Assembly (NCBI GenBank): GCA_018985225.1
Contig: JADGIF010000001.1
Coordinates: 31,617 to 95,616 of the forward strand
Length of the DNA: 64,000 nucleotides
Direction: 5' to 3'
Source: Amoeboradix gromovi
Taxonomy: Eukaryota > Sanchytriomycota > Sanchytriomycetes > Sanchytriales > Sanchytriaceae
Positions within the stretch are counted from its first letter, which is position 1. Each line of letters opens with the position of its first letter. Below are positions 1 through 64,000 of this stretch, piece by piece. The notes under the pieces are model-generated. The model worked only from the letters and a program-made list of their open reading frames with translations, was not told where the DNA came from and searched no databases. A program made the position numbers and the translations under genes.

Positions 1-1155
1 AAGGAAGTGGTCAAGGAATTGTAGACACAATTAAGGAAGTACACATGAGAACGAAAACGTGGAAAGATTCATTAAGTGGGTCCAAGTCCAACACTATATC
101 TTTTAAAGACTCGCCCATTCACACCCCTGCTTTTGCAATCAGTCCTACTAGACAAGTATACCCTGTGATGAAGAATAAACTGAAATTCAAATCTGCAGAA
201 GAAGCAAGAAAGGTTGCACTTGCTCTTTTTGACTATCTAAAGAAACCTTCAAGAGATTACTTGATCCCAGAAGATTTGTTCTTATTAATTGAAAATAAGG
301 AAAAAATAGATTCCATATTTAAAGTGTTCGATGTGAACGGAGACGGTAGCATAACTCGAAGAGAACTCCGGCAGAGGTTTGTGCTAATATATGAAGAGTT
401 CTGGAGGCTTAATAGCTCCATGTCTACAGCAGATTACGCATTAAGGCAGCTAGACACGATCACATTAATAATAGTTCTAGTAATCATCTGCTTCAGCTGG
501 CTGATAGTTTTTAATTATAACATACAAAGTTTACTTATTATAATGTCTTCTACGGTCTTGGGGTACGTATTTGTGATCGGAAATTCGGCTAAAAACCTTT
601 TCGAGTGTTTGGTATTTGTATTTATCACACAGTATATGTTTCTAATGTAGCCCTTACGATTGTGGTGATAGAGTTTTAATTGAGGAAGACAGCTACTTTG
701 TTAAAGACATATTTATCTTGACTACAGTGTTTACCAAGGGCGATGGCACTATAACTTATATACCAAACAGCTGGCTATCACAGAGGCCTATATTTAACTT
801 TAGAAGATCTCAAAACATGTGGGACTGCGTCTCAATTGTTGTCTTGTACTCGATTGATGATCGATTGCTACAGCAGCTTTGCGAAAAAATGGATCAGTAC
901 TTCAGAGGAAATACTGTAGATTTTACTGGACCCAATGGAATTGATTATGCTAATATACTTGACAATCATAGAATAGATTTAAAATTTTGGTATGAATGTA
1001 GAGGAAATTGGCAAAATACTGGTCTAAAGGGACAGAGACGCATGAGGGCTTTCAATAGAATTCGTGAGGTTGCTAAAGAACTAGGAATAACATATACACC
1101 ATTGGCCCAGAACTTCAATGTACTAAAGCCACCGACATTTGATTTTGGTAAATAA
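1..1155 (+). CDS. MscS-family mechanosensitive ion channel with EF-hand (fungal Msy type), 5' partial
   Basis: The frame is open to the left window edge, so the N-terminus is missing. Exons are 1-631 and 651-1155, separated by a 19-nt intron. The visible part has an EF-hand loop (DVNGDGSITRREL), then two hydrophobic segments, then the MscS pore and beta-domain. Splicing restores the family signature FVFITHPYDCGDRV, whose His codon is split by the intron, followed by the vestibule (TTVFTKGDGTITYIPNSWL). EF-hand plus MscS is the layout of fungal Msy1/Msy2, Ca2+-modulated ER/plasma-membrane channels for hypo-osmotic shock. The family is clear; the exact paralogue is not. Confidence 0.88.
632..650 (+). 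other. 19-nt spliceosomal intron in the MscS gene
   Basis: Sequence GTATATGTTTCTAATGTAG. It begins GTA, has a branch-point-like CTAAT 4 nt before the final AG, and its removal joins CA to C (His) in the conserved motif THPYD. Without splicing the frame ends at the TAG that is also the 3' splice site. Confidence 0.9.
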
Positions 1156-1181
1156 ACTTGTTTTATTTGAAATCTTACCCC

Positions 1182-2102
1182 ATGGAATTTTGTGTCTCTG
1201 TAGTTGAAGAGTCACTGTTTTGTGAGCCAAGTTTTTCAGAAATATGCATAGGAGAAGATCTCTCAACAGGAATAACAAGGTATGTGTTCAAAAAGGGCCA
1301 CGTTACCGGTTGTGTTGATATATTTGAGAGCGGATACATTGTATTTGAAAACAATAAGTGGATTTTCCATTCTTCGCTAAATTCGTCTTTTGCTTTTAAA
1401 AAAGTTAAGAGGATCATTACTCGCGTCTTCACAGTTAGTTCAGCAGATAAGTATACATTTTACTTACCTTATAATTATGCGGATTTGCCAAATGTGTATG
1501 CATTAGAACTATTGCAGCCTGAATTGCCATCTATACACAAGAGCAGAAAAAAAAGAAAAGTTGAGTGTTGGTTTTGTATGTCATCTGCGCATTTTGACAA
1601 ATCATTGGTAACTCAAGTTTTGAACCACTTCTATATCACTGCAGCAAAAGGCCCGATGTCAATTTCACACGGCTTGATAATTCCAATAGAGCATATTGCA
1701 GTTGATCAAATGGATAGTAATTGTAGACTAGAATTAACACTGTTGTTGAAACATATCGAATCTTACTTTAAAGCTTCAAATCTAACCTTTATATTTTGGA
1801 TCTCCAAAAAGGTATTACAGGCTGATAAGCTACACGATATTATAAGCTTTATGGGTCTTGAGCACGAATTGTTTAATAAGCTTCCTAAATTGCAACTCGA
1901 TGAATTTAAAATAGACTTTGAAAGAGACAAAACAGAGTGCTTTTTTATTGATAAAAATACCTTGCACACCATAAGGAATTTCAGATATCTTGATTTTGTA
2001 TTTCATTCAGCCGGAGTCCCGATGGACTGGAAAGACAGAAGAGATGAGAAATCACAAAGGGAATGTATAGAGTTTATAAGTAAAATACCGCATCTTTATT
2101 AA
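1182..2102 (+). CDS. CwfJ-domain protein (CWF19-like / Drn1-like)
   Basis: 306 aa from the first ATG; the frame extends 24 nt further to a TTG that I do not use. The middle has the CwfJ C-terminal domain 1 signature (ECWFCMSS, then KGPMSISHGLIIPIEH with the HIT-like His). The end (GVPMDWKDR...) fits CwfJ domain 2. CWF19-like proteins interact with the lariat debranching enzyme and the late spliceosome. The metallophosphoesterase-like N-terminal half found in CWF19L1/Drn1 is absent, and only 26 nt separate this gene from the MscS stop, so the short form appears real. A splicing factor is consistent with the introns seen here. Confidence 0.72.
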   Translation: MEFCVSVVEESLFCEPSFSEICIGEDLSTGITRYVFKKGHVTGCVDIFESGYIVFENNKWIFHSSLNSSFAFKKVKRIITRVFTVSSADKYTFYLPYNYADLPNVYALELLQPELPSIHKSRKKRKVECWFCMSSAHFDKSLVTQVLNHFYITAAKGPMSISHGLIIPIEHIAVDQMDSNCRLELTLLLKHIESYFKASNLTFIFWISKKVLQADKLHDIISFMGLEHELFNKLPKLQLDEFKIDFERDKTECFFIDKNTLHTIRNFRYLDFVFHSAGVPMDWKDRRDEKSQRECIEFISKIPHLY

Positions 2103-2325
2103 TAGCATCAGCCTTAATTCCTGTAATTAGCTTGGCCAATTCAGATGGCTTTGACAGTAGATCCTCATTTTGGGTGGTACCTTTAACGTCTGATGAAAAT
2201 AAATTTGTTATGTTATCTAATTTCATTCTAGTATCCTCCAACGACTTTTGCGGTATGTTTAGCTGATCAAAATCAATAATTTGGACTTTATCGTTGTTTA
2301 TCTTCTTCTTTAGTTTGAAAGACAT
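2074..2325 (-). CDS. Small hypothetical protein, 83 aa
   Basis: An ATG-started, charged, mostly helical-looking protein, convergent with the CwfJ gene and overlapping its last 29 nt. It fills an otherwise empty interval and its start lies 17 nt from the divergent Sel1-like gene, which fits the packing of this locus. No family was recognised. It could be a chance ORF. Confidence 0.4.
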   Translation of the reverse strand: MSFKLKKKINNDKVQIIDFDQLNIPQKSLEDTRMKLDNITNLFSSDVKGTTQNEDLLSKPSELAKLITGIKADAINKDAVFYL

Positions 2326-2342
2326 CTATAAATCCGTGTTTT

Positions 2343-3068
2343 ATGAAATTGAGGACAATCCAAAGGATATTGGGAAAACTTGGAAATGAGAATAAGAGCG
2401 AAAAGTTTAGTTATATACAATCAATATATGTTAATAACAAATGGCCAATCGAATTTAAAAACGCAAAGGACCATATAAAAGAATTGGAATCAAATGGCTT
2501 GTACAAGTGCAGCGCGATATGCAGATATTATAGTGCAGATGTTACGGAAAAAGCCGAGCTAATAGATTCGGCTTACAGGCTCAAAGCTTTGGACGATCAG
2601 GACTTGCAAGAGAGTTTGAAATACTTGGTAGAAAATGAGAAGGAAAATAAGTATTGCAGCTATGTCATTGGAAGTATGCTGATAAATAAACACGAGGAAA
2701 AAGGTCTTGGAAGACTAAAGTTTGCCATGGATGAAGTAGAGCATGCCAGAGATTTATACTGTCAAGTATTAATAAAACGCAAAAAGCATAAGGAAGTACT
2801 GGAATTACTAACAGCTTTGCCGAAACTGACAGCAAAAGACAAGTTTTGGATACACTTGGCAGAAAAAGACAAATTAAAATCTATTGCTGCACTTGTTGAG
2901 TCGGCAGAACTTGGATTAAGAGATGCTCAGTACAATTTAGGATGTGCTTATCTCGATGATCAACTAAATGGTGGTATACCAGAAGCACAATCCTGGTTTT
3001 ACCTAGCAGCATTCCAAGGGCATCCTAATGCAATAAAAAATTTGGAAAAGTTTATGCAAAAAACCTAG
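2343..3068 (+). CDS. Sel1-like repeat protein
   Basis: 241 aa from ATG. The C-terminal third has Sel1-type helical repeats: ESAELGLRDAQYNLGCAYLD, then a repeat ending SWFYLAAFQGHPNAIKNLEK. The N-terminal part is helical and reads like degenerate repeats. Sel1 repeats are protein-interaction scaffolds, for example in chitin synthase activation and ER quality control. The sequence does not point to a specific role. Confidence 0.6.
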   Translation: MKLRTIQRILGKLGNENKSEKFSYIQSIYVNNKWPIEFKNAKDHIKELESNGLYKCSAICRYYSADVTEKAELIDSAYRLKALDDQDLQESLKYLVENEKENKYCSYVIGSMLINKHEEKGLGRLKFAMDEVEHARDLYCQVLIKRKKHKEVLELLTALPKLTAKDKFWIHLAEKDKLKSIAALVESAELGLRDAQYNLGCAYLDDQLNGGIPEAQSWFYLAAFQGHPNAIKNLEKFMQKT

Positions 3069-3421
3069 TTTTGTAAGCACCTAAGATGGACTCTATGAAT
3101 TACAGGCAGGTATTAATAAAGAAATTTTACTTGAAAATCAATTTCAATGTTTTGAAGAGAAAACCCAGCTTGGTGACGGCCTAATGTATGTGATTGAGCA
3201 TTTAACAACTGTTTATTTATAAGTTGTCTTAGCCTTGAAAATTGAGTGGGTGTTTTACAAAAATTTATTTAATTGTTTTGAATAATCGAGTGATAAAGCT
3301 TCTAGCCAGTATTGAGATATTCCGGATATTGGGGAATATGTGTCTGCTGCTTGATAATGCAATTAGTGCCTATCAGTTGTCTAAAAATCATAACGTTTAA
3401 TTGAAACAAGGAAGTATTTGC
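3069..3421. other. Intergenic stretch before COQ9
   Basis: About 350 nt without a convincing gene. It holds a 32-codon ATG ORF from 3086 with no recognisable features. AT-rich tracts precede COQ9, whose 5' leader presumably lies at the right end. Confidence 0.5.
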
Positions 3422-3997
3422 ATGAACAACTTGCGTAAATCCGTGTTAACAAAAGCCTTGGAATTTGTCCCACAGCATGGATTTACAGCGACTAGCATTG
3501 AGATGGCTTTGCAGCACAAGAATCTATCAGTGGGGTTTATTGGTAGCGTTCAGCCTATAGATTTAGTGGACTATTCCCAGACAGAATTGTTGTCCAGGAT
3601 TGAAGCTAGCAATGATTCTGACCTGTATTGTAATCTAAGTCGCCGGTTTAAAAGTAGGAACAACATTATGAAGAACTATGCTGCACACTGGGTTGGTGCA
3701 ACTGTCGAACTTTCAAAATATCCGGTGGTTGCATCTCATATCTTACAGCAGCAATGCCATGATCTGCTCTACAACTCCGGTGATAAAAGCGTTGATGTGA
3801 ATTGGTATCTTCGGTACGGTTTATTGTCCAATATGATTGTCACTAGCGATTTGTATTTGAGTCAAGACGAAAGTTTAAACTTTACCGCAAACGACAAATT
3901 TGTGGACGAGATACTAGATGGTTTTAAAAGAGCTGATTTGAATAGTATGAAGATTGCTTATAAACTTGAAATGATGTTTTCTTCAATTTTAAAATAA
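3422..3997 (+). CDS. COQ9: Ubiquinone biosynthesis protein COQ9
   Basis: 191 aa from the in-frame ATG. The N-terminal TetR-like part has the COQ9 signature VLTKALEFVPQHGFTATSIE. The C-terminal half has the family stretch DKSVDVNWYLRYGLLSNMIV followed by TSDLYLSQDES, which lines the lipid-binding pocket. COQ9 binds isoprenoid quinone intermediates and presents them to COQ7 in mitochondria. A cleavable presequence is not obvious; the first 20 residues are weakly basic. Confidence 0.85.
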   Translation: MNNLRKSVLTKALEFVPQHGFTATSIEMALQHKNLSVGFIGSVQPIDLVDYSQTELLSRIEASNDSDLYCNLSRRFKSRNNIMKNYAAHWVGATVELSKYPVVASHILQQQCHDLLYNSGDKSVDVNWYLRYGLLSNMIVTSDLYLSQDESLNFTANDKFVDEILDGFKRADLNSMKIAYKLEMMFSSILK

Positions 3998-4003
3998 GAC
4001 TGT

Positions 4004-4969
4004 TTACTTTAGAAACTGAATCATCTCTTCAATAAACAGATTGGTATCTACTAAAAAGCTGTCGTGCCCTAGCTCTGATTCTATCGCAAAATGTTTTGAT
4101 TTGTGGTTTGTGCAATGATTTTGAATGGCTTCTACATGGTGAGGAGGGAATAAAATATCCGTGGAAAAACTTATTGACAAAGTAGGCACTAATATATCAC
4201 CTTTCAACTTAAACCTATCCATGTTTTCCAATAGTTTCAAATAGTCTTTCTTTTTAAACCGAGTGTTGAACTTTTGAGCCTGGTAATGTAAATATGACCA
4301 AGAAGCAAATGCATGAGGATGTGGATCTTCTAGATAATCTGCGCTTGGAGTTTTTAATACAGCATCGACATGATCTACACAGGTATCCAAATCCTCTTTG
4401 CAGCTGGTATCAACTTGGCCATTCATTGCATACAAGCGATTGTCACAAATATTATTATCGAACTTGTCAAATGATTGCGGAGATCTATAAGAGAGCATTG
4501 CAATCATCCTAGCTAGAGCCATGCCATTCGGTAAAAAAAGTGCTTGACGCTGGCATTCGTTCCAGCAGAGCAGCCAATCTGTAGCTTTCGCGGCAGTAGA
4601 CAAGCAGACACAGTTCTCGACTATACTAGGATATTTTTGCGCAAAATCAAGTGCATAGAAGCCGCCTAAACTGCCACCAATAACTGATTTCAGTAAATAA
4701 ACATTTAATTTTTTCAAGGCTCTATAAATTATTTCGTTCTCTTCTGAAATAGAAAATTCAGAAAATTCAGAGTGATAAGGACTAGATGGGATAGTAAAAC
4801 AGATACAGCAAAACCTCCTATATAGCTTGTTAATACTCCACCATTCATTAGCATTACAGTGACCTGTTAAAGCGTGAAATAGGAGTATATAAGGCTTTTT
4901 ACCATCAATTGGCAATGAAGACCAATAATTCAGATGTATCGTTTTGTTTTTAAAGCAGATCGAAATCAT
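4004..4969 (-). CDS. MetX-family acyltransferase (homoserine O-acetyltransferase type)
   Basis: 321 aa from the first ATG. It has an alpha/beta-hydrolase fold with HALTG near the N-terminus (oxyanion region), the nucleophile elbow GGSLGGFYALDFA, an Asp in TDILFPPHHVEAI and the final catalytic His in ELGHDSFLVD. This is the MetX/MET2 set that acylates homoserine (or serine in some fungal relatives) for methionine or cysteine synthesis. The N-terminus is shorter than in yeast Met2. It is absent from animals, so it supports a fungal or other non-animal host. Convergent with COQ9, 6 nt between stops. Confidence 0.85.
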   Translation of the reverse strand: MISICFKNKTIHLNYWSSLPIDGKKPYILLFHALTGHCNANEWWSINKLYRRFCCICFTIPSSPYHSEFSEFSISEENEIIYRALKKLNVYLLKSVIGGSLGGFYALDFAQKYPSIVENCVCLSTAAKATDWLLCWNECQRQALFLPNGMALARMIAMLSYRSPQSFDKFDNNICDNRLYAMNGQVDTSCKEDLDTCVDHVDAVLKTPSADYLEDPHPHAFASWSYLHYQAQKFNTRFKKKDYLKLLENMDRFKLKGDILVPTLSISFSTDILFPPHHVEAIQNHCTNHKSKHFAIESELGHDSFLVDTNLFIEEMIQFLK

Positions 4970-5114
4970 GTGTTTCAAATTGACTTTTCAACGGCTCTAA
5001 TCCTTGTCATAAAAATCGCAGTTAGATGCCTACCAAACATTGTAAATCAAATAGATTTCTGATTTTGCACACTTCAAACCCGATTTTTATAATGTTTTAA
5101 AACTCAGGTTTCAC

Positions 5115-6095
5115 ATGCTGACCACTCCGGCTCTTTTGAGAAGAGATACCAACAGCTACCTGAATGTTATTGTTGACACCTTGTTTTTACATACTTTAGT
5201 GTACATGGCGTTGTTATATATTCACGTATCATATAAGCAGACAGCATCATTTTACGTTTTGTTGCTCTGGCCCATGCTAACATTTCTTTCTTTAATTAAC
5301 TATGTTATTCCTGTGCTAGAAATGGTGATTCCATCCCTCTTTTTTGCCTACAACTTCTCAGTTGTTTGTGCTGGCGTGTTTACATGGAATATGGTTGATT
5401 TTAAATCCAAAAGTCTGTTTCGTAAGATATTTCATCTCATGTGCTTATTCCTCTACCTCTTTGATTATTACTACTTCGACTACTTTATTTTATCCTTGAC
5501 TATTGTGTTTTACATTATGTTAATCTTAGAGTTCACCCGCTTTGGGTCCCTGCACTTGCCAAACAACAGCCATTTGTCATCTTTTAAAAGGCATTCTATA
5601 CTTTTATCTAATTATTTATCCCATATTCTGTACGCCCACGAACAACAGACTTTAATCACATCGCATATAGAACTGCTAATCGGGTGTAGCCTCGGCTACT
5701 ATATAGAGTACGTGTTCTTTTACCCTGTTAGATATCCATTAGCACACGCGGGCTTATCATGCATTGGGGTTGGTGACAGTATGGCAAGTTGGGTTGGCCA
5801 GTATAGCTTTAAAATAGCTTCTTTACACCTTGATTCAAAGAAACTGGAGAAATTAAGATGGCCTGGGTCCAATAAGACTATTTTAGGAAGTGCCGCATTC
5901 TTTGCAAGCAGTTTTATTTTTATAAAAATAATTACTCAGAATCAAGCAGGAGAAGGAAACGAAGAAATTGAATGGAAATTGTACACATTTTCGCTGTTTA
6001 TTGCCACTTTAAGTGAGATATATACGGTTCACGACAACATTATATCCCCAGTGATGTTTTATATCACATATCACGCTATTAATGGCTATAAGTAA
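5115..6095 (+). CDS. Dolichol kinase
   Basis: 326 aa, polytopic (about ten hydrophobic segments), with short N- and C-termini. Diagnostic motifs are RKIFHLM in the middle, then the CTP-binding region with CIGVGDSMASWVGQ and RWPGSNKTILGS, and a C-terminal ATLSEIYTVHDNIISPV matching the family's LxE...DN(L/I)xxP. It makes dolichyl phosphate in the ER for N-glycosylation and GPI synthesis (yeast SEC59, human DOLK). It ends inside the 3' end of the convergent Alba gene (10-nt overlap). Confidence 0.9.
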   Translation: MLTTPALLRRDTNSYLNVIVDTLFLHTLVYMALLYIHVSYKQTASFYVLLLWPMLTFLSLINYVIPVLEMVIPSLFFAYNFSVVCAGVFTWNMVDFKSKSLFRKIFHLMCLFLYLFDYYYFDYFILSLTIVFYIMLILEFTRFGSLHLPNNSHLSSFKRHSILLSNYLSHILYAHEQQTLITSHIELLIGCSLGYYIEYVFFYPVRYPLAHAGLSCIGVGDSMASWVGQYSFKIASLHLDSKKLEKLRWPGSNKTILGSAAFFASSFIFIKIITQNQAGEGNEEIEWKLYTFSLFIATLSEIYTVHDNIISPVMFYITYHAINGYK

Positions 6096-6466
6096 GCAGG
6101 TGTCTGCTCTGTACAATGATCCATGCCTGACAACTGCATAACACTAAGAGTTATCGTAAATACAGGTTCATGATTTTCAACTTTTATAGAATCTAGAGGC
6201 TCCTGAGCAATCCAATTACCCGGCAAAGAGTAGGATGAGAGGTGATTATATTGAAACACTCTATTGTTTCTTTTTAAAACCTCTGCAATACTAATAACTT
6301 TATTAATTGCCTTACCTGATGCTGAAAGCCTAATTTGTTGGTGGGTGCTTAAATATTTTTGTGCTTTTTCAATTACAGCTTTCATTTTAGAGCCTCGATG
6401 AACAGTTAAGAAATCGGAAGCTTTAGAATCAGACGTTGATTTGTTGCTGTTACAGTTGGAATGCAT
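6086..6466 (-). CDS. Alba-domain protein, RNase P/MRP subunit-like (Rpp25/Pop6 type)
   Basis: 126 aa. The core is an Alba fold: IRLSASGKAINKVISIAEVLKRN matches the RNA-binding loop of Rpp25/Rpp20 proteins (L-x-G-x-G-x-AI-x-K-x2-x-AE-x-LKR). Such proteins bind the P3 stem of RNase P and RNase MRP RNA. Pop6 and Pop7 types cannot be told apart by eye. The 3' end overlaps dolichol kinase by 10 nt. Confidence 0.72.
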   Translation of the reverse strand: MHSNCNSNKSTSDSKASDFLTVHRGSKMKAVIEKAQKYLSTHQQIRLSASGKAINKVISIAEVLKRNNRVFQYNHLSSYSLPGNWIAQEPLDSIKVENHEPVFTITLSVMQLSGMDHCTEQTPAYL

Positions 6467-6510
6467 GTCAAACTTGGAGTTTAAAATCCAATTAAATTCA
6501 AAAAATAAAT

Positions 6511-7065
6511 TTATTCTAGTAATCCTTGCGCTCTATCTGCAGCCACTTGTGCATTATTCAACTCCATCAGTAGTCTACCAGGGTCGATCTCCATCAATCC
6601 TGGAATCAAAGTACCAAGAAACGACAAAACAACATTATAAATTGAAGCAAGTTGAGTAGTTGGTTGACGATCATGCACAACTATGTGAAAATTCATATGA
6701 GCAAAATAGCCAATAAAACCCAAGGCAAAACAAAATGCAACTTGCTCCATTGATTCCATAAAGATCATTAGCAAAAAAATTAATCTAATTCCAAATGATA
6801 AGAAATGCCGATTGTTTTGCGGATTCTGCTCAAGTGGATCAATCGGAGTGTTGCTAGGTCGCTCTGGAACTGGTTTCGAATAATTTTTAGGAATGACTAC
6901 AATCGTATCAGTTGTATATAAAATGTCGTCATCTCTTAAGACCACACCATCTCTAATCCAAATGCCTTCTGAATTAACATTTTTCTTTTTTAGCATGGAG
7001 ATGCACGCGTTAATGGTACCTCTGAAATCCATTTCGAAGAATGAAGAAAATATGAAAATTTTCAT
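6511..7065 (-). CDS. Ubiquitin-like-domain membrane protein (Herp/Usa1-like, tentative)
   Basis: 184 aa from the ATG at 7065 (the frame extends to a TTG at 7107). Residues 1-60 read as a ubiquitin-like fold (KIFIFSSF..., then SEGIWIRDGVVLRDDDILYT). A linker with Pro and Asn is followed by two hydrophobic segments (SFGIRLIFLLMIFMESMEQV and VAFCFALGFIGYFAHMNF) and a conserved-looking tail (FLGTLIPGLMEIDP). UBL plus membrane segments plus acidic tail is the layout of Herp proteins in ER-associated degradation. The assignment rests on layout more than on residue identity. Confidence 0.45.
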   Translation of the reverse strand: MKIFIFSSFFEMDFRGTINACISMLKKKNVNSEGIWIRDGVVLRDDDILYTTDTIVVIPKNYSKPVPERPSNTPIDPLEQNPQNNRHFLSFGIRLIFLLMIFMESMEQVAFCFALGFIGYFAHMNFHIVVHDRQPTTQLASIYNVVLSFLGTLIPGLMEIDPGRLLMELNNAQVAADRAQGLLE

Positions 7066-7158
7066 TCTGGTTTCAGATTTAATGGCTGCTGTTTTTACTA
7101 TGAGCAATCTTTTCCATAGCCTTAGATAGTTTGTTTTTTCATCTCCTTTTTCAAACTC

Positions 7159-8358
7159 ATGTTGAAGAGTTTGAAAATAGGGCTCGTCAACACTTGCGGA
7201 GTAGTAACATTTAAAAAAGAACCAAAGAGGGCGTCAAATTTATTTATGCTAGTGTTTTTCATAATGGACTCCTCTATAGACAAGGGTATCATGGTTCTAT
7301 ATTTCGACAAATTTGAGAACATGCCGAAATTAAAAAATGGTGACATTGTATACCTGGAAGGGTATTTTCAAAGACATGGTGATAAAACGCAAATCAAGGC
7401 TTCGAGGTTACTAGTACATCCTTTTGTTGAAGAGGAATTGAAAAGCCTGAGTATAATTTCAGAATTACTTTCATTTTCAAAAACGCTGTCAAATAGGATT
7501 GAAGTTACCCTGCTAAGCGACTTCACTCCTGGTAACTGTTATGGTGCCATAGTGCAAATCAAATTTATTGATTTTGTGGCTAAAAACAGAGTTTTTCTGA
7601 AGTGTACAGACTACTCTCAAAATTCAAAGCTACTTTCTTTCAAGTTTGATTTCGATGATATAAAGCTTCCATTACTAAACTGTGTTTGTTGGGATGAGAT
7701 GGCGAACATGGCCAAGGATCTTAACATAAATGACTTTGTTAGGTTTTCCGCAGTCAAGACCAAATTGGACGCTTGTGGATATATTGAAGCAGCTGCTAGA
7801 GCTCACAAAAACTCGATAGAAAAGATTAAACCGGATGATTCTCTTGTGCAGCTACTTTTGCAGCGTAAGTCAAATTGGCTGGAGAACTCATACCCTTATA
7901 TCTTTTATACAAAAATAGACGAAATTAGGTTACTAGCAAATGTTAAATGCTCTGGCTATTATAGAGTGGAAGTTAACTTTTTTGACTATTTTCCAAAGTA
8001 TTTGCTCTCTGCAGTTTATTGTTACTGCCAAACTTGTCAAAAGTGGTCTAATCTCGATTTTAGCTTCGGTTGTCAGAGATGCAATAACAATGGAGCCGAT
8101 GAAATTAGATATACATACCAATACGAATTTATTGTGATGCAGCAGAATGAATTCTACCATCTTGAATTAAGCTACGATTATGCGAATTTATTCTTCGGGT
8201 ATATACCGGAAGCATCGTCCAACGGAATTTCACCAGATCCTGGTATACTTCTATCTGAGTTTAGAGACTTAAAAAAGGCTATGGTCTTGGGCATTTATTT
8301 TGACTCAGATAGTCGAAAAATTAAAATTGTAGACACAATTTGTTTTAGGCATAAGTAA
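7159..8358 (+). CDS. POT1-like telomere end-binding protein
   Basis: 399 aa. The N-terminus has the telobox OB-fold pattern (VNTCGVVTFKKEPKRAS..., then MPKLKNGDIVYLEGYFQRHG). A second OB fold follows (about residues 110-200). The C-terminal part has paired CxxC motifs (CYCQTC and CQRC) splitting a third OB fold, and ends in IVDTICFRHK, matching the POT1 C-terminus (Zn-bearing OB3). POT1 binds single-stranded G-rich telomere DNA in shelterin-type complexes. Sequence identity is low but the order of elements matches. It is divergent from the Herp-like gene with 93 nt between starts. Confidence 0.68.
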   Translation: MLKSLKIGLVNTCGVVTFKKEPKRASNLFMLVFFIMDSSIDKGIMVLYFDKFENMPKLKNGDIVYLEGYFQRHGDKTQIKASRLLVHPFVEEELKSLSIISELLSFSKTLSNRIEVTLLSDFTPGNCYGAIVQIKFIDFVAKNRVFLKCTDYSQNSKLLSFKFDFDDIKLPLLNCVCWDEMANMAKDLNINDFVRFSAVKTKLDACGYIEAAARAHKNSIEKIKPDDSLVQLLLQRKSNWLENSYPYIFYTKIDEIRLLANVKCSGYYRVEVNFFDYFPKYLLSAVYCYCQTCQKWSNLDFSFGCQRCNNNGADEIRYTYQYEFIVMQQNEFYHLELSYDYANLFFGYIPEASSNGISPDPGILLSEFRDLKKAMVLGIYFDSDSRKIKIVDTICFRHK

Positions 8359-8366
8359 ATGGTTTT

Positions 8367-8783
8367 TTATTGAGAATTTCTATGCCAAAAACCCTTGATT
8401 CCTTCCAATGGTAAATCGTGAGCACATAGATACCACCCTCCTAGAAGCACAGCGAGTGATAGTCCACGTGTAGCTGTTAGAGCAGAGCTACCAACAATAC
8501 CAAACTTGCGAACGTGAAGATAATCAACCAAAACTTGCTCAAGACCCCAATGACAATGTAATACTAAAGCAGATATTGTCAAATAATTCATCGGAGCAGG
8601 CAGTTCTCCAGTATATAAAGCAAATCCTATTGGTGGTAATAGCGCGACAGATAATACACGTTCGTATGTCCAATGGGTAGATCCCACAGCCTTAAGAGAT
8701 TGAGAACGTCTAAAAAAGAACCTTTGCCACATTATTGTGTCACAAAAAATATTAGAGCTAACATTATTTATTGATTCAATCAT
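8367..8783 (-). CDS. Succinate dehydrogenase membrane anchor subunit (CybS, SDHD/SDH4)
   Basis: 138 aa. It has GSTHWTYERVLSVALLPPIGF, then a TM segment with LHCHWGLEQVLVDYLH (haem b and ubiquinone-site His and the Asp-Tyr pair), then a third TM. This is the CybS subunit of complex II in the inner mitochondrial membrane. The N-terminus is a basic presequence; a start at the internal Met (MWQRFFFRRSQ, position 8732) would also make a good targeting peptide. With the upstream ATG, the start overlaps the stop region of the preceding same-strand gene by 8 nt. Confidence 0.88.
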   Translation of the reverse strand: MIESINNVSSNIFCDTIMWQRFFFRRSQSLKAVGSTHWTYERVLSVALLPPIGFALYTGELPAPMNYLTISALVLHCHWGLEQVLVDYLHVRKFGIVGSSALTATRGLSLAVLLGGWYLCAHDLPLEGIKGFWHRNSQ

Positions 8784-9315
8784 TATACATAGAATTCAAA
8801 GATTTCGGACTTTCGTTATCTCGTTCTGTAAGTGCTAGTTCAATCTCATCGTCTAGCTCATTGGAAAAATCTCCAAAATTTTGTTCTGCTGACTGAACAG
8901 TTAATAGTTCTTTAGAAGCAATATTTTCAGTAGTAATGTCCCTGACTGACTCTTTGGTATATGAGGTATCAAAGCTGGACGATTCTATAACATCATTGAC
9001 GGACAGTGATGGCGATGAATTTGAAATATGCTGAGATTTGCTCTCAAGGTTATCCGGAAACTTTGGGAAAGAAGAAATAGTTTTTTTTATGTTTCTATCA
9101 TATCTCATTGTTCTACTCACTTCTATTTTCTTTAATTTGTATATACCAGTCTTCTTGGAGCGCAAAAGCACATACTCATTTTTGGGATGAATTTCCTTAT
9201 CTATAGTGAATGTATAATCGTCATGCTCGTCCGTCCATATCAGCTTTTTAGCCTTCAGCTCGCCTCTAACTCTGTTTAAAGAATTAGGTACGAAATTATA
9301 TTTGAAAAACTGCAT
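8776..9315 (-). CDS. EAF-like transcription elongation factor (tentative)
   Basis: 179 aa from ATG. The N-terminal 75 residues follow the EAF N-domain: FFKYNFVPNSLNRVRGELK (compare RYDFKPxS...EGEL in EAF1) and then KKTGIYKLKKIEVS (compare GEYVLEKL). The rest is a low-complexity, Ser-rich acidic tail ending in DDEIELALTERDNES, as in ELL-associated factors. EAF with ELL stimulates RNA polymerase II elongation. The assignment is pattern-based. Confidence 0.5.
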   Translation of the reverse strand: MQFFKYNFVPNSLNRVRGELKAKKLIWTDEHDDYTFTIDKEIHPKNEYVLLRSKKTGIYKLKKIEVSRTMRYDRNIKKTISSFPKFPDNLESKSQHISNSSPSLSVNDVIESSSFDTSYTKESVRDITTENIASKELLTVQSAEQNFGDFSNELDDEIELALTERDNESPKSLNSMYND

Positions 9316-9492
9316 TGTTTGAAAATCCCTTGAATGTGACAAGAAATGATTACAACTTTAAATTCGCATTTCTATCTCAGCTTATATTAATTGATTAAAA
9401 ATTAAAATTGCTCACGCGATTGGCTCATGGGTCCGCAGACTAATTTGATTGGGTTGAGTTTTTAATAAAGCGTATCCCAAAGACTAGCTGGT

Positions 9493-10734
9493 ATGGGATT
9501 ATTTGAAGCGAAATGGAAAAAAGAGGTTATAGTGGAGCACAAGTTTTCTGATATCCGCATATCAGATTTCAAATCTAATTCCACCATTTTAAGAATAAAG
9601 TACATGTTTCTGTACTTGTTGGTTTTGAAAAGTATCGCTGTATTAATTGCCGATTTTTTCATTACCTACACTTATTTTATGGCATTACTGAGTAACGACC
9701 CGACCTCAAACGGAGACGAAAGTGTGCAATGGGCAAAGTCATTACAAATATATCGGTATAGGCCCTATTTGTACATAATTTCAGTGTTATTCTCATCGCT
9801 GTTGAGTTTGTATGAATGGAGAATTGCAAGGAAAATCATTAAGTCAGGAGACATAGCAAGTGCCTTTACTAGTGAAATGGCCAGTACTTATTACTCCCTT
9901 GGTTCTTTTGCGCACTTTTGCTTCTTTCAAGTTGTTTCGAACAGTACAAAACTGAGGGATAATCTGGCCTTTTTTGTTTTCTTTAGCTTTAAAAATTGGA
10001 AGTTTACCGCCGCGGAAACTCCTCGCCGTGTTCTGAATATTCTCGCAATTATTGCGCTTTACCAAAGCAACGGAACGCAAAGCCAGGTCAAGGATATTGA
10101 AACCGGAAACGTAAAATTTGAAGTTCTGTCTGTTTACGGTTCCCTTTTTACCATAGCTTTTTGGTTTTTAGGGATTATTAGATTTTTAGCAGCTGTTGCA
10201 ATATATGTCCCACTAATTACAACCTACATCCAAGGATCAGTTAGAGGATACGCAACTCACAAGATTGATAAAAGGATTACTCAGATATTAAACAGAAAAA
10301 AGAAGAAGGTCTTGGCGATGGAACAAAAGAAACTATTGTTGGGCAAAGGCTCACATACATTTAGGAACAATGGAAATGAAATTCATGCTACTCTGCCTAA
10401 CGTAGGACCTGTTAGGGAGCACATAGTTGGTTATGATCCATCAATTAGTCCAATATCAAGTACAGCATCTAACTATCCTCGATTGTTATATCAAGATTAT
10501 CCTTCCTCTTCCAGCATCCCTTATAATAATACTTCAACTATCGTTTCTTCTTATGTATCTGACTTTAGCAATTCGCAAACAGCACAAGGGTCAAGGAGAC
10601 CTGGGAACTCCAATAGCCCTTCAAAGATGAGTGGGCCGCGGAGTCGGGCAAGCGATAAAACATTGAATTCTAGTAATGAGTCGAACAGTACATTAGAAAA
10701 TGATTTTAGACCTTACAGGGCCAGAAGGAAATAA
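9493..10734 (+). CDS. Kch1/Prm6-type fungal potassium transport protein
   Basis: 413 aa. It has four hydrophobic regions in the first 250 residues and the family blocks SGDIASAFTSEMASTYYSL, SFAHFCFFQVV and AFFVFFSFKNWKF, then AETPRRVLNILAI. After the last TM comes a basic stretch (KIDKRITQILNRKKKK) and a Ser/Asn-rich cytosolic tail of about 130 residues. In yeast, Kch1 and Kch2/Prm6 mediate low-affinity K+ flux that activates Ca2+ entry during pheromone response. The family is essentially fungal, so it supports a fungal host. Confidence 0.75.
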   Translation: MGLFEAKWKKEVIVEHKFSDIRISDFKSNSTILRIKYMFLYLLVLKSIAVLIADFFITYTYFMALLSNDPTSNGDESVQWAKSLQIYRYRPYLYIISVLFSSLLSLYEWRIARKIIKSGDIASAFTSEMASTYYSLGSFAHFCFFQVVSNSTKLRDNLAFFVFFSFKNWKFTAAETPRRVLNILAIIALYQSNGTQSQVKDIETGNVKFEVLSVYGSLFTIAFWFLGIIRFLAAVAIYVPLITTYIQGSVRGYATHKIDKRITQILNRKKKKVLAMEQKKLLLGKGSHTFRNNGNEIHATLPNVGPVREHIVGYDPSISPISSTASNYPRLLYQDYPSSSSIPYNNTSTIVSSYVSDFSNSQTAQGSRRPGNSNSPSKMSGPRSRASDKTLNSSNESNSTLENDFRPYRARRK

Positions 10735-11225
10735 TTAATATTCGAAATTTACATAAAAGTAAATATACTTTCTCATATGTGAGTCTCCTAGATTCTAGGC
10801 ACACTCTTTAAATCAACGATGTCAGTCTATACTTGACGGACAAGTCGCAGTTATGAATTTCTATTTCAGCATTACTAAGTATGAAATAAGCAAAACTAAT
10901 GTCTTTGTAACGAGTGCATACACTACCTCGTAGTTTAGGATAGTACAATCGCTCTTCCGTTGTGCTTATAATGTCTATGGCCTAATACAATCGATTTTAC
11001 ATGTTTCCAGTTTTTATGTTTTACTTCTATTATTTATTAAATTTGGGAAGAGTACATTGGAATCACTGCAGCTAAATTGCACTTGTGCAGTACTAGATTT
11101 GTGAGTGAGCTGGGAATAATTGATTATTGTAAAACCCATCTTGAGTTGCGCAGAAAAAAGAAAGAGATTCAAAACCTGGATAGGTTTGGAGACTTCACTT
11201 GGAGATTGCTAATTAAAATAAGCAT
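10735..11225. other. Gene-free interval
   Basis: About 490 nt between the Kch1-type gene and the 3' end of the next minus-strand gene. It contains only short ORFs without recognisable features, no TIR signature and no tRNA-like fold that I could see. Confidence 0.5.
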
Positions 11226-12251
11226 TTATTCAATAGTTTTCAAGCGTATAACTGACTCTTTTGTATTTCCTGGTCTAACTACCATGACCTTAGGTAGCAT
11301 GTTTTCCACTTTGAGAGCTTGTTTCTTTCTTACCGTAGTTCTTTCATTGTTTAGCCGCCGTGTGCCGCTTATTATAGAAACAGGATTACTGGTATCAGCA
11401 TGAAAATTGGAAGGAACAGGATCAATAGTCTCAGTATGTAGCGTAAAAGGCAAATCAGGAGCATTAGACACGCAAAGCTTTACTTTGGCTAAAATAGTCA
11501 AGTACAAATCCAAGTCATGCTCCGAAATGATTTTCTTACTGTACAAATCAACAAGCAACATTTTGAAATGTTTGGATAGGTTTAGTTCAGTAACAATTGA
11601 GCCAACATGGCAGGTTAACAAAGCAAATATAAAAGAATTCATGGGTTTTAAGCTGGGAATAAGCAGTTGACGAAAAATGGTGTCCATGGATACACTGTAG
11701 ATATGAAGAATTAAGGCATTAGGATCACAAGTAAAGTTTGGGGAATTTGAATTGCTTCTGTAATTCTCGAATACGTGAGCCCAAGATTTCTGGATATGAA
11801 CATTGGGACTGTACTGATAAACAGGATTTACCATTGTAGCAAATGGTATGTCGTGGATATGTAACTCTTTATTTGTTCTGCCTGAAATTTGATTCTTGCC
11901 GCATTTGAAATTGCTCAATTCTTGTACATAATCAAGAATCACGAGAACCGCGTCTACTCCCAAATTTATAAGCATGCCGTTGCCCAAATAGCTCTCTTGC
12001 AAATGATTTTTAGCATTAGAAAAACTTTTCAATGGTAGTTGGCAGCCTGGGCATTTCATTCTGCCATTTACCGTCAAGGTATTCAGGTGGTTGTTTTCAA
12101 ATGCTAGTTCATATAATAACGGCAAATCCAAACTGCAATCAACTTTTGTGATTCTTAAATGTTCCATCGAAGCGTTTCTGATCAAATATCCATGAGATTT
12201 GCATGGATTGTATCTTGTGCGTAGACCAGTTGCAAAATGATTAGAATTCAT
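11226..12251 (-). CDS. Hypothetical protein, 341 aa
   Basis: The frame is open up to 12353, but its first 34 codons mostly run into a TIR element (12282-12733), so I start at the next ATG (MNSNHFATGLRTRYNP). It has a KCPGCQLPLKSFSNAKNHL stretch with one CxxC and a downstream His, a generally helical middle, and a basic C-terminus (RRLNNERTTVRKKQALK). No family was recognised. The start lies 30 nt from the TIR element, whose other end nearly touches the stop of the next gene. Confidence 0.6.
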   Translation of the reverse strand: MNSNHFATGLRTRYNPCKSHGYLIRNASMEHLRITKVDCSLDLPLLYELAFENNHLNTLTVNGRMKCPGCQLPLKSFSNAKNHLQESYLGNGMLINLGVDAVLVILDYVQELSNFKCGKNQISGRTNKELHIHDIPFATMVNPVYQYSPNVHIQKSWAHVFENYRSNSNSPNFTCDPNALILHIYSVSMDTIFRQLLIPSLKPMNSFIFALLTCHVGSIVTELNLSKHFKMLLVDLYSKKIISEHDLDLYLTILAKVKLCVSNAPDLPFTLHTETIDPVPSNFHADTSNPVSIISGTRRLNNERTTVRKKQALKVENMLPKVMVVRPGNTKESVIRLKTIE

Positions 12252-12281
12252 ACACCTCGTAAAAAGGAGTAAAGCGAAATG

Positions 12282-12733
12282 TGGGACACCAAATATAAAA
12301 ACCAGAATAACTCGTTTTAAAGGAGGTGTACCATACCCAGGAAATGCTATCATTGATAAAAGATCTTCTATTATACCAGTTTTCTTTCATTACTCTCAAT
12401 CCCCTCTTCAAAATAATAGTAGTAGACCCTGCATCTCGTTCAAATATATGAGGTCTTTGAGCATCTAAGCAAAAGGTGCATTTTCTTAGACGGTACTCTG
12501 TTCTAGAGTCATTTTGTAATTTTACAGAGTAATAGTGATATTTTATTTGAAATAAAGATTAGATGAAAGAGTAAGAGAATAGCTGTACAGAATATTTATT
12601 TTCCTTTTATACTCGTCAACTCCGCAACTAGCTGAATGTCCACTCGCCTCGTAAATCCATAAAATTAATAAAGCTGAAATAATGTTCCCAGTTGTTACAG
12701 AAAGTTAGTCCAGTTTTTATATTTGATGTCTCA
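12282..12733. mobile_element. Non-autonomous TIR element, family B copy 1
   Basis: The left end is TGGGACACCAAATATAAAAA and the right end is its near-perfect inverse (TTTTTATATTTGATGTCTCA), two mismatches in about 21 bp. It is flanked by AATG on both sides (12278-12281 and 12734-12737), a possible 4-bp target duplication. About 452 bp, no coding capacity seen. The left 200 bp is clearly similar to the copy at 17541-17841 in the same orientation. It lies 30 nt upstream of the ATG of the 341-aa gene and 5 nt from the stop of the Stb6-like gene. Confidence 0.8.
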
Positions 12734-12738
12734 AATGT

Positions 12739-14520
12739 TTATTCCTCTTTCTTGAAGTACAGCTGTTTTACCCAGTTTATAATCCCGGTTAACAGTGAAT
12801 TATGCTTTGAAGATTTTATCAAAATCTGCTCAGTTTCGTTGTTTTCACTTATCTTATCAGCTAGTATTTGTACGGTTTCTTGGACTTTTGAAAGTTGTGA
12901 TTCAAACTGCTGTATTCCGAGTCTAGTTTGTTTTAGTTTCTTTGAATTATCCTCGTTATTTATCATTATTTTACTTTGAACCCCTAATAATCCATTTACA
13001 ATCTTCTCATAGTATTCTATATTTGACTTTTTTAGCGCACACTTCTTAGTCAGCTCTTCCTTCTCTAACGCCAGGTCCTTCTCGAGGTGGTTTAAAACTT
13101 CAATATTACTCTCTAGTAAACTTTGCTGGTGGTTCAATGTTGAAAACAGATCATTCAATTCCTCAATTAAAAGGCCCTCGGAAAGTTGCATTCGTTCCTT
13201 ACCTGAGTTCAAGAGCACGCCAATGTCCGTTGTTGAAAAAGTTCTTCTTAATGCTTTAGAATGTTTAATCAGGTTGTCTGTCGATTTTGCCTTTCTGTGT
13301 ACTAGATTTGTATGATTTATAGTGCCGTTATTAATACTAGATGTAATCACCAACGGCTTGGGTACTGATTCAGGGCTTACTAAATTTGGCTGATCGCTTG
13401 CACTCTTTCCGCTGCTTTTTCTTTTCTTAACGAGTGGATTTAAAGGATAAGATAGCGATAGCACTCTATCTGTATCCGGGATTAAAGTTTTGGCATGCAC
13501 ATTCTTGATTAGGGTCTTTCCAAATTCCTTTCCACCTCTCAATAAACCCTCTTGCTGCTTTTCATCTTTTCCCCACAAGAGACCCAATTTCTCTCCTAAC
13601 TGATACTCTAATAGTTCATCTATACTCTCCAATTTGTTATAAAGAACTCTGTGTTGTATTCCGCTGAGGTCTTCCAGTTTAGATTTTATTTTATTTGGTA
13701 TGTGCCTGTTTCTATGTTTTTGATAGGATATATCAACAAGAGACATGGTTTTTGAGTCCAAGAAACCAGTTCTCTTTAGGTCTTTACCTTTTTGATAAAT
13801 AGAAATTGATTTAAAGAAAGATTGGGGATCTGAAAAAGGATCTTTGATAGAACCCTTCAAGATGAAATTGAGTTTATTCTTATAGCTCAATACCTGAGAA
13901 ACAAGTAGAACAAACCATTTTGGAGTGCAGTGCATCACCGATTCATCGCTAAACAGTAAAATACAAGATTGAAAGGAATTAAAGAGCGAGTTACTGAAAA
14001 AAGAACAACTAGGTATACTAATACCAAATATACGAATACTGGTTGATAGTATTAAAAGGATAAGGTCAAAGTACATTCTATAGTTGCTCACAGATAGTTG
14101 CAGTTTGTATAAATGATTCATCTTAAAAAGGGTTGCCTCATTTAACGGTTTTATTGAAAAAGGAATCTTCTCTATAACTGATAGTTTCTGGAGGGTTACA
14201 TAGTCTTGCATTAACTCTAAGTTACAGGCGGCAGATTGAACAATTTTAAAGCTAACGTCACTGAACTCAAAATAGTACAAATTACCATAATCAGTCTTGT
14301 CTATTTTGACATTTGGCAGGGAAGAGATGTAAGGCACATTATTTGTTGGATACTGATACAGTATAACTTCATCTTGTTGATTACCAGTAACAATTAGCAC
14401 CGTTTTAATTTGCAACTGTTGAGACACAAAATCTTCAACGAAATATGCCTGATAGCCATACATTTTAACGGACGGCACGCTGTTGTCTTGATCAGCGAAC
14501 AAAGAAAACATAACGGACAT
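12739..14520 (-). CDS. Stb6-like protein (tentative) with long coiled coil
   Basis: 593 aa from ATG. The N-terminal 45 residues (GYQAYFVEDFVSQQLQIKTV, then IVTGNQQDEVILYQY) follow the N-terminal domain of fungal Sin3-binding proteins Stb2/Stb6. The block LNFILKGSIKDPFSDPQSFF, then SISIYQKGKDLKRTGFLDS, also fits that family. A hydrophobic patch lies near residues 145-185. The C-terminal 160 residues are strongly coiled coil. In yeast the family binds the Sin3 corepressor. The match is partial, so the function is uncertain. Confidence 0.48.
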   Translation of the reverse strand: MSVMFSLFADQDNSVPSVKMYGYQAYFVEDFVSQQLQIKTVLIVTGNQQDEVILYQYPTNNVPYISSLPNVKIDKTDYGNLYYFEFSDVSFKIVQSAACNLELMQDYVTLQKLSVIEKIPFSIKPLNEATLFKMNHLYKLQLSVSNYRMYFDLILLILSTSIRIFGISIPSCSFFSNSLFNSFQSCILLFSDESVMHCTPKWFVLLVSQVLSYKNKLNFILKGSIKDPFSDPQSFFKSISIYQKGKDLKRTGFLDSKTMSLVDISYQKHRNRHIPNKIKSKLEDLSGIQHRVLYNKLESIDELLEYQLGEKLGLLWGKDEKQQEGLLRGGKEFGKTLIKNVHAKTLIPDTDRVLSLSYPLNPLVKKRKSSGKSASDQPNLVSPESVPKPLVITSSINNGTINHTNLVHRKAKSTDNLIKHSKALRRTFSTTDIGVLLNSGKERMQLSEGLLIEELNDLFSTLNHQQSLLESNIEVLNHLEKDLALEKEELTKKCALKKSNIEYYEKIVNGLLGVQSKIMINNEDNSKKLKQTRLGIQQFESQLSKVQETVQILADKISENNETEQILIKSSKHNSLLTGIINWVKQLYFKKEE

Positions 14521-14585
14521 GCTCTGTGAAAAGTAGCCTGGGAGTAAAAGGGGACGAAAAAAGAAAAAGAGATGTTGAATTTTTG

Positions 14586-14738
14586 ATGTCTACATTTCTG
14601 CTAAAAAGGTGCTCAAATTATCATGCGCAAATCTTGTCACAGTATTACACAAACATCGAAGCCATCATTAGCGTCAGTATACTCAGTAAAAGTGTTTATG
14701 ATAACGCGAAGCTTGTGCTTATCAAGATGGGTGTATGA
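14586..14738 (+). CDS. Small ORF, 50 aa, hypothetical
   Basis: An ATG-started ORF (MSTFLLKRCSNYHAQILSQY...) between two divergently transcribed genes. The frame is open upstream to a GTG at 14526. No family was recognised. It may be a real small gene or chance. Confidence 0.28.
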   Translation: MSTFLLKRCSNYHAQILSQYYTNIEAIISVSILSKSVYDNAKLVLIKMGV

Positions 14739-14830
14739 AAATAACCGCAACTTAATTTATTGACAAATTTAATAATTTCCGATTGTTTCATTCAGCCAAC
14801 TTTGGCGTTTGTAAAATCTCCAGCACGAAT

Positions 14831-15427
14831 ATGTTACTTCTAAATGCGATATTCGAGTATTTTAACTGGCCAATTTATATCAATCATCTAAGAGATGTTC
14901 CTTCAAGTCTATGGCAGCTTTTGATTGAAGATGTTTTACAGATAAAATTTAAAGGTAACCTGGATCAGACACAGTCTATTCAAATGATGCTGGATTTTCT
15001 AGAGGCACTAACCCAATTGAGTCTATCTCATATAGATGCAAAGATGATAGTTAAAAAAGATGTGGACCAAATTAAGTATTTAAATGATGTCATTTGTGCA
15101 GTAATTATGGATATATATCCACAGCTTAGGCAGTATGAATCCAAATCCGAATCCTCTGTATCCATTTCCTCCTCCATTCCTTCAACTGGTAGAAAAAGAG
15201 TTGAAAAGACTTTGAGTGAAACTAGCGACATTCCTACTTTTCAAGAGTACCGCGATGGTCCAGTTGCTTCAGCCCTGAAAGCCAGGAATGCAATCCGTCA
15301 ATTAAGAAATGCTGCGAGGGATGAGAAGTTAGCCCAATTCCACGTCACTCCAAAAATCAAACTCCTAAGGGATCAGTGGAGATCTGAATCAGTTAGGATA
15401 AGAAATGAGAAACATAACTTACAATAA
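14831..15427 (+). CDS. CEP95-like centrosomal/basal-body protein
   Basis: 198 aa from the ATG giving MLLLNAIFEYFNWPIYINHL. The N-terminal 115 residues resemble the calponin-homology-like head of CEP95 (SLWQLLIEDVLQIKF, then MLDFLEALTQLSLSHIDAK and IVKKDVDQIKYLNDV). A Ser-rich linker and a basic helical tail follow. It is much shorter than vertebrate CEP95. CEP95 proteins localise to centrosomes and basal bodies, which would suit a flagellated organism and the other ciliary genes in this window. Confidence 0.52.
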   Translation: MLLLNAIFEYFNWPIYINHLRDVPSSLWQLLIEDVLQIKFKGNLDQTQSIQMMLDFLEALTQLSLSHIDAKMIVKKDVDQIKYLNDVICAVIMDIYPQLRQYESKSESSVSISSSIPSTGRKRVEKTLSETSDIPTFQEYRDGPVASALKARNAIRQLRNAARDEKLAQFHVTPKIKLLRDQWRSESVRIRNEKHNLQ

Positions 15428-15440
15428 TAAATAGGTCATA

Positions 15441-15950
15441 ATGTCTCATTCTCACTTTTCTAGTATTGATTTTTATTTATCGACTTCTAAGTACGACGAT
15501 AGAAAAATCCGCTTCAACTGCTATGTAGACGAATTGGAAGTGTTAGAAGAGAAAATGACAAAGTTTAATTCATCCACTGAGAAATTCGGAATATATACAA
15601 GCGCCTTTCAGTCCAATATAGAAAGGGTCAAAAAATATATGAGCTTGAATAGCTTAAAGAAAATTGATTCCAAAATTACAAGTCCAACAGAGGATGAACC
15701 GTCTGTAGCATTGAGGGATGAAAAGCACTATTTAGAAGAAGGCTATTCTTGTAGCTTTTGCAGTTCTACACCAACTGAATTAAGTGAAGAATATGAACTT
15801 GATGAGCTTCAAGATTTTTTTGAAAAATGTATACTGCAAAGAAAGGAACAAGAACAGGAAAAAATGAGGACCCTGCTTAGAAAATTTACCCTGGGAATAT
15901 ACTCCGCAAACATGCTTGCTTTGTGCATTTCTCTTTACTTAGTTTTATAA
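15441..15950 (+). CDS. Hypothetical tail-anchored protein, 169 aa
   Basis: ATG start 13 nt after the preceding stop. The protein is charged and helical, with a small Cys cluster (YSCSFCSS) near residue 110 and one hydrophobic segment at the very C-terminus (FTLGIYSANMLALCISLYLV), the pattern of a tail-anchored membrane protein. No family was recognised. Confidence 0.55.
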   Translation: MSHSHFSSIDFYLSTSKYDDRKIRFNCYVDELEVLEEKMTKFNSSTEKFGIYTSAFQSNIERVKKYMSLNSLKKIDSKITSPTEDEPSVALRDEKHYLEEGYSCSFCSSTPTELSEEYELDELQDFFEKCILQRKEQEQEKMRTLLRKFTLGIYSANMLALCISLYLVL

Positions 15951-15972
15951 GAATAAATATTTTAAAGTATAT

Positions 15973-16361
15973 TAGACCCATTCTGACAAAATGTCCTCAT
16001 TTCTAAATAGAAGGAACAACTAAAAACCACACTATGAATCCAACAACTTCTTGTCATCAGATACGAAAGTTTATCAGGAAAAAGAAGGGGTTTATTGTGA
16101 AGATGACAGATGAAAGGAAGACATCCAAATGCTGCCTTGTTTGTGAACAAGACGACTATAAATATCAAGGCGGTATATGAAAATGGTTATTGGCTGAGAC
16201 ATTGCAACATATGCTCAAGTGCTAATCAACCAAGCTATTTTGAAAGAGATATTACCGGTGCATTTTTCATATTGAAAAAGGCTGAAAGGCATACTATGAG
16301 ACTGACACATGTTTGGAGGAGCTCTCCGACTTAAAGTTGGGGCTTTTTTAAATTGGGTCCA
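15973..16361 (+). mobile_element. TIR element, family A copy 1, with TnpB/Fanzor-like C-terminal remnant
   Basis: The left end TAGACCCATTCTGACAAAAT and the inverse of the right end (TGGACCCAATTTAAAAAAGC) are imperfect terminal inverted repeats. About 389 bp. Inside, an ORF at 16034-16180 reads KFIRKKKGFIVKMTDERKTSKCCLVCEQ (residues 12-38). A +1-shifted frame at about 16180-16290 continues with WLRHCNICSSANQ and then YFERDITGAFFILKKA. TSK-C-x2-C, then C-x2-C, then RD-x2-GA is the order of the zinc ribbon and RuvC-III motifs in TnpB and Fanzor nucleases. The two halves are in different frames, so the gene is broken. The element ends 29 nt before the prefoldin-3 ATG. Confidence 0.7.
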
Positions 16362-16390
16362 TTTCTAGAAATTACCTCCTGGTGTATCGC

Positions 16391-16980
16391 ATGGCTCAAG
16401 AACAACCGAGGTATGTAAAGGTAGAGGACTTGCCAAAACCATTTAATCAATGGCAATCCATCCAAACGGTTAAACATGTTGAGCAACATCTTCTGTCTGA
16501 GATACCAGAATCTAGTGTTGCTGTGGTTATTAATCATCTCCAAAATCTGTTAAACATGAGCCAAAAGCAAGAGTCTTATGTGGTATCTACCCTTAGCGAA
16601 TTGATGGAGAAAAAGAGGGAGCTGGAAAAGGACATCGAAGTGATAAATGATCTGAAAATTCAAAAACCTTTGAAAACCAAATTTCAGCTGGCCGATTCTT
16701 TATATGCTGACGCGACAGTGGAACCTATTCAAAATGTTAATATTTGGTTAAGTAATACTCTTTTAGTGGAATATCCATTAGATGAAGCAATTGAGATGTT
16801 GAAACAGAGACAAGACGAAGTCGAGAAAAAGCGTAAAACGGCCCAAGACCAACGAAAACTATTGAAAAAATACATAACAACGATTCAAGTCAGTATTTTT
16901 TTACTAATTTAGCTGTGTCGCGAGTATATAACTTACATGTTAAGCCAAAAGGCACCGCTTCCGCATCCAAAAACAATTAA
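16391..16980 (+). CDS. Prefoldin subunit 3 (VBP1/PAC10 type)
   Basis: 189 aa from exons 16391-16892 and 16913-16980. An N-terminal coiled-coil helix leads to the family core KTKFQLADSLYADATVEP, then VNIWLSNTLLVEYPLDEAIE. A C-terminal helix is completed only after splicing (TTIQVTVSRVYNLHVK, compare TTTEVNMARVYNWDVK in human VBP1). It is an alpha-type subunit of the hexameric prefoldin chaperone, which passes unfolded actin and tubulin to TRiC. The 5' leader abuts a family A TIR element. Confidence 0.93.
16893..16912 (+). other. 20-nt intron in prefoldin 3
   Basis: GTATTTTTTTACTAATTTAG. It has a CTAAT branch-like motif close to AG. Splicing gives GTC-A|CT-GTG (V-T-V) and restores the conserved last helix; unspliced, the protein would end four residues into the intron. 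Confidence 0.9.
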
Positions 16981-17540
16981 CAATAAATACGATATTTGTC
17001 ACCTTTTCTGTCCCTATTTGATTTTGGCCAGATTATGCTCTTATTGCTAGAGTTATATAATTTGAAAAATAGGGTACTCAGCTTTATGATCTCAGACAAA
17101 AAGTTTCAAATCTTAACACAGCACCAAGTGATATTGAATACGCATTTTTAAAGGATCTGTCCGATATTTTGACGCTTGAAAACAGATGCCTGCACCAATT
17201 TTAACACTTTCAAGAATCGTTTCGTATTCCACCTCTTCCTCAAAAGAGATCATCTTATATGCGAAAGTCCTATCCAATAAACAAAAAGACGATACTAAAT
17301 GACATTCTAAGGCTTGAATAAGTACTTCAGAGCACCAGCGTTATCAAAGGTGCTGGAGTTGTTCATATACAAGTAGGTAGAATATGGTAAGAACGAACAC
17401 AGGCTTGAAATCTATGGAATTATGTTTATTCCCGTCTTGGGGGTTACAGTCACGTCAGCTACTAGTGTAATGGGTCCAATCCCATTTTCAGCTACCCAGT
17501 ATTGATTTTCTAAGAAATCAAGTAATTTAATGACGACTGT
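16981..17540. other. Interval with a stop-interrupted reading frame
   Basis: No intact gene. One frame is open from about 17079 to 17201 (LYDLRQKVSNLNTAPSDIEY...) and again from 17205 to 17318 (HFQESFRIPPLPQKRSS...), separated by a single in-frame TAA at 17202-17204. Base use looks coding-like, and no 19-22-nt intron fits across the stop. It may be a decaying small gene. See findings. Confidence 0.35.
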
Positions 17541-17841
17541 TGGGACACCAAATATAAAACTAGACCAAGTCGTCTTTAAAGTAGGTACTCCATAAGGAGG
17601 AAATACTATTATTAATAAGAGTCCTTCTTTCAAACCAATTTTCTTTCATTAATGTCATTCCCCTCTTTAAAATAAAACAAGATGACCCACTATCTCTTAT
17701 ATATAAGATCTCTGAGTGTCTAAGAAAAAGGTGCAACCAATCTGATTAATTTAATGTAATTTGCTATCGGTTAACACACACTTGATATAATGATTCAAAC
17801 TGTATCAGAAAGTTAGTCTAGTTTTTATATTTAATGTCCCT
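17541..17841. mobile_element. Non-autonomous TIR element, family B copy 2
   Basis: The left end TGGGACACCAAATATAAAAC and the inverse of the right end (AGGGACATTAAATATAAAAA) form the same TIR as the 12.3-kb copy. About 301 bp, no coding capacity seen. Internal similarity to that copy includes the shared TTTCTTTCATTA, then CCCCTCTT and AAAAGGTGCA blocks. It ends 33 nt before the LYRM7/MZM1 ATG. Target duplications are not clear. Confidence 0.75.
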
Positions 17842-17874
17842 TTTGTTCTTCAGAGAGCATCTCTCTTACAAGGG

Positions 17875-18165
17875 ATGCTAGCCAAACGAAAGATCTTAAA
17901 TCTTTACAAAAATCTGCTTTTGACAGAGAAAGAAACGTTTAAAGCCAATCCAGAAGTATACAACGCAGCCTATTTGAAAACTCGCAAGATATTTAAGGAA
18001 AACAAAAATATGACTGACGAAAGTGATGTGCAGAATGAAATTATGAACGCAAATGGAATTCTCTATATTTTGAAAAACAATGTAGCCGAAGGGAAAGAAG
18101 TTAAACCAAACCAGTATTTATTAAATATCAAACCGGCAATGCTAGAAAGGCAAAAAATAAATTAA
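17875..18165 (+). CDS. LYR-motif complex III assembly factor (LYRM7/MZM1 type)
   Basis: 96 aa. It starts with an LYR-type motif (ILNLYKNLLLTEKETFKANP), then a basic helical core (TRKIFKENKNMTDESDV) and LYILKNNVAEGKE, matching LYRM7's LLRTSVIQG. MZM1/LYRM7 holds the Rieske Fe-S protein in the mitochondrial matrix before its insertion into complex III. The Arg of LYR is Lys here. Confidence 0.75.
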   Translation: MLAKRKILNLYKNLLLTEKETFKANPEVYNAAYLKTRKIFKENKNMTDESDVQNEIMNANGILYILKNNVAEGKEVKPNQYLLNIKPAMLERQKIN

Positions 18166-18177
18166 AAATCAGAACCC

Positions 18178-18837
18178 TCAGCTCATTCTTTTGATAATTA
18201 TAGATCTTGTTATTTCTTTCAATTCGCTACGCTTTGAAATTAAAGCATAAACTGAAGCCAACGTGCAAATAGATCTATACCTTTTTCTAATTGAAAGGTA
18301 TGCCAAAACAAAATACAATGTGTACCTCATAACATTTGATGAGCTGTTTTGTGCTTCTAATTGTTCGATTCTAGAAATATCACTCTGCACAGTTTCTTTC
18401 AAGTTTTCAATGTTTCCGTGCAAGTCATTAAGATGAGATTCATGTTGTCGAACTTGCTCCAACAAAACATGATGATCTCTTCTCAAATTTATCACTGTAG
18501 ATTGCACTTTTTTAACGTAGTGTGCACCCATCATGATTAGTCTGCTCAAAAATTGAATTTTATTCTCCAGCTCAAAGTTAGTCAGTTGATGATGGCGATG
18601 AAGGCTTAAGGAGTGCTCATTAATCAGCTGCTGCTTCTCAATAAAATTAGTGTTTGCATCAACAAGCACCAAAGAAGACAATTGCTGAATTACACTAGCG
18701 GGATGTAAGTCCAAATCAGTAGTAGAGCTACTATTTCGTTCAATTTTTGATCCCCAATTTGAATCGGTACTACTGCTCTTTTTTCTGCCGTTATTAAGAT
18801 TGGGCTTGGTTATCATTTCATTTTTTTCAGGATCCAT
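18178..18837 (-). CDS. Hypothetical coiled-coil membrane protein, 219 aa
   Basis: I start at the ATG giving MDPEKNEMITKPN; the longer frame would lie inside the divergent UBA4 gene. It has a Ser/Asn-rich N-terminus, a long coiled coil (about residues 90-175, HVLLEQVRQHESHLNDLHGN...), then one or two short hydrophobic stretches near the C-terminus (RYTLYFVLAYLSI and ICTLASVYALI). No family was recognised. Its start codon shares bases with the start codon of UBA4. Confidence 0.55.
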   Translation of the reverse strand: MDPEKNEMITKPNLNNGRKKSSSTDSNWGSKIERNSSSTTDLDLHPASVIQQLSSLVLVDANTNFIEKQQLINEHSLSLHRHHQLTNFELENKIQFLSRLIMMGAHYVKKVQSTVINLRRDHHVLLEQVRQHESHLNDLHGNIENLKETVQSDISRIEQLEAQNSSSNVMRYTLYFVLAYLSIRKRYRSICTLASVYALISKRSELKEITRSIIIKRMS

Positions 18838-19897
18838 GATGATGAAACTGGAGATTAATGAGTTAAAATTATTCTCTAGACAACTAGCGATTTTGGGACT
18901 GGAGAAGCACAATAAGTTGAAAAGTTCAAAAGTTCTGGTTATAGGTTGCGGTGGTTTAGGCAATACTTGTGTTCCCTATTTATACTATTCTGGTATTTCA
19001 ATTGGTGTCTCCGACGATGACCTAGTTGAAGAATCAAACATCCACCGTCAGTACATACACAGTGAAAATATAGGGCTCTCTAAAAGTGCTTCAATGAAGC
19101 AGAAAATGCCTAATATTAACATTGAACCTCATTTTACGAAGGAGTCACAATCTATGGTAGAAAAGTATGATATTATAGTTGACTGCGTTGACAACCCATA
19201 CTCTAAATATCTCATAAATACATCTTGTGTTTTATATAACAAGATTTGGGTAAGTTCGTCTGCGGTTGCATTGCAAGGTCATATCGCTACATACACACCT
19301 GAATCGGCATGTTATAGATGCATCAATGCCAGTTTACCACCAATAGCTAGTAGCTGTGATGACATGGGAGTTATTGGTCCGGTTCCTGGTGTCTTCGGAT
19401 GTCTTCAGGCTATTGAAGTGATAAACCTACTAGTGGGACACAGCACATTGCAGGGGCAGATGATAACTATACGATTTGATCGATGGGAGATTAGAAAGAT
19501 TAAGATGCGCAACAAACAACCCGATTGCGGTGCATGTGGCTCAAAGAAAGTCGAGTTGGTCTTTCCAAATTGCAGGAAAAGCACTCAAGGACTGTCATTA
19601 AAGGAGTATTTATGCTTAAAAGACACAAGTCTTGTGGTTGATGTGCGTCCAGCTGAAAAGTATTCTATTTATTCTGTTTCCAATTCAATAAACATTCCTA
19701 TCAAGCATATTTTGTTCCATCCACAGAAATCCTATGATTTAATTCTAGAGAGTATTGGAGACAGAAAGCAAATAATTTTTATATGCAGGCGCGGAAATGA
19801 TTCATTTACTGCTTTTACTTCATTTAACTTCAGCATTCCAAGTTACAACTTTGCTGGTGGATACATTCAACTGTGCGAAGAAGCGCAATATATTTAA
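18836..19897 (+). CDS. UBA4: UBA4/MOCS3-type sulfur carrier E1 with rhodanese domain
   Basis: 353 aa. The E1-like adenylation domain has VLVIGCGGLGNTCVPYLYYS, then DDDLVEESNIHRQ, two zinc CxxC pairs (CYRC and CGAC) and GVIGPVPGVFGCLQAIEVINL. The C-terminal rhodanese domain has the active-site loop FICRRGNDS with its Cys. It activates Urm1 for tRNA wobble-uridine thiolation and urmylation; in some species it also serves molybdopterin synthase. It is somewhat shorter than yeast Uba4. The ATG overlaps the ATG of the divergent coiled-coil gene. Confidence 0.93.
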   Translation: MMMKLEINELKLFSRQLAILGLEKHNKLKSSKVLVIGCGGLGNTCVPYLYYSGISIGVSDDDLVEESNIHRQYIHSENIGLSKSASMKQKMPNINIEPHFTKESQSMVEKYDIIVDCVDNPYSKYLINTSCVLYNKIWVSSSAVALQGHIATYTPESACYRCINASLPPIASSCDDMGVIGPVPGVFGCLQAIEVINLLVGHSTLQGQMITIRFDRWEIRKIKMRNKQPDCGACGSKKVELVFPNCRKSTQGLSLKEYLCLKDTSLVVDVRPAEKYSIYSVSNSINIPIKHILFHPQKSYDLILESIGDRKQIIFICRRGNDSFTAFTSFNFSIPSYNFAGGYIQLCEEAQYI

Positions 19898-20055
19898 GCT
19901 CTCTTTCAAGTTTAGATCTCCCAAAATCAACAATTTGCATAGAGAAACTGACAGACTTGGATGCTAACGATAAGAAAGTATGACGATTTGTTAAACAATT
20001 AGACGGCTACGGAAAATGGCTTATTGGGAAAATAAAGTTCTTGTAATCACTGCAG

Positions 20056-20337
20056 ATGATCCATTTAACTAAATCGATTATTATAGCATCCTACTGGTGC
20101 AGCAAACAACATGAAATAAACTCATTATTAGTATCTCAAGTAACAATGTATACTAATGCATTGTATCTTCCCTTCCTGGAGCAGGTTTTGAACAGTTGGG
20201 AAGATGTTCTGTATCTACTAGCACTTTTTTCAGATTCAGCATACTCTGTTTGTGGTAATTTTGAGCCATTTGCAATTGATGAAAGAAAAATTATCGAGTC
20301 TCGTAAATTTAGCAAATTCTGGGAAAACGCATATTAG
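20056..20337 (+). CDS. Small hypothetical ORF, 93 aa
   Basis: An ATG-started ORF in an otherwise empty 670-nt gap (19898-20569). The protein has mixed hydrophobic and acidic parts (YLPFLEQVLNSWEDVLYLLA). No family was recognised. The rest of the gap shows no RNA gene or repeat that I could identify. Confidence 0.3.
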   Translation: MIHLTKSIIIASYWCSKQHEINSLLVSQVTMYTNALYLPFLEQVLNSWEDVLYLLALFSDSAYSVCGNFEPFAIDERKIIESRKFSKFWENAY

Positions 20338-20569
20338 AGCGATAACTCATGTAATCAAGATAAATGGCTTATGCGATTCAAATAGAAAGCTGCACCTGGG
20401 AAACAATTAAGAACTATGAGTTATTCATTACTTGTCAATTTATTCTTAAATACATGATTTGCATGGAGAATCCTTTGGTGTCAACATACATTCACTCTTG
20501 TGTTCTAGCTTTTCCATATCTTTTCGTGAAATAGGAATCTTTTGTACATGTACCCTAAATTAATGCTTT

Positions 20570-21488
20570 TTACCACTCAGGATCTTTCGGATCGAACACA
20601 TAGTTTTCAGGAATATGTTGGGACATCAGGATGTCATCAAGAATTTCAATAATGTCCTCTAATATCTGAGGAGGATATCCAGTAATCTTCTTCACGTAAT
20701 CGTCTACATAAGCTACAATTACCATCATTAAACATGTACATAAAGATCCCAGCTGCGGTTTTTGAAAAGGGAATTCTTCTGGTATTTGGGTGCAACGACA
20801 AAATATCAAGCAAAAAGAATGCCCGTGATAAGGTATCCATATCTGGTAAATAATGAACATGATATGGGTCCATACCTTTTCTAATTTCAAAAAATTTGCT
20901 TATATTTGTGGGGTTCTTGTTATCAAATAAGGATGGAGTTCTCAATACCGCCATTCTAAGATAGAGTGTTAGCCATTCATTTGGCGTAAAAAGATTCATT
21001 CGATATCCCATTGAGCTAAGAATTCGTCGCTCTAGGACATGTATATCGTTTGGGTTTGTATTGAACAGCTTTAAAATATTACTAAATGATGGCATGTGAT
21101 CTTCATCAAATTTTATGGCAATCCAAGTGCAAGTAGCCAAAAAAGTGTCATTTATTTCAAAACTCTTATGTGATCTTAAGTAAATGAACCAGGCGCGCCA
21201 AACGGTGGATCTTTCTAGTTGACAGAGTGCCATTTTCTTGAACCATGGATAAAACAAGCGATCCTCACATTCTTGAAAGAGATGGATATTGTTAGACTCT
21301 GTCAGTATCATTTGATGTTGTATATCAAATAGTAAATAGTAGAAGTTTGCTGCATGTGGGCAGCTACAAGGACAAATTCTGCTCACTACTGGTCTTGCAA
21401 AGGAACAGTTGCTCAGCGATTTAAAGGGTATATTCTCTTTATCTTCAATTAGTAAAATCGAAGATGGTTGATTGCGAACAACAGTCAT
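20570..21488 (-). CDS. Cyclin (divergent, A/B-like cyclin box)
   Basis: 299 aa from exons 20723-21488 and 20570-20703 (minus strand). The cyclin N-box is recognisable: KSFEINDTFLATCTWIAIKF, then DIHVLERRILSSMGYRMN and TPNEWLTLYLRMA. The C-box has RIPFSKTAAGIFMYMF, joined by splicing to DDDYVKKITGY and an acidic C-terminal helix. The Cys-rich N-terminal insert (RICPCSCPHAANF) is unusual. It is probably a CDK partner in the cell cycle; the subclass cannot be fixed. Confidence 0.75.
20704..20722 (-). other. 19-nt intron in the cyclin gene
   Basis: On the coding strand GTAATTGTAGCTTATGTAG. Removal joins G to AC (Asp) and connects two frames that each carry part of the cyclin C-box. Confidence 0.85.
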
Positions 21489-21536
21489 CCAAGGTTTTAG
21501 TTTGGAGAAGAAAATTTATTTTTATTCACATATTGT

Positions 21537-21680
21537 TTATTGAAATTTCTCAAAAATTCTTAATGCATTCAACTTGACATGGAATTCACCGATTCTCTTT
21601 ACTAATTCTTTGTTTCTATACGAGCTTGTACTCTTTTCTGTATTTTTGCTTTCTTCAATCTTGCTCTTGTTGGGTAACAT
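21537..21680 (-). CDS. Small hypothetical ORF, 47 aa
   Basis: An ATG-started ORF (MLPNKSKIEESKNTEKSTSS, then YRNKELVKRIGEFHVKLN) in the gap between Spa2 and the cyclin. It is charged and helical. It sits on the same strand as both neighbours and has an in-frame stop upstream. No family was recognised. Confidence 0.33.
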   Translation of the reverse strand: MLPNKSKIEESKNTEKSTSSYRNKELVKRIGEFHVKLNALRIFEKFQ

Positions 21681-21761
21681 CAAGACCTAATTATCTGTGA
21701 CTTGGGGCAATTATAAGGGAAAAACGTGGAGCGTCCTGAAAATCTGAAATTAAAATTTTTA

Positions 21762-23973
21762 TTACAGCAGATTTACAAGCTCTTTAGTATATTTGGCTAT
21801 TTCGTAGCTTGAGGAGGCTAGTTTTTGCTTGAGTTGCCTGACTGTTTCGGATGTTGCACCCTCTTTCGTGAAAGCAGATACCACATCGTCCGCCAGTTTA
21901 CTCAGTTCTACATTACTCTTTTGCAAATCTCCAACAATTCCTTTTGATCCTGTCTTTATCTGCTCATACCCTGGACTTCTAACAATAACATCTTCACATA
22001 CACTGCACAAATTGTTGACCACTACTGATATGTCAGTTACAGTCTTCCTAAAGTCTTTACCAAACGTGCCAGTTCTCATCTGAGACAGCAGTTGCTGTAT
22101 GTTCATAACAATTACATCTGTCTGTTTTTCTAAAAATGCCTAAATTAATCGATGTTACTTTTAAATCACTGGAGGACATACTGGAAAGTGGTGCGTTTTT
22201 TATAGGACTAGTATCTGGTGTGTTATGCATTATATCTTGAAGTTTCTTTAACGGGATATTTTCATCATCTTTCAGCGATTTAAATTTCACAATCTTCAGG
22301 ATGTTTATTATTACAATTGTTAGTTCTAAACATCCTTTATCTATTTCTTCGGAACTACCCTTGACGGAACCTTTGGCTAGCCCAGTAGCATGATTCTTTG
22401 CGGCACTCATCAAAAGTGTTAAACTTGCTGATAACTGTCCTTTAAGTGTTGACAATGCGTCTCTGTGTTCGTTAGATGCTTCAGCTTCAAATTTTTCAAC
22501 ATCATTTGTTATATTCTTACAGGCTATTACAATTGCCTTCATGCTCACCAATATATCTGAAGGAACGCCTGACTTTTGTGAGTCCAGCAGCGTATCTACG
22601 GAGTTCTGGTAAGCACCTAATCTACTTGGGTCCACTCCACCACTTTTAGAAGGTGTGACATCCTCGATGGTAACGTTTTCCAGTATCTGCGACACAACTG
22701 TGGTTTTACGCTGTATATCCCATGGAAGTTGGCTCATATCAACGGTTGCACGCGCATTTGGTTTGCCTATCTTTTCGGATTTTAATACCACAGGCTTCTC
22801 TGGTTTAATGGGCGACTTGAGTTTATTTTCTTGTTTTTCAGGAAATTTCTCATTCTCAGTGTTAATTGAAATAGGAACACTGCCTTTTTCATTAGAATCT
22901 ACCACCTTGTTCCTTAGATCATTGAGTTCTAGGCGTAACTTATCATTATCTACTTTAAGTTTGCTGTTTTGAGAAGTTACTTGTTCAAGCGCTTTTTGAT
23001 TCTCGCTGCTAATAAACTCCATGTTCTTAATTACCTTGTTTCTTTCGGTTAATTCAAATTCTCTAGAAGTCAGTTTTTGCTCAATCGTAAATTTGAGGGA
23101 TTTTTCTTTTTCTAAGAGCTCCTTGGATCTTTCTAGTTCTTTCTCTACTACACCTTTCCTAGTGCTAAAGGATTCTAGGTCCGACTTAACTCGCTGCAAC
23201 TCAATTGAAGCGGTATTCAGTTCCTTCTGACACAACTGAAGCTTAGACCTCTCTTTTTCGAAGTCACCCTCTAATAATTTATACTTCTTTTCAAGCATTT
23301 CTTTTTCTTTTCTAATTTTAGCAAGATCTTCGGACTTAGGAAGACTCTCCAATGAGTTGCTTGCCTCTGTATTTTTGTTATAAGATTTGTTTGGAGAATC
23401 GTTGTTTTGAGTTACCAAATCACCCAAATCCTTCATTAGCGAATCAAGACTGGCAAAATTCAGGTCATTGGATCCAGCCTGGTTTTTTAAATTGTTTCCT
23501 CCAGTATTTAGATTGGTACGCTGAGGACCTGCAATCGGGTTTGAGTTTTGTGATTCAACATTAGCGTTATTTTGTTTCGTTGCAACTTCAGATATAGCAG
23601 ATTCATTTTGTACAAGCTGGGGAAAGCGGCGTTCCAGTTCTATAATAACATCGATTACCAAATCTTTGAATCTTTTCTCTGGTAGAGTAGCTAATTTTTG
23701 GCGAGCTTGATTTCTTTTAGGATGATAATCACTCCTAACTTGCAAGAATGGAATATTCTCGGAAGAAATTCGACGTTTTAATTCATCATGGATATCAGTT
23801 GCTAATTCTCCAAACTGGTTTTCAGACAGAAGAGTCAATTTTTGCCTGGCATTGGTACGGGTGGATGGGTCAATTTTTTCGCCCAAATATGAGCTAAACA
23901 CTCTATGATATTCCACTGGGTCCATAAAATAGTGGAAACTATGTTTTAAAGTCTCAAAATTTATGAAAATCAT
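21762..23973 (-). CDS. SPA2: Spa2-type polarisome scaffold (GIT/SHD domains)
   Basis: 730 aa from exons 22159-23973 and 21762-22139. Two Spa2-homology (SHD) repeats lie at the N-terminus: RQKLTLLSENQFGELATDIH, then RQKLATLPEKRFKDLVIDVI. A polar linker and a long coiled coil (about residues 215-380) follow. A C-terminal helical domain is completed by splicing (SDLK|AFLEKQTDVIVMNIQQ). Spa2 organises the polarisome with formin and MAP kinases at sites of polar growth, and the architecture is fungal. An alternative start is MDPVEYHRV at 23925. Confidence 0.85.
22140..22158 (-). other. 19-nt intron in SPA2
   Basis: On the coding strand GTAACATCGATTAATTTAG. Phase 0 splicing changes the tail from a frame ending in a short random peptide to FLEKQTDVIVMNIQQLLSQ, continuous with the next helical domain. 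Confidence 0.88.
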
Positions 23974-24729
23974 GAGGCATGCAACAACAAAGTGACCTCA
24001 TCATCGTTTAAACAAACCTTTTTCGCATCCCTATTATTAAAAAATTTACAAAAATAATTCGACTTTATTATTTCCATGATAAACCTCAGAAAATAAAATA
24101 ATTCTGGTAAGATCTAAATACCAGGAAACAAAAGTTAAAAGATATCAAGAGTGGTGTAAAAGCTTCCAAACCGAAATTGAAGATGCCAACAATCAGGCTC
24201 TTCCTTTAAATTAATAAATCATATATCACAAGTAATTGAATTATATCTCTCCACTCACTATACCTAGTGGAGTTTTGTAATTTAACAAAGGTGTGTAAAT
24301 ATGTTTTTGGTCTATGACAAATGGCTTGAAATCATCGGAACCTGAATATTCTATATATAAAGACATCAGCGATAAAAAGTACTAATTTGCACTCAGAAAC
24401 TGCTCTAAAATTAGTTCAAGAGTAAAGAAGGACGAAAGACATTGATAGAATGTAATAGATCATTTCGTAATCAGATGTCTACAAGCTGTGGAACTTGAGG
24501 AAAAGCAATCTGAAGAATTGCGCGTGCAAAAACTGTTATTTACAAGTAGATACAGAGACCGTAACGGTAGCGAGTAAGATACGCATTGAATCCACGCATC
24601 AATATTTGTTCTTATCTGACGTTTTCCGGTGAAACCAGTTATAGATGTAGCGGGTCGATGACACTGCCACATTTCTGTGGAAATTCTTGGTATTATCATC
24701 AGTCAAGTTTTACATAGGAGCTGCTCTAC
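23974..24729. other. Gene-free interval with a short hairpin
   Basis: About 750 nt. A perfect 7-bp stem (CTCCACT...AGTGGAG, 24249-24272) is followed by TTTT. I could not match it to a tRNA, snRNA, RNase P, SRP or snoRNA consensus. A 79-codon minus-strand ORF at 24460-24699 looks like chance. This interval holds the 5' leaders of SPA2 and the CS-domain gene. Confidence 0.4.
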
Positions 24730-25098
24730 ATGACACGAGGAGGGGGACCGTTAGTTTGGCAGACTTTGGATGATTTGAGGTACATTTCGGCTGAGGTACC
24801 CAATAAGCAAGAAAACTGTACTCTTGTGTTCTCTCAAGAAAGCAAAATATATCCATTTCGTTTTACTTATGATGTGGAACCATTAAAGAGTGGGGAGTTT
24901 TTGATTATTCTGAAAAAAGAGATTCCTAGACATTGGATGTCATACTTGGAAGTGAAAAATGAGAATTACACTAATATACAGTTGATTCCTTCTTTAACAG
25001 ATCACTGGGGAAACAAGTCTATCTCCGCAGATGTTGATATACGGCGGACAAGCGACGAGCTGGTTTTTGCCTTTAAGGATCACGCTTTTAAAACCTAG
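24730..25098 (+). CDS. CS-domain (p23-like) small protein, tentative
   Basis: 122 aa. It opens GGGPLVWQTLDDLRYISAEV, resembling the PxVxWAQRxDxVYxTI start of p23/CS folds, and has LKKEIPRHWMSYLEV, resembling the family's LKK...PRLxK...HWLxxDF end. It could be an Hsp90 co-chaperone or a dynein-assembly type CS protein. The match is by eye and modest. The stop is 58 nt before the WD40 gene on the same strand. Confidence 0.42.
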   Translation: MTRGGGPLVWQTLDDLRYISAEVPNKQENCTLVFSQESKIYPFRFTYDVEPLKSGEFLIILKKEIPRHWMSYLEVKNENYTNIQLIPSLTDHWGNKSISADVDIRRTSDELVFAFKDHAFKT

Positions 25099-25156
25099 AT
25101 TAATAAACCCACTTCCGCTTTATTTTATTTTTTTACTAACATTTGAGTTCCCCACC

Positions 25157-26218
25157 ATGCAAGAAGAAACTCAAGTTTCCAGTTCTGGCGCTGATGTTTT
25201 CAAAATTTGGAAAAGGAACACTCCATTTTTGTATGACAAATTGGTATCTCACGTACTGAAATGGCCCTCTTTAACATGCAAGAATTTGGCAACAGTTGAC
25301 AAAGAGTACATTGTGCTAGGAACACATACTTCTCAGCAAGAATCTGAATACATCCACGTATATGAGGAAGGTAACGCTTTAAAACAGTATCAATCCATTG
25401 TACACAACAGAGAAATCAACTCTTTAGACATAATGCCTCAGAATAATCAAATTATTGCCACTAAAACATCCGATTTATGCATTTTTGATCGCACTAAACA
25501 TGTTACTCATAAAATAGATCAGCAGTCCAAACCTGAGCTCATTAGCTTCTCAAAATCTGAGGGCTACGCTGTTCAGTTTTCTGCTTCTACAGCAGGACAA
25601 CTATTAGTTGGGGATGATGAAAGTTTAAAAGTATTCCACGTTACTGACATTTCTGAACAAGAGCAGCTCTCTCAAAAAATCAATCCAAGATGTTGCTATA
25701 CGCAAGAGGTTGAGGATGCTGTTTGGATGAAATGCCATGATTCTCTAATAGTAACTGCGGGCCCTAAGTCATCCATTTTTGATATCAGAACTAATAAGAT
25801 TGCATCTAAATTACCAGGCAGTAATGCTAAATCTTGCGATTCTCATAGTTCGCTGCCATGTACAGTATTACTATCTAATAATACCGGGATTGATTTATAT
25901 GATTTGCGCAATTTAAATACTTGCTTGCACTCTTTTAAATTTCATGAAAACGAAGTTTTAAAGTGTAGATTCTCACCCACACATCCAAACATCTTTGCCA
26001 GTATTGCGGGCAATCGGTTAATGGTTTGGGACATTTTGAACTGCAATGGAATGTCTGACGATGAGGCACCTCCAGAGCTGTTGTTTTTACACGGTGGCCA
26101 TGTAGCTCGAATTAGTGACTTCGACTTCCACCCAACTACTCCTTTTCAATTTACGAGTGTTGATGATGAAAACATCTGCCAAGTATTCAGAATTGCATCT
26201 TCAATTGTAGAAAAGTAA
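25157..26218 (+). CDS. RBBP4/Msi1/Hat2-type WD40 histone chaperone
   Basis: 353 aa from ATG. The N-terminal helix and WD1 entry (FKIWKRNTPFLYDKLVSHVL, then KWPSLTCKNL and VLGTHTS) are diagnostic of the RBBP4/7 family that binds the H4 tail. Further WD repeats follow (CRFSPTHPNIFASIAGNRLM, then VWDIL and a final DFDFHPTTPFQFTSV). It is shorter than human RBBP4 (425 aa), with degenerate inner blades. Likely partners are Hat1, CAF-1, or Sin3/Rpd3-type complexes. Confidence 0.85.
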   Translation: MQEETQVSSSGADVFKIWKRNTPFLYDKLVSHVLKWPSLTCKNLATVDKEYIVLGTHTSQQESEYIHVYEEGNALKQYQSIVHNREINSLDIMPQNNQIIATKTSDLCIFDRTKHVTHKIDQQSKPELISFSKSEGYAVQFSASTAGQLLVGDDESLKVFHVTDISEQEQLSQKINPRCCYTQEVEDAVWMKCHDSLIVTAGPKSSIFDIRTNKIASKLPGSNAKSCDSHSSLPCTVLLSNNTGIDLYDLRNLNTCLHSFKFHENEVLKCRFSPTHPNIFASIAGNRLMVWDILNCNGMSDDEAPPELLFLHGGHVARISDFDFHPTTPFQFTSVDDENICQVFRIASSIVEK

Positions 26219-26234
26219 ATTAATTTTTTGTCTA

Positions 26235-27861
26235 TCAAGTAGAATTTATTGAATCTTCTGCAATTTGCATCACAATCTTTTGTAAATCAGCGTCCCTTAT
26301 GTTGTAGAGCTTGTCTACCAACGATACTCCATCATCTACACTGGTTCCATGGTAATTACTCAGTCCTTGCTGTACAATCAAAATTCCGATTTTAGTCAAG
26401 AATTCAATCGTTTCGCTCTGGTCTTTGCAATTAACTATCAGAGCATCCCATACTATATACACTTGTCTAAATGGAAGCACATCTGTATTAGTTATTTAAA
26501 TTACGACTAAAGGCGGTAAGGAACCATGGAACTGTGATAACATCCGTTTGAAGGTCCAATTCCAACAATCTAGGTATCTTTTCAGTTATAGTAACTTGGC
26601 ACTGCTTTAATATATCTGGAAACTGGCTACTGCCTTTTGTAAATAGACCAGAAAGTCGAGTAGAGATAAAAGTAGAGAAGCAATGGTATGCAATGGATTC
26701 ATCGTTCAAGAATATAGAAAGGAAAGTAGCAGCTATGCTATCCATTCCTTGCCAGTATTCCAAGTGTGGGTGCTGACTTGACCAAGTTTCCAGAATTCTA
26801 CGCAACATCTGCTTACCTGAGTCACTACTAAGCACAGGATGGTAGGAGTGGCATCTTGGTACATCTAGTGCTATTTGAGCAGAGGTTTCCTGATCAATTA
26901 TTTTCAGACTACTTAAATAATGTTGGTGGACGCTATTCGGAGTATCAAATAATGACTGATACACATCGGCACGGACCCAGTTTGGAATAATGCAGTGCAT
27001 ATTTGATAGATCAGACAGACTGGCTAGTATTTTGCATCCATCGATGAACGATTGAGACGATTTGTATTGATCAAAGTTGGATTCAATATCAAACTTAAGT
27101 ACACTCAGAGGAGGCTTACCTGATGGAATTGACCACTGAATATTGTTTGAAATATAGTCGGGCTCTATGGAAAAGAGATTCGGTTGTTTATTCTTTTTAA
27201 TATTTCCAAACTGCATTGCCCATTTAAGAAAATGATATTCCGATATATTTGAATAAAACAAATCTTTATTGGAAAGAGGTAGAATGTGACAGTCTTCTAG
27301 AATTACGTCTGTTTGCTTAAGTGCATCTTTTATGTTTTTGTTATTCAACAGCGTCTTTAGCGCATGGTAGATTGGTGAATCACTTGGAATATCTTGTAAT
27401 TGTACATTACACGCAGATAATATATCATTAGCAAAATTGGCAAGGTAGTCTTGCGATTTAACTAACGGAAGGTTGTCAACATTGTGCTGAACTAAAGAGT
27501 AGAACCAATTTTCAAGCAGTAGTTCGTTACCTGATATTCTCAAATTTGCATATAACGGATTAATGTTCTCATTGGTTAGATACACAAGTACTTTTACCAG
27601 CTGTACTAGCAGGTCTTTAAGGTCATGTGTATCTGAAGCTTTTTTATTCTCATCATTTAAACAGCCGATTATTAAGAGGTTATCTTTAAAAGAACAACCG
27701 TATTGCACTAAGCTACCATGGCTTACTTGAGAAAATAAATTTAAGCACATAATGTAAGCGTTAGCATTTCCATAAACTGGTTGAAATTCTAACATGTTTG
27801 AAAAAAATGTTAGATATTGAGTTTGCAAACATACCATATCACAGCCATGTATGTTGCACAT
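26235..27861 (-). CDS. TBCK-like Rab-GAP (TBC domain)
   Basis: 534 aa from exons 26505-27861 and 26235-26482. The TBC domain has WVRADVYQSLF, then IALDVPRCHSYHPVLSSD and HPHLEYWQGMDSIAATFL, then VITVPWFLTAFS|H-VLPFRQVYIVWDAL restored by splicing. The DVPRCHxYHPLLSSPxG block is specific to TBCK. The N-terminal 230 residues are where TBCK has a pseudokinase and look very reduced. The C-terminal rhodanese domain of TBCK is missing. Human TBCK is in the FERRY complex on endosomes. Confidence 0.8.
26483..26504 (-). other. 22-nt intron in the TBCK-like gene
   Basis: On the coding strand it starts GTAATTTAAATAAC and ends TAATACAG, with ACTAAT as branch-like motif. It splits a His codon (C|AT) and restores the conserved TBC segment VPWFLTxFxH-x-LPxxxVYxxWD. 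Confidence 0.9.
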
Positions 27862-27932
27862 GGTTGAAATTTTAAGCTAAAAAGAGTGAATCGTAAAAAT
27901 TAAATTTGAAATCATTTGATTATTGGCCTATA

Positions 27933-28566
27933 ATGTTTGCAAATACATTTCAGTCTGGCTTTTTGTCAATTTTATACTCAATTGGCTCGAAGCCATTAGG
28001 GATTTGGGACGATCACCATGTTAAGAATGGATACATTAAAAGAATTACAGATGATGATATCCAGAGCTCAGTTGTTGAAGTTATTGGGGCAAACACTTCT
28101 ACTACCTATATTACTTGTCCAAAAAACGAAAAAGAAACTCTGGGAATCAAATTGCCTTATTTAGTGCTAATTGTGAAAAATATGAACAAGTCTTTCTCCT
28201 TTGAAGTTGCTGTAGTTTTAGCTAATTTAGATCAAGGATGATCAAAATGTTAGAAGACGATTTTTGGCCTCCAACTACACCTCCAAGACCAAAGTGAGTC
28301 CATTTGTAACTACTATGCCAGTAAGACTAGATCCAGGATGGAACCAAATTCAATTCAACCTTGCAGATTTTTGTAAACGAGCCTATGGAACTAATTACAT
28401 TGAAGCTTCAAGGGTGAGTATCCACGCAAACACTAGAATTCGAAGAGTGTATTTTAGCGAGCGACTGTATAGCGAAGAAGAGTTACCAACTGAATACAAA
28501 TTATTCTTACCTTTAAGTCAAAGGAAAGAAAGCGACAAGAAAAATGTCTTAGAGTTGAAAAAGTAA
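27933..28566 (+). CDS. CFAP20: CFAP20 / BUG22 ciliary protein
   Basis: 204 aa from exons 27933-28211 and 28231-28566. It is very highly conserved: [20 protein letters not shown], then [23 protein letters not shown], and after splicing [14 protein letters not shown], then [20 protein letters not shown] and [18 protein letters not shown]. It is an inner-junction protein of axonemal doublet microtubules, needed for flagellar beat and tubulin modification. Its presence implies a flagellated stage, since non-flagellated fungi have generally lost it. Only 1 nt lies between its stop and the convergent HOP2 stop. Confidence 0.97.
28212..28230 (+). other. 19-nt intron in CFAP20
   Basis: GTAGTTTTAGCTAATTTAG. 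Phase 0; it joins FEVA to [11 protein letters not shown], matching FEVQVLDDKNVRRRF of other CFAP20 proteins. Both flanks are highly conserved, so this is the firmest intron in the window. Confidence 0.95.
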
Positions 28567-28567
28567 A

Positions 28568-29212
28568 TTAAAGATATTTAATCATCTCTGAATAAGAGCA
28601 TCCAACATCTTCGTCTGTTTCTATACCAATACTTTCAACCAGCTCGCTAGGCTTCTTTTCCATTTTGTCAGAGAGTTCATAAACTATTTCCATTGCTTTT
28701 GACTTGCGAGTCTTCCAAAGCTTTAGCATAGCTATGTAAGACTTATTTATGTGGTCTTTCTCTTCTAGATCCATGGGTTGCTCTTTCAACAGGTCCAAAC
28801 TTGAACTCAGTTTATCTCGTTTAATTCCCAACTCTTCAAGCTCTTTCAACAGGTCCTCGTCGGATGGATCTTTAGCGATTTCATTAATAAACTGAGTATT
28901 GCTTTGGACCGTTGCCTTCAACTCTGCTATTGATTCTTCTAATTCTTTTGTTTGCTGTAAAACGACTTCTTCCTCTTCCGGCGTTTGTCCATCTTCATCC
29001 TGGTGCACATAGTAAATAACCTGCTTTCCGTTCTCTTTAAAAGCAATGCTGTCGTTTGCTGCCATATCTGCTAACGCCTTGCTGGTTGCCGTTTTCTTCA
29101 ATTGTAAATTTAGACTTATGTCTGTGGCAGAATATGGTCTATTTGTCTCTTTTAAATATTTTAATATTTGAGTTGCTATGTTTTCAATGTCCGCTGTCTT
29201 CGCTTTTGCCAT
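28568..29212 (-). CDS. HOP2: HOP2 / PSMC3IP meiotic homologous-pairing protein
   Basis: 214 aa. The N-terminal winged helix is ILKYLKETNRPYSATDISLN, then KTATSKALADMA and KENGKQVIYYVHQDE. Two leucine-rich coiled coils follow, then a C-terminal helix with MLKLWKTRKSKAMEIV. With Mnd1, Hop2 stimulates Dmc1/Rad51 strand exchange in meiosis. It implies meiotic competence. Divergent from CSE1, with 40 nt between start codons. Confidence 0.93.
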   Translation of the reverse strand: MAKAKTADIENIATQILKYLKETNRPYSATDISLNLQLKKTATSKALADMAANDSIAFKENGKQVIYYVHQDEDGQTPEEEEVVLQQTKELEESIAELKATVQSNTQFINEIAKDPSDEDLLKELEELGIKRDKLSSSLDLLKEQPMDLEEKDHINKSYIAMLKLWKTRKSKAMEIVYELSDKMEKKPSELVESIGIETDEDVGCSYSEMIKYL

Positions 29213-29252
29213 TTTACGGTATCAGGGAGTCTCTTCTTTTTTTTCAAACACA

Positions 29253-32079
29253 ATGAGCTTATCGGAATTGTTGCTGCAAACTCTCAACCCTTCAACTCAA
29301 AAGAACGCAACATCCTCTTTGTTTCTTCTGGTGGAATCACAGCCAGCTACACTGATGTCATTGTGCGATCTTGTGATATCAAATGACAAGGTGGTTTCTC
29401 ATACAAGTGCAGTTTTTCTAAAGAATTCGATTGCCAAGCATTATCATAAAAGTGAATACATGGATGTGAATAGCCGAAATGTTCTCAAACAAAGATTGCT
29501 TGATCTCTTGATACATCCGTTGTGTTCTAAAATAGTAAGACAGCAAATTAGTGTTTCCATCTCTAGCGTAGCTGATACAGATAGCTGGACTGATCTACCT
29601 AGTATTCTAGGCTCTACTCTAACAAGCTCCAGCTTGGAAACTCAGTTATTATGTTTAGAAACTATTTATTTGTATGTCACAGTTTGGAAGAAGTATGACT
29701 TGTCCGCTAATGTCGTACTGGATATTCAGCATTCATGCAACACTTTCTTTGTTCCCTTGTTTCTTCCATATATTGAGAATTGCTTTTCCAGTTTACCCAG
29801 CAATCGGGAAGTTGAACAGTATGATATACAATTTCAGTTATTTCTGATCATATCCAAGATATTCAAGTGCTTTATTATTCATGATATTCCTCAGCAGTTA
29901 GAGCCCCATATTCCTCGACTAAGCAGTATTTTATGTTTTTTTATTAGGTTCAACAATCCCCAATACAAACAGCATGAACAGAACCTACTGCATGAGTCCA
30001 CGAAACTAACTAAATTAAGAGGTTCTATTCTAGATACTATCCATCTACTATTATCTAAATACCTCGATGATGTCGCTGATATCAAAAGCACTTTAATAAC
30101 TGCAGTTTGGGATTTAGTTATTGAATATTCATTTACGGTCGAAGAATCCTTAAATTCTACCAACTTAACTACTTCTACTAGGGATGTTATGATATCCAAA
30201 GCTTTGCAAGTGATTTGCGTCTGTATAATCCATAATATTAATAACGAGATATTTCTAGGCAACGGAAATGTAGAATCAGTTGATTTTCTAGTAAACAAGG
30301 TTATAATTGGTAATATTTTAGTCCGGAGAGAGGATCTGGAGCTCTTCGAGGATGATCCACTCAGTTATGCATTTAGAGAGTTGCACGGAACCGAATCTAG
30401 CAGCATTAACAAGTCAACAAATGATCTTGTTAGCGCTTTGTTAAAGTTCTCTCCACTAGGCTCTTCTATAATATCATCATGCATTAGATATATTGATTTG
30501 TTTATCAAGTCATTCAACAGTAACGATCCCAACAGCTGGAAGTATAAATCAACAGCTACTCGTATTATATGCTGTTTGAACCAACCAGACGTTTGCACCC
30601 AGTACATAATTAACCATGTGCTACCTGATTTAAATGCGTCCTCCACTATGCCCTTGTTGTTAAGCGATGCTATTTATTGTATCACTCATTTTAAAAACCT
30701 GCTTGGTAGTGAAATAGAAAGTATATTGACTAAATTAGTAGAAATCCTACATGTCCAGTCCATGAGTAGCCAGCTTAATACAGTTGTCTGTACTTTTAGT
30801 TGCAATGCTATTTCTCTGCTACTTTCCAAATCAACAGCATTTGATCACTCTTTACTGTTAACTAGTGTATTTAGAATATTGAGCAACCAGACAGGGGTGT
30901 ACAAGTCAGAAAATGAATATTACCTAAAGGTGGTCGTAAAAGCGATTTTAACAATGCCAAGTGTTGAATTACAGAACAAAAGTAATGTGTTGTTAAATGA
31001 GCTAATATCTATACTAGAGATAGTAGGACAAAACCCAATTAACCCAAAATTTAACCACTATTTGTTTGAATGTATAGGGATGGTACTAAGACAATCTAGC
31101 TTAAACAACCCGTCAATTAGTAGCCAATACGATGAGGAGCTGGTGCCTATGTTTGGGAATATATTGAGAATGGATATTAGTGAATACAGCCCGTATATAT
31201 TCCAAATATTGACAATAATGTGTAACACAGCAAATACTCCAAATTTGGATATATTGATGCCAACCTTGGTGAAACCGAACGTGTGGGAAAGCAATGGAAA
31301 CATCAAGTCACTTGTAGTACTGTTTAGCATGTATATGGTACACCATCAAGAGAAATTAAAAGAGATTGTGCTCCCATTGCTTGGCGTGTTTCAAAAATTA
31401 ATACAATCAAAGCAAACTAGTAGAGAGGGAATGAAATTGTTACAATCCATGTACCACTACAACTTGATATCGCCAGAGTATACAAACACGATTTTTAATG
31501 TATTATTGACCCGATTGAACCAAAACAAGCAATTCGGAATAGATTTCACCAACTTTGCTTGTTATTTGTCTTCTAACAATAACTTTGGAGCAGACTATTT
31601 CATTAACTGTTTAGAAAGTATACAGCAAGGGTACTTATTATTAATCTAGGATTACTAGCGGAATCTTGAAAAATGTAATGATAGTTAGTAGCAAAGAGAT
31701 CCTAGGAGTAACTAATCGAAAGCTGTGTATTGTAGGGTTAGGGAATATAGCGATGTGTAACTATGTTATTCAAGGACCGTTAGAGCTTCTAGTAGAGTTG
31801 ATAGATGGGATTATAACTCTTACACAAACAGTATCAACTTATACTGCGAAACCCAAAGATTTTGTAGAGCTAGACGATGAAGTTGAAGATGAAAAAGACT
31901 ACGGCGCCACTTTCGTACAACTGAAGTCAGCAGTTACTGTGGTAATGGATCCAGTAAGTGAAATAAAGAATACAAAAGAGTATACTATGGATTTGATGAA
32001 GAAGATATATGGAGTAAATGCTGATGTATTTAATAAGATTCAGTCACCAGGCAGTGTAGCGTTTTTAAGGGAAATGTAG
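29253..32079 (+). CDS. CSE1: CSE1 / exportin-2 (importin-alpha re-exporter)
   Basis: 935 aa from exons 29253-31630 and 31650-32079; start at MSLSELLLQTLNPSTQ. It has an importin-beta N-terminal head (SHTSAVFLKNSIAKHY), then HEAT repeats. Near the C-terminus the family block LMPTLVKPNVWESNGNIKSL precedes LEIVLPLLGVFQKL-type repeats, and the spliced exon gives KLCIVGLGNIAM. CSE1 recycles importin alpha to the cytoplasm with RanGTP. Its size is close to the usual 960 aa. Confidence 0.88.
31631..31649 (+). other. 19-nt intron in CSE1
   Basis: GTACTTATTATTAATCTAG. It joins GG to G (Gly) to give SIQQG|ITSGILKNVMIV, continuous with the terminal HEAT repeats. The unspliced frame stops at the TAG of the 3' splice site. 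Confidence 0.9.
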
Positions 32080-32125
32080 TAAATTAATAGCTTCGTATCA
32101 TTTGTTTTACCTCTTTGAAACCAGC

Positions 32126-32653
32126 ATGTCTTTTGATGATGATTTTGATGTACCGTTAACAGATATCATGGCAAATGTATCAGAAGTAACAGTACTTAAG
32201 CATGAGTCGAAGAGATTCTCTGAGCACTATTATACTATTTATCCATATTATTTCAATTCTACAAAGTTGCCGAAATGCACTAGAAGCTGTTATGAAGGAG
32301 TGGACATCACAATATATCACTTGACAAAGACGTTAACTAGCATGGGATACGAATTTAAGCTGGAATGGAAGAGACATCCGAGAGATTTATTCCATATGGG
32401 AAGATTACTAGTGTTCACAAACAAAAAGAAGAGAGCATTACTCAATGAAATTGGTCAGAATTTACCAATATGCTTCAAAGAATTTGATGATCAGGTAACG
32501 GAATTTAAAAGATTGGCAGATCAGGGAGTATCTTCAAATGATGAATACTTGTTAGTTGTTGATCCATTCTACGTACCTACTGCAATGCGAAAAGCTGAAA
32601 AGGAAGCACCGGAAAAGGTGAAATCCAAGAAATCTGGCAAGAAAAAGAGCTAG
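32126..32653 (+). CDS. Signal recognition particle subunit SRP19 (SEC65)
   Basis: 175 aa from the ATG giving MSFDDDFDVPLTDIM. The RNA-binding core has HYYTIYPYYFNSTK, then EWKRHPRDLFHMGRLLVF, matching the SRP19 signature (IYPxYxxxxK...ExxKxHPRD...GRVRV). The tail is Lys-rich. It binds helices 6 and 8 of SRP RNA and primes SRP54 binding. Confidence 0.88.
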   Translation: MSFDDDFDVPLTDIMANVSEVTVLKHESKRFSEHYYTIYPYYFNSTKLPKCTRSCYEGVDITIYHLTKTLTSMGYEFKLEWKRHPRDLFHMGRLLVFTNKKKRALLNEIGQNLPICFKEFDDQVTEFKRLADQGVSSNDEYLLVVDPFYVPTAMRKAEKEAPEKVKSKKSGKKKS

Positions 32654-32664
32654 GCCTATAATAA

Positions 32665-33813
32665 ATGTCAATTAGTTTCAAAGCCTCTTATAAGACTACT
32701 GCAATTACTCAAGCATTTGCTAAAAGAAATTGGACAGAAAAGAACGTGGATGACTCAGATTTCACATTATTTTGGAGTGATGTTTCCTGGATATACAAGT
32801 TTATGGATTCGCTGCCATTGCAGAAACACCAGCTAATCAATCACTTTAGAAACAATTATGAGCTAACAAAGAAAGACTTACTGATCAAGAATTTAAAGAT
32901 GTATTGGAGGAAGTCCAATCCTTTTGCTCTATTTTATGATGCTGTAGACAACATTGTACCAGTGAGTTTCGAAATTCCTACGGAATTTGCAATATTTCAT
33001 GACTATTATAAGAAAAATCCAAAGAAAATGTGGATTATGAAGCCATCTGGAAAATCACAAGGTAAGGGTATATTTATGGTTACTAAACTGGCTCTAGTTC
33101 GTGCTCAATATGACCAGTGCCGTAAAGTCCTGGGGATGTCCTTTGCAGAAAGAGAAAATTTGGAATCCTCGGAAGTTGAATCTTATGTTGTACAGGAATA
33201 CATCATAAATCCGCTTCTTATAGGGTTTCGAAAGTTCGACATGAGACTATATGTTTTAGTGACCAGTTTCTGTCCTCTTATAGTCTATATTCATAAGCTA
33301 GGATTTTGCAGATTTAGCCAAAGTTTGTATTCTCTTGATTACTCCAATCTGGCCGTGCATGCCACTAACGTTGCAATTCAAAAAAACCACTGCGATTACA
33401 ACAAGAAGTATGGGTGTAAATGGAATTTAAACAAATTCAGAAGCTATCTTGCGGCTAAAAAGGGATATGATGCTTGCGTTGAGCTATTCAACAACATTGA
33501 AAAGGTTATTCTAACTTCACTTTTTTCCGTGGAAAACAGAATAATACATTCTAATCAAGCATTTGAGCTATACGGATATGACGTATTAATTGACGAAAAC
33601 CTTAAACCCTGGTTAATCGAGGTTAATGCCAGTCCTTCTCTCACAAGCGAGAACGATGAAGATCTGTCTATAAAAGTCAAAGTTTTGTCTGATATGCTGG
33701 ATTTGCTGCATTTAGACAAGAAAGTTGAGTTTGTGAACGGATTTCAACCGGTTTACAATAACGGATTTATTGCCGCAGATGAGACATATTATTCTAAAAT
33801 AGGTACAAAGTAA
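32665..33813 (+). CDS. Tubulin-tyrosine-ligase-like polyglutamylase, TTLL9 type
   Basis: 382 aa. The TTL ATP-grasp core is complete: WSDVSWIYKFMDSLPLQKHQ, then NHFRNNYELTKKDLL, MWIMKPSGKSQGKGIFMVTK, VQEYIINPLLIGFRKFDMRL and LIEVNASPSLTSENDED. This set is closest to TTLL9, a polyglutamylase of axonemal tubulin. It fits with CFAP20 and the CEP95-like gene in pointing to a motile flagellum. Confidence 0.88.
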   Translation: MSISFKASYKTTAITQAFAKRNWTEKNVDDSDFTLFWSDVSWIYKFMDSLPLQKHQLINHFRNNYELTKKDLLIKNLKMYWRKSNPFALFYDAVDNIVPVSFEIPTEFAIFHDYYKKNPKKMWIMKPSGKSQGKGIFMVTKLALVRAQYDQCRKVLGMSFAERENLESSEVESYVVQEYIINPLLIGFRKFDMRLYVLVTSFCPLIVYIHKLGFCRFSQSLYSLDYSNLAVHATNVAIQKNHCDYNKKYGCKWNLNKFRSYLAAKKGYDACVELFNNIEKVILTSLFSVENRIIHSNQAFELYGYDVLIDENLKPWLIEVNASPSLTSENDEDLSIKVKVLSDMLDLLHLDKKVEFVNGFQPVYNNGFIAADETYYSKIGTK

Positions 33814-33828
33814 ATTTATTAACTGCAG

Positions 33829-35426
33829 TTATATAACAGTCCATTGTAAGTACTTTTCGGCATACTCTTCTGCGTCCTCGTATTCAAAGTTAGATGGTTT
33901 AGTGGTTAAGCTGACTTTCAGTAATAGCTCATTCCCTAATTCTGAAATGCAATGCAATGCATAATCCAAGTCTTCTTTTGTGTGAGCAGCCGACAAACAG
34001 AATCTAACTCTGCTAGAAATTATAGGAGTTGCTGGATAACCACTAAATAAGTACTAAATTACACTACTACAACGGCAATGCCTCTTTCTTTCATTCCTCT
34101 TGAAAATCCAGGGAGTTTTGCAGTGTTAAACAGCAATAATGGTACAACTGGCGATGCAGGGTCACCTAGAACACAAAATCCCATATTCTTTAGGTGATGG
34201 TAAAAGTATCGACTATTCTCATGGAGCTGATTAATCCGATACAGTCCCTCATTGCTTAAAATACTGGAAAACGCAGCCGTTACTTGATGAACAACTGGCA
34301 ACGGCATTGGTTCACAGTACACCATGCCGTGAGAGCTCTTTCTCAGAAACCGAGTTAAAACTTTACTACCAGCAATATAACCTCCAGCGGCTCCGAAACT
34401 CTTTGTGAATGTACCCATTAAAATATCAACATCCTTTGGATTTACTCCTAAATGCTCACATACACCCCTACCAGTATTCCCTAATGCTCCGATTGAGTGT
34501 GCTTCATCCAGGTATAAGTAAAAATTGAATTTCTTTTTTAATGATACAATTTCTTTTAAATGAACAATGCTGCCTTCCATACTGTATAAACCTTCTACTA
34601 CAACTAATATTTTTTTCCAAGGTCTATGAGTCCTGGGTTGTCCTTGAGAAATGGCATCACTTAAGACTACTGCCAAACTAGCTGCATTGTTATGTTCAAA
34701 CACCTTTATTGTGGCACCGCTTAACCTAGCACCAGTAACCAGTGAGCTGTGATTAAATTCATCAGAAATAATTAGACTACCTTTACCAACAAGTGCGGGA
34801 ATAACCGTAGAGTTCGTTGCAAATCCCATGCTAATTACAATAGCATCTTCGCTACCAATATATTCTGCCACCAACTTTTCCAATTCAACATGTGATTTTG
34901 TATTAAAATCGGACCTACTAGCACTTACGCCTAAGCCTTTAGTCATGTTTTCTTGGACAAACTCAGCACAATCACCCTCGCATTCGGCAAATCCTAAATA
35001 ATTGTAACTACTCAGATTTAAGACTCTTTGACCGAATCCAGTAAATTGAAATGACTTACAGTAGTCTTCAGTACTTCTGTCTTTAAGAGTCATAAATCTG
35101 CCAGCGGCTGAACAGATAGGCCTATTAAAACAGTCACGTATGCGTCTATAGATTCTGCGTATGAAGAAATTGCTGAAATCATTAACTAATGGAGCATATC
35201 CGTCATTGTTCTTCAAATGGGAATACTCTTCGCTTTTAAAGACTTTTCCAAAAACATCTCGGATATGTCCAAAAAGTATCAACAAAAGATAATTCAGGTA
35301 AGTAGTTATTATAACATACATTTTCACATCATCCTCAACCTTCTGATGTACATGTGAATGGACGTCACCTTTATTGCTTAATAAGGAAATTGCAGAATCT
35401 TTAGCTCTCTCTTGCTTACCCTTCAT
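33829..35426 (-). CDS. LCB2: Serine palmitoyltransferase subunit 2
   Basis: 525 aa from exons 34063-35426 and 33829-34042; start at [11 protein letters not shown] (the longer frame begins at GTG). N-terminal TM ([20 protein letters not shown]), then the AOS fold with [27 protein letters not shown] and the PLP lysine in [16 protein letters not shown]. Splicing restores [20 protein letters not shown], then [15 protein letters not shown]. It is the catalytic subunit for the first step of sphingolipid synthesis, in the ER. Confidence 0.95.
34043..34062 (-). other. 20-nt intron in LCB2
   Basis: On the coding strand GTAATTTAGTACTTATTTAG. Splicing inside a Val codon restores the invariant VVVVG(F/Y)PATP motif. 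About 70 codons follow in exon 2. Confidence 0.95.
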
Positions 35427-35578
35427 ATTGGAAATAAAAATGCGTTTCAGATTAAAATCTGAACGTGTAAACGGGATTGCGTTACAAGAATTGCGCGTTG
35501 AGTTATGCTGACTCAAACACACAGTAACACATCCGATTTAATCTTGTATTCTAAAATAAACCATTCCCCTGTTTTGTG

Positions 35579-36088
35579 ATGGTGCAGCTATTTGTGATCA
35601 CTGCATCGAGTCATGCTGTCAAAGAACACTGGGAAGCTTGTGGATTATCCACCGCTACAGAATCTTTAGGGATAAGAACCTATTTGTTTGAAAACCAAAA
35701 GATATATTATATCTCACTGAGTAATTATGAGTTTATTTATCAGTTACCGCTGCATAGTTTAATCCAGATAAATAATGTGAAGCTTCTAGATGTGCTGCTA
35801 AATAAATGGAATAGAAAAAGAGATCAGCTTTATCAAGGTTATTCTACTAGTTGTTGTAACATTGATTTTAAAGTATTTCAAATCAACAACCTAACTCTTC
35901 TTGAAATATCTGGTGAGTTTAAGAAATGCCCACCAGTGCTATTAGAGAAGATTGTGCCATTTCATTTGCAGCAAACTTCTGAAGTTTTGATTAAAACTCA
36001 TTTATTCAAAAATTGTACAATCGAGCCAAATACCAGAGACGGGATGCTTTTATGGCTGCAAGCTATTTTTGAACACGAAATTCAGTAA
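35579..36088 (+). CDS. MED20-like protein (tentative)
   Basis: 169 aa from ATG. The order of elements resembles Mediator subunit 20/Srb2: a short N-terminal strand region, a middle helix (LLDVLLNKWNRKRDQLYQGY), a strand pair (DFKVFQINNLTLLEISGEF) and a C-terminal LLWLQAIFEHE like MED20's ...LLLEFLQ. Identity is low. It could also be an unrelated small nuclear protein. Confidence 0.33.
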   Translation: MVQLFVITASSHAVKEHWEACGLSTATESLGIRTYLFENQKIYYISLSNYEFIYQLPLHSLIQINNVKLLDVLLNKWNRKRDQLYQGYSTSCCNIDFKVFQINNLTLLEISGEFKKCPPVLLEKIVPFHLQQTSEVLIKTHLFKNCTIEPNTRDGMLLWLQAIFEHEIQ

Positions 36089-36089
36089 A

Positions 36090-37214
36090 TCAAATACTTC
36101 TCAATACTCGCTGTCTATTCTGCGAGGGTTGAAATATATTCCTCACCAAACTCTGTAATCTAGAAGATTCAATAGTCCACCTCCTCCGGGGTATATCCAA
36201 CAGTGCTATATTTAGGATTGCCTTGGTATCTGATAGTTCTTCCAACTCAGAATTTTGCGGAGCTATATCAATGCACTTGTCTATTAGTAGACATAAATCA
36301 TCTATCAAATTTGCACTAATTGGAGAAAAGTGGATTCCATTTAAAACCTGAGTTTTGACGTGGTTCCACAACATGGCAAACAGCTCATCATTTATATAAT
36401 CAAATGTATTGAAATGTAAGGATTTAAATTGGTCCAGTAGCTCTATAAATGATTTTATTCTGTTTCTAGAGCTATCAAAAGATTGCAGAGATTCTGCCAC
36501 TGGTAAAAGTATCTTGTGTTCCTCATAAATAAGGTTTACAACGAAGATAAAATACTTTCGAGGTACATGATATCTAAGGTTCAAAATAGCAATATCATTT
36601 AACATATGAATTGGGTATTCACAACTCGAGGCGACGAATGTATCGAGTACTGATTCATCAAATCCAAACACGTCAAAGTAAGCCAAAAGTGGATAAACAC
36701 CAAGGCAATCTAGCAGTTTGTCTTTAGTTTTGCGTAGGTTCAGAACATTTAGTACATCTGAGAGATGTATTGATAGCAATTGCTTATTTATTGATAAATA
36801 ATCTTTGTTTAGAACATTTGATGAGAACCCCAAGACTAGATCATGATAGTCTAAAGAAAGCTTATCATAACATTCAACCGCTTCTTTGACACCGTGATCT
36901 ATCAATTCTTTTAGGAGTTCGTGGTTACGGAGGTTGTTAAAATGATTTATCAAGTTGGCTCTGGCGCGAGAAGGATGAATTGCATTGTCTAGCTCAATCG
37001 TCTTACTCAATATATTCTGGAGTTCCACAAACTGTTTGTAGTCCTCTATTAAGTTGTAAATTTTGCCTTGTTCCGTTGGAGAAATTAATTTTATCAGTTT
37101 TTCGTTGACGGTCTGGGTCTTTTTGAATTGAGATAACACAACATATTTTAAAGATGAGTCTATTTTCTCCAAAGGATATTCAGTGAACTCGAATTGATTG
37201 ATGTCATGTTGCAT
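36090..37214 (-). CDS. ZW10/Dsl1-like helical protein (tentative)
   Basis: 374 aa, all-helical. The last 35 residues (WTIESSRLQSLVRNIFQPSQ, then NRQRVLRSI) resemble the ZW10 C-terminus (FxPxxVxxLIRALFQxTxxR). It is half the length of metazoan ZW10. ZW10/Dsl1 tethers Golgi-derived vesicles at the ER and has a kinetochore role in animals. No other family fits better, but the match is short. Confidence 0.38.
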   Translation of the reverse strand: MQHDINQFEFTEYPLEKIDSSLKYVVLSQFKKTQTVNEKLIKLISPTEQGKIYNLIEDYKQFVELQNILSKTIELDNAIHPSRARANLINHFNNLRNHELLKELIDHGVKEAVECYDKLSLDYHDLVLGFSSNVLNKDYLSINKQLLSIHLSDVLNVLNLRKTKDKLLDCLGVYPLLAYFDVFGFDESVLDTFVASSCEYPIHMLNDIAILNLRYHVPRKYFIFVVNLIYEEHKILLPVAESLQSFDSSRNRIKSFIELLDQFKSLHFNTFDYINDELFAMLWNHVKTQVLNGIHFSPISANLIDDLCLLIDKCIDIAPQNSELEELSDTKAILNIALLDIPRRRWTIESSRLQSLVRNIFQPSQNRQRVLRSI

Positions 37215-37276
37215 ATCTATTTCAAGGAGAACGATTCCATTTTTATTAATTTCAAATTTTAGACGTCGCGCTTTGC

Positions 37277-38416
37277 ATGTTTACAACAAACGATGTATTT
37301 CACAGTGCTATTGTTAAATTGGAAGGAATTCCATGGGATCTTAGAGTTGAAGAGATTTTAAACATGTTGTACCCTTTTGTGCCAATAGGACAGCCTCCAA
37401 GATTGCATATACCCATAGATGTAATTACTGGAAAAACGCTTTCTTGTGCGTTTATAGAAATTGGCACTATGGAAAATGCTTATGCTTGTGTAAGGCATTT
37501 GGAATCCAGGAGACCTATTCTACATGGCAAGGCACCCAGGGTTACTGTCTCCAACCACGTAGAATTACAGAATGCGTTCTTTTCCAATGGAAGCCTTGTT
37601 CGGGAAGATGTTATTAAAATATTGACTGTTTGTAGAAACTACAAACGTCAATATAACAGAAGGTGTCCCAATAGACCGTTCGATTATGTTATATCGCTCA
37701 TACAAATATTTTCGTTTGATTCTATCCAAGAGGCAACGCAAAGAGATCAAATCTTTGAGTTCCATAAAAATGCTGTAGAGTTGTTGAAAATTTTTACTAA
37801 AAAAGATTTTTCGTACTTTAGAAAAGACTTATTGTATAGCCTGGTACTATGTGGAGTAGTATGTCTCGGATACACTTTAAAACAGCGTGAAGTACTAGTC
37901 AGAACTAGTCAAATTAATTTACCTGAGCGTTATATTAGGTATTTGAAGGATGAAGAGACTACTGGGCATTTAGTGAGAAGATTGAAGAGAAAGCTAGAAG
38001 TTCCATTGCTGGGTAAGTTTTCAGGGTTTGGTCATACTTTAATTAAACAGTTTACGCACGAAATTCAAATTCCTGATCTATATGATTTGAGTAGTCAGAT
38101 GTGTTCAAGACCATCCGGAGTTGTCCCAGTAGCTAGACATTCATCATATGAAAGCAATAGGTTTGACAGCAATAGTGAAATCAAGAGATTGACTGAGATA
38201 ATTATTGAAAACCAAACCCGAATTGGCAATATTGAACGAGCTATGAAAGACTTAATTACAATCAGACAAGCCAAAGAAGCCAAGGATGAAGCCAAAGATT
38301 TTCCATCATTAGATGTAGCTACTGAAGTATCGGAGTTATTTAAATGTGGTGCATGCTGCAAAGTTGATCATTTGCATTCAAAACTAGCGGCGCTAGAACC
38401 GGAAACCCAAATGTGA
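37277..38416 (+). CDS. RRM RNA-binding protein with C-terminal coiled coil
   Basis: 379 aa. The N-terminus is an RRM-like fold: AIVKLEGIPWDLRVEEILNM as RNP2 and first helix, then CAFIEIGTMENAYACVRHLE as RNP1 and second helix. A helical middle follows, then a short coiled coil (about residues 305-340) and a terminal Cys pair (FKCGACCKVDH). No specific orthologue was recognised; fungal RRM proteins with similar layouts act in mRNA regulation. The last bases of the gene lie at the edge of a repeat shared with 53.1-53.4 kb. Confidence 0.6.
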   Translation: MFTTNDVFHSAIVKLEGIPWDLRVEEILNMLYPFVPIGQPPRLHIPIDVITGKTLSCAFIEIGTMENAYACVRHLESRRPILHGKAPRVTVSNHVELQNAFFSNGSLVREDVIKILTVCRNYKRQYNRRCPNRPFDYVISLIQIFSFDSIQEATQRDQIFEFHKNAVELLKIFTKKDFSYFRKDLLYSLVLCGVVCLGYTLKQREVLVRTSQINLPERYIRYLKDEETTGHLVRRLKRKLEVPLLGKFSGFGHTLIKQFTHEIQIPDLYDLSSQMCSRPSGVVPVARHSSYESNRFDSNSEIKRLTEIIIENQTRIGNIERAMKDLITIRQAKEAKDEAKDFPSLDVATEVSELFKCGACCKVDHLHSKLAALEPETQM

Positions 38417-38689
38417 ATTTCTTAAATAAATCATAGTTCTCTTCAATTTTATTAGCGTATTTTATAAAACATTTAGTAATACGAATAACACCATTTAAAG
38501 GATTTTAGCGACCTCTCATTGGAACGCAACTGTTGATGAAGAATGAAAAGCTATCCAATTTCGTTAGAGTTGCCACAATCCAAAAAGAAGATTCAAGGAA
38601 GATGCTTAAATGGCACTTACCCAAGTTGTCTACACTGAAGGAGTGTGGGATCTCGAAGTAATTTGAGAGCTTCACATTTAACGTAGGCG
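38403..38689 (+). repeat. Inverted-repeat pair, copy D1 (arms plus unique core)
   Basis: Arm A (38403-38551) and arm B (38602-38689) are nearly identical to the reverse complement of 53276-53423 and 53114-53201. I see two mismatches in arm A, for example GCGTATTTTATAAAACATTT against GCGTATTTTATAAAATATTT. The 50-nt core (38552-38601) is unrelated or very diverged. The copy lies between the convergent RRM and PEX11 genes. Confidence 0.92.
38536..38661 (+). CDS. Small ORF in repeat D1, 41 aa, hypothetical
   Basis: It runs from an ATG in arm A through the unique core (KLSNFVRVATIQKEDSRK) into arm B, ending MLKWHLPKLSTLKECGISK. The same C-terminal 19 residues can be read, after splicing, in the 53-kb copy. 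No family was recognised. Coding status is uncertain, but a shared C-terminus with different N-termini is notable. Confidence 0.38.
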   Translation: MKNEKLSNFVRVATIQKEDSRKMLKWHLPKLSTLKECGISK

Positions 38690-38714
38690 GAACTCAAGAA
38701 ATAATAAAACAACT

Positions 38715-39362
38715 TTATTTAATATTTTTAGCTATGTCATAAACACCATTCAGTGCTGTAATAGTGCCAAACAATCCAATCGAAGACTCCGAGAACGAAG
38801 TGTATCCCAAAGAATTCAATGGAATCATTAAATCTATAAAATCCATGAACAATGACTTTTTGGAAATCAATTTCTCACGAATGAGCTGCTGCCTTTGAGG
38901 GTAATTGAAGGTCAAGTGCAACTGCTTAATTAAACTCAAAACAATACCAAAGGCCCAAAAACGCATGTGAAATTCTTTAATACTTTTTAATCGATCTTTT
39001 GAGGGGGAATAAAGCCTTAAACCATTGAACAATAAGGCATGATCGCAATAGAAGAAAAATTGCATGGAAATATTGCGAGCCACAGATAAAAAGCGAACGA
39101 CGGGATCTTTATCTCCTGTACCTTTAAAATTTTGAGTTTCTTCCACCAAAGGTACAAAAAAATCTAAGCGGAATAGCCGTAGCCATTTCCTGGTAAGTGA
39201 GCCGCTGATCATTATAGATCGGAATTTTTCTTGCAACTCACCAGTTGTGTGCTGAACTAAAAAGCGACAAAGGTATTGAACTGATCGATAAACCTTGTCT
39301 CTTCCAGCAGTGGTAGCAAAATAGATTTGAAATGTCTTCAAAGCTCTTAAACCTTTAAGCAT
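38715..39362 (-). CDS. PEX11: Peroxin PEX11
   Basis: 215 aa. The family start LKTFQIYFATTAGRDKVYRS, then VQYLCRFLVQHT and LTRKWLRLFRLDFFVP, is characteristic of PEX11. A Gly-rich C-terminal hydrophobic segment follows (SSIGLFGTITALNGVYDI). PEX11 shapes and divides peroxisomal membranes. PEX10 lies 0.3 kb away, so peroxisome genes are neighbours here. Confidence 0.9.
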   Translation of the reverse strand: MLKGLRALKTFQIYFATTAGRDKVYRSVQYLCRFLVQHTTGELQEKFRSIMISGSLTRKWLRLFRLDFFVPLVEETQNFKGTGDKDPVVRFLSVARNISMQFFFYCDHALLFNGLRLYSPSKDRLKSIKEFHMRFWAFGIVLSLIKQLHLTFNYPQRQQLIREKLISKKSLFMDFIDLMIPLNSLGYTSFSESSIGLFGTITALNGVYDIAKNIK

Positions 39363-39375
39363 TGTTTTGAAAATT

Positions 39376-39651
39376 CTAATTTATTAATTTTAAGGAAGAC
39401 TCTACCGATTTAAGAGTAGTTAGCTGCCTCCTGAGAAATATCTGAATGAGTTGAATAGCACTGGATCTTGAAGCAGTATTAACTAGCGCAAAATTGACTG
39501 GGTCTTGCTTAATTGCCAAATTCATTAAACTTCTAGAAAGTACTTTCTTGTAAAGATTGCTTGATTTGAAATCTATGATGCTTTTCGAATAGCACTTTTG
39601 CATCACTATATTGGATCGAGTCTGCTCTTTATAATGGCGAATGCTGATCAT
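39376..39651 (-). CDS. Small basic hypothetical protein, 91 aa
   Basis: ATG start, basic and helical (KSSNLYKKVLSRSLMNLAIK). It sits 13 nt upstream of the PEX11 start on the same strand and is divergent from PEX10 with 40 nt between starts. The SNLYKK stretch recalls LYR-type proteins, but the rest does not follow that family. Function unknown. Confidence 0.42.
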   Translation of the reverse strand: MISIRHYKEQTRSNIVMQKCYSKSIIDFKSSNLYKKVLSRSLMNLAIKQDPVNFALVNTASRSSAIQLIQIFLRRQLTTLKSVESSLKLIN

Positions 39652-39691
39652 TATTTCACCCCAGCCTCACGTGCTACTTTGCAATTGCTCT

Positions 39692-40345
39692 ATGCATCCA
39701 CTCATCCAATTTGCCAAAACAATCGATTTCAAAGTCATTCAATATGCGCAATCTCTCTTTTTAAAGATAACTGGTAACCGGTATCAACATTTCCTAGCCT
39801 ATTTTCCTATTTTGTATTATGTGCTATGCTACTATGGAAAAAGACAGCAAACATTTGGCGAGTCACTATCTATGATAAAATTGAACAACTCTAAGATACG
39901 GCTTCTGTCGGCTATATTGCTGCAATTTATCTTTGCACCAAAGTTTCCGGAGTACAAGCATGTTTTTGAGAAACTTAATGACATTTTGTATTACTTGTTT
40001 TCAGTACCTGGTTGGCTAGCAATATTTAATCTAAAATACAACCTGACTAGGCCTCCTTTGCCATTTGACAAATCTAAGGTTTTCCAGTACATCGGAATTT
40101 GTTCAATCGTTTATTACGGGATCCAGGAGACTAAAAGATTAGCCGCAATGACTATATCTGAGGGAAATGAGTCTAATTTTACTTGTTCTTTATGTCTCGA
40201 TCCAGTATCTAGTATTACCAGCTTTCCTTGCGGGCATACTAGCTGCTGGAGCTGTGCTGTTGGTTGGGTCCAAAAGCAACCGAAGTGCTACATCTGCAGA
40301 GAGAAGTGCGAGTTACAAGATCTTATAATGCTAAACGGAAGTTAA
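39692..40345 (+). CDS. PEX10: Peroxisomal RING ubiquitin ligase PEX10
   Basis: 217 aa from the ATG giving MHPLIQFAKTIDF. The membrane domain (residues 1-155) is the Pex2/10/12 fold. The C-terminal C3HC4 RING is CSLCLDPVSSITSFPCGHTS, then CWSCAVGWVQKQPKCYICRE. It is part of the PEX2-PEX10-PEX12 retrotranslocation channel that ubiquitinates PEX5. It is short compared with yeast Pex10 (337 aa). Confidence 0.9.
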   Translation: MHPLIQFAKTIDFKVIQYAQSLFLKITGNRYQHFLAYFPILYYVLCYYGKRQQTFGESLSMIKLNNSKIRLLSAILLQFIFAPKFPEYKHVFEKLNDILYYLFSVPGWLAIFNLKYNLTRPPLPFDKSKVFQYIGICSIVYYGIQETKRLAAMTISEGNESNFTCSLCLDPVSSITSFPCGHTSCWSCAVGWVQKQPKCYICREKCELQDLIMLNGS

Positions 40346-40348
40346 GTA

Positions 40349-40486
40349 ATGGGTTTATTGCACAGCCTCGGCAAAAGTCTCCGAAACAACTTGAGGTCCA
40401 TTCTTCAGAGAGGAGTTTTTTTGCACTTTAGTGTGAGTCTGTTTTTGATTGAACTCTATGATCAAATTTTGCAAAAACCTAAATAA
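40349..40486 (+). CDS. Small ORF, 45 aa, hypothetical
   Basis: An ATG ORF 3 nt after the PEX10 stop: MGLLHSLGKSLRNNLRSILQ, then a hydrophobic stretch (GVFLHFSVSLFLIELYDQIL). A basic start and single hydrophobic helix would suit a small mitochondrial or membrane protein. It ends 1 nt before the convergent Tmc-like gene. No family was recognised. Confidence 0.35.
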   Translation: MGLLHSLGKSLRNNLRSILQRGVFLHFSVSLFLIELYDQILQKPK

Positions 40487-40487
40487 A

Positions 40488-43400
40488 TTAAATGTACACA
40501 TATCCGGATAAAGTTTGCTGCTTCTTGTTAATTCTACCTTTGATGAGTATAGTTAATACGAATAATAGAGCAACAGTCAAGCAGAGCCCCAAGACCAAAA
40601 TCGTAGATCTCCTTTTTGTCAATAGATCTTCGAGCACAAGAAGACTCATCATATCTTCTAACCTTTTCCAGGATGACTTTGCGATGGCAGTGTTCATCCT
40701 GTCTGACAAATCATTGCAGTCTATCGTAAAGCATTCCAAAACCGATCTTACGAACTCGTTCACTTCAAAATCCAACGATTGATCACAAATATCACTCTCA
40801 CAATTCTTGTCCAGAATCAAGCCCTTATAGTATTGAGAATGGCTCAATTCCACGAAAAACGGGTCTCTTATTTGTGATGCTAGTTCGGCCATGTTTTCGG
40901 CCATGAAAAGCAAGCTGAAGTTTGCGGCGTTGTAGAATGACTCTTGATGAATTGAAACTAGAGAACTCTCATTAACTTTAAGATATCCTAGAGATTGAAT
41001 ATGATAGAACGAAAACAAAATGTTTGACGCTGCAGAAGCTAATTTTGTTTGAAAATAAGCACAATCTATAGCCTCCTGTCTAACAGTGAAAATCAAATAC
41101 AGAAACACTGCTGTTATACCAACAATTGAAAAGGCCAAAAATAATGACATCAAAAAATTGTTTAAACTACTTTTAACTTTGATATTATATGAATCAACGG
41201 CGCTAGCTAAATTGGCATAATGATCTTCAACAGATGAAAAGCTTTGGGTTTTAATCTCCAGCGTTAATTCTGAAATTTCTCGAGTTTTTGTCCGAATATG
41301 TACTAACATTTTTTCTTTTTCTCTATCAACGTAATACAAGTAAGTGTAAACGACAGTCGCAATAAGAATGATTGAAGCTGAAATAATAGGTAAAAATGAA
41401 TACTCAAAGTAGTTCAAATTGTTTTCAGCAAATCGAGATTTCAAGTTGTTATTGAAATCGTTCAATCTCCCGTTTTGTAAAATGCTTGTATTCATAGTAA
41501 CAAAGCTTATGAATGCTCTTTTTAGATCACTAGGCAGCAAGAGGTTTGTGTACAAAATCATGTGATCGAGATTCGCATCAAGATAACTAGCATCAATTAA
41601 TGTGTACTGAGTTGCATTTATTAAGCTTGGAGATTTTATAGTGGATGCATCTAAAAACTGCATTGTAGCATAGCTATCTAGTCTCCCCATGTAAATTAAG
41701 TTTGTTGTGCACTCTTCTAGCTCTAAAAGAGTCCATGAAAAGCTTTCTCGGCTTTGAAAATAAGATTCGTCTGCTCTTTGTCTCTTAAATGGTAAAGTGG
41801 ACGCAACTTGTGAAAAACTTAACTGAAGCGCTACATAATCCATTAGTAGGTAGCCGTTCAGTAACACACATGTAACTAAAGAGGCAAACAAGATAAAAAT
41901 TGATATCTTTAATGCATAATGAAACTGTTTTTGCCATTGTAATTGTTGAAAGCGATTTTTTTTCATGTTTTCGTTAATAAGTAAGAATTTCCCTACATAA
42001 TCGAATTGAACAAACGAATCTGATCTTTCATTTTCTTCTTCCGTGACAGCGGATATATCCAGAATATCCTTCTCTACGCCTCTGTTTGTATCAAACATTT
42101 GCATGGTCTTTACAACAAAATCCCCAGCTTCTAAATCATTTTCAACAGAGTTGAAATACGACGCCAATAGCCTTAGAGTTGCAGGATCTTGGGGATATTT
42201 CTGAAATAATTCTTTAATACTATGAAACGATTTATAAGCATGATCTACAAACAAGTGCGAAAGTATGTGCAACTTGGCGTCTTTTTCAGAGTTCGCCGCC
42301 TTAAGCAACGCATACAAAGACGTAGATGCTTTTATCAATTGTTTTGCACAAAATTCTTTAAAACTGTCCTTCATTAACACAGTCAAATCATTTTCTGATG
42401 AAAACTCGACCAAATCCTTTAATTTTCTAATTGTAGATACCAATATGAGGGTATATGAAGACAAAATTGTTCTTTTTCCTAAAATTATTTGATTTTCAAG
42501 TTCGACAGCTCTTGTCTTGTCTTCAATTACTCCAAAGTTCATCCAGCAGTACCTCACAATATTGCATTTTAGCATTGCGCAATTATCCAATTTTTTCTCT
42601 GCACTATTAAGACAATTGTATACTGTATTAGCTAAAAGACAATGACCTTTATGTCTAGATGAAAGCAAAGCATTGGGAACATCATTGCTTTGCTTTGATG
42701 AACTTGCAGTTCCACCATTAGAAGTGTCGCCGGAATCGATTTCCTCTACCAAGTTAAAATTAGAAAGAAAATGTACCGATACTAAAAATTTCAGCAAGCT
42801 TTCCATTGGAACTAAAAGTGGCAGCTTTTGGTTATACTCTGTCTGTGTCAAATGGCCTTTTAGTAGGGCTTGTGTGATTCGGATGGCATTGATATCAGGT
42901 AAGAAAGATCTGATATGTGGTTTCAAACCGCTATAAAGTAGGTAAAACAGCAATGCACCTTGTACAACAGAGAACACGGAGCTTGAAAGATTTAAGTTTG
43001 GAAAAATCAAAAAAACTAACTGGAAAACCATGAAAAACAAATAAGACCAATAAAATGCAAGCTGAACTTGGCAAAGAGATATAGACTGAAAAGATGGCAT
43101 TATGTATCCTCTGTAGCTTAAATGTATTCCAAAGAGTATGCCAACAGAAACAGAGAGAATTGGTGTGTGCAGCAAGAAACATAACCCTTGCACAAGTAAA
43201 AGCATAATTTCACTAGCTTGAGAATTCCTATCAAATCTTCCAATTCCTTGATGCAGTGGTAATTTATAATAAAGATTTAAATAAGACGAAAAGACAGTTA
43301 AAATCATTTGGCCGCCAACTACGAGGAAACCCAGAACACTAGTAATCTCACTTTTGGTAGATAAATTTCTCTCAAGAGAGTCTACAACACTTAACGTACA

Positions 43401-43739
43401 GTAAAACATTGGCGGTAACATAACATATCCATTCATAAGTAGAAGCAACCTAATGACCTTTATTGATTGGGCAGTTGGGTATAAGCCAGTTTCTAGATTA
43501 TAAACGACCTTTCCTATCAAGTATGTCTGCAGTGATATTAGAAACATGCCAAAATACAAAAAACCATAAGCTTTATCATTATTTGCAAAATCGACCCATG
43601 TTGAACTAATGTGATGTAAAATTGCCAAATAATTGAAGCAAAAGACAGAAAACAACTGTAGAGCTCCAGATAGCTCCATCAACCTACTTTGATGAAATAC
43701 CAAAGTGTTAAATCTCATGAATGAATCTGAAAATCCCAT
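40488..43739 (-). CDS. Large polytopic membrane protein, TmcB/TmcC (tiny macrocysts)-like
   Basis: 1083 aa, the longest protein here. The first 300 residues have about eight TM segments; a cytosolic helical part (about 310-570) contains LFQKYPQDPATLRLLASYFN, then SVENDLEAGD, which fits the TmcB domain (P-x3-LR-x-YA-x-F...ND). Further TM segments near 600, 780, 880 and at the end flank two likely extracytoplasmic domains. Tmc-type proteins are known mainly from protists and zoosporic lineages as putative membrane sensors. The role here is unknown. Confidence 0.6.
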   Translation of the reverse strand: MGFSDSFMRFNTLVFHQSRLMELSGALQLFSVFCFNYLAILHHISSTWVDFANNDKAYGFLYFGMFLISLQTYLIGKVVYNLETGLYPTAQSIKVIRLLLLMNGYVMLPPMFYCTLSVVDSLERNLSTKSEITSVLGFLVVGGQMILTVFSSYLNLYYKLPLHQGIGRFDRNSQASEIMLLLVQGLCFLLHTPILSVSVGILFGIHLSYRGYIMPSFQSISLCQVQLAFYWSYLFFMVFQLVFLIFPNLNLSSSVFSVVQGALLFYLLYSGLKPHIRSFLPDINAIRITQALLKGHLTQTEYNQKLPLLVPMESLLKFLVSVHFLSNFNLVEEIDSGDTSNGGTASSSKQSNDVPNALLSSRHKGHCLLANTVYNCLNSAEKKLDNCAMLKCNIVRYCWMNFGVIEDKTRAVELENQIILGKRTILSSYTLILVSTIRKLKDLVEFSSENDLTVLMKDSFKEFCAKQLIKASTSLYALLKAANSEKDAKLHILSHLFVDHAYKSFHSIKELFQKYPQDPATLRLLASYFNSVENDLEAGDFVVKTMQMFDTNRGVEKDILDISAVTEEENERSDSFVQFDYVGKFLLINENMKKNRFQQLQWQKQFHYALKISIFILFASLVTCVLLNGYLLMDYVALQLSFSQVASTLPFKRQRADESYFQSRESFSWTLLELEECTTNLIYMGRLDSYATMQFLDASTIKSPSLINATQYTLIDASYLDANLDHMILYTNLLLPSDLKRAFISFVTMNTSILQNGRLNDFNNNLKSRFAENNLNYFEYSFLPIISASIILIATVVYTYLYYVDREKEKMLVHIRTKTREISELTLEIKTQSFSSVEDHYANLASAVDSYNIKVKSSLNNFLMSLFLAFSIVGITAVFLYLIFTVRQEAIDCAYFQTKLASAASNILFSFYHIQSLGYLKVNESSLVSIHQESFYNAANFSLLFMAENMAELASQIRDPFFVELSHSQYYKGLILDKNCESDICDQSLDFEVNEFVRSVLECFTIDCNDLSDRMNTAIAKSSWKRLEDMMSLLVLEDLLTKRRSTILVLGLCLTVALLFVLTILIKGRINKKQQTLSGYVYI

Positions 43740-43790
43740 TCGACTTTGGCCTTTGTTGAAACAAAAAAAGATTTATTGAAAGGAAATATT

Positions 43791-44360
43791 TTATTTCCAG
43801 TTGTCCCTGTGAAAAACAGGATCCTGCAGAAACGGAATTAATATCTTTGAACTGGTTTGAACCAAAGGGTGTCCCGCGACAATTTGCAAAAATCTCTCAA
43901 GTCCTTTCATTCTGGTGTCTATTACCTCATCACTAAACCTGTTTCTAAGTACCTTCCCTGGAAGATTTGGAAGATGAACATGAGGACATTCTCTCTCCAA
44001 ATAGCTTTTGAAAATTTCGCAATCCTTGTATCTTCGACGAACGATACTTTCTTTGATTTTAAACAGCGGCAAATTAGTTTTCAAATGAACCTCATAAGTG
44101 GTATATAAGTTGCTTGGATTTTCTGGATTCTCACTCAACGGATTCTTTACTCTAATTTCTAAATAATTTTCTGGCGTTGAATAGGTAGAGTGATTAGACA
44201 GTTTTTGTTCAGATATCATTCCCTCTCTAGTAAAGGAAATCCTTATTGTAGGAGTCGTTAATAAGCGATCCCATAAAGCACTCATATAGTAATATTGTTT
44301 GAGGGGTGAATAAGTGGAATAATTTATTTGTGCAAATACGGCTCGTAAACAAGGCTTCAT
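43791..44360 (-). CDS. SNX3: Sorting nexin 3 / Grd19 (PX domain)
   Basis: 189 aa. PX domain with NYLEIRVKNPLSENPE, then YTTYEVHLKTNLPLFKIKES, VRRRYKDCEIFKSYL (PI3P-binding RRRY), LPGKVLRNRFSDEVID and RMKGLERFLQIVAGHPLVQ. This is the whole SNX3 protein: a PI3P-binding cargo adaptor for retromer recycling from endosomes. With the first ATG its start shares bases with the stop of NUBPL (ATGA); the internal Met of MSALWDRLL (44285) matches the usual SNX3 length better. Confidence 0.92.
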   Translation of the reverse strand: MKPCLRAVFAQINYSTYSPLKQYYYMSALWDRLLTTPTIRISFTREGMISEQKLSNHSTYSTPENYLEIRVKNPLSENPENPSNLYTTYEVHLKTNLPLFKIKESIVRRRYKDCEIFKSYLERECPHVHLPNLPGKVLRNRFSDEVIDTRMKGLERFLQIVAGHPLVQTSSKILIPFLQDPVFHRDNWK

Positions 44361-45121
44361 TGGGCTGCTGAAGAATGAATATGGTTTGCTAAATTCTGAA
44401 TTTCTTTGGAAAAGATGGAGTTACTTAAATCAGACAGGATAGGAGAGCCTTTATCCATGTTTTCTGATATTCTAGGATCAAAAGGTAGACTAGCTAAAAA
44501 TTCAGATCGCTTCCAGAACTCTGTGTTTGCATCAGGAAAAAGTGAATGTAATTTGCTGCAAGATGGACACTGAAAGGTGGACATGTTTTTTACCATTCCC
44601 AACAACGGGATTTTCACTTTTTCAAGCATCTGAACGGCTTTCTGGGCATCGATTATACTAATAGACTGCGGCGTACTTACTACAACGCAACCGTGTAGAT
44701 TTAATTGTTGTACAACGGTAAGCTGTGCATCTCCGGTTCCAGGTGGAAAATCAATTAATAAGTAATCCAAATCACTCCATTTGGTATGCCAAATCAAATC
44801 TTGAACAGCTTTCATCACCATTAAGCCTCGCCAAACAACTGCTTTTTTAGAGAAAAGTCCCATAGACATAAATTGAATTCCATGATTTTTTAGTGGAATC
44901 ATCCGACCCGTATCATCTATTTCTGGCTCCCTAGATAAATTCATTATTTTAGGGATTGAGGGGCCGTAAACATCTGCATCCAATATACCTACTCTACCTG
45001 GAAGTGTATGAGCTAAACAAGCAGTTACACAGCTTTTACCCACGCCTCCCTTCCCGGATAGAACTCCAATTACTCGCTTCACAGTTGGAATATTCTTTGG
45101 AACCATTAATCCTAGTGCCAT
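44357..45121 (-). CDS. NUBPL/IND1 mitochondrial P-loop Fe-S assembly protein
   Basis: 254 aa from ATG. Mrp/NBP35-type ATPase: GVLSGKGGVGKSCVTACLAH (deviant Walker A), then LDADVYGPSIPKIM, LLIDFPPGTGDAQLTV, and the C-terminal CxxC (FQCPSCSKLH) that bridges an Fe-S cluster. The arrangement fits IND1/NUBPL, which delivers 4Fe-4S clusters to respiratory complex I. The mitochondrial presequence is short or missing; a first exon could lie upstream, but only 24 nt separate it from TTC36. It suggests that complex I is present. Confidence 0.85.
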   Translation of the reverse strand: MALGLMVPKNIPTVKRVIGVLSGKGGVGKSCVTACLAHTLPGRVGILDADVYGPSIPKIMNLSREPEIDDTGRMIPLKNHGIQFMSMGLFSKKAVVWRGLMVMKAVQDLIWHTKWSDLDYLLIDFPPGTGDAQLTVVQQLNLHGCVVVSTPQSISIIDAQKAVQMLEKVKIPLLGMVKNMSTFQCPSCSKLHSLFPDANTEFWKRSEFLASLPFDPRISENMDKGSPILSDLSNSIFSKEIQNLANHIHSSAAQ

Positions 45122-45145
45122 CCAAACAATGCTCCTTGAAGCCAA

Positions 45146-45697
45146 ATGCTTTGTAACGATGATGAAAAAATTTTAGATTTAATTTTCTCAGGTCCTATGG
45201 ACGGCTATGTGTTTGATTCAAATGCTACTACAGTTGATAGCTGTCCCGAAACTTCCAAAATAGTTACAAATGAAATTTCACAGCAGTTAAAAGAAAAGGA
45301 AATCATTGCAGTTCATTTGGCAGAAGATGGAAAAATAGATGAAAGCATTTTGCTTTTTAATGAAATTATTAAATCAAACAGAAGTTATTATTCGGTATAT
45401 AACAATAGAGCTCAGGCATTCAGGATAAAAAAAGAGGACAAGAGTGCATTAAATGATTTAAATTTTGTTATCAAAAACTGCAGGGACTCTGAAGTTTTAA
45501 AGCAATCGTATATCCAAAGAGCAATTATTTTGAAAGCCTCAGATCCAGACCAAAGCTACACTGATTTTTGTAAGTCAAACGCATTGGGTCAGAAAATCGC
45601 GGAAAAAGCAGTTGTTGAAAACAATCCTTACAGAAAGTTGTGCAATTCGATGGTGTCGAAAGTTTTACAGCAAGAAATATCTGGCAATAAATTTTAG
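45146..45697 (+). CDS. TTC36-like tetratricopeptide protein
   Basis: 183 aa. TPR block KEIIAVHLAEDGKIDESILL, then SVYNNRAQAFRIKKEDKSAL, followed by SYIQRAIILKASDP and the conserved end NPYRKLCNSMVSKVLQQ (compare NPYAALCNxMLxxMM in TTC36/HBP21). TTC36 is a small Hsp70-interacting TPR protein common in ciliated eukaryotes. Confidence 0.88.
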   Translation: MLCNDDEKILDLIFSGPMDGYVFDSNATTVDSCPETSKIVTNEISQQLKEKEIIAVHLAEDGKIDESILLFNEIIKSNRSYYSVYNNRAQAFRIKKEDKSALNDLNFVIKNCRDSEVLKQSYIQRAIILKASDPDQSYTDFCKSNALGQKIAEKAVVENNPYRKLCNSMVSKVLQQEISGNKF

Positions 45698-45729
45698 TAA
45701 TATTTAACTTTTTTTGTTAGCAAGAGGGT

Positions 45730-46674
45730 ATGACAGGTGGAAGAAAAGAAAATAACTTCAGAAAAAGTAGAAAGGAAAGGCAAGTTGTTAAAAAGAAAAA
45801 GACAGAGACTATCTATGAAAAGCCCAGCTATAATAATAACATACTTAAACAACCGCTTCCTCGACTTTGTAAACTTAGCATAGCTTTACCTGGAAGCATT
45901 ATTGACAATTGCCAAGGGCTTCAAATGAAGACAATTATGGCGGGTCAAATTGCAAGAGCGTGTGCAGTTTTCAGAGTCAGTAACATTTACGTTTTTAATG
46001 ATACAGATACAGTATGGGGCGCTAGGTTTATGGTCAAGGTTTTGAATTATTTAGAAACCCCGCAGTATTTAAGAAAGAGGCTATTTCCTAAGAGTGACGA
46101 CATGCGATTTTTAGGTATACTGCCTCCACTAGATGTCCCTCACCATTTCCGAAAATCTGATAGGTACGAGTATCGAGAAGGCGTGGTTGTTGAGCAGCTA
46201 AAGGAAGCGTGCCTAGTAGACATTGGCGGTGAGAAACCAATTATTTCGACTGTTGTGAGGGAAACAAATACGCGAGTTACTGTTAAAGTCGATTATGACT
46301 CAGATCTAGGAGTCGAGGGTGTAATTGTTGAAAAAGAAGAGGCTGCGAAAAAATCTTACTGGGGATACGACGTTCACACTACAAAGACCATATCTGAAGT
46401 ATTGGAAAGTGAAAAATTTGATTTCGTACTAGGAACATCTGAGCGGGGATTGTCTCATGAGGAACTGGTTGTCAAAGACGACGTGAAAAATGCACTGATT
46501 CTGTTTGGTGGCGTTGATGGGTTAGAAAAAGCGAGTGACCATGAGGGAGAGACTAAACCCCTTAGCGAGAGATTTGACTTCTACATTAACATAAATCCTC
46601 ATCAGGGATCCAGAACTATTAGAACAGAAGAAGCAGTTTTGGCGACATTAAGTTTGCTGAATTCCATGTTTTAA
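45730..46674 (+). CDS. SPOUT1-type RNA methyltransferase (C9orf114 family)
   Basis: 314 aa. A Lys-rich start is followed by KLSIALPGSIIDNCQGLQMK, then AGQIARACAVFRVSNIYVFN, YLETPQYLRKRLFPKSDDMR and PPLDVPHHFRKSDRYEYREG. The SAM-binding knot ends in LILFGGVDGLEKASD and NPHQGSRTIRTEEAVLATL. It is the eukaryotic SPOUT1 family, RNA methyltransferases linked to rRNA and spindle functions. Confidence 0.93.
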   Translation: MTGGRKENNFRKSRKERQVVKKKKTETIYEKPSYNNNILKQPLPRLCKLSIALPGSIIDNCQGLQMKTIMAGQIARACAVFRVSNIYVFNDTDTVWGARFMVKVLNYLETPQYLRKRLFPKSDDMRFLGILPPLDVPHHFRKSDRYEYREGVVVEQLKEACLVDIGGEKPIISTVVRETNTRVTVKVDYDSDLGVEGVIVEKEEAAKKSYWGYDVHTTKTISEVLESEKFDFVLGTSERGLSHEELVVKDDVKNALILFGGVDGLEKASDHEGETKPLSERFDFYININPHQGSRTIRTEEAVLATLSLLNSMF

Positions 46675-46692
46675 GCTTTTATTAAATTATCA

Positions 46693-47373
46693 TTACTCAT
46701 AAAGGTACGACTTCATAGTCTTTCTCATTCTTTGAAACGCAGCTTGCGGACTATCAAATGCAGGTCTTACGTCGCAATAGAAGGTTGGGTTATCATTTTC
46801 TTCTTCTCCCTCATAGTAATCAATAACGTATCGGACATGCCTACCACACCTGTCAATGATCCAATCATGTCTGTCAAAAGCATGCTGATTGTGCACCATT
46901 GCTACCCACTTAGATTTCCAAGTTGGACTACTTGCTTTGCCTTGAAATCTCAACAGCTTGGGATTTGGACATACGCCTTTGTACTCACTCTCCCACTTCA
47001 GGATTTCCTTCCAGACTTCTTCGTTCAGAAAATTATGTATGTCTACCATAGATTCAATGCTTTCTTCTGGTGCAGCCATGTCTTTTTTCTTTAATGCGTG
47101 ATAAAATTGCTGGGGACTGGGATAAGACCAGTTTTCTTCATTGCTGTTACTTCCGGGTCCATCAGCGTGCTCCGACTTAGGTATTGTAGATATTTCTCTC
47201 TTCTTCGACAGTTCAACAGTTTGGTCTGGATCCTTTTCTTGTGAATATTCAGGCATCAAGTTATTTGGATTTATTTCTTCCTTTTTGTTATGGTGTGGGC
47301 ATCCGCTCTTTGATGCTCTTTGAAATGACTCGTTTTTCATATCTAGGGGTAAATCAATTCGCAAGCTCCTCAT
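46693..47373 (-). CDS. Holocytochrome c synthase (cytochrome haem lyase)
   Basis: 226 aa. It has a CP haem-regulatory motif (SGCPHHNKK), then WSYPSPQQFYHALKKKDMAA, PEESIESMVDIHNFLNEEVW, KILKWESEY-type helix, FDRHDWIIDRCGRHVRYVID and YCDVRPAFDS. It is a mitochondrial intermembrane-space enzyme that attaches haem to the CxxCH Cys residues of cytochrome c. HCCS is found in fungi, animals and some protists. Confidence 0.95.
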   Translation of the reverse strand: MRSLRIDLPLDMKNESFQRASKSGCPHHNKKEEINPNNLMPEYSQEKDPDQTVELSKKREISTIPKSEHADGPGSNSNEENWSYPSPQQFYHALKKKDMAAPEESIESMVDIHNFLNEEVWKEILKWESEYKGVCPNPKLLRFQGKASSPTWKSKWVAMVHNQHAFDRHDWIIDRCGRHVRYVIDYYEGEEENDNPTFYCDVRPAFDSPQAAFQRMRKTMKSYLYE

Positions 47374-47610
47374 TAAAATCCTAGTTTTCTAGAAATGGAG
47401 AATTTCTATCAAGACACTAGCAGTGATTGTTGCTCCGTTATAGTGACTACTCATCCATACTGAGAAGCAAACAGCGGTGCTAACGTACTTAAAAGCTTCA
47501 TTTTTGTGACCGCTAAAGGTAGTTCAGATGTTCTGATTTTTGCAATCTGGGTAAAATAGAATCGTCAAATGCACCATGGGCATAGATTAAATAAGAATTA
47601 AAAATTTTAC

Positions 47611-49260
47611 TTATCCCAACTTCATCAGTATTTCCTTCTTTCTTCCACCTTTTTTCTTTTTGCTGCTGTTATTTGTATTATCCTCACTTGCCGTGGAGTC
47701 ACTTAATGCACTCAATTGAATTGTCCTCCTTGGCGGAACTGTTTCTGCCACCGCTTCTTCTTTCTTTACTGGTAATGGAACATCTGTCCATAGCCATGGT
47801 AAATATATCGGATTACCAACTTCTACAATTTTATCACCTCGATTTACCATTGTTAACATCGATCTTGGTTTCTTGTCTTTCATTTTGGGTATGTTATTAT
47901 TAACCGTATATCTACTTACACAATCTGCAACATTAAGGTCAGGAAATTTACAGTTGCTCTCGTAGAAAGGCTTCCACTCATTTTTCAGCTGATTTCTAAA
48001 TTGAACAGGACTAGTACAAATAAGCCATTTGATTAATGCAGACACGTCTGGGTATGTAAACAGTCTAGGCTGAAGCCTAAGTAGTTCTTCATAGACAGAC
48101 TGCGCATTCAAATGACTCTGCTTGACTAAAAACGACTGGAACATTGCACACCTCTCATCGTGGTGAAACACAGCGCATAGAACCTTGAGGTCTATGTTCT
48201 GGCTGCATAAACATTCACTGTTGGACCTGTTTAACCTAGGGGCCCTCTGATATGTGGTAGAATCGCTGGTGCTGTGATCTTGAAAGTGTGACGTCGGTTT
48301 AGTTAACTGGCCAATCCTCAGTTTGCTATTGATAGCGTGAGAAGCGGATAAATGTGACAAGTAGTCTAATTCTGTGGCAAACCCTAGTAACCCATCTGTG
48401 TTGATGCAATATTCGCACGCAATATGATCTTCTTTATAGTGTTTTTTGAGTTCGTTTAAGTTTTTAAACCATAAGCTTTTTCCTGATTGCTTACAAAGTG
48501 AGCATTCCTCGTGTCTCTGCTTCATATGATGCTTTAAATATTCATCGTTCACAAATCTTTGACTGCAGAACTTGCAGAGGGGATGACCCGTAAAATTGAT
48601 TAGAGGGTTGACAACATTATTAGAATGCGTAATATCAACAGTGATTTCGTCACTGTTATTGACAGTAGATTGCAAAAACAATTTGTCACCTGTTTTAATA
48701 TGGCTAGCAAGAAGATCAGACGGATATATGTTCAGTTCGCTGATGAATTTCTTAGATTCCCTAATGCATATTTCACAATATTTGTAGCCGTTTTTGATGT
48801 TATCATGTTGAGTTAAATGATTTTTCAATTCTTCAAACGCAGCGTAGGTTTGCTTTGTATACTTAACGTGCTCAATTATACCACCAGTAATAGGTTTATT
48901 ACGAACAGCGGGAGTGAAGTACAAGTAGGTGTTCCATTTCTTTGTGCAACCTGGAACCGGACAAGAAAATCCCAAAAGATTCATAACATGAAAATAAGCG
49001 TCATTAGACTTGTAATAAATCTGCCATTTTTGATGAGCATAAGGATACACATTCAGATCAGACGTACTGCCTTTGCTTCCAATGATAATGTAGCTTATAG
49101 GCTTTTTGCAATAAACGCAATCGGTACTTTTAAATAGTAAAAACATGCGCAAAGCACATACAGAACACATTTCGTGATCGCATGACATCCTGGCATTGTA
49201 CAAAAAAGGATGCGAACAAATGGGACAAACTGTTGAATTTGAACTGGACATTTGGGACAT
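47611..49260 (-). CDS. ZNF598/Hel2-type ribosome quality-control E3 ligase
   Basis: 549 aa. N-terminal RING (CPICSHPFLYNARMSCDHEM, then CSVCALRMFLLF and CVYCKKPI), then a series of C2H2 fingers (CKFCSQRFVNDEYLKHHMKQ, RHEECSLCKQSG, HIACEYC), a helical middle and a Lys-rich end (KKKKGGRKKE). This order is that of ZNF598/Hel2, which ubiquitinates 40S proteins on collided ribosomes. Confidence 0.85.
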   Translation of the reverse strand: MSQMSSSNSTVCPICSHPFLYNARMSCDHEMCSVCALRMFLLFKSTDCVYCKKPISYIIIGSKGSTSDLNVYPYAHQKWQIYYKSNDAYFHVMNLLGFSCPVPGCTKKWNTYLYFTPAVRNKPITGGIIEHVKYTKQTYAAFEELKNHLTQHDNIKNGYKYCEICIRESKKFISELNIYPSDLLASHIKTGDKLFLQSTVNNSDEITVDITHSNNVVNPLINFTGHPLCKFCSQRFVNDEYLKHHMKQRHEECSLCKQSGKSLWFKNLNELKKHYKEDHIACEYCINTDGLLGFATELDYLSHLSASHAINSKLRIGQLTKPTSHFQDHSTSDSTTYQRAPRLNRSNSECLCSQNIDLKVLCAVFHHDERCAMFQSFLVKQSHLNAQSVYEELLRLQPRLFTYPDVSALIKWLICTSPVQFRNQLKNEWKPFYESNCKFPDLNVADCVSRYTVNNNIPKMKDKKPRSMLTMVNRGDKIVEVGNPIYLPWLWTDVPLPVKKEEAVAETVPPRRTIQLSALSDSTASEDNTNNSSKKKKGGRKKEILMKLG

Positions 49261-50411
49261 GCTCTAAGAACAGTAGACTTGGGGTAATAGAGGGTGACAC
49301 GCGATTATATTTTACTCATGGCGATAAACTCGTCATAAGTCTATGATTCCCAGAATATCAAGAATTTCCATCCAGAAACTGAGAACTCAAGTAAATCTGA
49401 TAAGCATTTGCGTTTAAAAATGCATATAGACTGTACTGAGAAATTACTGTGGATCTAGCAATACAAACTTTCTGCTATAGATGGAAGAATTTCGCTGACT
49501 GTAAATAGAGTAAAGGTGAAGATCCAGCAACATTTGAGTACTCCTAAAGCATAAACGTTAAGAAGTAAATGGAATGTCAAAGCAAAAAATTTCTATCTTT
49601 TAATCCACAAAAAATGCGTAGTGAACCTACAACCATTGCGATGAAGTCTCTTGTGGCATTGTGAATACTAATTATAGAAGCTTTGAGCTCTTTAAACTTA
49701 GTAAGCAATGGTGAAAGGTCTGGAAAAGAGAGGAACTGGTAACAGCAAATTTTCTGCTAAAGCACACGTTACAAAATAGCAGATATTCTACTCGAGAGTT
49801 TTAACTTTTTGAGGCATTTTTTGACAAGATGTCTGGTTTTTATGGCGCTAATGAGTTAAATCTGATTAAATAATATTGTAGAAGCTAACCGTTTAACTGA
49901 ATAAACCATTTATTGTAATAATATGAGCTAAATCACTCCAACATCTGTCTTTCTATGTTTTACTAGTTGCATAAAAACACCATACTCTTGTTATCGCCAA
50001 TTAAAAATGGCCCTAAATGGTCTCCTGAATATTTCGATTTTGAGAGATCGCTGGCAGATGCAGAATGCAGTCTTTTGCATCCAAATATTTAGGAACAAAA
50101 TTATTATCCAAAGAAAGGTGAAAGGTAGTGGTGGAATATAACGAAGCATTTATTGGCCAAATATACACAAGCTGTGGTTCTCCGTAGAAAACCAGTTTGG
50201 AGGCATTAGCATGCACAAAATTTCATTTTAGACGCAGATAGAGATCATATGGCACAGCAAGAAGCATATATTTGAGATGTATGCATCCTATCTATCCCAC
50301 TCAGTGTAATACAAACAGCCGTCATGGAGCTTTTTTCAGATTCACTTGGGAAGTCATTGATTTTGTAGTAAATCAGGACTTTTATGAGTTTATTGCTCTA
50401 TGAACAGATAT
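49261..50411. other. Gene-poor interval
   Basis: About 1.15 kb without a supportable ORF or RNA gene. It ends with the AGATAT flank of the family A TIR element. Base composition resembles other spacers. It may hold old decayed sequence that cannot be recognised. Confidence 0.5.
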
Positions 50412-50741
50412 GAGATCCAATTTCAGAAAATATCCCCAAATTCTAGTCGGAGGACCTCTTAGAAAGATGTGTCAGTCCAATAATATGCCATCAAGCTTTC
50501 TCTCAATATGAAAAATGCACTGGCAAAATATCTTGGCTGATTAGCACTTGAGCATATGTTGCAATATCTCAACTGATAACCATTTTTGATATTCTGTCTT
50601 GGTGATTGTAATGACGTCTTGTTCACAAACAAGGCAGCATCTGGATGCCTTTCTTTCGTATCTGGTGACATTATAATGGGAGTGTGTCTTCTAAGTGTTC
50701 CTCCTACCTGGAAATGAGGACAATTCGTCAGAATGGGTCCA
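50412..50741 (-). mobile_element. TIR element, family A copy 2 (reverse orientation)
   Basis: The left end GAGATCCAATTTCAGAAAAT and the inverse of the right end (TGGACCCATTCTGACGAATT) match the TIRs of the other copies. It is flanked by AGATAT on both sides (50406-50411 and 50742-50747), a clear 6-bp target duplication. On the minus strand it reads ERHPDAALFVNK, then YQLRYCNICSSANQPRYF, with the RD-x2-GA part deleted. 330 bp, no intact gene. The right end is 16 nt before the PIG-X-like ATG. Confidence 0.82.
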
Positions 50742-50757
50742 AGATATTTCGAAACCG

Positions 50758-51180
50758 ATGTTTCTTCAGAACGGATTTCATGTGCACTGGAAAAATGACA
50801 AGCAAGAAATTAATGAGCCATGTTTATATTTTAGAGTTACAGAAGATGTGATATTTGATCCTTTTGAATTCCCGGACTGCAAGACTAGAGGCAATTTTGA
50901 TTTGGAGATGTCAAAAGAAGAATGGAATCAAAAGTTGGATGTCTGGTGTCCGAGTCAGTTGGAAAGTGTTCATTTTTCTTGCAGATACCAAAACGCAAAA
51001 GGCCTTTGCAAGCTGTACCAGCCTCTTCCCTCTGACTGTCTTGTAATCCCTAATGAACAATTGCAAGACATTACTTACACAATTCCGGTAAAAAATGACG
51101 CGCATGCTAGTTTTGTAATCTACAGTACATTTTCTTATTTTATATTTGTGAGCTGGCTGTTAATAAGTAAAATGAAATAA
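50758..51180 (+). CDS. PIG-X/PBN1-like GPI-mannosyltransferase cofactor (tentative)
   Basis: 140 aa from the first ATG downstream of the TIR element; the frame upstream runs through the TIR and starts at TTG, so I exclude it. It has PCLYFRVTEDVIFDPFEFPD (compare the YxDPYEL motif of PIG-X), then VHFSCRYQN, QPLPSDCLVIP and a C-terminal TM (FVIYSTFSYFIFVSWLLI). PIG-X/Pbn1 stabilises PIG-M in the ER for the first GPI mannose. It is shorter than most family members. Confidence 0.5.
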   Translation: MFLQNGFHVHWKNDKQEINEPCLYFRVTEDVIFDPFEFPDCKTRGNFDLEMSKEEWNQKLDVWCPSQLESVHFSCRYQNAKGLCKLYQPLPSDCLVIPNEQLQDITYTIPVKNDAHASFVIYSTFSYFIFVSWLLISKMK

Positions 51181-51674
51181 ATATGAGATCTCCATGAGTC
51201 GCAGTCAAATATTATAATAAACACGTTAATTTGAAGAAAAACTCATTTGGATTTTCAAAAGAACAAGGCCCAGTGAAGCGTCGATGAATTCTAAAGAATT
51301 TCCACAGACAATCTAGATTTTCTATCTCACATGGTAATATTTTGCACTGCGTACTGAAAATACTTGCAATCCATTAAACATGACTTCGGCTACATAGCAG
51401 AACCAATTGTAGTGCAGTAGATCAATTGAACTGTTGATTAAATAGTGGTCATATTGTCAAAAATCTCGTCTACAGTTTGTGCATTCGTTAAAAGCGAAAA
51501 TTGTCTCGTGATCCACGAGTAATAAAATACGGTTAAAGTTTACAGTTGCTCACAAATTGTAGATTAAAAATGGCATAGCAGTTAAATGAATTTAGATATT
51601 ATTCCCGAGCCATTCTCAAAGATTAATTTACAGCACATTATTTAAGGGGTTTCGCAGCTGTATCTCAAACGTAA
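51181..51674. other. Intergenic interval upstream of RPE
   Basis: About 490 nt. No ORF, repeat or RNA gene that I can support. Confidence 0.5.
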
Positions 51675-52331
51675 ATGAAGAGGTTCATTTCTCCATCAAT
51701 TTTGTCGAGCGATTTCAGCAGACTTTACGAAGAATGTTCGCTCTGTCTAGACAAGTCAAAATACATCCATCTTGATGTTATGGACAACCATTTTGTTCCT
51801 AACCTGACATTTGGTCCGCCAATTATAAAATGCCTAAAGAAAAGGTTAGAGCAGCAAACAAAGCCCTATTTTCTAGACTGCCATTTGATGGTAACCAATC
51901 CAGAATCAATTATACCTTTGTTGGAGGGACATGCGGACAGCATAACTTTTCATTGTGAGGTCTCAACTGATACTCTGAGTTTGATTGAACTGTGTCGCAA
52001 GCACGGATTAAAAGCCAGTATGGCTATTAAACCCGAAACTCAGTTATCCACCGACTTAATCAGTCTTTGCAAGTACTTAGATTCAGTTTTAATTATGACT
52101 GTTAACCCTGGCTTTGGTGGGCAGTCTATGATTATGGAATGCTTAGATAAGGTCAAAAAATTGCGAGCAGAATATCCTGAATTAGATATTCAAGTTGATG
52201 GCGGTATAAACGTTAAAACAATTTCAATGGCATCAAAAAGCGGTGCAAACAATTTCGTCGCAGGAAGTGCGATTTTTAAACACGAAAAAGGCATTCACTA
52301 TGCAATTGATGAATTAAATAAATTAATTTAA
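51675..52331 (+). CDS. RPE: Ribulose-phosphate 3-epimerase
   Basis: 218 aa. A complete TIM barrel: ISPSILSSDFSRLYEE, then YIHLDVMDNHFVPNLTFGPP (metal-binding His and Asp), DCHLMVTNPE, ITFHCEVS, SVLIMTVNPGFGGQSMI and DIQVDGGINVKTI. It interconverts ribulose-5-P and xylulose-5-P in the pentose phosphate pathway. Length is typical. Confidence 0.96.
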   Translation: MKRFISPSILSSDFSRLYEECSLCLDKSKYIHLDVMDNHFVPNLTFGPPIIKCLKKRLEQQTKPYFLDCHLMVTNPESIIPLLEGHADSITFHCEVSTDTLSLIELCRKHGLKASMAIKPETQLSTDLISLCKYLDSVLIMTVNPGFGGQSMIMECLDKVKKLRAEYPELDIQVDGGINVKTISMASKSGANNFVAGSAIFKHEKGIHYAIDELNKLI

Positions 52332-52344
52332 GTTTATTTAGGCA

Positions 52345-53052
52345 TTACGCATCTTCTATTAATGGTTCTATAAAGTATTCTACATAAACATTTTGTTCTT
52401 TTATGGGCAAAAGCATCTGCCATTGCAAAACACCATCTTCGTTTAGTCTAAGAGTAATCTTACTTGCTTTTTTTAGGGTATATTTGAGATTTGCAAACTT
52501 TTTGTACATGTACCGTAGAGAAAGCGATTCTTTCGGATATTGGAATCGAAACTTCTCCAAATTAGATAACGAAGAACTAATTCTGGCGCCCATGCTTGAT
52601 ATTACCTGAAAAGATAAAGACTTCTCGATTTTCAGTTCAACCACTCCATTCAGGATCGGAACTAAGAATATCGATTTTAATAAAGAAGAGGGTTGTATAA
52701 TGGTATCAAGTATTACTTGAGATGGATCCCAATAGGATAGGAAGTTCTGACCCTCCCACACAAGAGTCGGAATTTTAATCATGGCTTTCTCGTCGCTTAG
52801 AGTTAGTTCAGATTCCGTAAATCTAATTTCAATGTAGTCTTCGAACAGTTTGATGCCCTCTAAAAATGGTTTAGAGCTTATTATGATTGCAGTTGTACTA
52901 GGATTAAATTGAGTGAACAACTTTGAGGAAATGTACAAAAATGTGTCAAACGTACCTATTTTATATCCAGAATCAGACGCTGCAAGCGTTATGGAAGGAT
53001 TCTCTTTAAACATGTTTACATTGTCAAATGCGAATGCTGGTAAAATACTCAT
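52345..53052 (-). CDS. RAD1-type 9-1-1 checkpoint clamp subunit
   Basis: 235 aa from ATG. A PCNA-like fold, with KPFLEGIKLFEDYIEIRFTE near the first domain boundary, DTIIQPSSLLKSIF, and a C-terminal part with FRFQYPKESLSLRYMYKKFA and NEDGVLQWQMLLP, then VYVEYFIEPL (compare RNEDGQICFVEYYxxP of Rad1). It forms the DNA-damage clamp with Rad9 and Hus1. The identity of the subunit rests mainly on the C-terminus. Confidence 0.7.
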   Translation of the reverse strand: MSILPAFAFDNVNMFKENPSITLAASDSGYKIGTFDTFLYISSKLFTQFNPSTTAIIISSKPFLEGIKLFEDYIEIRFTESELTLSDEKAMIKIPTLVWEGQNFLSYWDPSQVILDTIIQPSSLLKSIFLVPILNGVVELKIEKSLSFQVISSMGARISSSLSNLEKFRFQYPKESLSLRYMYKKFANLKYTLKKASKITLRLNEDGVLQWQMLLPIKEQNVYVEYFIEPLIEDA

Positions 53053-53113
53053 TACAAACAACGGAGAACGTTATTTCATTTAAAAAAAGTTGCTTCATCA
53101 GAATGAATATTCT

Positions 53114-53423
53114 CGCCTACGTTAAATGTGAAGCTCTCAAATTACTTCGAGATCCCACACTCCTTCAGTGTAGACAACTTGGGTAAGTGCCATTTAAGCA
53201 TATTTTTCCCTACATTAATAAAATAATACCTGGATTAATATCTCTACGATCTTCGTGACCACACGCATTACATTTGCTTTTCATTCTTCATCAACAGTTG
53301 CGTTCCAATGAGAGGTCGCTAAAATCCTTTAAATGGTGTTATTCGTATTACTAAATATTTTATAAAATACGCCAATAAAATTGAAGAGAACTATGATTTA
53401 TTTAAGAAATTCACATTTGGGTT
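53114..53423 (-). repeat. Inverted-repeat pair, copy D2 (arms plus unique core)
   Basis: Reverse complement of D1: arm B is 53114-53201 and arm A is 53276-53423. The 74-nt core (53202-53275) differs from the D1 core and contains a 20-nt intron-like sequence. The copy lies between the RAD1 start and tRNA-Arg, about 15 kb from D1. Confidence 0.92.
53142..53284 (-). CDS. Small spliced ORF in repeat D2, 40 aa, hypothetical
   Basis: Read on the minus strand: MKSKCNACGHEDRRDINP from the core, then a 20-nt intron (53210-53229, coding strand GTATTATTTTATTAATGTAG), then the same MLKWHLPKLSTLKECGISK end as the D1 ORF. The N-terminal CNACGH recalls one knuckle of a zinc ribbon, but no partner CxxC is present. 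The intron matches the genome's consensus, which supports coding use. Function unknown. Confidence 0.38.
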
Positions 53424-53510
53424 CTCGGTTAACATAACGAAATTCTTTTTTGGCAGAATGTTATCGGACTTCGTATGAGTTTATGAAGTAACAAATTTTA
53501 GGCTCTAGAA

Positions 53511-53583
53511 GGGCTTGTGGATTAATGGTTATATCGTCTGACTTCGAATCAGAATGCTCGGGGTTCGAATCCCTGCTGGCCCT
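53511..53583 (+). tRNA. tRNA-Arg (anticodon UCG)
   Basis: Cloverleaf: acceptor GGGCTTG/CTGGCCC (one mismatch), D-arm with AATGGTTA loop, anticodon stem TCTGA/TCAGA with loop CTTCGAA (anticodon TCG), T-arm CGGGG-TTCGAAT-CCCTG. A TTTT tract follows directly (pol III terminator). No intron and no encoded CCA. It reads CGA codons. Confidence 0.95.
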
Positions 53584-53613
53584 TTTGAGGATCCATTTTA
53601 TAATTATTGATAT

Positions 53614-54069
53614 TTATTTTGCTTGGCTTTCTTTTTTCTTTTCCTTCTTTTTGATTTCAATCAATAGATCAGGTCCAAGGGCTTCTTTCAAAATGTCTTC
53701 AATTTCATATGTGAGATCACCTTGTACTACGATTTCATTTGAATTCGCGCTGGTAGAACATGCGAATTGCTTTGCTAACGTTTTTGCGAATGCCTTCATA
53801 TCTATTTCGTGTGCTTCCAGTCCAGCAATAGAAGTTATATGCTTTTTTTTGCTTCTTGACGTTATTGTAACTACAATTTGTCCACCACCCTTTATCTTTT
53901 CAGTTTTAACCTTCTTTGGTTTCTTATATTCCTGAGAAAGAGATTCCTCAATATCAGGATGTTCAACTTTCCAGAATTCTATACATTTATCAGTTTTGTA
54001 GCAATACTCTAATGGAAGGGTGCAATGAATGCAATAAATTGGAACTATCTCTCGAACTTCAAATTCCAT
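53614..54069 (-). CDS. DENR: DENR / TMA22 translation factor (SUI1 domain)
   Basis: 151 aa from the ATG giving MEFEVREIVPIYC. An N-terminal zinc region (YCIHCTLPLEYC), then a Lys-rich linker and the SUI1 domain: GGGQIVVTITSRSKKKHITS, then IAGLEAHEIDMKAFAKTLAK and NEIVVQGDLTYEIEDIL. With MCT-1 it works in reinitiation and 40S recycling. Divergent from the YqeH-type GTPase gene with 32 nt between starts. Confidence 0.93.
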   Translation of the reverse strand: MEFEVREIVPIYCIHCTLPLEYCYKTDKCIEFWKVEHPDIEESLSQEYKKPKKVKTEKIKGGGQIVVTITSRSKKKHITSIAGLEAHEIDMKAFAKTLAKQFACSTSANSNEIVVQGDLTYEIEDILKEALGPDLLIEIKKKEKKKESQAK

Positions 54070-54101
54070 TTTGTCTTGCTTCAAAAAGCGACCCTTGAAA
54101 A

Positions 54102-55343
54102 ATGGAGAAATGTGTTGGTTGTGGAGCAATTTTACAGACCAATTTGCCAGGTATTGCGGGATACCTTCCCCCGATTAAAGAAGAGAAAAGCTGTATTGTT
54201 TGCGAGAGGTGCCACAAACTGAAAAATCAAAATGTCATGATCTCCGAGATACCGAATTTCTCTGAAAGCGAAATTGGAATTCCCAAGGATTCATTGCATA
54301 TTGTTCTGTTTGATCTTATCAGCTATCCCAAATCAATTTGCAATTATAAATTTTTAAACTCAAAGAACATTTGGCTGGTAGGTACAAAATTAGATCTTCT
54401 GCCAAAATCTGTAAACTGTAACATTATCAGTGAAAACGTAAATAAAGACTTTCCAGATGTATTAGGACATAGCCTAGTGAGCTCAAAAACTAGCCAAGGA
54501 ATGAATCAACTTATTAACAGCTTAAAAAGAGAAAGAAGAAGATTGAATCTGACACATTTCTCTTTGTTAGGATTTACTAACTCAGGAAAGACCAGTTTAA
54601 TGAACAGGTTACTAAAAATGTCTCAGCTCTCGAGTACTAAGAATAGAACGGGAACCGATCTCACATATTCAAGTTATCCAGGTACAACGGTTGGAAACAT
54701 TGAATTTCCTTTAAAGAAAATGGCAATTTTTAACAATCCTACAACTGGAAAACTCGTAGATACACCAGGAATGTTTGACCGAGATTCCAACTATAACTTG
54801 TTGAATCACAAGGAAATATTTTCTTTGTCGCAACAAAAAGACTCTTTTAATTCCAAATCTTTTTTTGTACCAAAATACTACCAGAAGTCGCTTTTCATTG
54901 GTGGACTAGCTAGAATAGATATTTTGGACATCAAAGAAGATCCTTTAAATCTCGTTTGGTTCGGTACTAATCGCCTAAATCCACACTTTGTAAATTTCGA
55001 TAAAGCAGATTATTTTTGGAATCGATATATTAACAAAATTATAAAAAATCATGGGCCACCATACGATCCCAGTAGCTTATCTCCTCTTAGAATAGTAGAC
55101 GAATTCACCATTGAAGGAGATAAAAAGACGACCTTAAAAGAAATCGTGTTGAAAAATTTTGGATGGTTTAACATAATAAAACAGTGCGGATCTGCCACCA
55201 TTCGTCTCCATTCTACTCTTCCGAAATCTTTATATACAAGACACCCGTTTGTTAAATCATACGATTACCGAGGAGTGTATGCAAAAACTCATAGATTCTT
55301 TGGTAATCATGTATTGAAGAGTAAAAGATTCGTTAAATTGTAA
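54102..55343 (+). CDS. YqeH-type circularly permuted GTPase (Gep3/Mtg3 or NOA1 type)
   Basis: 413 aa. The N-terminal zinc finger CVGCGAILQTNLPGIAGYLP, then CERCHKL, is the YqeH mark. GTPase motifs come in permuted order: G4 (GTKLDLLP), G5-like (SSKTSQG), G1 (LGFTNSGKTSLMNRLL), G2/G3 (SYPGTTVGN and LVDTPGMFDR). It probably acts in mitochondrial small-subunit ribosome assembly. No clear presequence. Confidence 0.85.
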   Translation: MEKCVGCGAILQTNLPGIAGYLPPIKEEKSCIVCERCHKLKNQNVMISEIPNFSESEIGIPKDSLHIVLFDLISYPKSICNYKFLNSKNIWLVGTKLDLLPKSVNCNIISENVNKDFPDVLGHSLVSSKTSQGMNQLINSLKRERRRLNLTHFSLLGFTNSGKTSLMNRLLKMSQLSSTKNRTGTDLTYSSYPGTTVGNIEFPLKKMAIFNNPTTGKLVDTPGMFDRDSNYNLLNHKEIFSLSQQKDSFNSKSFFVPKYYQKSLFIGGLARIDILDIKEDPLNLVWFGTNRLNPHFVNFDKADYFWNRYINKIIKNHGPPYDPSSLSPLRIVDEFTIEGDKKTTLKEIVLKNFGWFNIIKQCGSATIRLHSTLPKSLYTRHPFVKSYDYRGVYAKTHRFFGNHVLKSKRFVKL

Positions 55344-55346
55344 TAT

Positions 55347-56069
55347 TTATTCTGCAAGTCTTTTTTCCAAATCTTCTTCCTTCAATAAACGATACCCATC
55401 TTTATCAACAATCCCAACTTGAATGTTAACTTTGCTAATTTTCTCTTCCATAACTTGCTTTAAAATCTTCAAAGCTAGTTTTAATGCATCTTCAGTAGAT
55501 AAATTCTCTTTATATTGTTCTACTAACTCTACTTGCGCAGCTTCCCCCGCACTTCCAATAGCCTTAGCTTGATATTGCATATAAGTACCAGAAGGGTCAG
55601 TGACGTATAATTTAGGACCGGTTTCATCAAATCCAGCAAACAGTAATGCAACGCCATAAGGTCGTGCTGTACTTGTACCTTCACCAATGTCGCCGAATCG
55701 TAAAGCGACATCAGAGACACTTTGAGCCAGAGATTCAGTTTTAATCGGTTCATCGTATACAAATGTATGGTTTACAGCCGCTGCACGAGCATGTTGAACC
55801 AAAGTTTGTGCATCTCCAGTTAATCCTGAAGCAGCAACAGCAATATGTTTATCTACTTCAAACATCTTTTGAATAGAATCAGGTATCAATAATTTAGATG
55901 CTACTCTTCTTTCGACTGCTAAAATTACTCCATCTTTGGCTTGAATTCCAAGTGCAGTTGAACCGAGTTTGATAGCCTCAATAGCATACTCTACTTGAAA
56001 AAGTCTACCCTCAGGGCTGAATGTATTTACACCTCTGTCGTATTCGCTTGATGGGTTTGCCAAAAACAT
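55347..56069 (-). CDS. PSMA5: Proteasome subunit alpha type 5
   Basis: 240 aa, complete. EYDRGVNTFSPEGRLFQVEY is the alpha-subunit head, with the PSMA5-specific SSEYDRGVN. Then LGSTALGIQAKDGVILAVER, HARAAAVNHTFVYDEPI, SVSDVALRFGDIGEG, RPYGVALLFAGFDETGP and DPSGTYMQYQAKAIGS. It is part of the 20S core outer ring (yeast PUP2). One of the best-conserved proteins in the window. Confidence 0.97.
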   Translation of the reverse strand: MFLANPSSEYDRGVNTFSPEGRLFQVEYAIEAIKLGSTALGIQAKDGVILAVERRVASKLLIPDSIQKMFEVDKHIAVAASGLTGDAQTLVQHARAAAVNHTFVYDEPIKTESLAQSVSDVALRFGDIGEGTSTARPYGVALLFAGFDETGPKLYVTDPSGTYMQYQAKAIGSAGEAAQVELVEQYKENLSTEDALKLALKILKQVMEEKISKVNIQVGIVDKDGYRLLKEEDLEKRLAE

Positions 56070-56219
56070 TTGTTACACATTCCCCAAATAAAATTATTCT
56101 TCCCAAATAATATGTCTTATTATTACGAAAAGTCATACATATAAGAGAGGCAGCTTTTATTGATTTAAATCTAGGATTGTTTAATTTGATTCTAGAACAA
56201 TTTCCCTGAAACCGTCAAA

Positions 56220-57281
56220 ATGAGTCAAGAAAGTGAAGCTATGAAATGTCTTACCCTAGCTAAAAGAAAATATGTCCAAAATGATGTAGAAGGTGCTATA
56301 AGACTAGCTAAAAAAGCTAAAAGAATGGATTCCAGCTTGGAAATTGACAACCTAATAAATGCGTGGTCCAAAGAAATCCCTGTAGAGATTGAATTGACTA
56401 AAAAGCAAGAAGAACTACTAAACCGAATTTTGAATACTGACCCTGCGAAATTTTATGATATCTTAGAGCTGGAAAAGAGTTGTACCGAAGTTGAAATTAA
56501 AAAGTCTTATCGTAAGCTAGCTCTGCATTTGCATCCAGACAAATGTCCCCATCCTAAAGCGAAAGATGCTTTTCTAATCGTTTCAAAAGCTTTTGACGTA
56601 CTTTGCGACCCAGATAAAAAGAGAATGTTCGACATGAATGGTTTAGACCCAGATGATAGGAGTTCACAGTCTTCTAGATATCAGAGGTCTCAGAACATGA
56701 GAGATACTTTTAATATGGATGACATTCTAGCAGAACAGATATTTGCGCAGTTTTTTGGTATGCAAAGTGGATTTCAGCAATTTCATAATGTTCCTCGAAG
56801 AAGACATCAGACTTTTCATTACTCCAATCCTCCGAATAGAAATAGAGCAAGGGAGAATGATGATGGATCGATACTTAGGATGTTAATCCAATGCGCACCA
56901 CTAATTTTATTTATTGCACTGAGTGTCCTACCAAGCCTGATGAAGGTCTCTAATCCGCATGTTTCCTTGAATCCGGTTATGGGGTTTAGCCAGTATACGA
57001 CTAGATTACGATTCAATTATTACGCCTCAGAACAGGACATTAATAGATTTGTACAGCAGGGTGGTGATATTGATAAATTTGAGAATGAGCTAGATAAGGA
57101 TATTGTAAATAAGTACAGGCAGAGATGTCTTCATGAAAGAGATTATAGATCGCAGCAAATATCAATGGCATCAAATACTTGGTTTGGGCTCAAAACTGCT
57201 GATGAAGCTGCCATTTCCAAAGCAAAAGATATTAAAATGCCGTCATGTACAGAACTGAATAAAAGAGGAATAAATTATTAA
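56220..57281 (+). CDS. ER J-protein, DNAJB12/DNAJB14 type
   Basis: 353 aa. A TPR-like N-terminal helix pair (EAMKCLTLAKRKYVQNDVEG), then a J domain (KFYDILELEKSCTEVEIKKS, HPD in LHLHPDKCPHPKAK), a TM (LIQCAPLILFIALSVLPSL) and the DUF1977 C-terminus (NYYASEQDINRFV, then CLHERDYRSQ). It recruits Hsp70 to the cytosolic ER face for membrane-protein quality control. It matches DNAJB12 in order and length. Confidence 0.93.
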   Translation: MSQESEAMKCLTLAKRKYVQNDVEGAIRLAKKAKRMDSSLEIDNLINAWSKEIPVEIELTKKQEELLNRILNTDPAKFYDILELEKSCTEVEIKKSYRKLALHLHPDKCPHPKAKDAFLIVSKAFDVLCDPDKKRMFDMNGLDPDDRSSQSSRYQRSQNMRDTFNMDDILAEQIFAQFFGMQSGFQQFHNVPRRRHQTFHYSNPPNRNRARENDDGSILRMLIQCAPLILFIALSVLPSLMKVSNPHVSLNPVMGFSQYTTRLRFNYYASEQDINRFVQQGGDIDKFENELDKDIVNKYRQRCLHERDYRSQQISMASNTWFGLKTADEAAISKAKDIKMPSCTELNKRGINY

Positions 57282-58596
57282 TTGGTTTTATTAAAATATG
57301 CGATCTAGTGACAAGCTGTATAATCCTACAGATTCAATGAGAGAACGGCCTTTCCCTTTGGATGGTTGTTCTAATTGACTTATGGAATGGGTGCCCCTCA
57401 AGGATTAGGTTCTTTAAATCCACTTGTTTGTCGTAGGCTTTTCTTCGGTATACCAATAAATTTACAACTAGCTTTGTTTTAGATGTACTCATATTGGTAG
57501 GGTATCACAAGCAAGCTTCATTATAAATAACACCAAACTTAACCATTCCAAGTACTTCAGCCATGATTACCTGAAAGTCAAATGTTCAAAGTAATGAAAA
57601 ACTAGATCATTGACAAAACGATACAGCTTTCAAAAGATTCGAGTCCGCATGTGAGCTCTTATTATTGTTCTTCATCAAAGACTTCAAGAAAAATTAAGCA
57701 TAATCAAACAAAGGTTCTCAATGCATACTGATATCAGCAAGCCTAATTTGGTAGAAGTATATGCGATTATAGTATTCTTGGTTACTAGAAAGGCTGATTT
57801 GATGTGGGTTATTACTCAACAAAAGACTGATACTGAATCGCCGATTGGTTGACTAGATCATGGCTGCCCTCAGTAAAGTTGCTTTTATAAAGCCAGTAAA
57901 CGATAGGTATAGAAATTTTGCTCTGGGTAAGGTATTAGTGACAAATATGAAATACAATGAGAGATAAAAGGAACACAACATGTCGAGAAAGTGAATGAAT
58001 GTAATTAAGTGATTGCTATGGTGATGCAAGCTATTAGTGCGACAGATAGGGCCATTGTCTCACCTTGGATAAGTAACTTGTGTATGTACTTGGTATATGG
58101 ATGTTATTTTTACTTATCTCTGACTTCTGAACATCCAAAAACTGCTATGAGCATGGTGACATATTTAGATCATTCATCGATCTTTTAGAGGTTCAAGGTT
58201 GCGCCAGTCTATCCACTGCAATGTAGTTGTGGGTCAAGATGTGAATGCAAGTTATAAAAATCTTCAACTAACAGAAGTTCTGGCAAGATAGCGGTGTTTG
58301 GCCTGAATGGCAAGGAAGTATCAGTAAGGAGAGTTCCGTAGTGCTTTATGTAATGGAAGATAGAATATCTTAGAAAATGAGATCTGCTATTTTTAGACAT
58401 GTTTTCAAATTTGTTTGGTTATTGTTAAGTGTCCCATATTAAGTAACAGGGTCGCAATCAACAATTCCGAGTATTTGACATCTAAGATGTTTTCCATTAT
58501 GAAAAAGTTAAATATTCTGTGTAAACACCAATTCTTTGTGTCACTTTTGTGCTCAAAGGTTAATTGTGTAATCCATTTGGGTACCTAATTATAGGG
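57282..58596. other. Largest gene-free interval
   Basis: About 1.3 kb between the DNAJB12-like gene and the AVT transporter. Only short ORFs are present (for example 63 codons on the minus strand at 58209-58400), with no recognisable domain. No tRNA and no family A or B TIR seen. Confidence 0.5.
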
Positions 58597-59805
58597 ATGA
58601 AACCGGTATTAAATTCAGACAATAAATCGGGGATTGTAAATGCTATATTTCTTATGACTAAAGCATTTATAGGTACCGGTGTATTGTTTTTGTGCAAGGC
58701 TTTTGCTAATGGTGGACTACTTGGAAGTTTAATGTTATTGTTAGTGATTGCAATATTTAGCATGATTGGAATGTGGTTTTTATTTAAATCATCATTAGGG
58801 ACACCCGGGACTTATCAAGATATTGCGGGAGCACTTTATGGCAAATCATTCAAAACACTAGTAATGGCATCGTTGGTAATGTGCCAATCGGGATTTATTA
58901 TGGTCTACTTTTTGTTCGTAGCATCAAATGTGCAGGATCTTGTTTCTACCCTAAGCAACTGCAAATACGAAATCGATAATAAGCCAGTTTTAATTACAAT
59001 GCAGTTAATTATATACATACCTTTAGTGTTGATACGAAGGATTCAAAGTTTAACAAAATTTGCAGTTTTAGCGAACATTCTTATGCTAGTAGGTGTTGTG
59101 TTTGTTATATACAGCTCTTTAGTGAAACTCGTTACAGAACCAGTGAACATCAAATTGTTTAATAACTTGTCTGACACTTCCTTATTTCTTGGTACAGCTA
59201 TTTTTACTTTCGAAGGGTTTGGATTGGTTATTCCTATTTCGCAATCTATGAAGGACCCTCGCCAATTTAATGGTGTATTAATCTCCACAATTGCTCTTGT
59301 ATCCGCGTTGTATTTAACTATAGGAGCCATAGGTTACTCCGCCTATGGTGTAGATACACAAACTAATATATTGTTAAATATGCCTAATAACATTCCTCTA
59401 AAGATTGTGCAATTTTGTTACGTTATCGCTGTCATGCTGAGTTTTCCGCTACAGTTATTTCCCGCGATTGAGATTCTGGAAATGCCGTTCTTTTCTGATA
59501 AACCTAATGAAACATATCGCAGCGTATATCGTGCTGCTATAACTGCAGTGGCGGCTTTAGGTGCATACTTAGGTGCCAATTCGCTTGATGTATTTACTTC
59601 TTTTATCGGTGCATTTTGCGGAATGCCAGTAGGTTTTATATATCCACCGATGTTGTATCTTCGAAGCTGTGCTAGAACTAGGCTTGAAAAGACTTTTTGT
59701 TGCCTTTATATTGTTTTTGGTATTTTGGCAACAATATTTGCATCTTCGATGGCATTCCACAAGTTAATTTATGCCGAAGAAGAATTTCAACTAAGCCACT
59801 GTTGA
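58597..59805 (+). CDS. Vacuolar amino acid transporter, AVT3/AVT4 (SLC36) type
   Basis: 402 aa from ATG, about 11 TM segments. It starts with the family block KSGIVNAIFLMTKAFIGTGV, then LFLCKAFANGGLLGSLMLLL. Later blocks are IFTFEGFGLVIPISQSMKDP and VALSFPLQLFPAIEILEMP-type. AVT3/4 proteins export neutral amino acids from the vacuole. The long hydrophilic N-terminal tail of many fungal members is absent. Confidence 0.9.
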   Translation: MKPVLNSDNKSGIVNAIFLMTKAFIGTGVLFLCKAFANGGLLGSLMLLLVIAIFSMIGMWFLFKSSLGTPGTYQDIAGALYGKSFKTLVMASLVMCQSGFIMVYFLFVASNVQDLVSTLSNCKYEIDNKPVLITMQLIIYIPLVLIRRIQSLTKFAVLANILMLVGVVFVIYSSLVKLVTEPVNIKLFNNLSDTSLFLGTAIFTFEGFGLVIPISQSMKDPRQFNGVLISTIALVSALYLTIGAIGYSAYGVDTQTNILLNMPNNIPLKIVQFCYVIAVMLSFPLQLFPAIEILEMPFFSDKPNETYRSVYRAAITAVAALGAYLGANSLDVFTSFIGAFCGMPVGFIYPPMLYLRSCARTRLEKTFCCLYIVFGILATIFASSMAFHKLIYAEEEFQLSHC

Positions 59806-59818
59806 CTAAATAAATTAT

Positions 59819-61567
59819 TTATTCATCTAAACATTCTAATGCCCAGTCTGCTATAATTTTTGTTCCTTCAATTGATTTTGGTAAAAATGATTTGAAAAGT
59901 AAAAAGCCATGGCTCCTACATTAACTAGTAATTTACCATCCTGGAATAACTGTTAGCTGTGCTGCATTGTGATCTTTTTGGGCTCTTCTTAGTTTGGCAC
60001 ACATTAATATCGAGTCGTCCAACAATGGATCTCGATCTCCAACTAAAATACTGACTTTTGGAAACTTGGCTAGAACGACATCCGGTGCTAATAACGGTGA
60101 GAGTACAAAGTTTGTGTTTATTTGAGGGTCCATTGGAGAGTTCTTAAGATAGAGCAGAACAAGCGCCCTCATTAATTCCGCAGGTAATATTTTATCTTGA
60201 AAAAAGCATATTCTAGATGTCAACGCTATATGCCCGCCATCCTTGTTCTGCAAATAATCAAATGTAGCAGGAGAATTGTGATTAATGTCTACGTCATAAC
60301 TTCGCATTAATATCCGCTCATCTTCTATGTCATTTCTATTTCCAAATTCGGACCAAACAGTGGGGTCCTTGTACAAATCTCTGTTTTGATAATCAATGAC
60401 CTTTTTAGTGAGATCAAAAAATGATTTGTTGCCTCGAATTGGAGCATGTTCAACTTGTGTAGATTGTTCCATTGCCAGTAAACTTTTTACTCTACGATGC
60501 TCACCAGTGTTAGTATCCAAAAATGAATTAACCTTTGTAAGCTCCTTTGTATTTAGCAATTCCATTTGCCCAGGCTCCAACCAGCACTTGAGATCTAAGT
60601 TAAGACAAGGGTACATCATAATACAATGATGAGGTAGTTTATACTCCTGCAGTATAAGCTTGATAATTAAGCCTGACGCCATGTTTCCACCGGCAGAATC
60701 GCCCAACAAAATAACTCGACGATGTTTGTTAATCGAATTCATACCAATAAATGTTCCATTTGTACTTACGAATTGTTTATAAAAACCTATACACTCTTCC
60801 AGCGCGTATGGAAATGGGTATTTTGGAGATTTCAGATAATCTAAAGCAATCACAGGCACATTTGTAAATTTAACTAAATCGTAAATCATCTGTATATGAC
60901 TCGTAGGGTCGGTCGCTAGCCAGCCGCCCCCTGGAATAAAAAAAATAATGTCTTTGTGGTCCATAAAATCACTTTTCGAACCGTTGAAATAAATATGAGT
61001 AATGGTACGGGTTGTAGCAATATCTTTTGGGTTGTATCCCCACTCTTCAGGATCCCTAAGTACATTCTTAACTTCTTTGTATCCTATAGTGGGTAAACTT
61101 AGTCTAATAGCAGCAGCAAAAATCATGTTTTTTTGTTTTTCCCAGCTAATTTTTAGCATGTTTACCGTGGGTTGAGCTCTAAACTTTGCACACTTAGCAG
61201 TAGCAGTCTCATAAGCTATCAGGTAGTACCCTGTAGCCACTACACTGGCCATATCACGGACCCATTTTACAGGAATTTTGGCGCAAGACCAGAAGCCAGC
61301 ATCCATTGCCTGGGTTATCCAGGTTGCTCTGTAATAATCTCGGGCATATCCTACTCTATTTTCTGGAGGATCGATGCCTAAAATCAAAGGCAAGTTACGT
61401 ATGCATCGATATATCAGGAATATAGCTATCAAAAAGTTAGATAAGCCGTTACTAGAATTTTTCTGAAAAAAAGGTTTGACTGTCTTGTAATAAACATAAA
61501 CGGCCGGAAGTATAAACTGAATCCGTTTATAAGATCTAGATGGTCGTCCGATTAATAAATCCAGCAT
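59819..61567 (-). CDS. Hormone-sensitive-lipase-type alpha/beta hydrolase
   Basis: 575 aa from exons 59937-61567 and 59819-59915. The catalytic core has FFIPGGGWLATDP (HGGG-type oxyanion loop), the nucleophile elbow LLGDSAGGNMASGL, the acid in VGDRDPLLDD and, only after splicing, the catalytic His in IPGWSHGFLLF. The N-terminal 200 residues resemble the HSL regulatory domain. It is probably a lipid esterase. There are insertions between Ser and Asp. Confidence 0.87.
59916..59936 (-). other. 21-nt intron in the HSL-type hydrolase
   Basis: On the coding strand it starts GTAAATTACTAG and ends TTAATGTAG. It splits a Trp codon (TG|G) and restores the catalytic His (PGWSHGFLL). Without splicing the enzyme would lack its catalytic His. 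Confidence 0.93.
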
Positions 61568-61668
61568 TTTGATGAAACTGGGGAATTCACAACAATCAAA
61601 ATAATTTAAATTTAATTCTATTGCAGTAATTATTATACAAAAGGCTACTCATGGTCTATAAATTAACT

Positions 61669-62253
61669 TTACATGAATTTACTAAGAACAATAGCGACTG
61701 CCAAGAGCAGACAGCCAATCAATACATAATCTAAGATGCTGGATTCCAACTTTTTCTCTTTAATTAGGTCAACTTCTGTTTCTCCATTTTCTGATATTTC
61801 CAGTGAAGGGAGTAACTTAGAATTGGCCACTGCGCACATTGAACAGGTCCAGGTTCTAGACAATTGGGTCATTCTTTTACGTTCTGGTTCATTAACCTGT
61901 ATATAACCAATAGCACCCGGTGTTTCTTGGTTCATGAATACAGAAATTGCTAGCAGTGCAGTCCTGAGTGACCAGCTTGGATTCCATGTTTCCTGATGAA
62001 AATCTGAAATTGACAAACATATCTTGGTATCTATAGCAAACCTTCCAGATGGAGTCAAGAAATAAATAGAAGGCGGTTTCAGTGGATATTCCGCAGGAAT
62101 AAGTAATCTGCCGTGATATAATCCATTTTCATAAACTGATTCTGAAGGACCTTGAATTGTAAAATGAACATCGTTCATGTCATCTAGAATGTTTATATGG
62201 ATGCTTGGGTCATTTTGAAGTTCCATGATCTCTTTTTGTAATCTTCTGTTCAT
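61669..62253 (-). CDS. Tail-anchored ubiquitin-conjugating enzyme UBC6/UBE2J type
   Basis: 194 aa starting MNRRLQKEIMELQNDPS; the longer frame runs into the TIR element and is excluded. E2 core with FTIQGPSESVYENGLYHGRL, YPLKPPSIYFLTPSGRF and the UBC6-type active site TKICLSISDFHQETWNPSWS (catalytic Cys). A C-terminal TM tail (LDYVLIGCLLLAVAIVLSKF) follows. It works in ER-associated degradation. The 5' end lies 30 nt from the TIR element shared with the TyrRS gene. Confidence 0.93.
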   Translation of the reverse strand: MNRRLQKEIMELQNDPSIHINILDDMNDVHFTIQGPSESVYENGLYHGRLLIPAEYPLKPPSIYFLTPSGRFAIDTKICLSISDFHQETWNPSWSLRTALLAISVFMNQETPGAIGYIQVNEPERKRMTQLSRTWTCSMCAVANSKLLPSLEISENGETEVDLIKEKKLESSILDYVLIGCLLLAVAIVLSKFM

Positions 62254-62283
62254 ACTTTGACCTCCTATATTTCGAAAATAAAT

Positions 62284-62927
62284 GAGACTCATTCTGAAAA
62301 AATGTCCTAATTTCCAAATAGGTGGAACGCCTAGAAACCACACTAGGTTACCCATTATCATTAATTCATCATACCCAACACAACAAAGAAACAAAAAGAG
62401 CAAAAAAGACGATAATGACGTACTAGGATAAACAAAGACAACAATTCAAAATCACCACATCCAAATCATATTAAACTACAATTAAGAGAATACGCGCAAG
62501 TATATCGTCACATTCCTGCACAATCTTTCTATCTATCAAGTGGTATCTGGAAACAAAAAACATCTCAGGATATCCAAATTACCAAGGCTTCTAAAATAAT
62601 GTTCAAAAACATTTCTTACATGACTTTCAACCCAGACACACTGAAATGAAATCATAATGAAATCGAGAAAAGAAATATCGAATGGAAGAAAAAGGCGCTA
62701 TGTAGTGGTATGCTGGGGTGGTGGACATTTAGACAGAATGTGAAAATGGTTATCGTTTGAGATATTGCAACACATGCTCAAGTGCTACTGAGCCAAGCTA
62801 TTTTGAAAAAGATACTGCCAATGCATTTTCATGTTGAGAAAAGGCTTAATGGCATATTATGCGACTGAGACATCTTTCCAGGAGGTGCTCCGACTTAGAG
62901 CTGGGGACATTTTCTGAAATTGGTCCC
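62284..62927 (+). mobile_element. TIR element, family A copy 3, longest copy
   Basis: The left end GAGACTCATTCTGAAAAAAT and the inverse of the right end (GGGACCAATTTCAGAAAATG) are the family A TIRs; AAAT flanks both sides. 644 bp. Besides the C-terminal remnant (RYCNTCSSATEPSYFEKD) it keeps more internal sequence, with an open stretch at about 62457-62649 (HIKLQLREYAQVYRHIPAQS...) absent from the shorter copies and perhaps an earlier part of the same broken protein. It fills the whole gap between two divergent genes. Confidence 0.75.
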
Positions 62928-62931
62928 AAAT

Positions 62932-64000
62932 ATGATTCTCACACAACTGAAGAAAAGGCTACTATTGAAAGGCACTACTGCACAGACACCGACCACTTAC
63001 AAGATATTAGAGAACCATTTGTCTACGCCTAGGGTATTTTATTTGGGAATAGATCCAACTGCAGAATTCCTTCACTTGGGACATTTCATGCAATTGATTG
63101 CAGCAAAATGGATGATGTCTGACGGACATCGTGGTATCGTACTGTTAGGAGAATTTACTGCTTCAATTGGGGATCCCTCTGGCAGATCAAATGAAAGAGA
63201 ATCAATTTCGCATTCTGTGATTGTTCAAAACACTAATAAATTAGAGTCCATCATTAAGACGATAGATGATAATACTAAAGATATTATGCACATAAATTCT
63301 AGTTTCAATATTCTTAGAAACTCTTGGAACCACATGCCAATAATTGAATTCTTCAGTTTAGGAAAAGAATTTAGCTTGAGTTCAATGTTGAGTAGAGACT
63401 GCATAAAATCTAGACTGAGCAAAGGCATTAGCTACACAGAATTCAGCTACATGTTGTTTCAAGCAAATGACTTTTTACATCTTAACAAAAACCATAATTG
63501 TACGATACAACTAGGAGGATCGGACCAGCTGGGCAATATGATAAGTGGAATTAATTTGATACATGGAAAAGAAAGCTGTAATCATCCTAATTTTGGAATC
63601 ACAATGAACCTTTTAACTGATGAGAAACAACAAAAAATTGGCAAATCGTTGATTCAGGCCAAAAAACGAGGGAAAGCTGTAATTTCTGATGATTACAACG
63701 ATGCCGTATATTTGTACAACTATTTGCAGAATATTAAAGATTGCATCGCGTCAGAAATGATTTTAAAACTATCAGATTTAGACGAATGCAAAACAAAAAA
63801 AGAGTTGGCGGATTTTGTAATAGACTGCTGCTGGAAGAAAATGCCTCAAAGACCATCAACGCTCATTAAGCGTTTATTGAATCTTTTATACTACCCAGAA
63901 AGCTCTAGTCATTCAGAGGCGGACCAACTATTCGAAAGCAGCTCATTACTTTCTAGCTTTGTTGTTGAGGTAGATGATTGCAAAGTCTCAAATATAAATT
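62932..64000 (+). CDS. Tyrosyl-tRNA synthetase, bacterial/mitochondrial type, 3' partial
   Basis: The frame is open to the window end (about 356 codons). Class I signature LHLGH (HIGH), then FTASIGDPSGRSNERESISH, TEFSYMLFQANDFLHL, IQLGGSDQLGNMISGINLI and the KMSKS equivalent KIGKSLIQA. The GDPSGR stretch marks the bacterial/organellar type (YARS2/MSY1), so it is probably imported into mitochondria. A basic N-terminus (LTQLKKRLLLKGTT) could serve as presequence. The ATG is only 4 nt from the TIR element. Confidence 0.93.
   Translation, partial: MILTQLKKRLLLKGTTAQTPTTYKILENHLSTPRVFYLGIDPTAEFLHLGHFMQLIAAKWMMSDGHRGIVLLGEFTASIGDPSGRSNERESISHSVIVQNTNKLESIIKTIDDNTKDIMHINSSFNILRNSWNHMPIIEFFSLGKEFSLSSMLSRDCIKSRLSKGISYTEFSYMLFQANDFLHLNKNHNCTIQLGGSDQLGNMISGINLIHGKESCNHPNFGITMNLLTDEKQQKIGKSLIQAKKRGKAVISDDYNDAVYLYNYLQNIKDCIASEMILKLSDLDECKTKKELADFVIDCCWKKMPQRPSTLIKRLLNLLYYPESSSHSEADQLFESSSLLSSFVVEVDDCKVSNIN

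Follow-up and report, generated by a model that had tools for sequence, protein, structure and literature searches.

A chytrid fungus is already known to contain ghost Fanzor elements, whose inverted repeats resemble those of the complete Fanzor elements of its genome and which lack a working open reading frame (ORF). The ghosts of the SPu-1 element in Spizellomyces punctatus are ∼550 nt long, occupy 134 loci and lack the Fanzor ORF, which the complete copies in that genome (∼2.1 kb) possess; CA stands upstream of the left repeat in complete and ghost elements alike, SpuFz1 requires a CATA motif, and in human cells guide RNAs of the ghosts were functional with SpuFz1 (Saito et al., 2023, PMC10432273). 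Within the open-access literature searched we found ghost Fanzor elements in this paper only, which treats those of S. punctatus and compares the ghost loci of three more species in a figure legend. A putative TA duplication has been noted for SPu-1 (Bao & Jurka, 2013, PMC3627910), and in Fanzor-only elements, such as SPu-1 and that of the ascovirus SfAV, the inverted repeat and the duplication are predicted to form part of the guide-RNA scaffold (PMC3627910; PMC10711439). Fanzor1 also occurs in Sola2-type elements of Dictyostelium fasciculatum and Polysphondylium pallidum, and the order [TS][TS]-x2-C4 zinc finger, then RD, is a motif of Fanzor1 and TnpB proteins (Bao & Jurka, 2013, PMC3627910).

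Here we analyse a small inverted-repeat element (the target copy) in a stretch of 64,000 nucleotides of the Amoeboradix gromovi genome, hereafter the window (C111:31617-95616 of an assembly of 6.78 Mb in 366 contigs). The target copy is a dead, non-autonomous derivative of a Fanzor1 element. It belongs to one of two short families, A and B, both of which have inverted repeats that resemble the ends of complete Fanzor elements in the genome, no working ORF, and a short conserved motif upstream of the left repeat only.

Families A and B in the window and the genome

The window holds three copies of family A, the target copy included, and two of family B (Table 1). A search of the genome with the target sequence returned 82 candidate places, of which 40 were scored; the 39 places other than the target copy share 70-82% identity with it over the main match. 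Family A elements are mostly 290-395 bp long, with a longer subfamily of ∼650 bp (the third copy in the window and L090), and alignment of the 40 copies shows that they are bounded by imperfect inverted repeats starting with GRGACCCA. The arms visible in the target copy itself (15975-15990 and 16344-16359) are 75% complementary, and the aligned copies extend them to a longer, imperfect inverted repeat. With up to three mismatches allowed, the left-end 22-mer (15975-15996) occurs three times in the window, compared with a mean of 0.00 in 100 shuffled sequences. Family B, with 588-591 candidates in the genome (40 of them scored), is apparently the commoner of the two.

Table 1. The target copy, its parts and the related short elements of the window (positions counted from the first nucleotide of the window).
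Feature	Position	Strand	Remarks
Target family A element, end to end	15973..16361	+	389 bp; differs by 11.6% from a 26-copy majority sequence
Left inverted-repeat end, target copy	15973..15996	+	
Right inverted-repeat end, target copy	16338..16361	+	A few bases missing in the target copy
Left host flank GTATAT	15967..15972	+	Family A left-only motif [AG]TA at -6 to -4; putative TAM-like role
First half of the Fanzor1 C-terminal coding relic, with the E-x2-TS region and the first zinc-ribbon C-x2-C	16025..16153	+	One frame
Fanzor1 C-terminal coding relic, second half (second C-x2-C, RD)	16188..16280	+	Another frame
Right end, candidate 3' part of a guide RNA	16252..16365	+	Folding z -1.89 (9 of 200 dinucleotide shuffles as good)
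Second family A copy	50412..50741	-	330 bp; flanks ATATCT/ATATCT
Third family A copy, of the long subfamily, whose middle differs	62284..62927	+	
Family B short element, Fanzor1 C-terminal relic	17542..17840	-	299 bp; left flank ACAAAA
Family B long element, internal deletion of the 1.66-kb Fanzor element L092	12283..12732	-	450 bp; flanks ACATTT/ACATTT

The target copy begins 22 bp past the stop of a frame at 15435-15950, and the long family B element begins 6 bp past the stop codon of a 616-aa frame (12739-14589, minus strand). A Fanzor1-type left end with 6 mismatches in 28 positions is found at 23974, and a piece of a further family, C, at 24413-24508. Family C (L001 1236-1833 and at least 13 near-full-length relatives in the regions examined; ∼600 bp, 75-92% identity, sharp ends) keeps a C-terminal fragment of an IS607-type TnpB and accounts for some of the PF07282 matches in the genome, of which 150 were scored among 342 candidates. 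Two family A copies, L014 and L017, have 37 bp of identical left flank and different right flanks, which may reflect flank exchange, a longer left end or an assembly join. The only tRNA gene reported in the window by ARAGORN (bacterial settings) is a tRNA-Arg (anticodon tcg) at 53510-53584.

Fanzor ancestry of family A

The preliminary description of this DNA, made from the letters and a list of ORFs, had read a TnpB/Fanzor-like C-terminus, shifted in frame between its halves, inside a small element with terminal inverted repeats, and had proposed a profile search on six-frame translations of all family A copies. We built a profile from six Fanzor C-termini of the same genome, none of them from family A (L021, L091, L092, L093, L022 and P0002), and ran it against six-frame translations of 40 family A copies, with 1200 decoy frames as a control. 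The profile matched 33 of the 40 copies at E < 1e-3 and 36 at E < 0.1, with the best frame on the plus strand in all 36; the best of the decoy frames reached E 1.1. Two plus-strand frames of the target copy match (E 2e-8 and 3.3e-8), and these are the two sides of the frame shift noted earlier: the peptide TDERKTSKCCLVCEQ lies in frame 16007-16180 and the peptides WLRHCNICSSANQ and YFERDITGAFFILKKA lie in frame 16107-16334, the two frames being mutually out of register. Place, strand and peptides thus agree with the preliminary description, as do the inverted-repeat ends of the element. A tblastn search with the longer relative L091 as query gives a match at 16025-16153 of the window (E 8e-7).

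At C250 lies an open frame of 273 aa that shares 43% identity with residues 18-111 of the family A consensus protein and 28% identity with the 748-aa Fanzor1 frame at C351 (described below). T-S and all four zinc cysteines are kept in an alignment of seven sequences, one of which is the family A consensus, and the Fanzor1/TnpB order of [TS][TS]-x2-C4 zinc finger followed by RD can be read in the target copy, spread over two frames, and also in the consensus. The RuvC-I aspartate (DPG), kept in the longer relatives C351 (VDPGIK) and L092 (IDPGVK), has been lost by deletion from family A, whose members are therefore nuclease remnants and no longer nucleases; the earlier reading of the target copy as a frame-shifted relic holds on both counts.

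The target copy was identified as Fanzor by way of its longer relatives, and Pfam alone would have missed it. PF07282 (TNB domain, cut-off 26.3 bits) gives 13.9 bits on one of the bare target frames and nothing on the other, and 12.3 bits on the family A consensus; the target copy is absent among the 150 scored PF07282 matches in the genome (342 candidates), and a PDB search with the consensus gave no match. Three of the six profile members are likewise under the cut-off (L091, 21.3 bits; L092, 24.3 bits; L093, 15.9 bits), and L021, P0002 and L022 are above it. We regard the Fanzor ancestry of family A as firm, and the nuclease type of the target is Fanzor1. Of the outcomes that had been named as contrary to this reading, namely no similarity to Fanzor or a consensus encoding a different transposase, neither occurred.

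Longer Fanzor elements and the origin of the short families

At C351 a 2.2-kb element (1590 to ∼3807 of L021), with ATAT on both sides, a left end GGGACATGCAATGACATT and a related right end, holds one protein, a Fanzor1 predicted from an uninterrupted frame of 734 aa. We call it a Fanzor because of its PF07282 score of 36 bits (cut-off 26.3) and its motif order, DPG ... E-x2-TS-x2-C4-RD. An AlphaFold2 model of this Fanzor from a five-row alignment had a mean pLDDT of 37 and was not used. A relative at C39 is 72% identical, has two stops within the match and scores above the PF07282 cut-off. The preliminary description had suspected an active parent elsewhere in the genome; longer parents do exist, and one of them, with the uninterrupted 734-aa frame of C351, is a candidate for such an active parent. 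Like the Fanzor-only elements SPu-1 and SfAV (PMC3627910; PMC10711439), the C351 element has Fanzor1 as the sole gene between its inverted repeats, but it is distant from them in sequence, and a PDB sequence search with its protein matched no Fanzor chain.

Both ends of the 1.66-kb Fanzor element L092 are matched by family B, which we therefore take to be an internal-deletion derivative of an L092-type element. Short B copies keep ∼57 bp of the left end of L092 and its last ∼167 bp, the long B element of the window keeps ∼190 bp on the left and ∼190 bp on the right, and L093 keeps ∼290 and ∼270 bp respectively, the left part being sometimes longer than the right. For family A the parental match is mainly at the protein level and in the ends. 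Its ends resemble, without being identical to, those of the L021, L088 and L091 elements; the left end at C39, GGGACATCCAATGACAAAGTGCCCTCAT, is similar to that of family A and nearly the same as that of L091 (3 mismatches in 28). The left flanks of the longer Fanzor elements show no single clean common motif. Both families are internal-deletion derivatives that keep the 3' end of a Fanzor gene.

Other genes were met in the same survey. Close to the Fanzor gene of C351 lies an ornithine decarboxylase gene; the protein has relatives at 75-79% identity, and its best named relatives, at 45-47%, are from chytrids. C218 carries an IS607-type pair (L007/L028), in which a serine recombinase (PF00239) frame overlaps the start of a TnpB frame; the latter has HTH_OrfB and TNB domains, and its best PDB match is 'TnpB-like protein L79', a mimivirus protein. 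At L022 (C9), a Fanzor1 that matches solved Fanzor1 chains (best E 1.6e-15) lies beside a DDE_3 transposase, an arrangement like that of Mariner-type Fanzor elements (PMC3627910). An IS607-type identity was rejected for family A, which has inverted-repeat ends and a Fanzor1-type tail, IS607-type elements having the serine recombinase TnpA and no inverted repeats; Helitron and plain zinc-finger readings were also set aside.

A conserved motif on the left flank only

Element ends were oriented by internal sequence alone, and ends that could not be oriented were excluded. ACA at -6 to -4 precedes 32 of 39 left ends of family B, compared with 4 of 42 right ends read outward (p 1.4e-11). Of the 39 left flanks, 37 have C at -5 and 38 have A at -4, while -3 and -2 vary, so the motif belongs to the host DNA. 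The corresponding motif of family A, [AG]TA at -6 to -4, is present at 28 of 41 left ends versus 2 of 28 right ends (p 2.9e-7); it was read from the same list in which it was counted, and was then fixed before the hold-out copies were used. These came from ten further regions per family, with a looser end threshold, and one B left end that could not be oriented and at least one ambiguous A right end were dropped. The asymmetry recurs in the hold-out set, with ACA at 6 of 9 left versus 0 of 10 right ends of family B (p 0.003), and [AG]TA at 5 of 9 left versus 0 of 7 right ends of family A (p 0.034; without L133, which overlapped DNA already used, 5 of 9 versus 0 of 6, p 0.044). The extended left motifs are ACANNT in family B and [AG]TANNT in family A, and we infer a parallel between CA plus TA in Spizellomyces and AC (or [AG]T) plus ANNT here.

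Target-site duplications and empty sites

Sola2-type Fanzor1 elements have inverted-repeat ends and AT-rich 4-bp duplications (AWWT; PMC3627910), and the C351 element, flanked by ATAT/ATAT, may be like them in this. Most short A and B copies, in contrast, are without matching duplications. The 4-bp flanks are identical in 4 of 29 pairs of family B (1.5 expected by shuffling, p 0.057) and in 0 of 37 pairs of family A (2.1 expected; some right ends are mis-called in the list), and in 0 of 9 B pairs and 0 of 6 A pairs of the hold-out set, compared with matches in 45% (B) and 28% (A) expected if the flanks decayed as the elements did. Longer flank matches occur in single copies, ACATTT in the long B element of the window and ATATCT in the A copy at 50412-50741. 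A scan of other lengths and offsets in family B (180 combinations) gave a best z of 3.2 with 0 of 29 exact matches, and scans on smaller or mixed copy sets gave weak signals only.

A search with joined flanks for empty sites within other repeats of the regions examined returned 22 spanning hits. Eighteen of these come from L054, a single insertion into a family C copy, and the left end of this insertion is damaged; the remaining four reflect mis-called ends or a neighbouring family B end. The rarity of flank matches could result from flank exchange, from insertion free of duplication, or from chimeric joins in the assembly.

Folding of the right ends and selection on the frame

The majority right ends fold better than their dinucleotide shuffles in family A (z -2.04; 7 of 200 shuffles as good) and in family B (z -3.59; 0 of 200). 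The right end of the short B copy in the window folds no better than its shuffles (z +1.29), and RNAalifold predicts no consensus pair for the 30 right ends of family A and 3 for the 29 of family B, a lack of pairs that would also be expected from neutral decay. The conserved noncoding end with a guide RNA for which the preliminary description had looked has indirect support only, from the one-sided flank motif and the foldable majority right ends, and none from a structure conserved among copies.

On the protein side, third-position changes make up 36% of the shared and 32% of the private changes in family A. The shared changes show no excess at third positions, which makes it improbable that the C-terminus is maintained as a protein. 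The synonymous excess has an odds ratio of 2.0, compared with 3.0 in one of the two wrong frames.

Families A and B as probable Fanzor ghosts, and the alternatives

We favour, with a probability of about 0.6, the reading that families A and B are Fanzor ghosts that would carry guide-RNA ends without the nuclease; a guide-RNA role of their right ends is likely. The ancestor would have been an inverted-repeat transposon encoding Fanzor1 alone, which lost its middle and retained part of its left end together with the stretch from the 3' end of the Fanzor gene through the right end. In known Fanzor1 elements this 3' end, including the inverted repeat, is part of the guide RNA, with the guide read from flanking DNA. 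The short element would probably supply a guide-RNA scaffold and ends, as the Spizellomyces ghosts do, with nuclease and transposase supplied from elsewhere in the genome, and cutting beside the left motif (ACANNT for B, [AG]TANNT for A) would favour retention or spread of the element. The guide RNA, its use in trans by a Fanzor and the role of the motif are presumed parts of this account.

As in the SPu-1 ghosts (PMC10432273), we see short inverted-repeat elements without a Fanzor ORF beside complete copies, in many copies, with a motif on the left only and a right end like that of the complete element. Unlike those ghosts, families A and B retain a C-terminal Fanzor piece, have ACANNT or [AG]TANNT as their motif, comprise several families, and are known from DNA alone.

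The same elements might be plain MITEs, internally deleted and moved in trans by a transposase, with the Fanzor tail left over from the deletion and the flank motif reflecting the target preference of the transposase. We consider this a possible, though on the whole doubtful, explanation. It accommodates the inverted-repeat ends, an ANNT-like pattern on both sides that recalls the AWWT duplications of Sola2-type Fanzor elements, the B copies whose left part is longer than the right (so that 3' retention is not extreme), and the lack of conserved RNA structure in the right ends of both families. Target preferences of such transposases are usually symmetric, however, and the motif here is one-sided in two families and in their hold-out copies although the ends are nearly symmetric; that matching duplications are rare also speaks against a plain MITE. 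The left-only motif could, alternatively, be an insertion preference of an asymmetric transposition complex. No transposase came to notice between ends of this kind in the regions examined.

Two further readings concern the coding relic. That the short open frame is a functional small zinc-ribbon protein under selection seems to us very improbable: in the family A majority sequence a nearly open stretch extends from the left end as far as a stop within the right end (in two frames, with one uncertain joining column), and its first residues resemble the N-terminus of the C351 Fanzor1, but third positions show no excess, the synonymous excess is larger in a wrong frame, and none among the matches listed spans all 128 residues free of stops. 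Still harder to credit is a chance resemblance, or a zinc finger belonging to another transposase, even with bare frames under the Pfam cut-off, a consensus that has no PDB match, and three profile members (L091, L092 and L093) that themselves fall under the PF07282 cut-off. The decoy-controlled search excludes it, given the Fanzor nature of the profile; three members of that profile (L021, P0002 and L022) score above the PF07282 cut-off, the last of them also with matches to solved Fanzor1 chains, and the longer open relatives share the zinc ribbon, two of them with DPG, and have similar left ends.

Implications

The ghost reading can be extended, tentatively and with odds that we consider poor, to the genome as a whole. 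Family A, the short and long forms of family B and perhaps the IS607-type family C would then together provide guide-RNA ends by the hundred, on which the products of very few intact Fanzor1 genes would act in trans, and cutting guided by RNA, rather than a transposase alone, would set both the left motifs and the orientation of the copies that persist. If this were true, the near-absence of matching duplications would mean flank exchange, or arrival by break repair. This genome combines several candidate ghost families with an intact Fanzor1 gene and with a one-sided motif countable in dozens of copies, so that the role that Fanzors play for transposons becomes testable.
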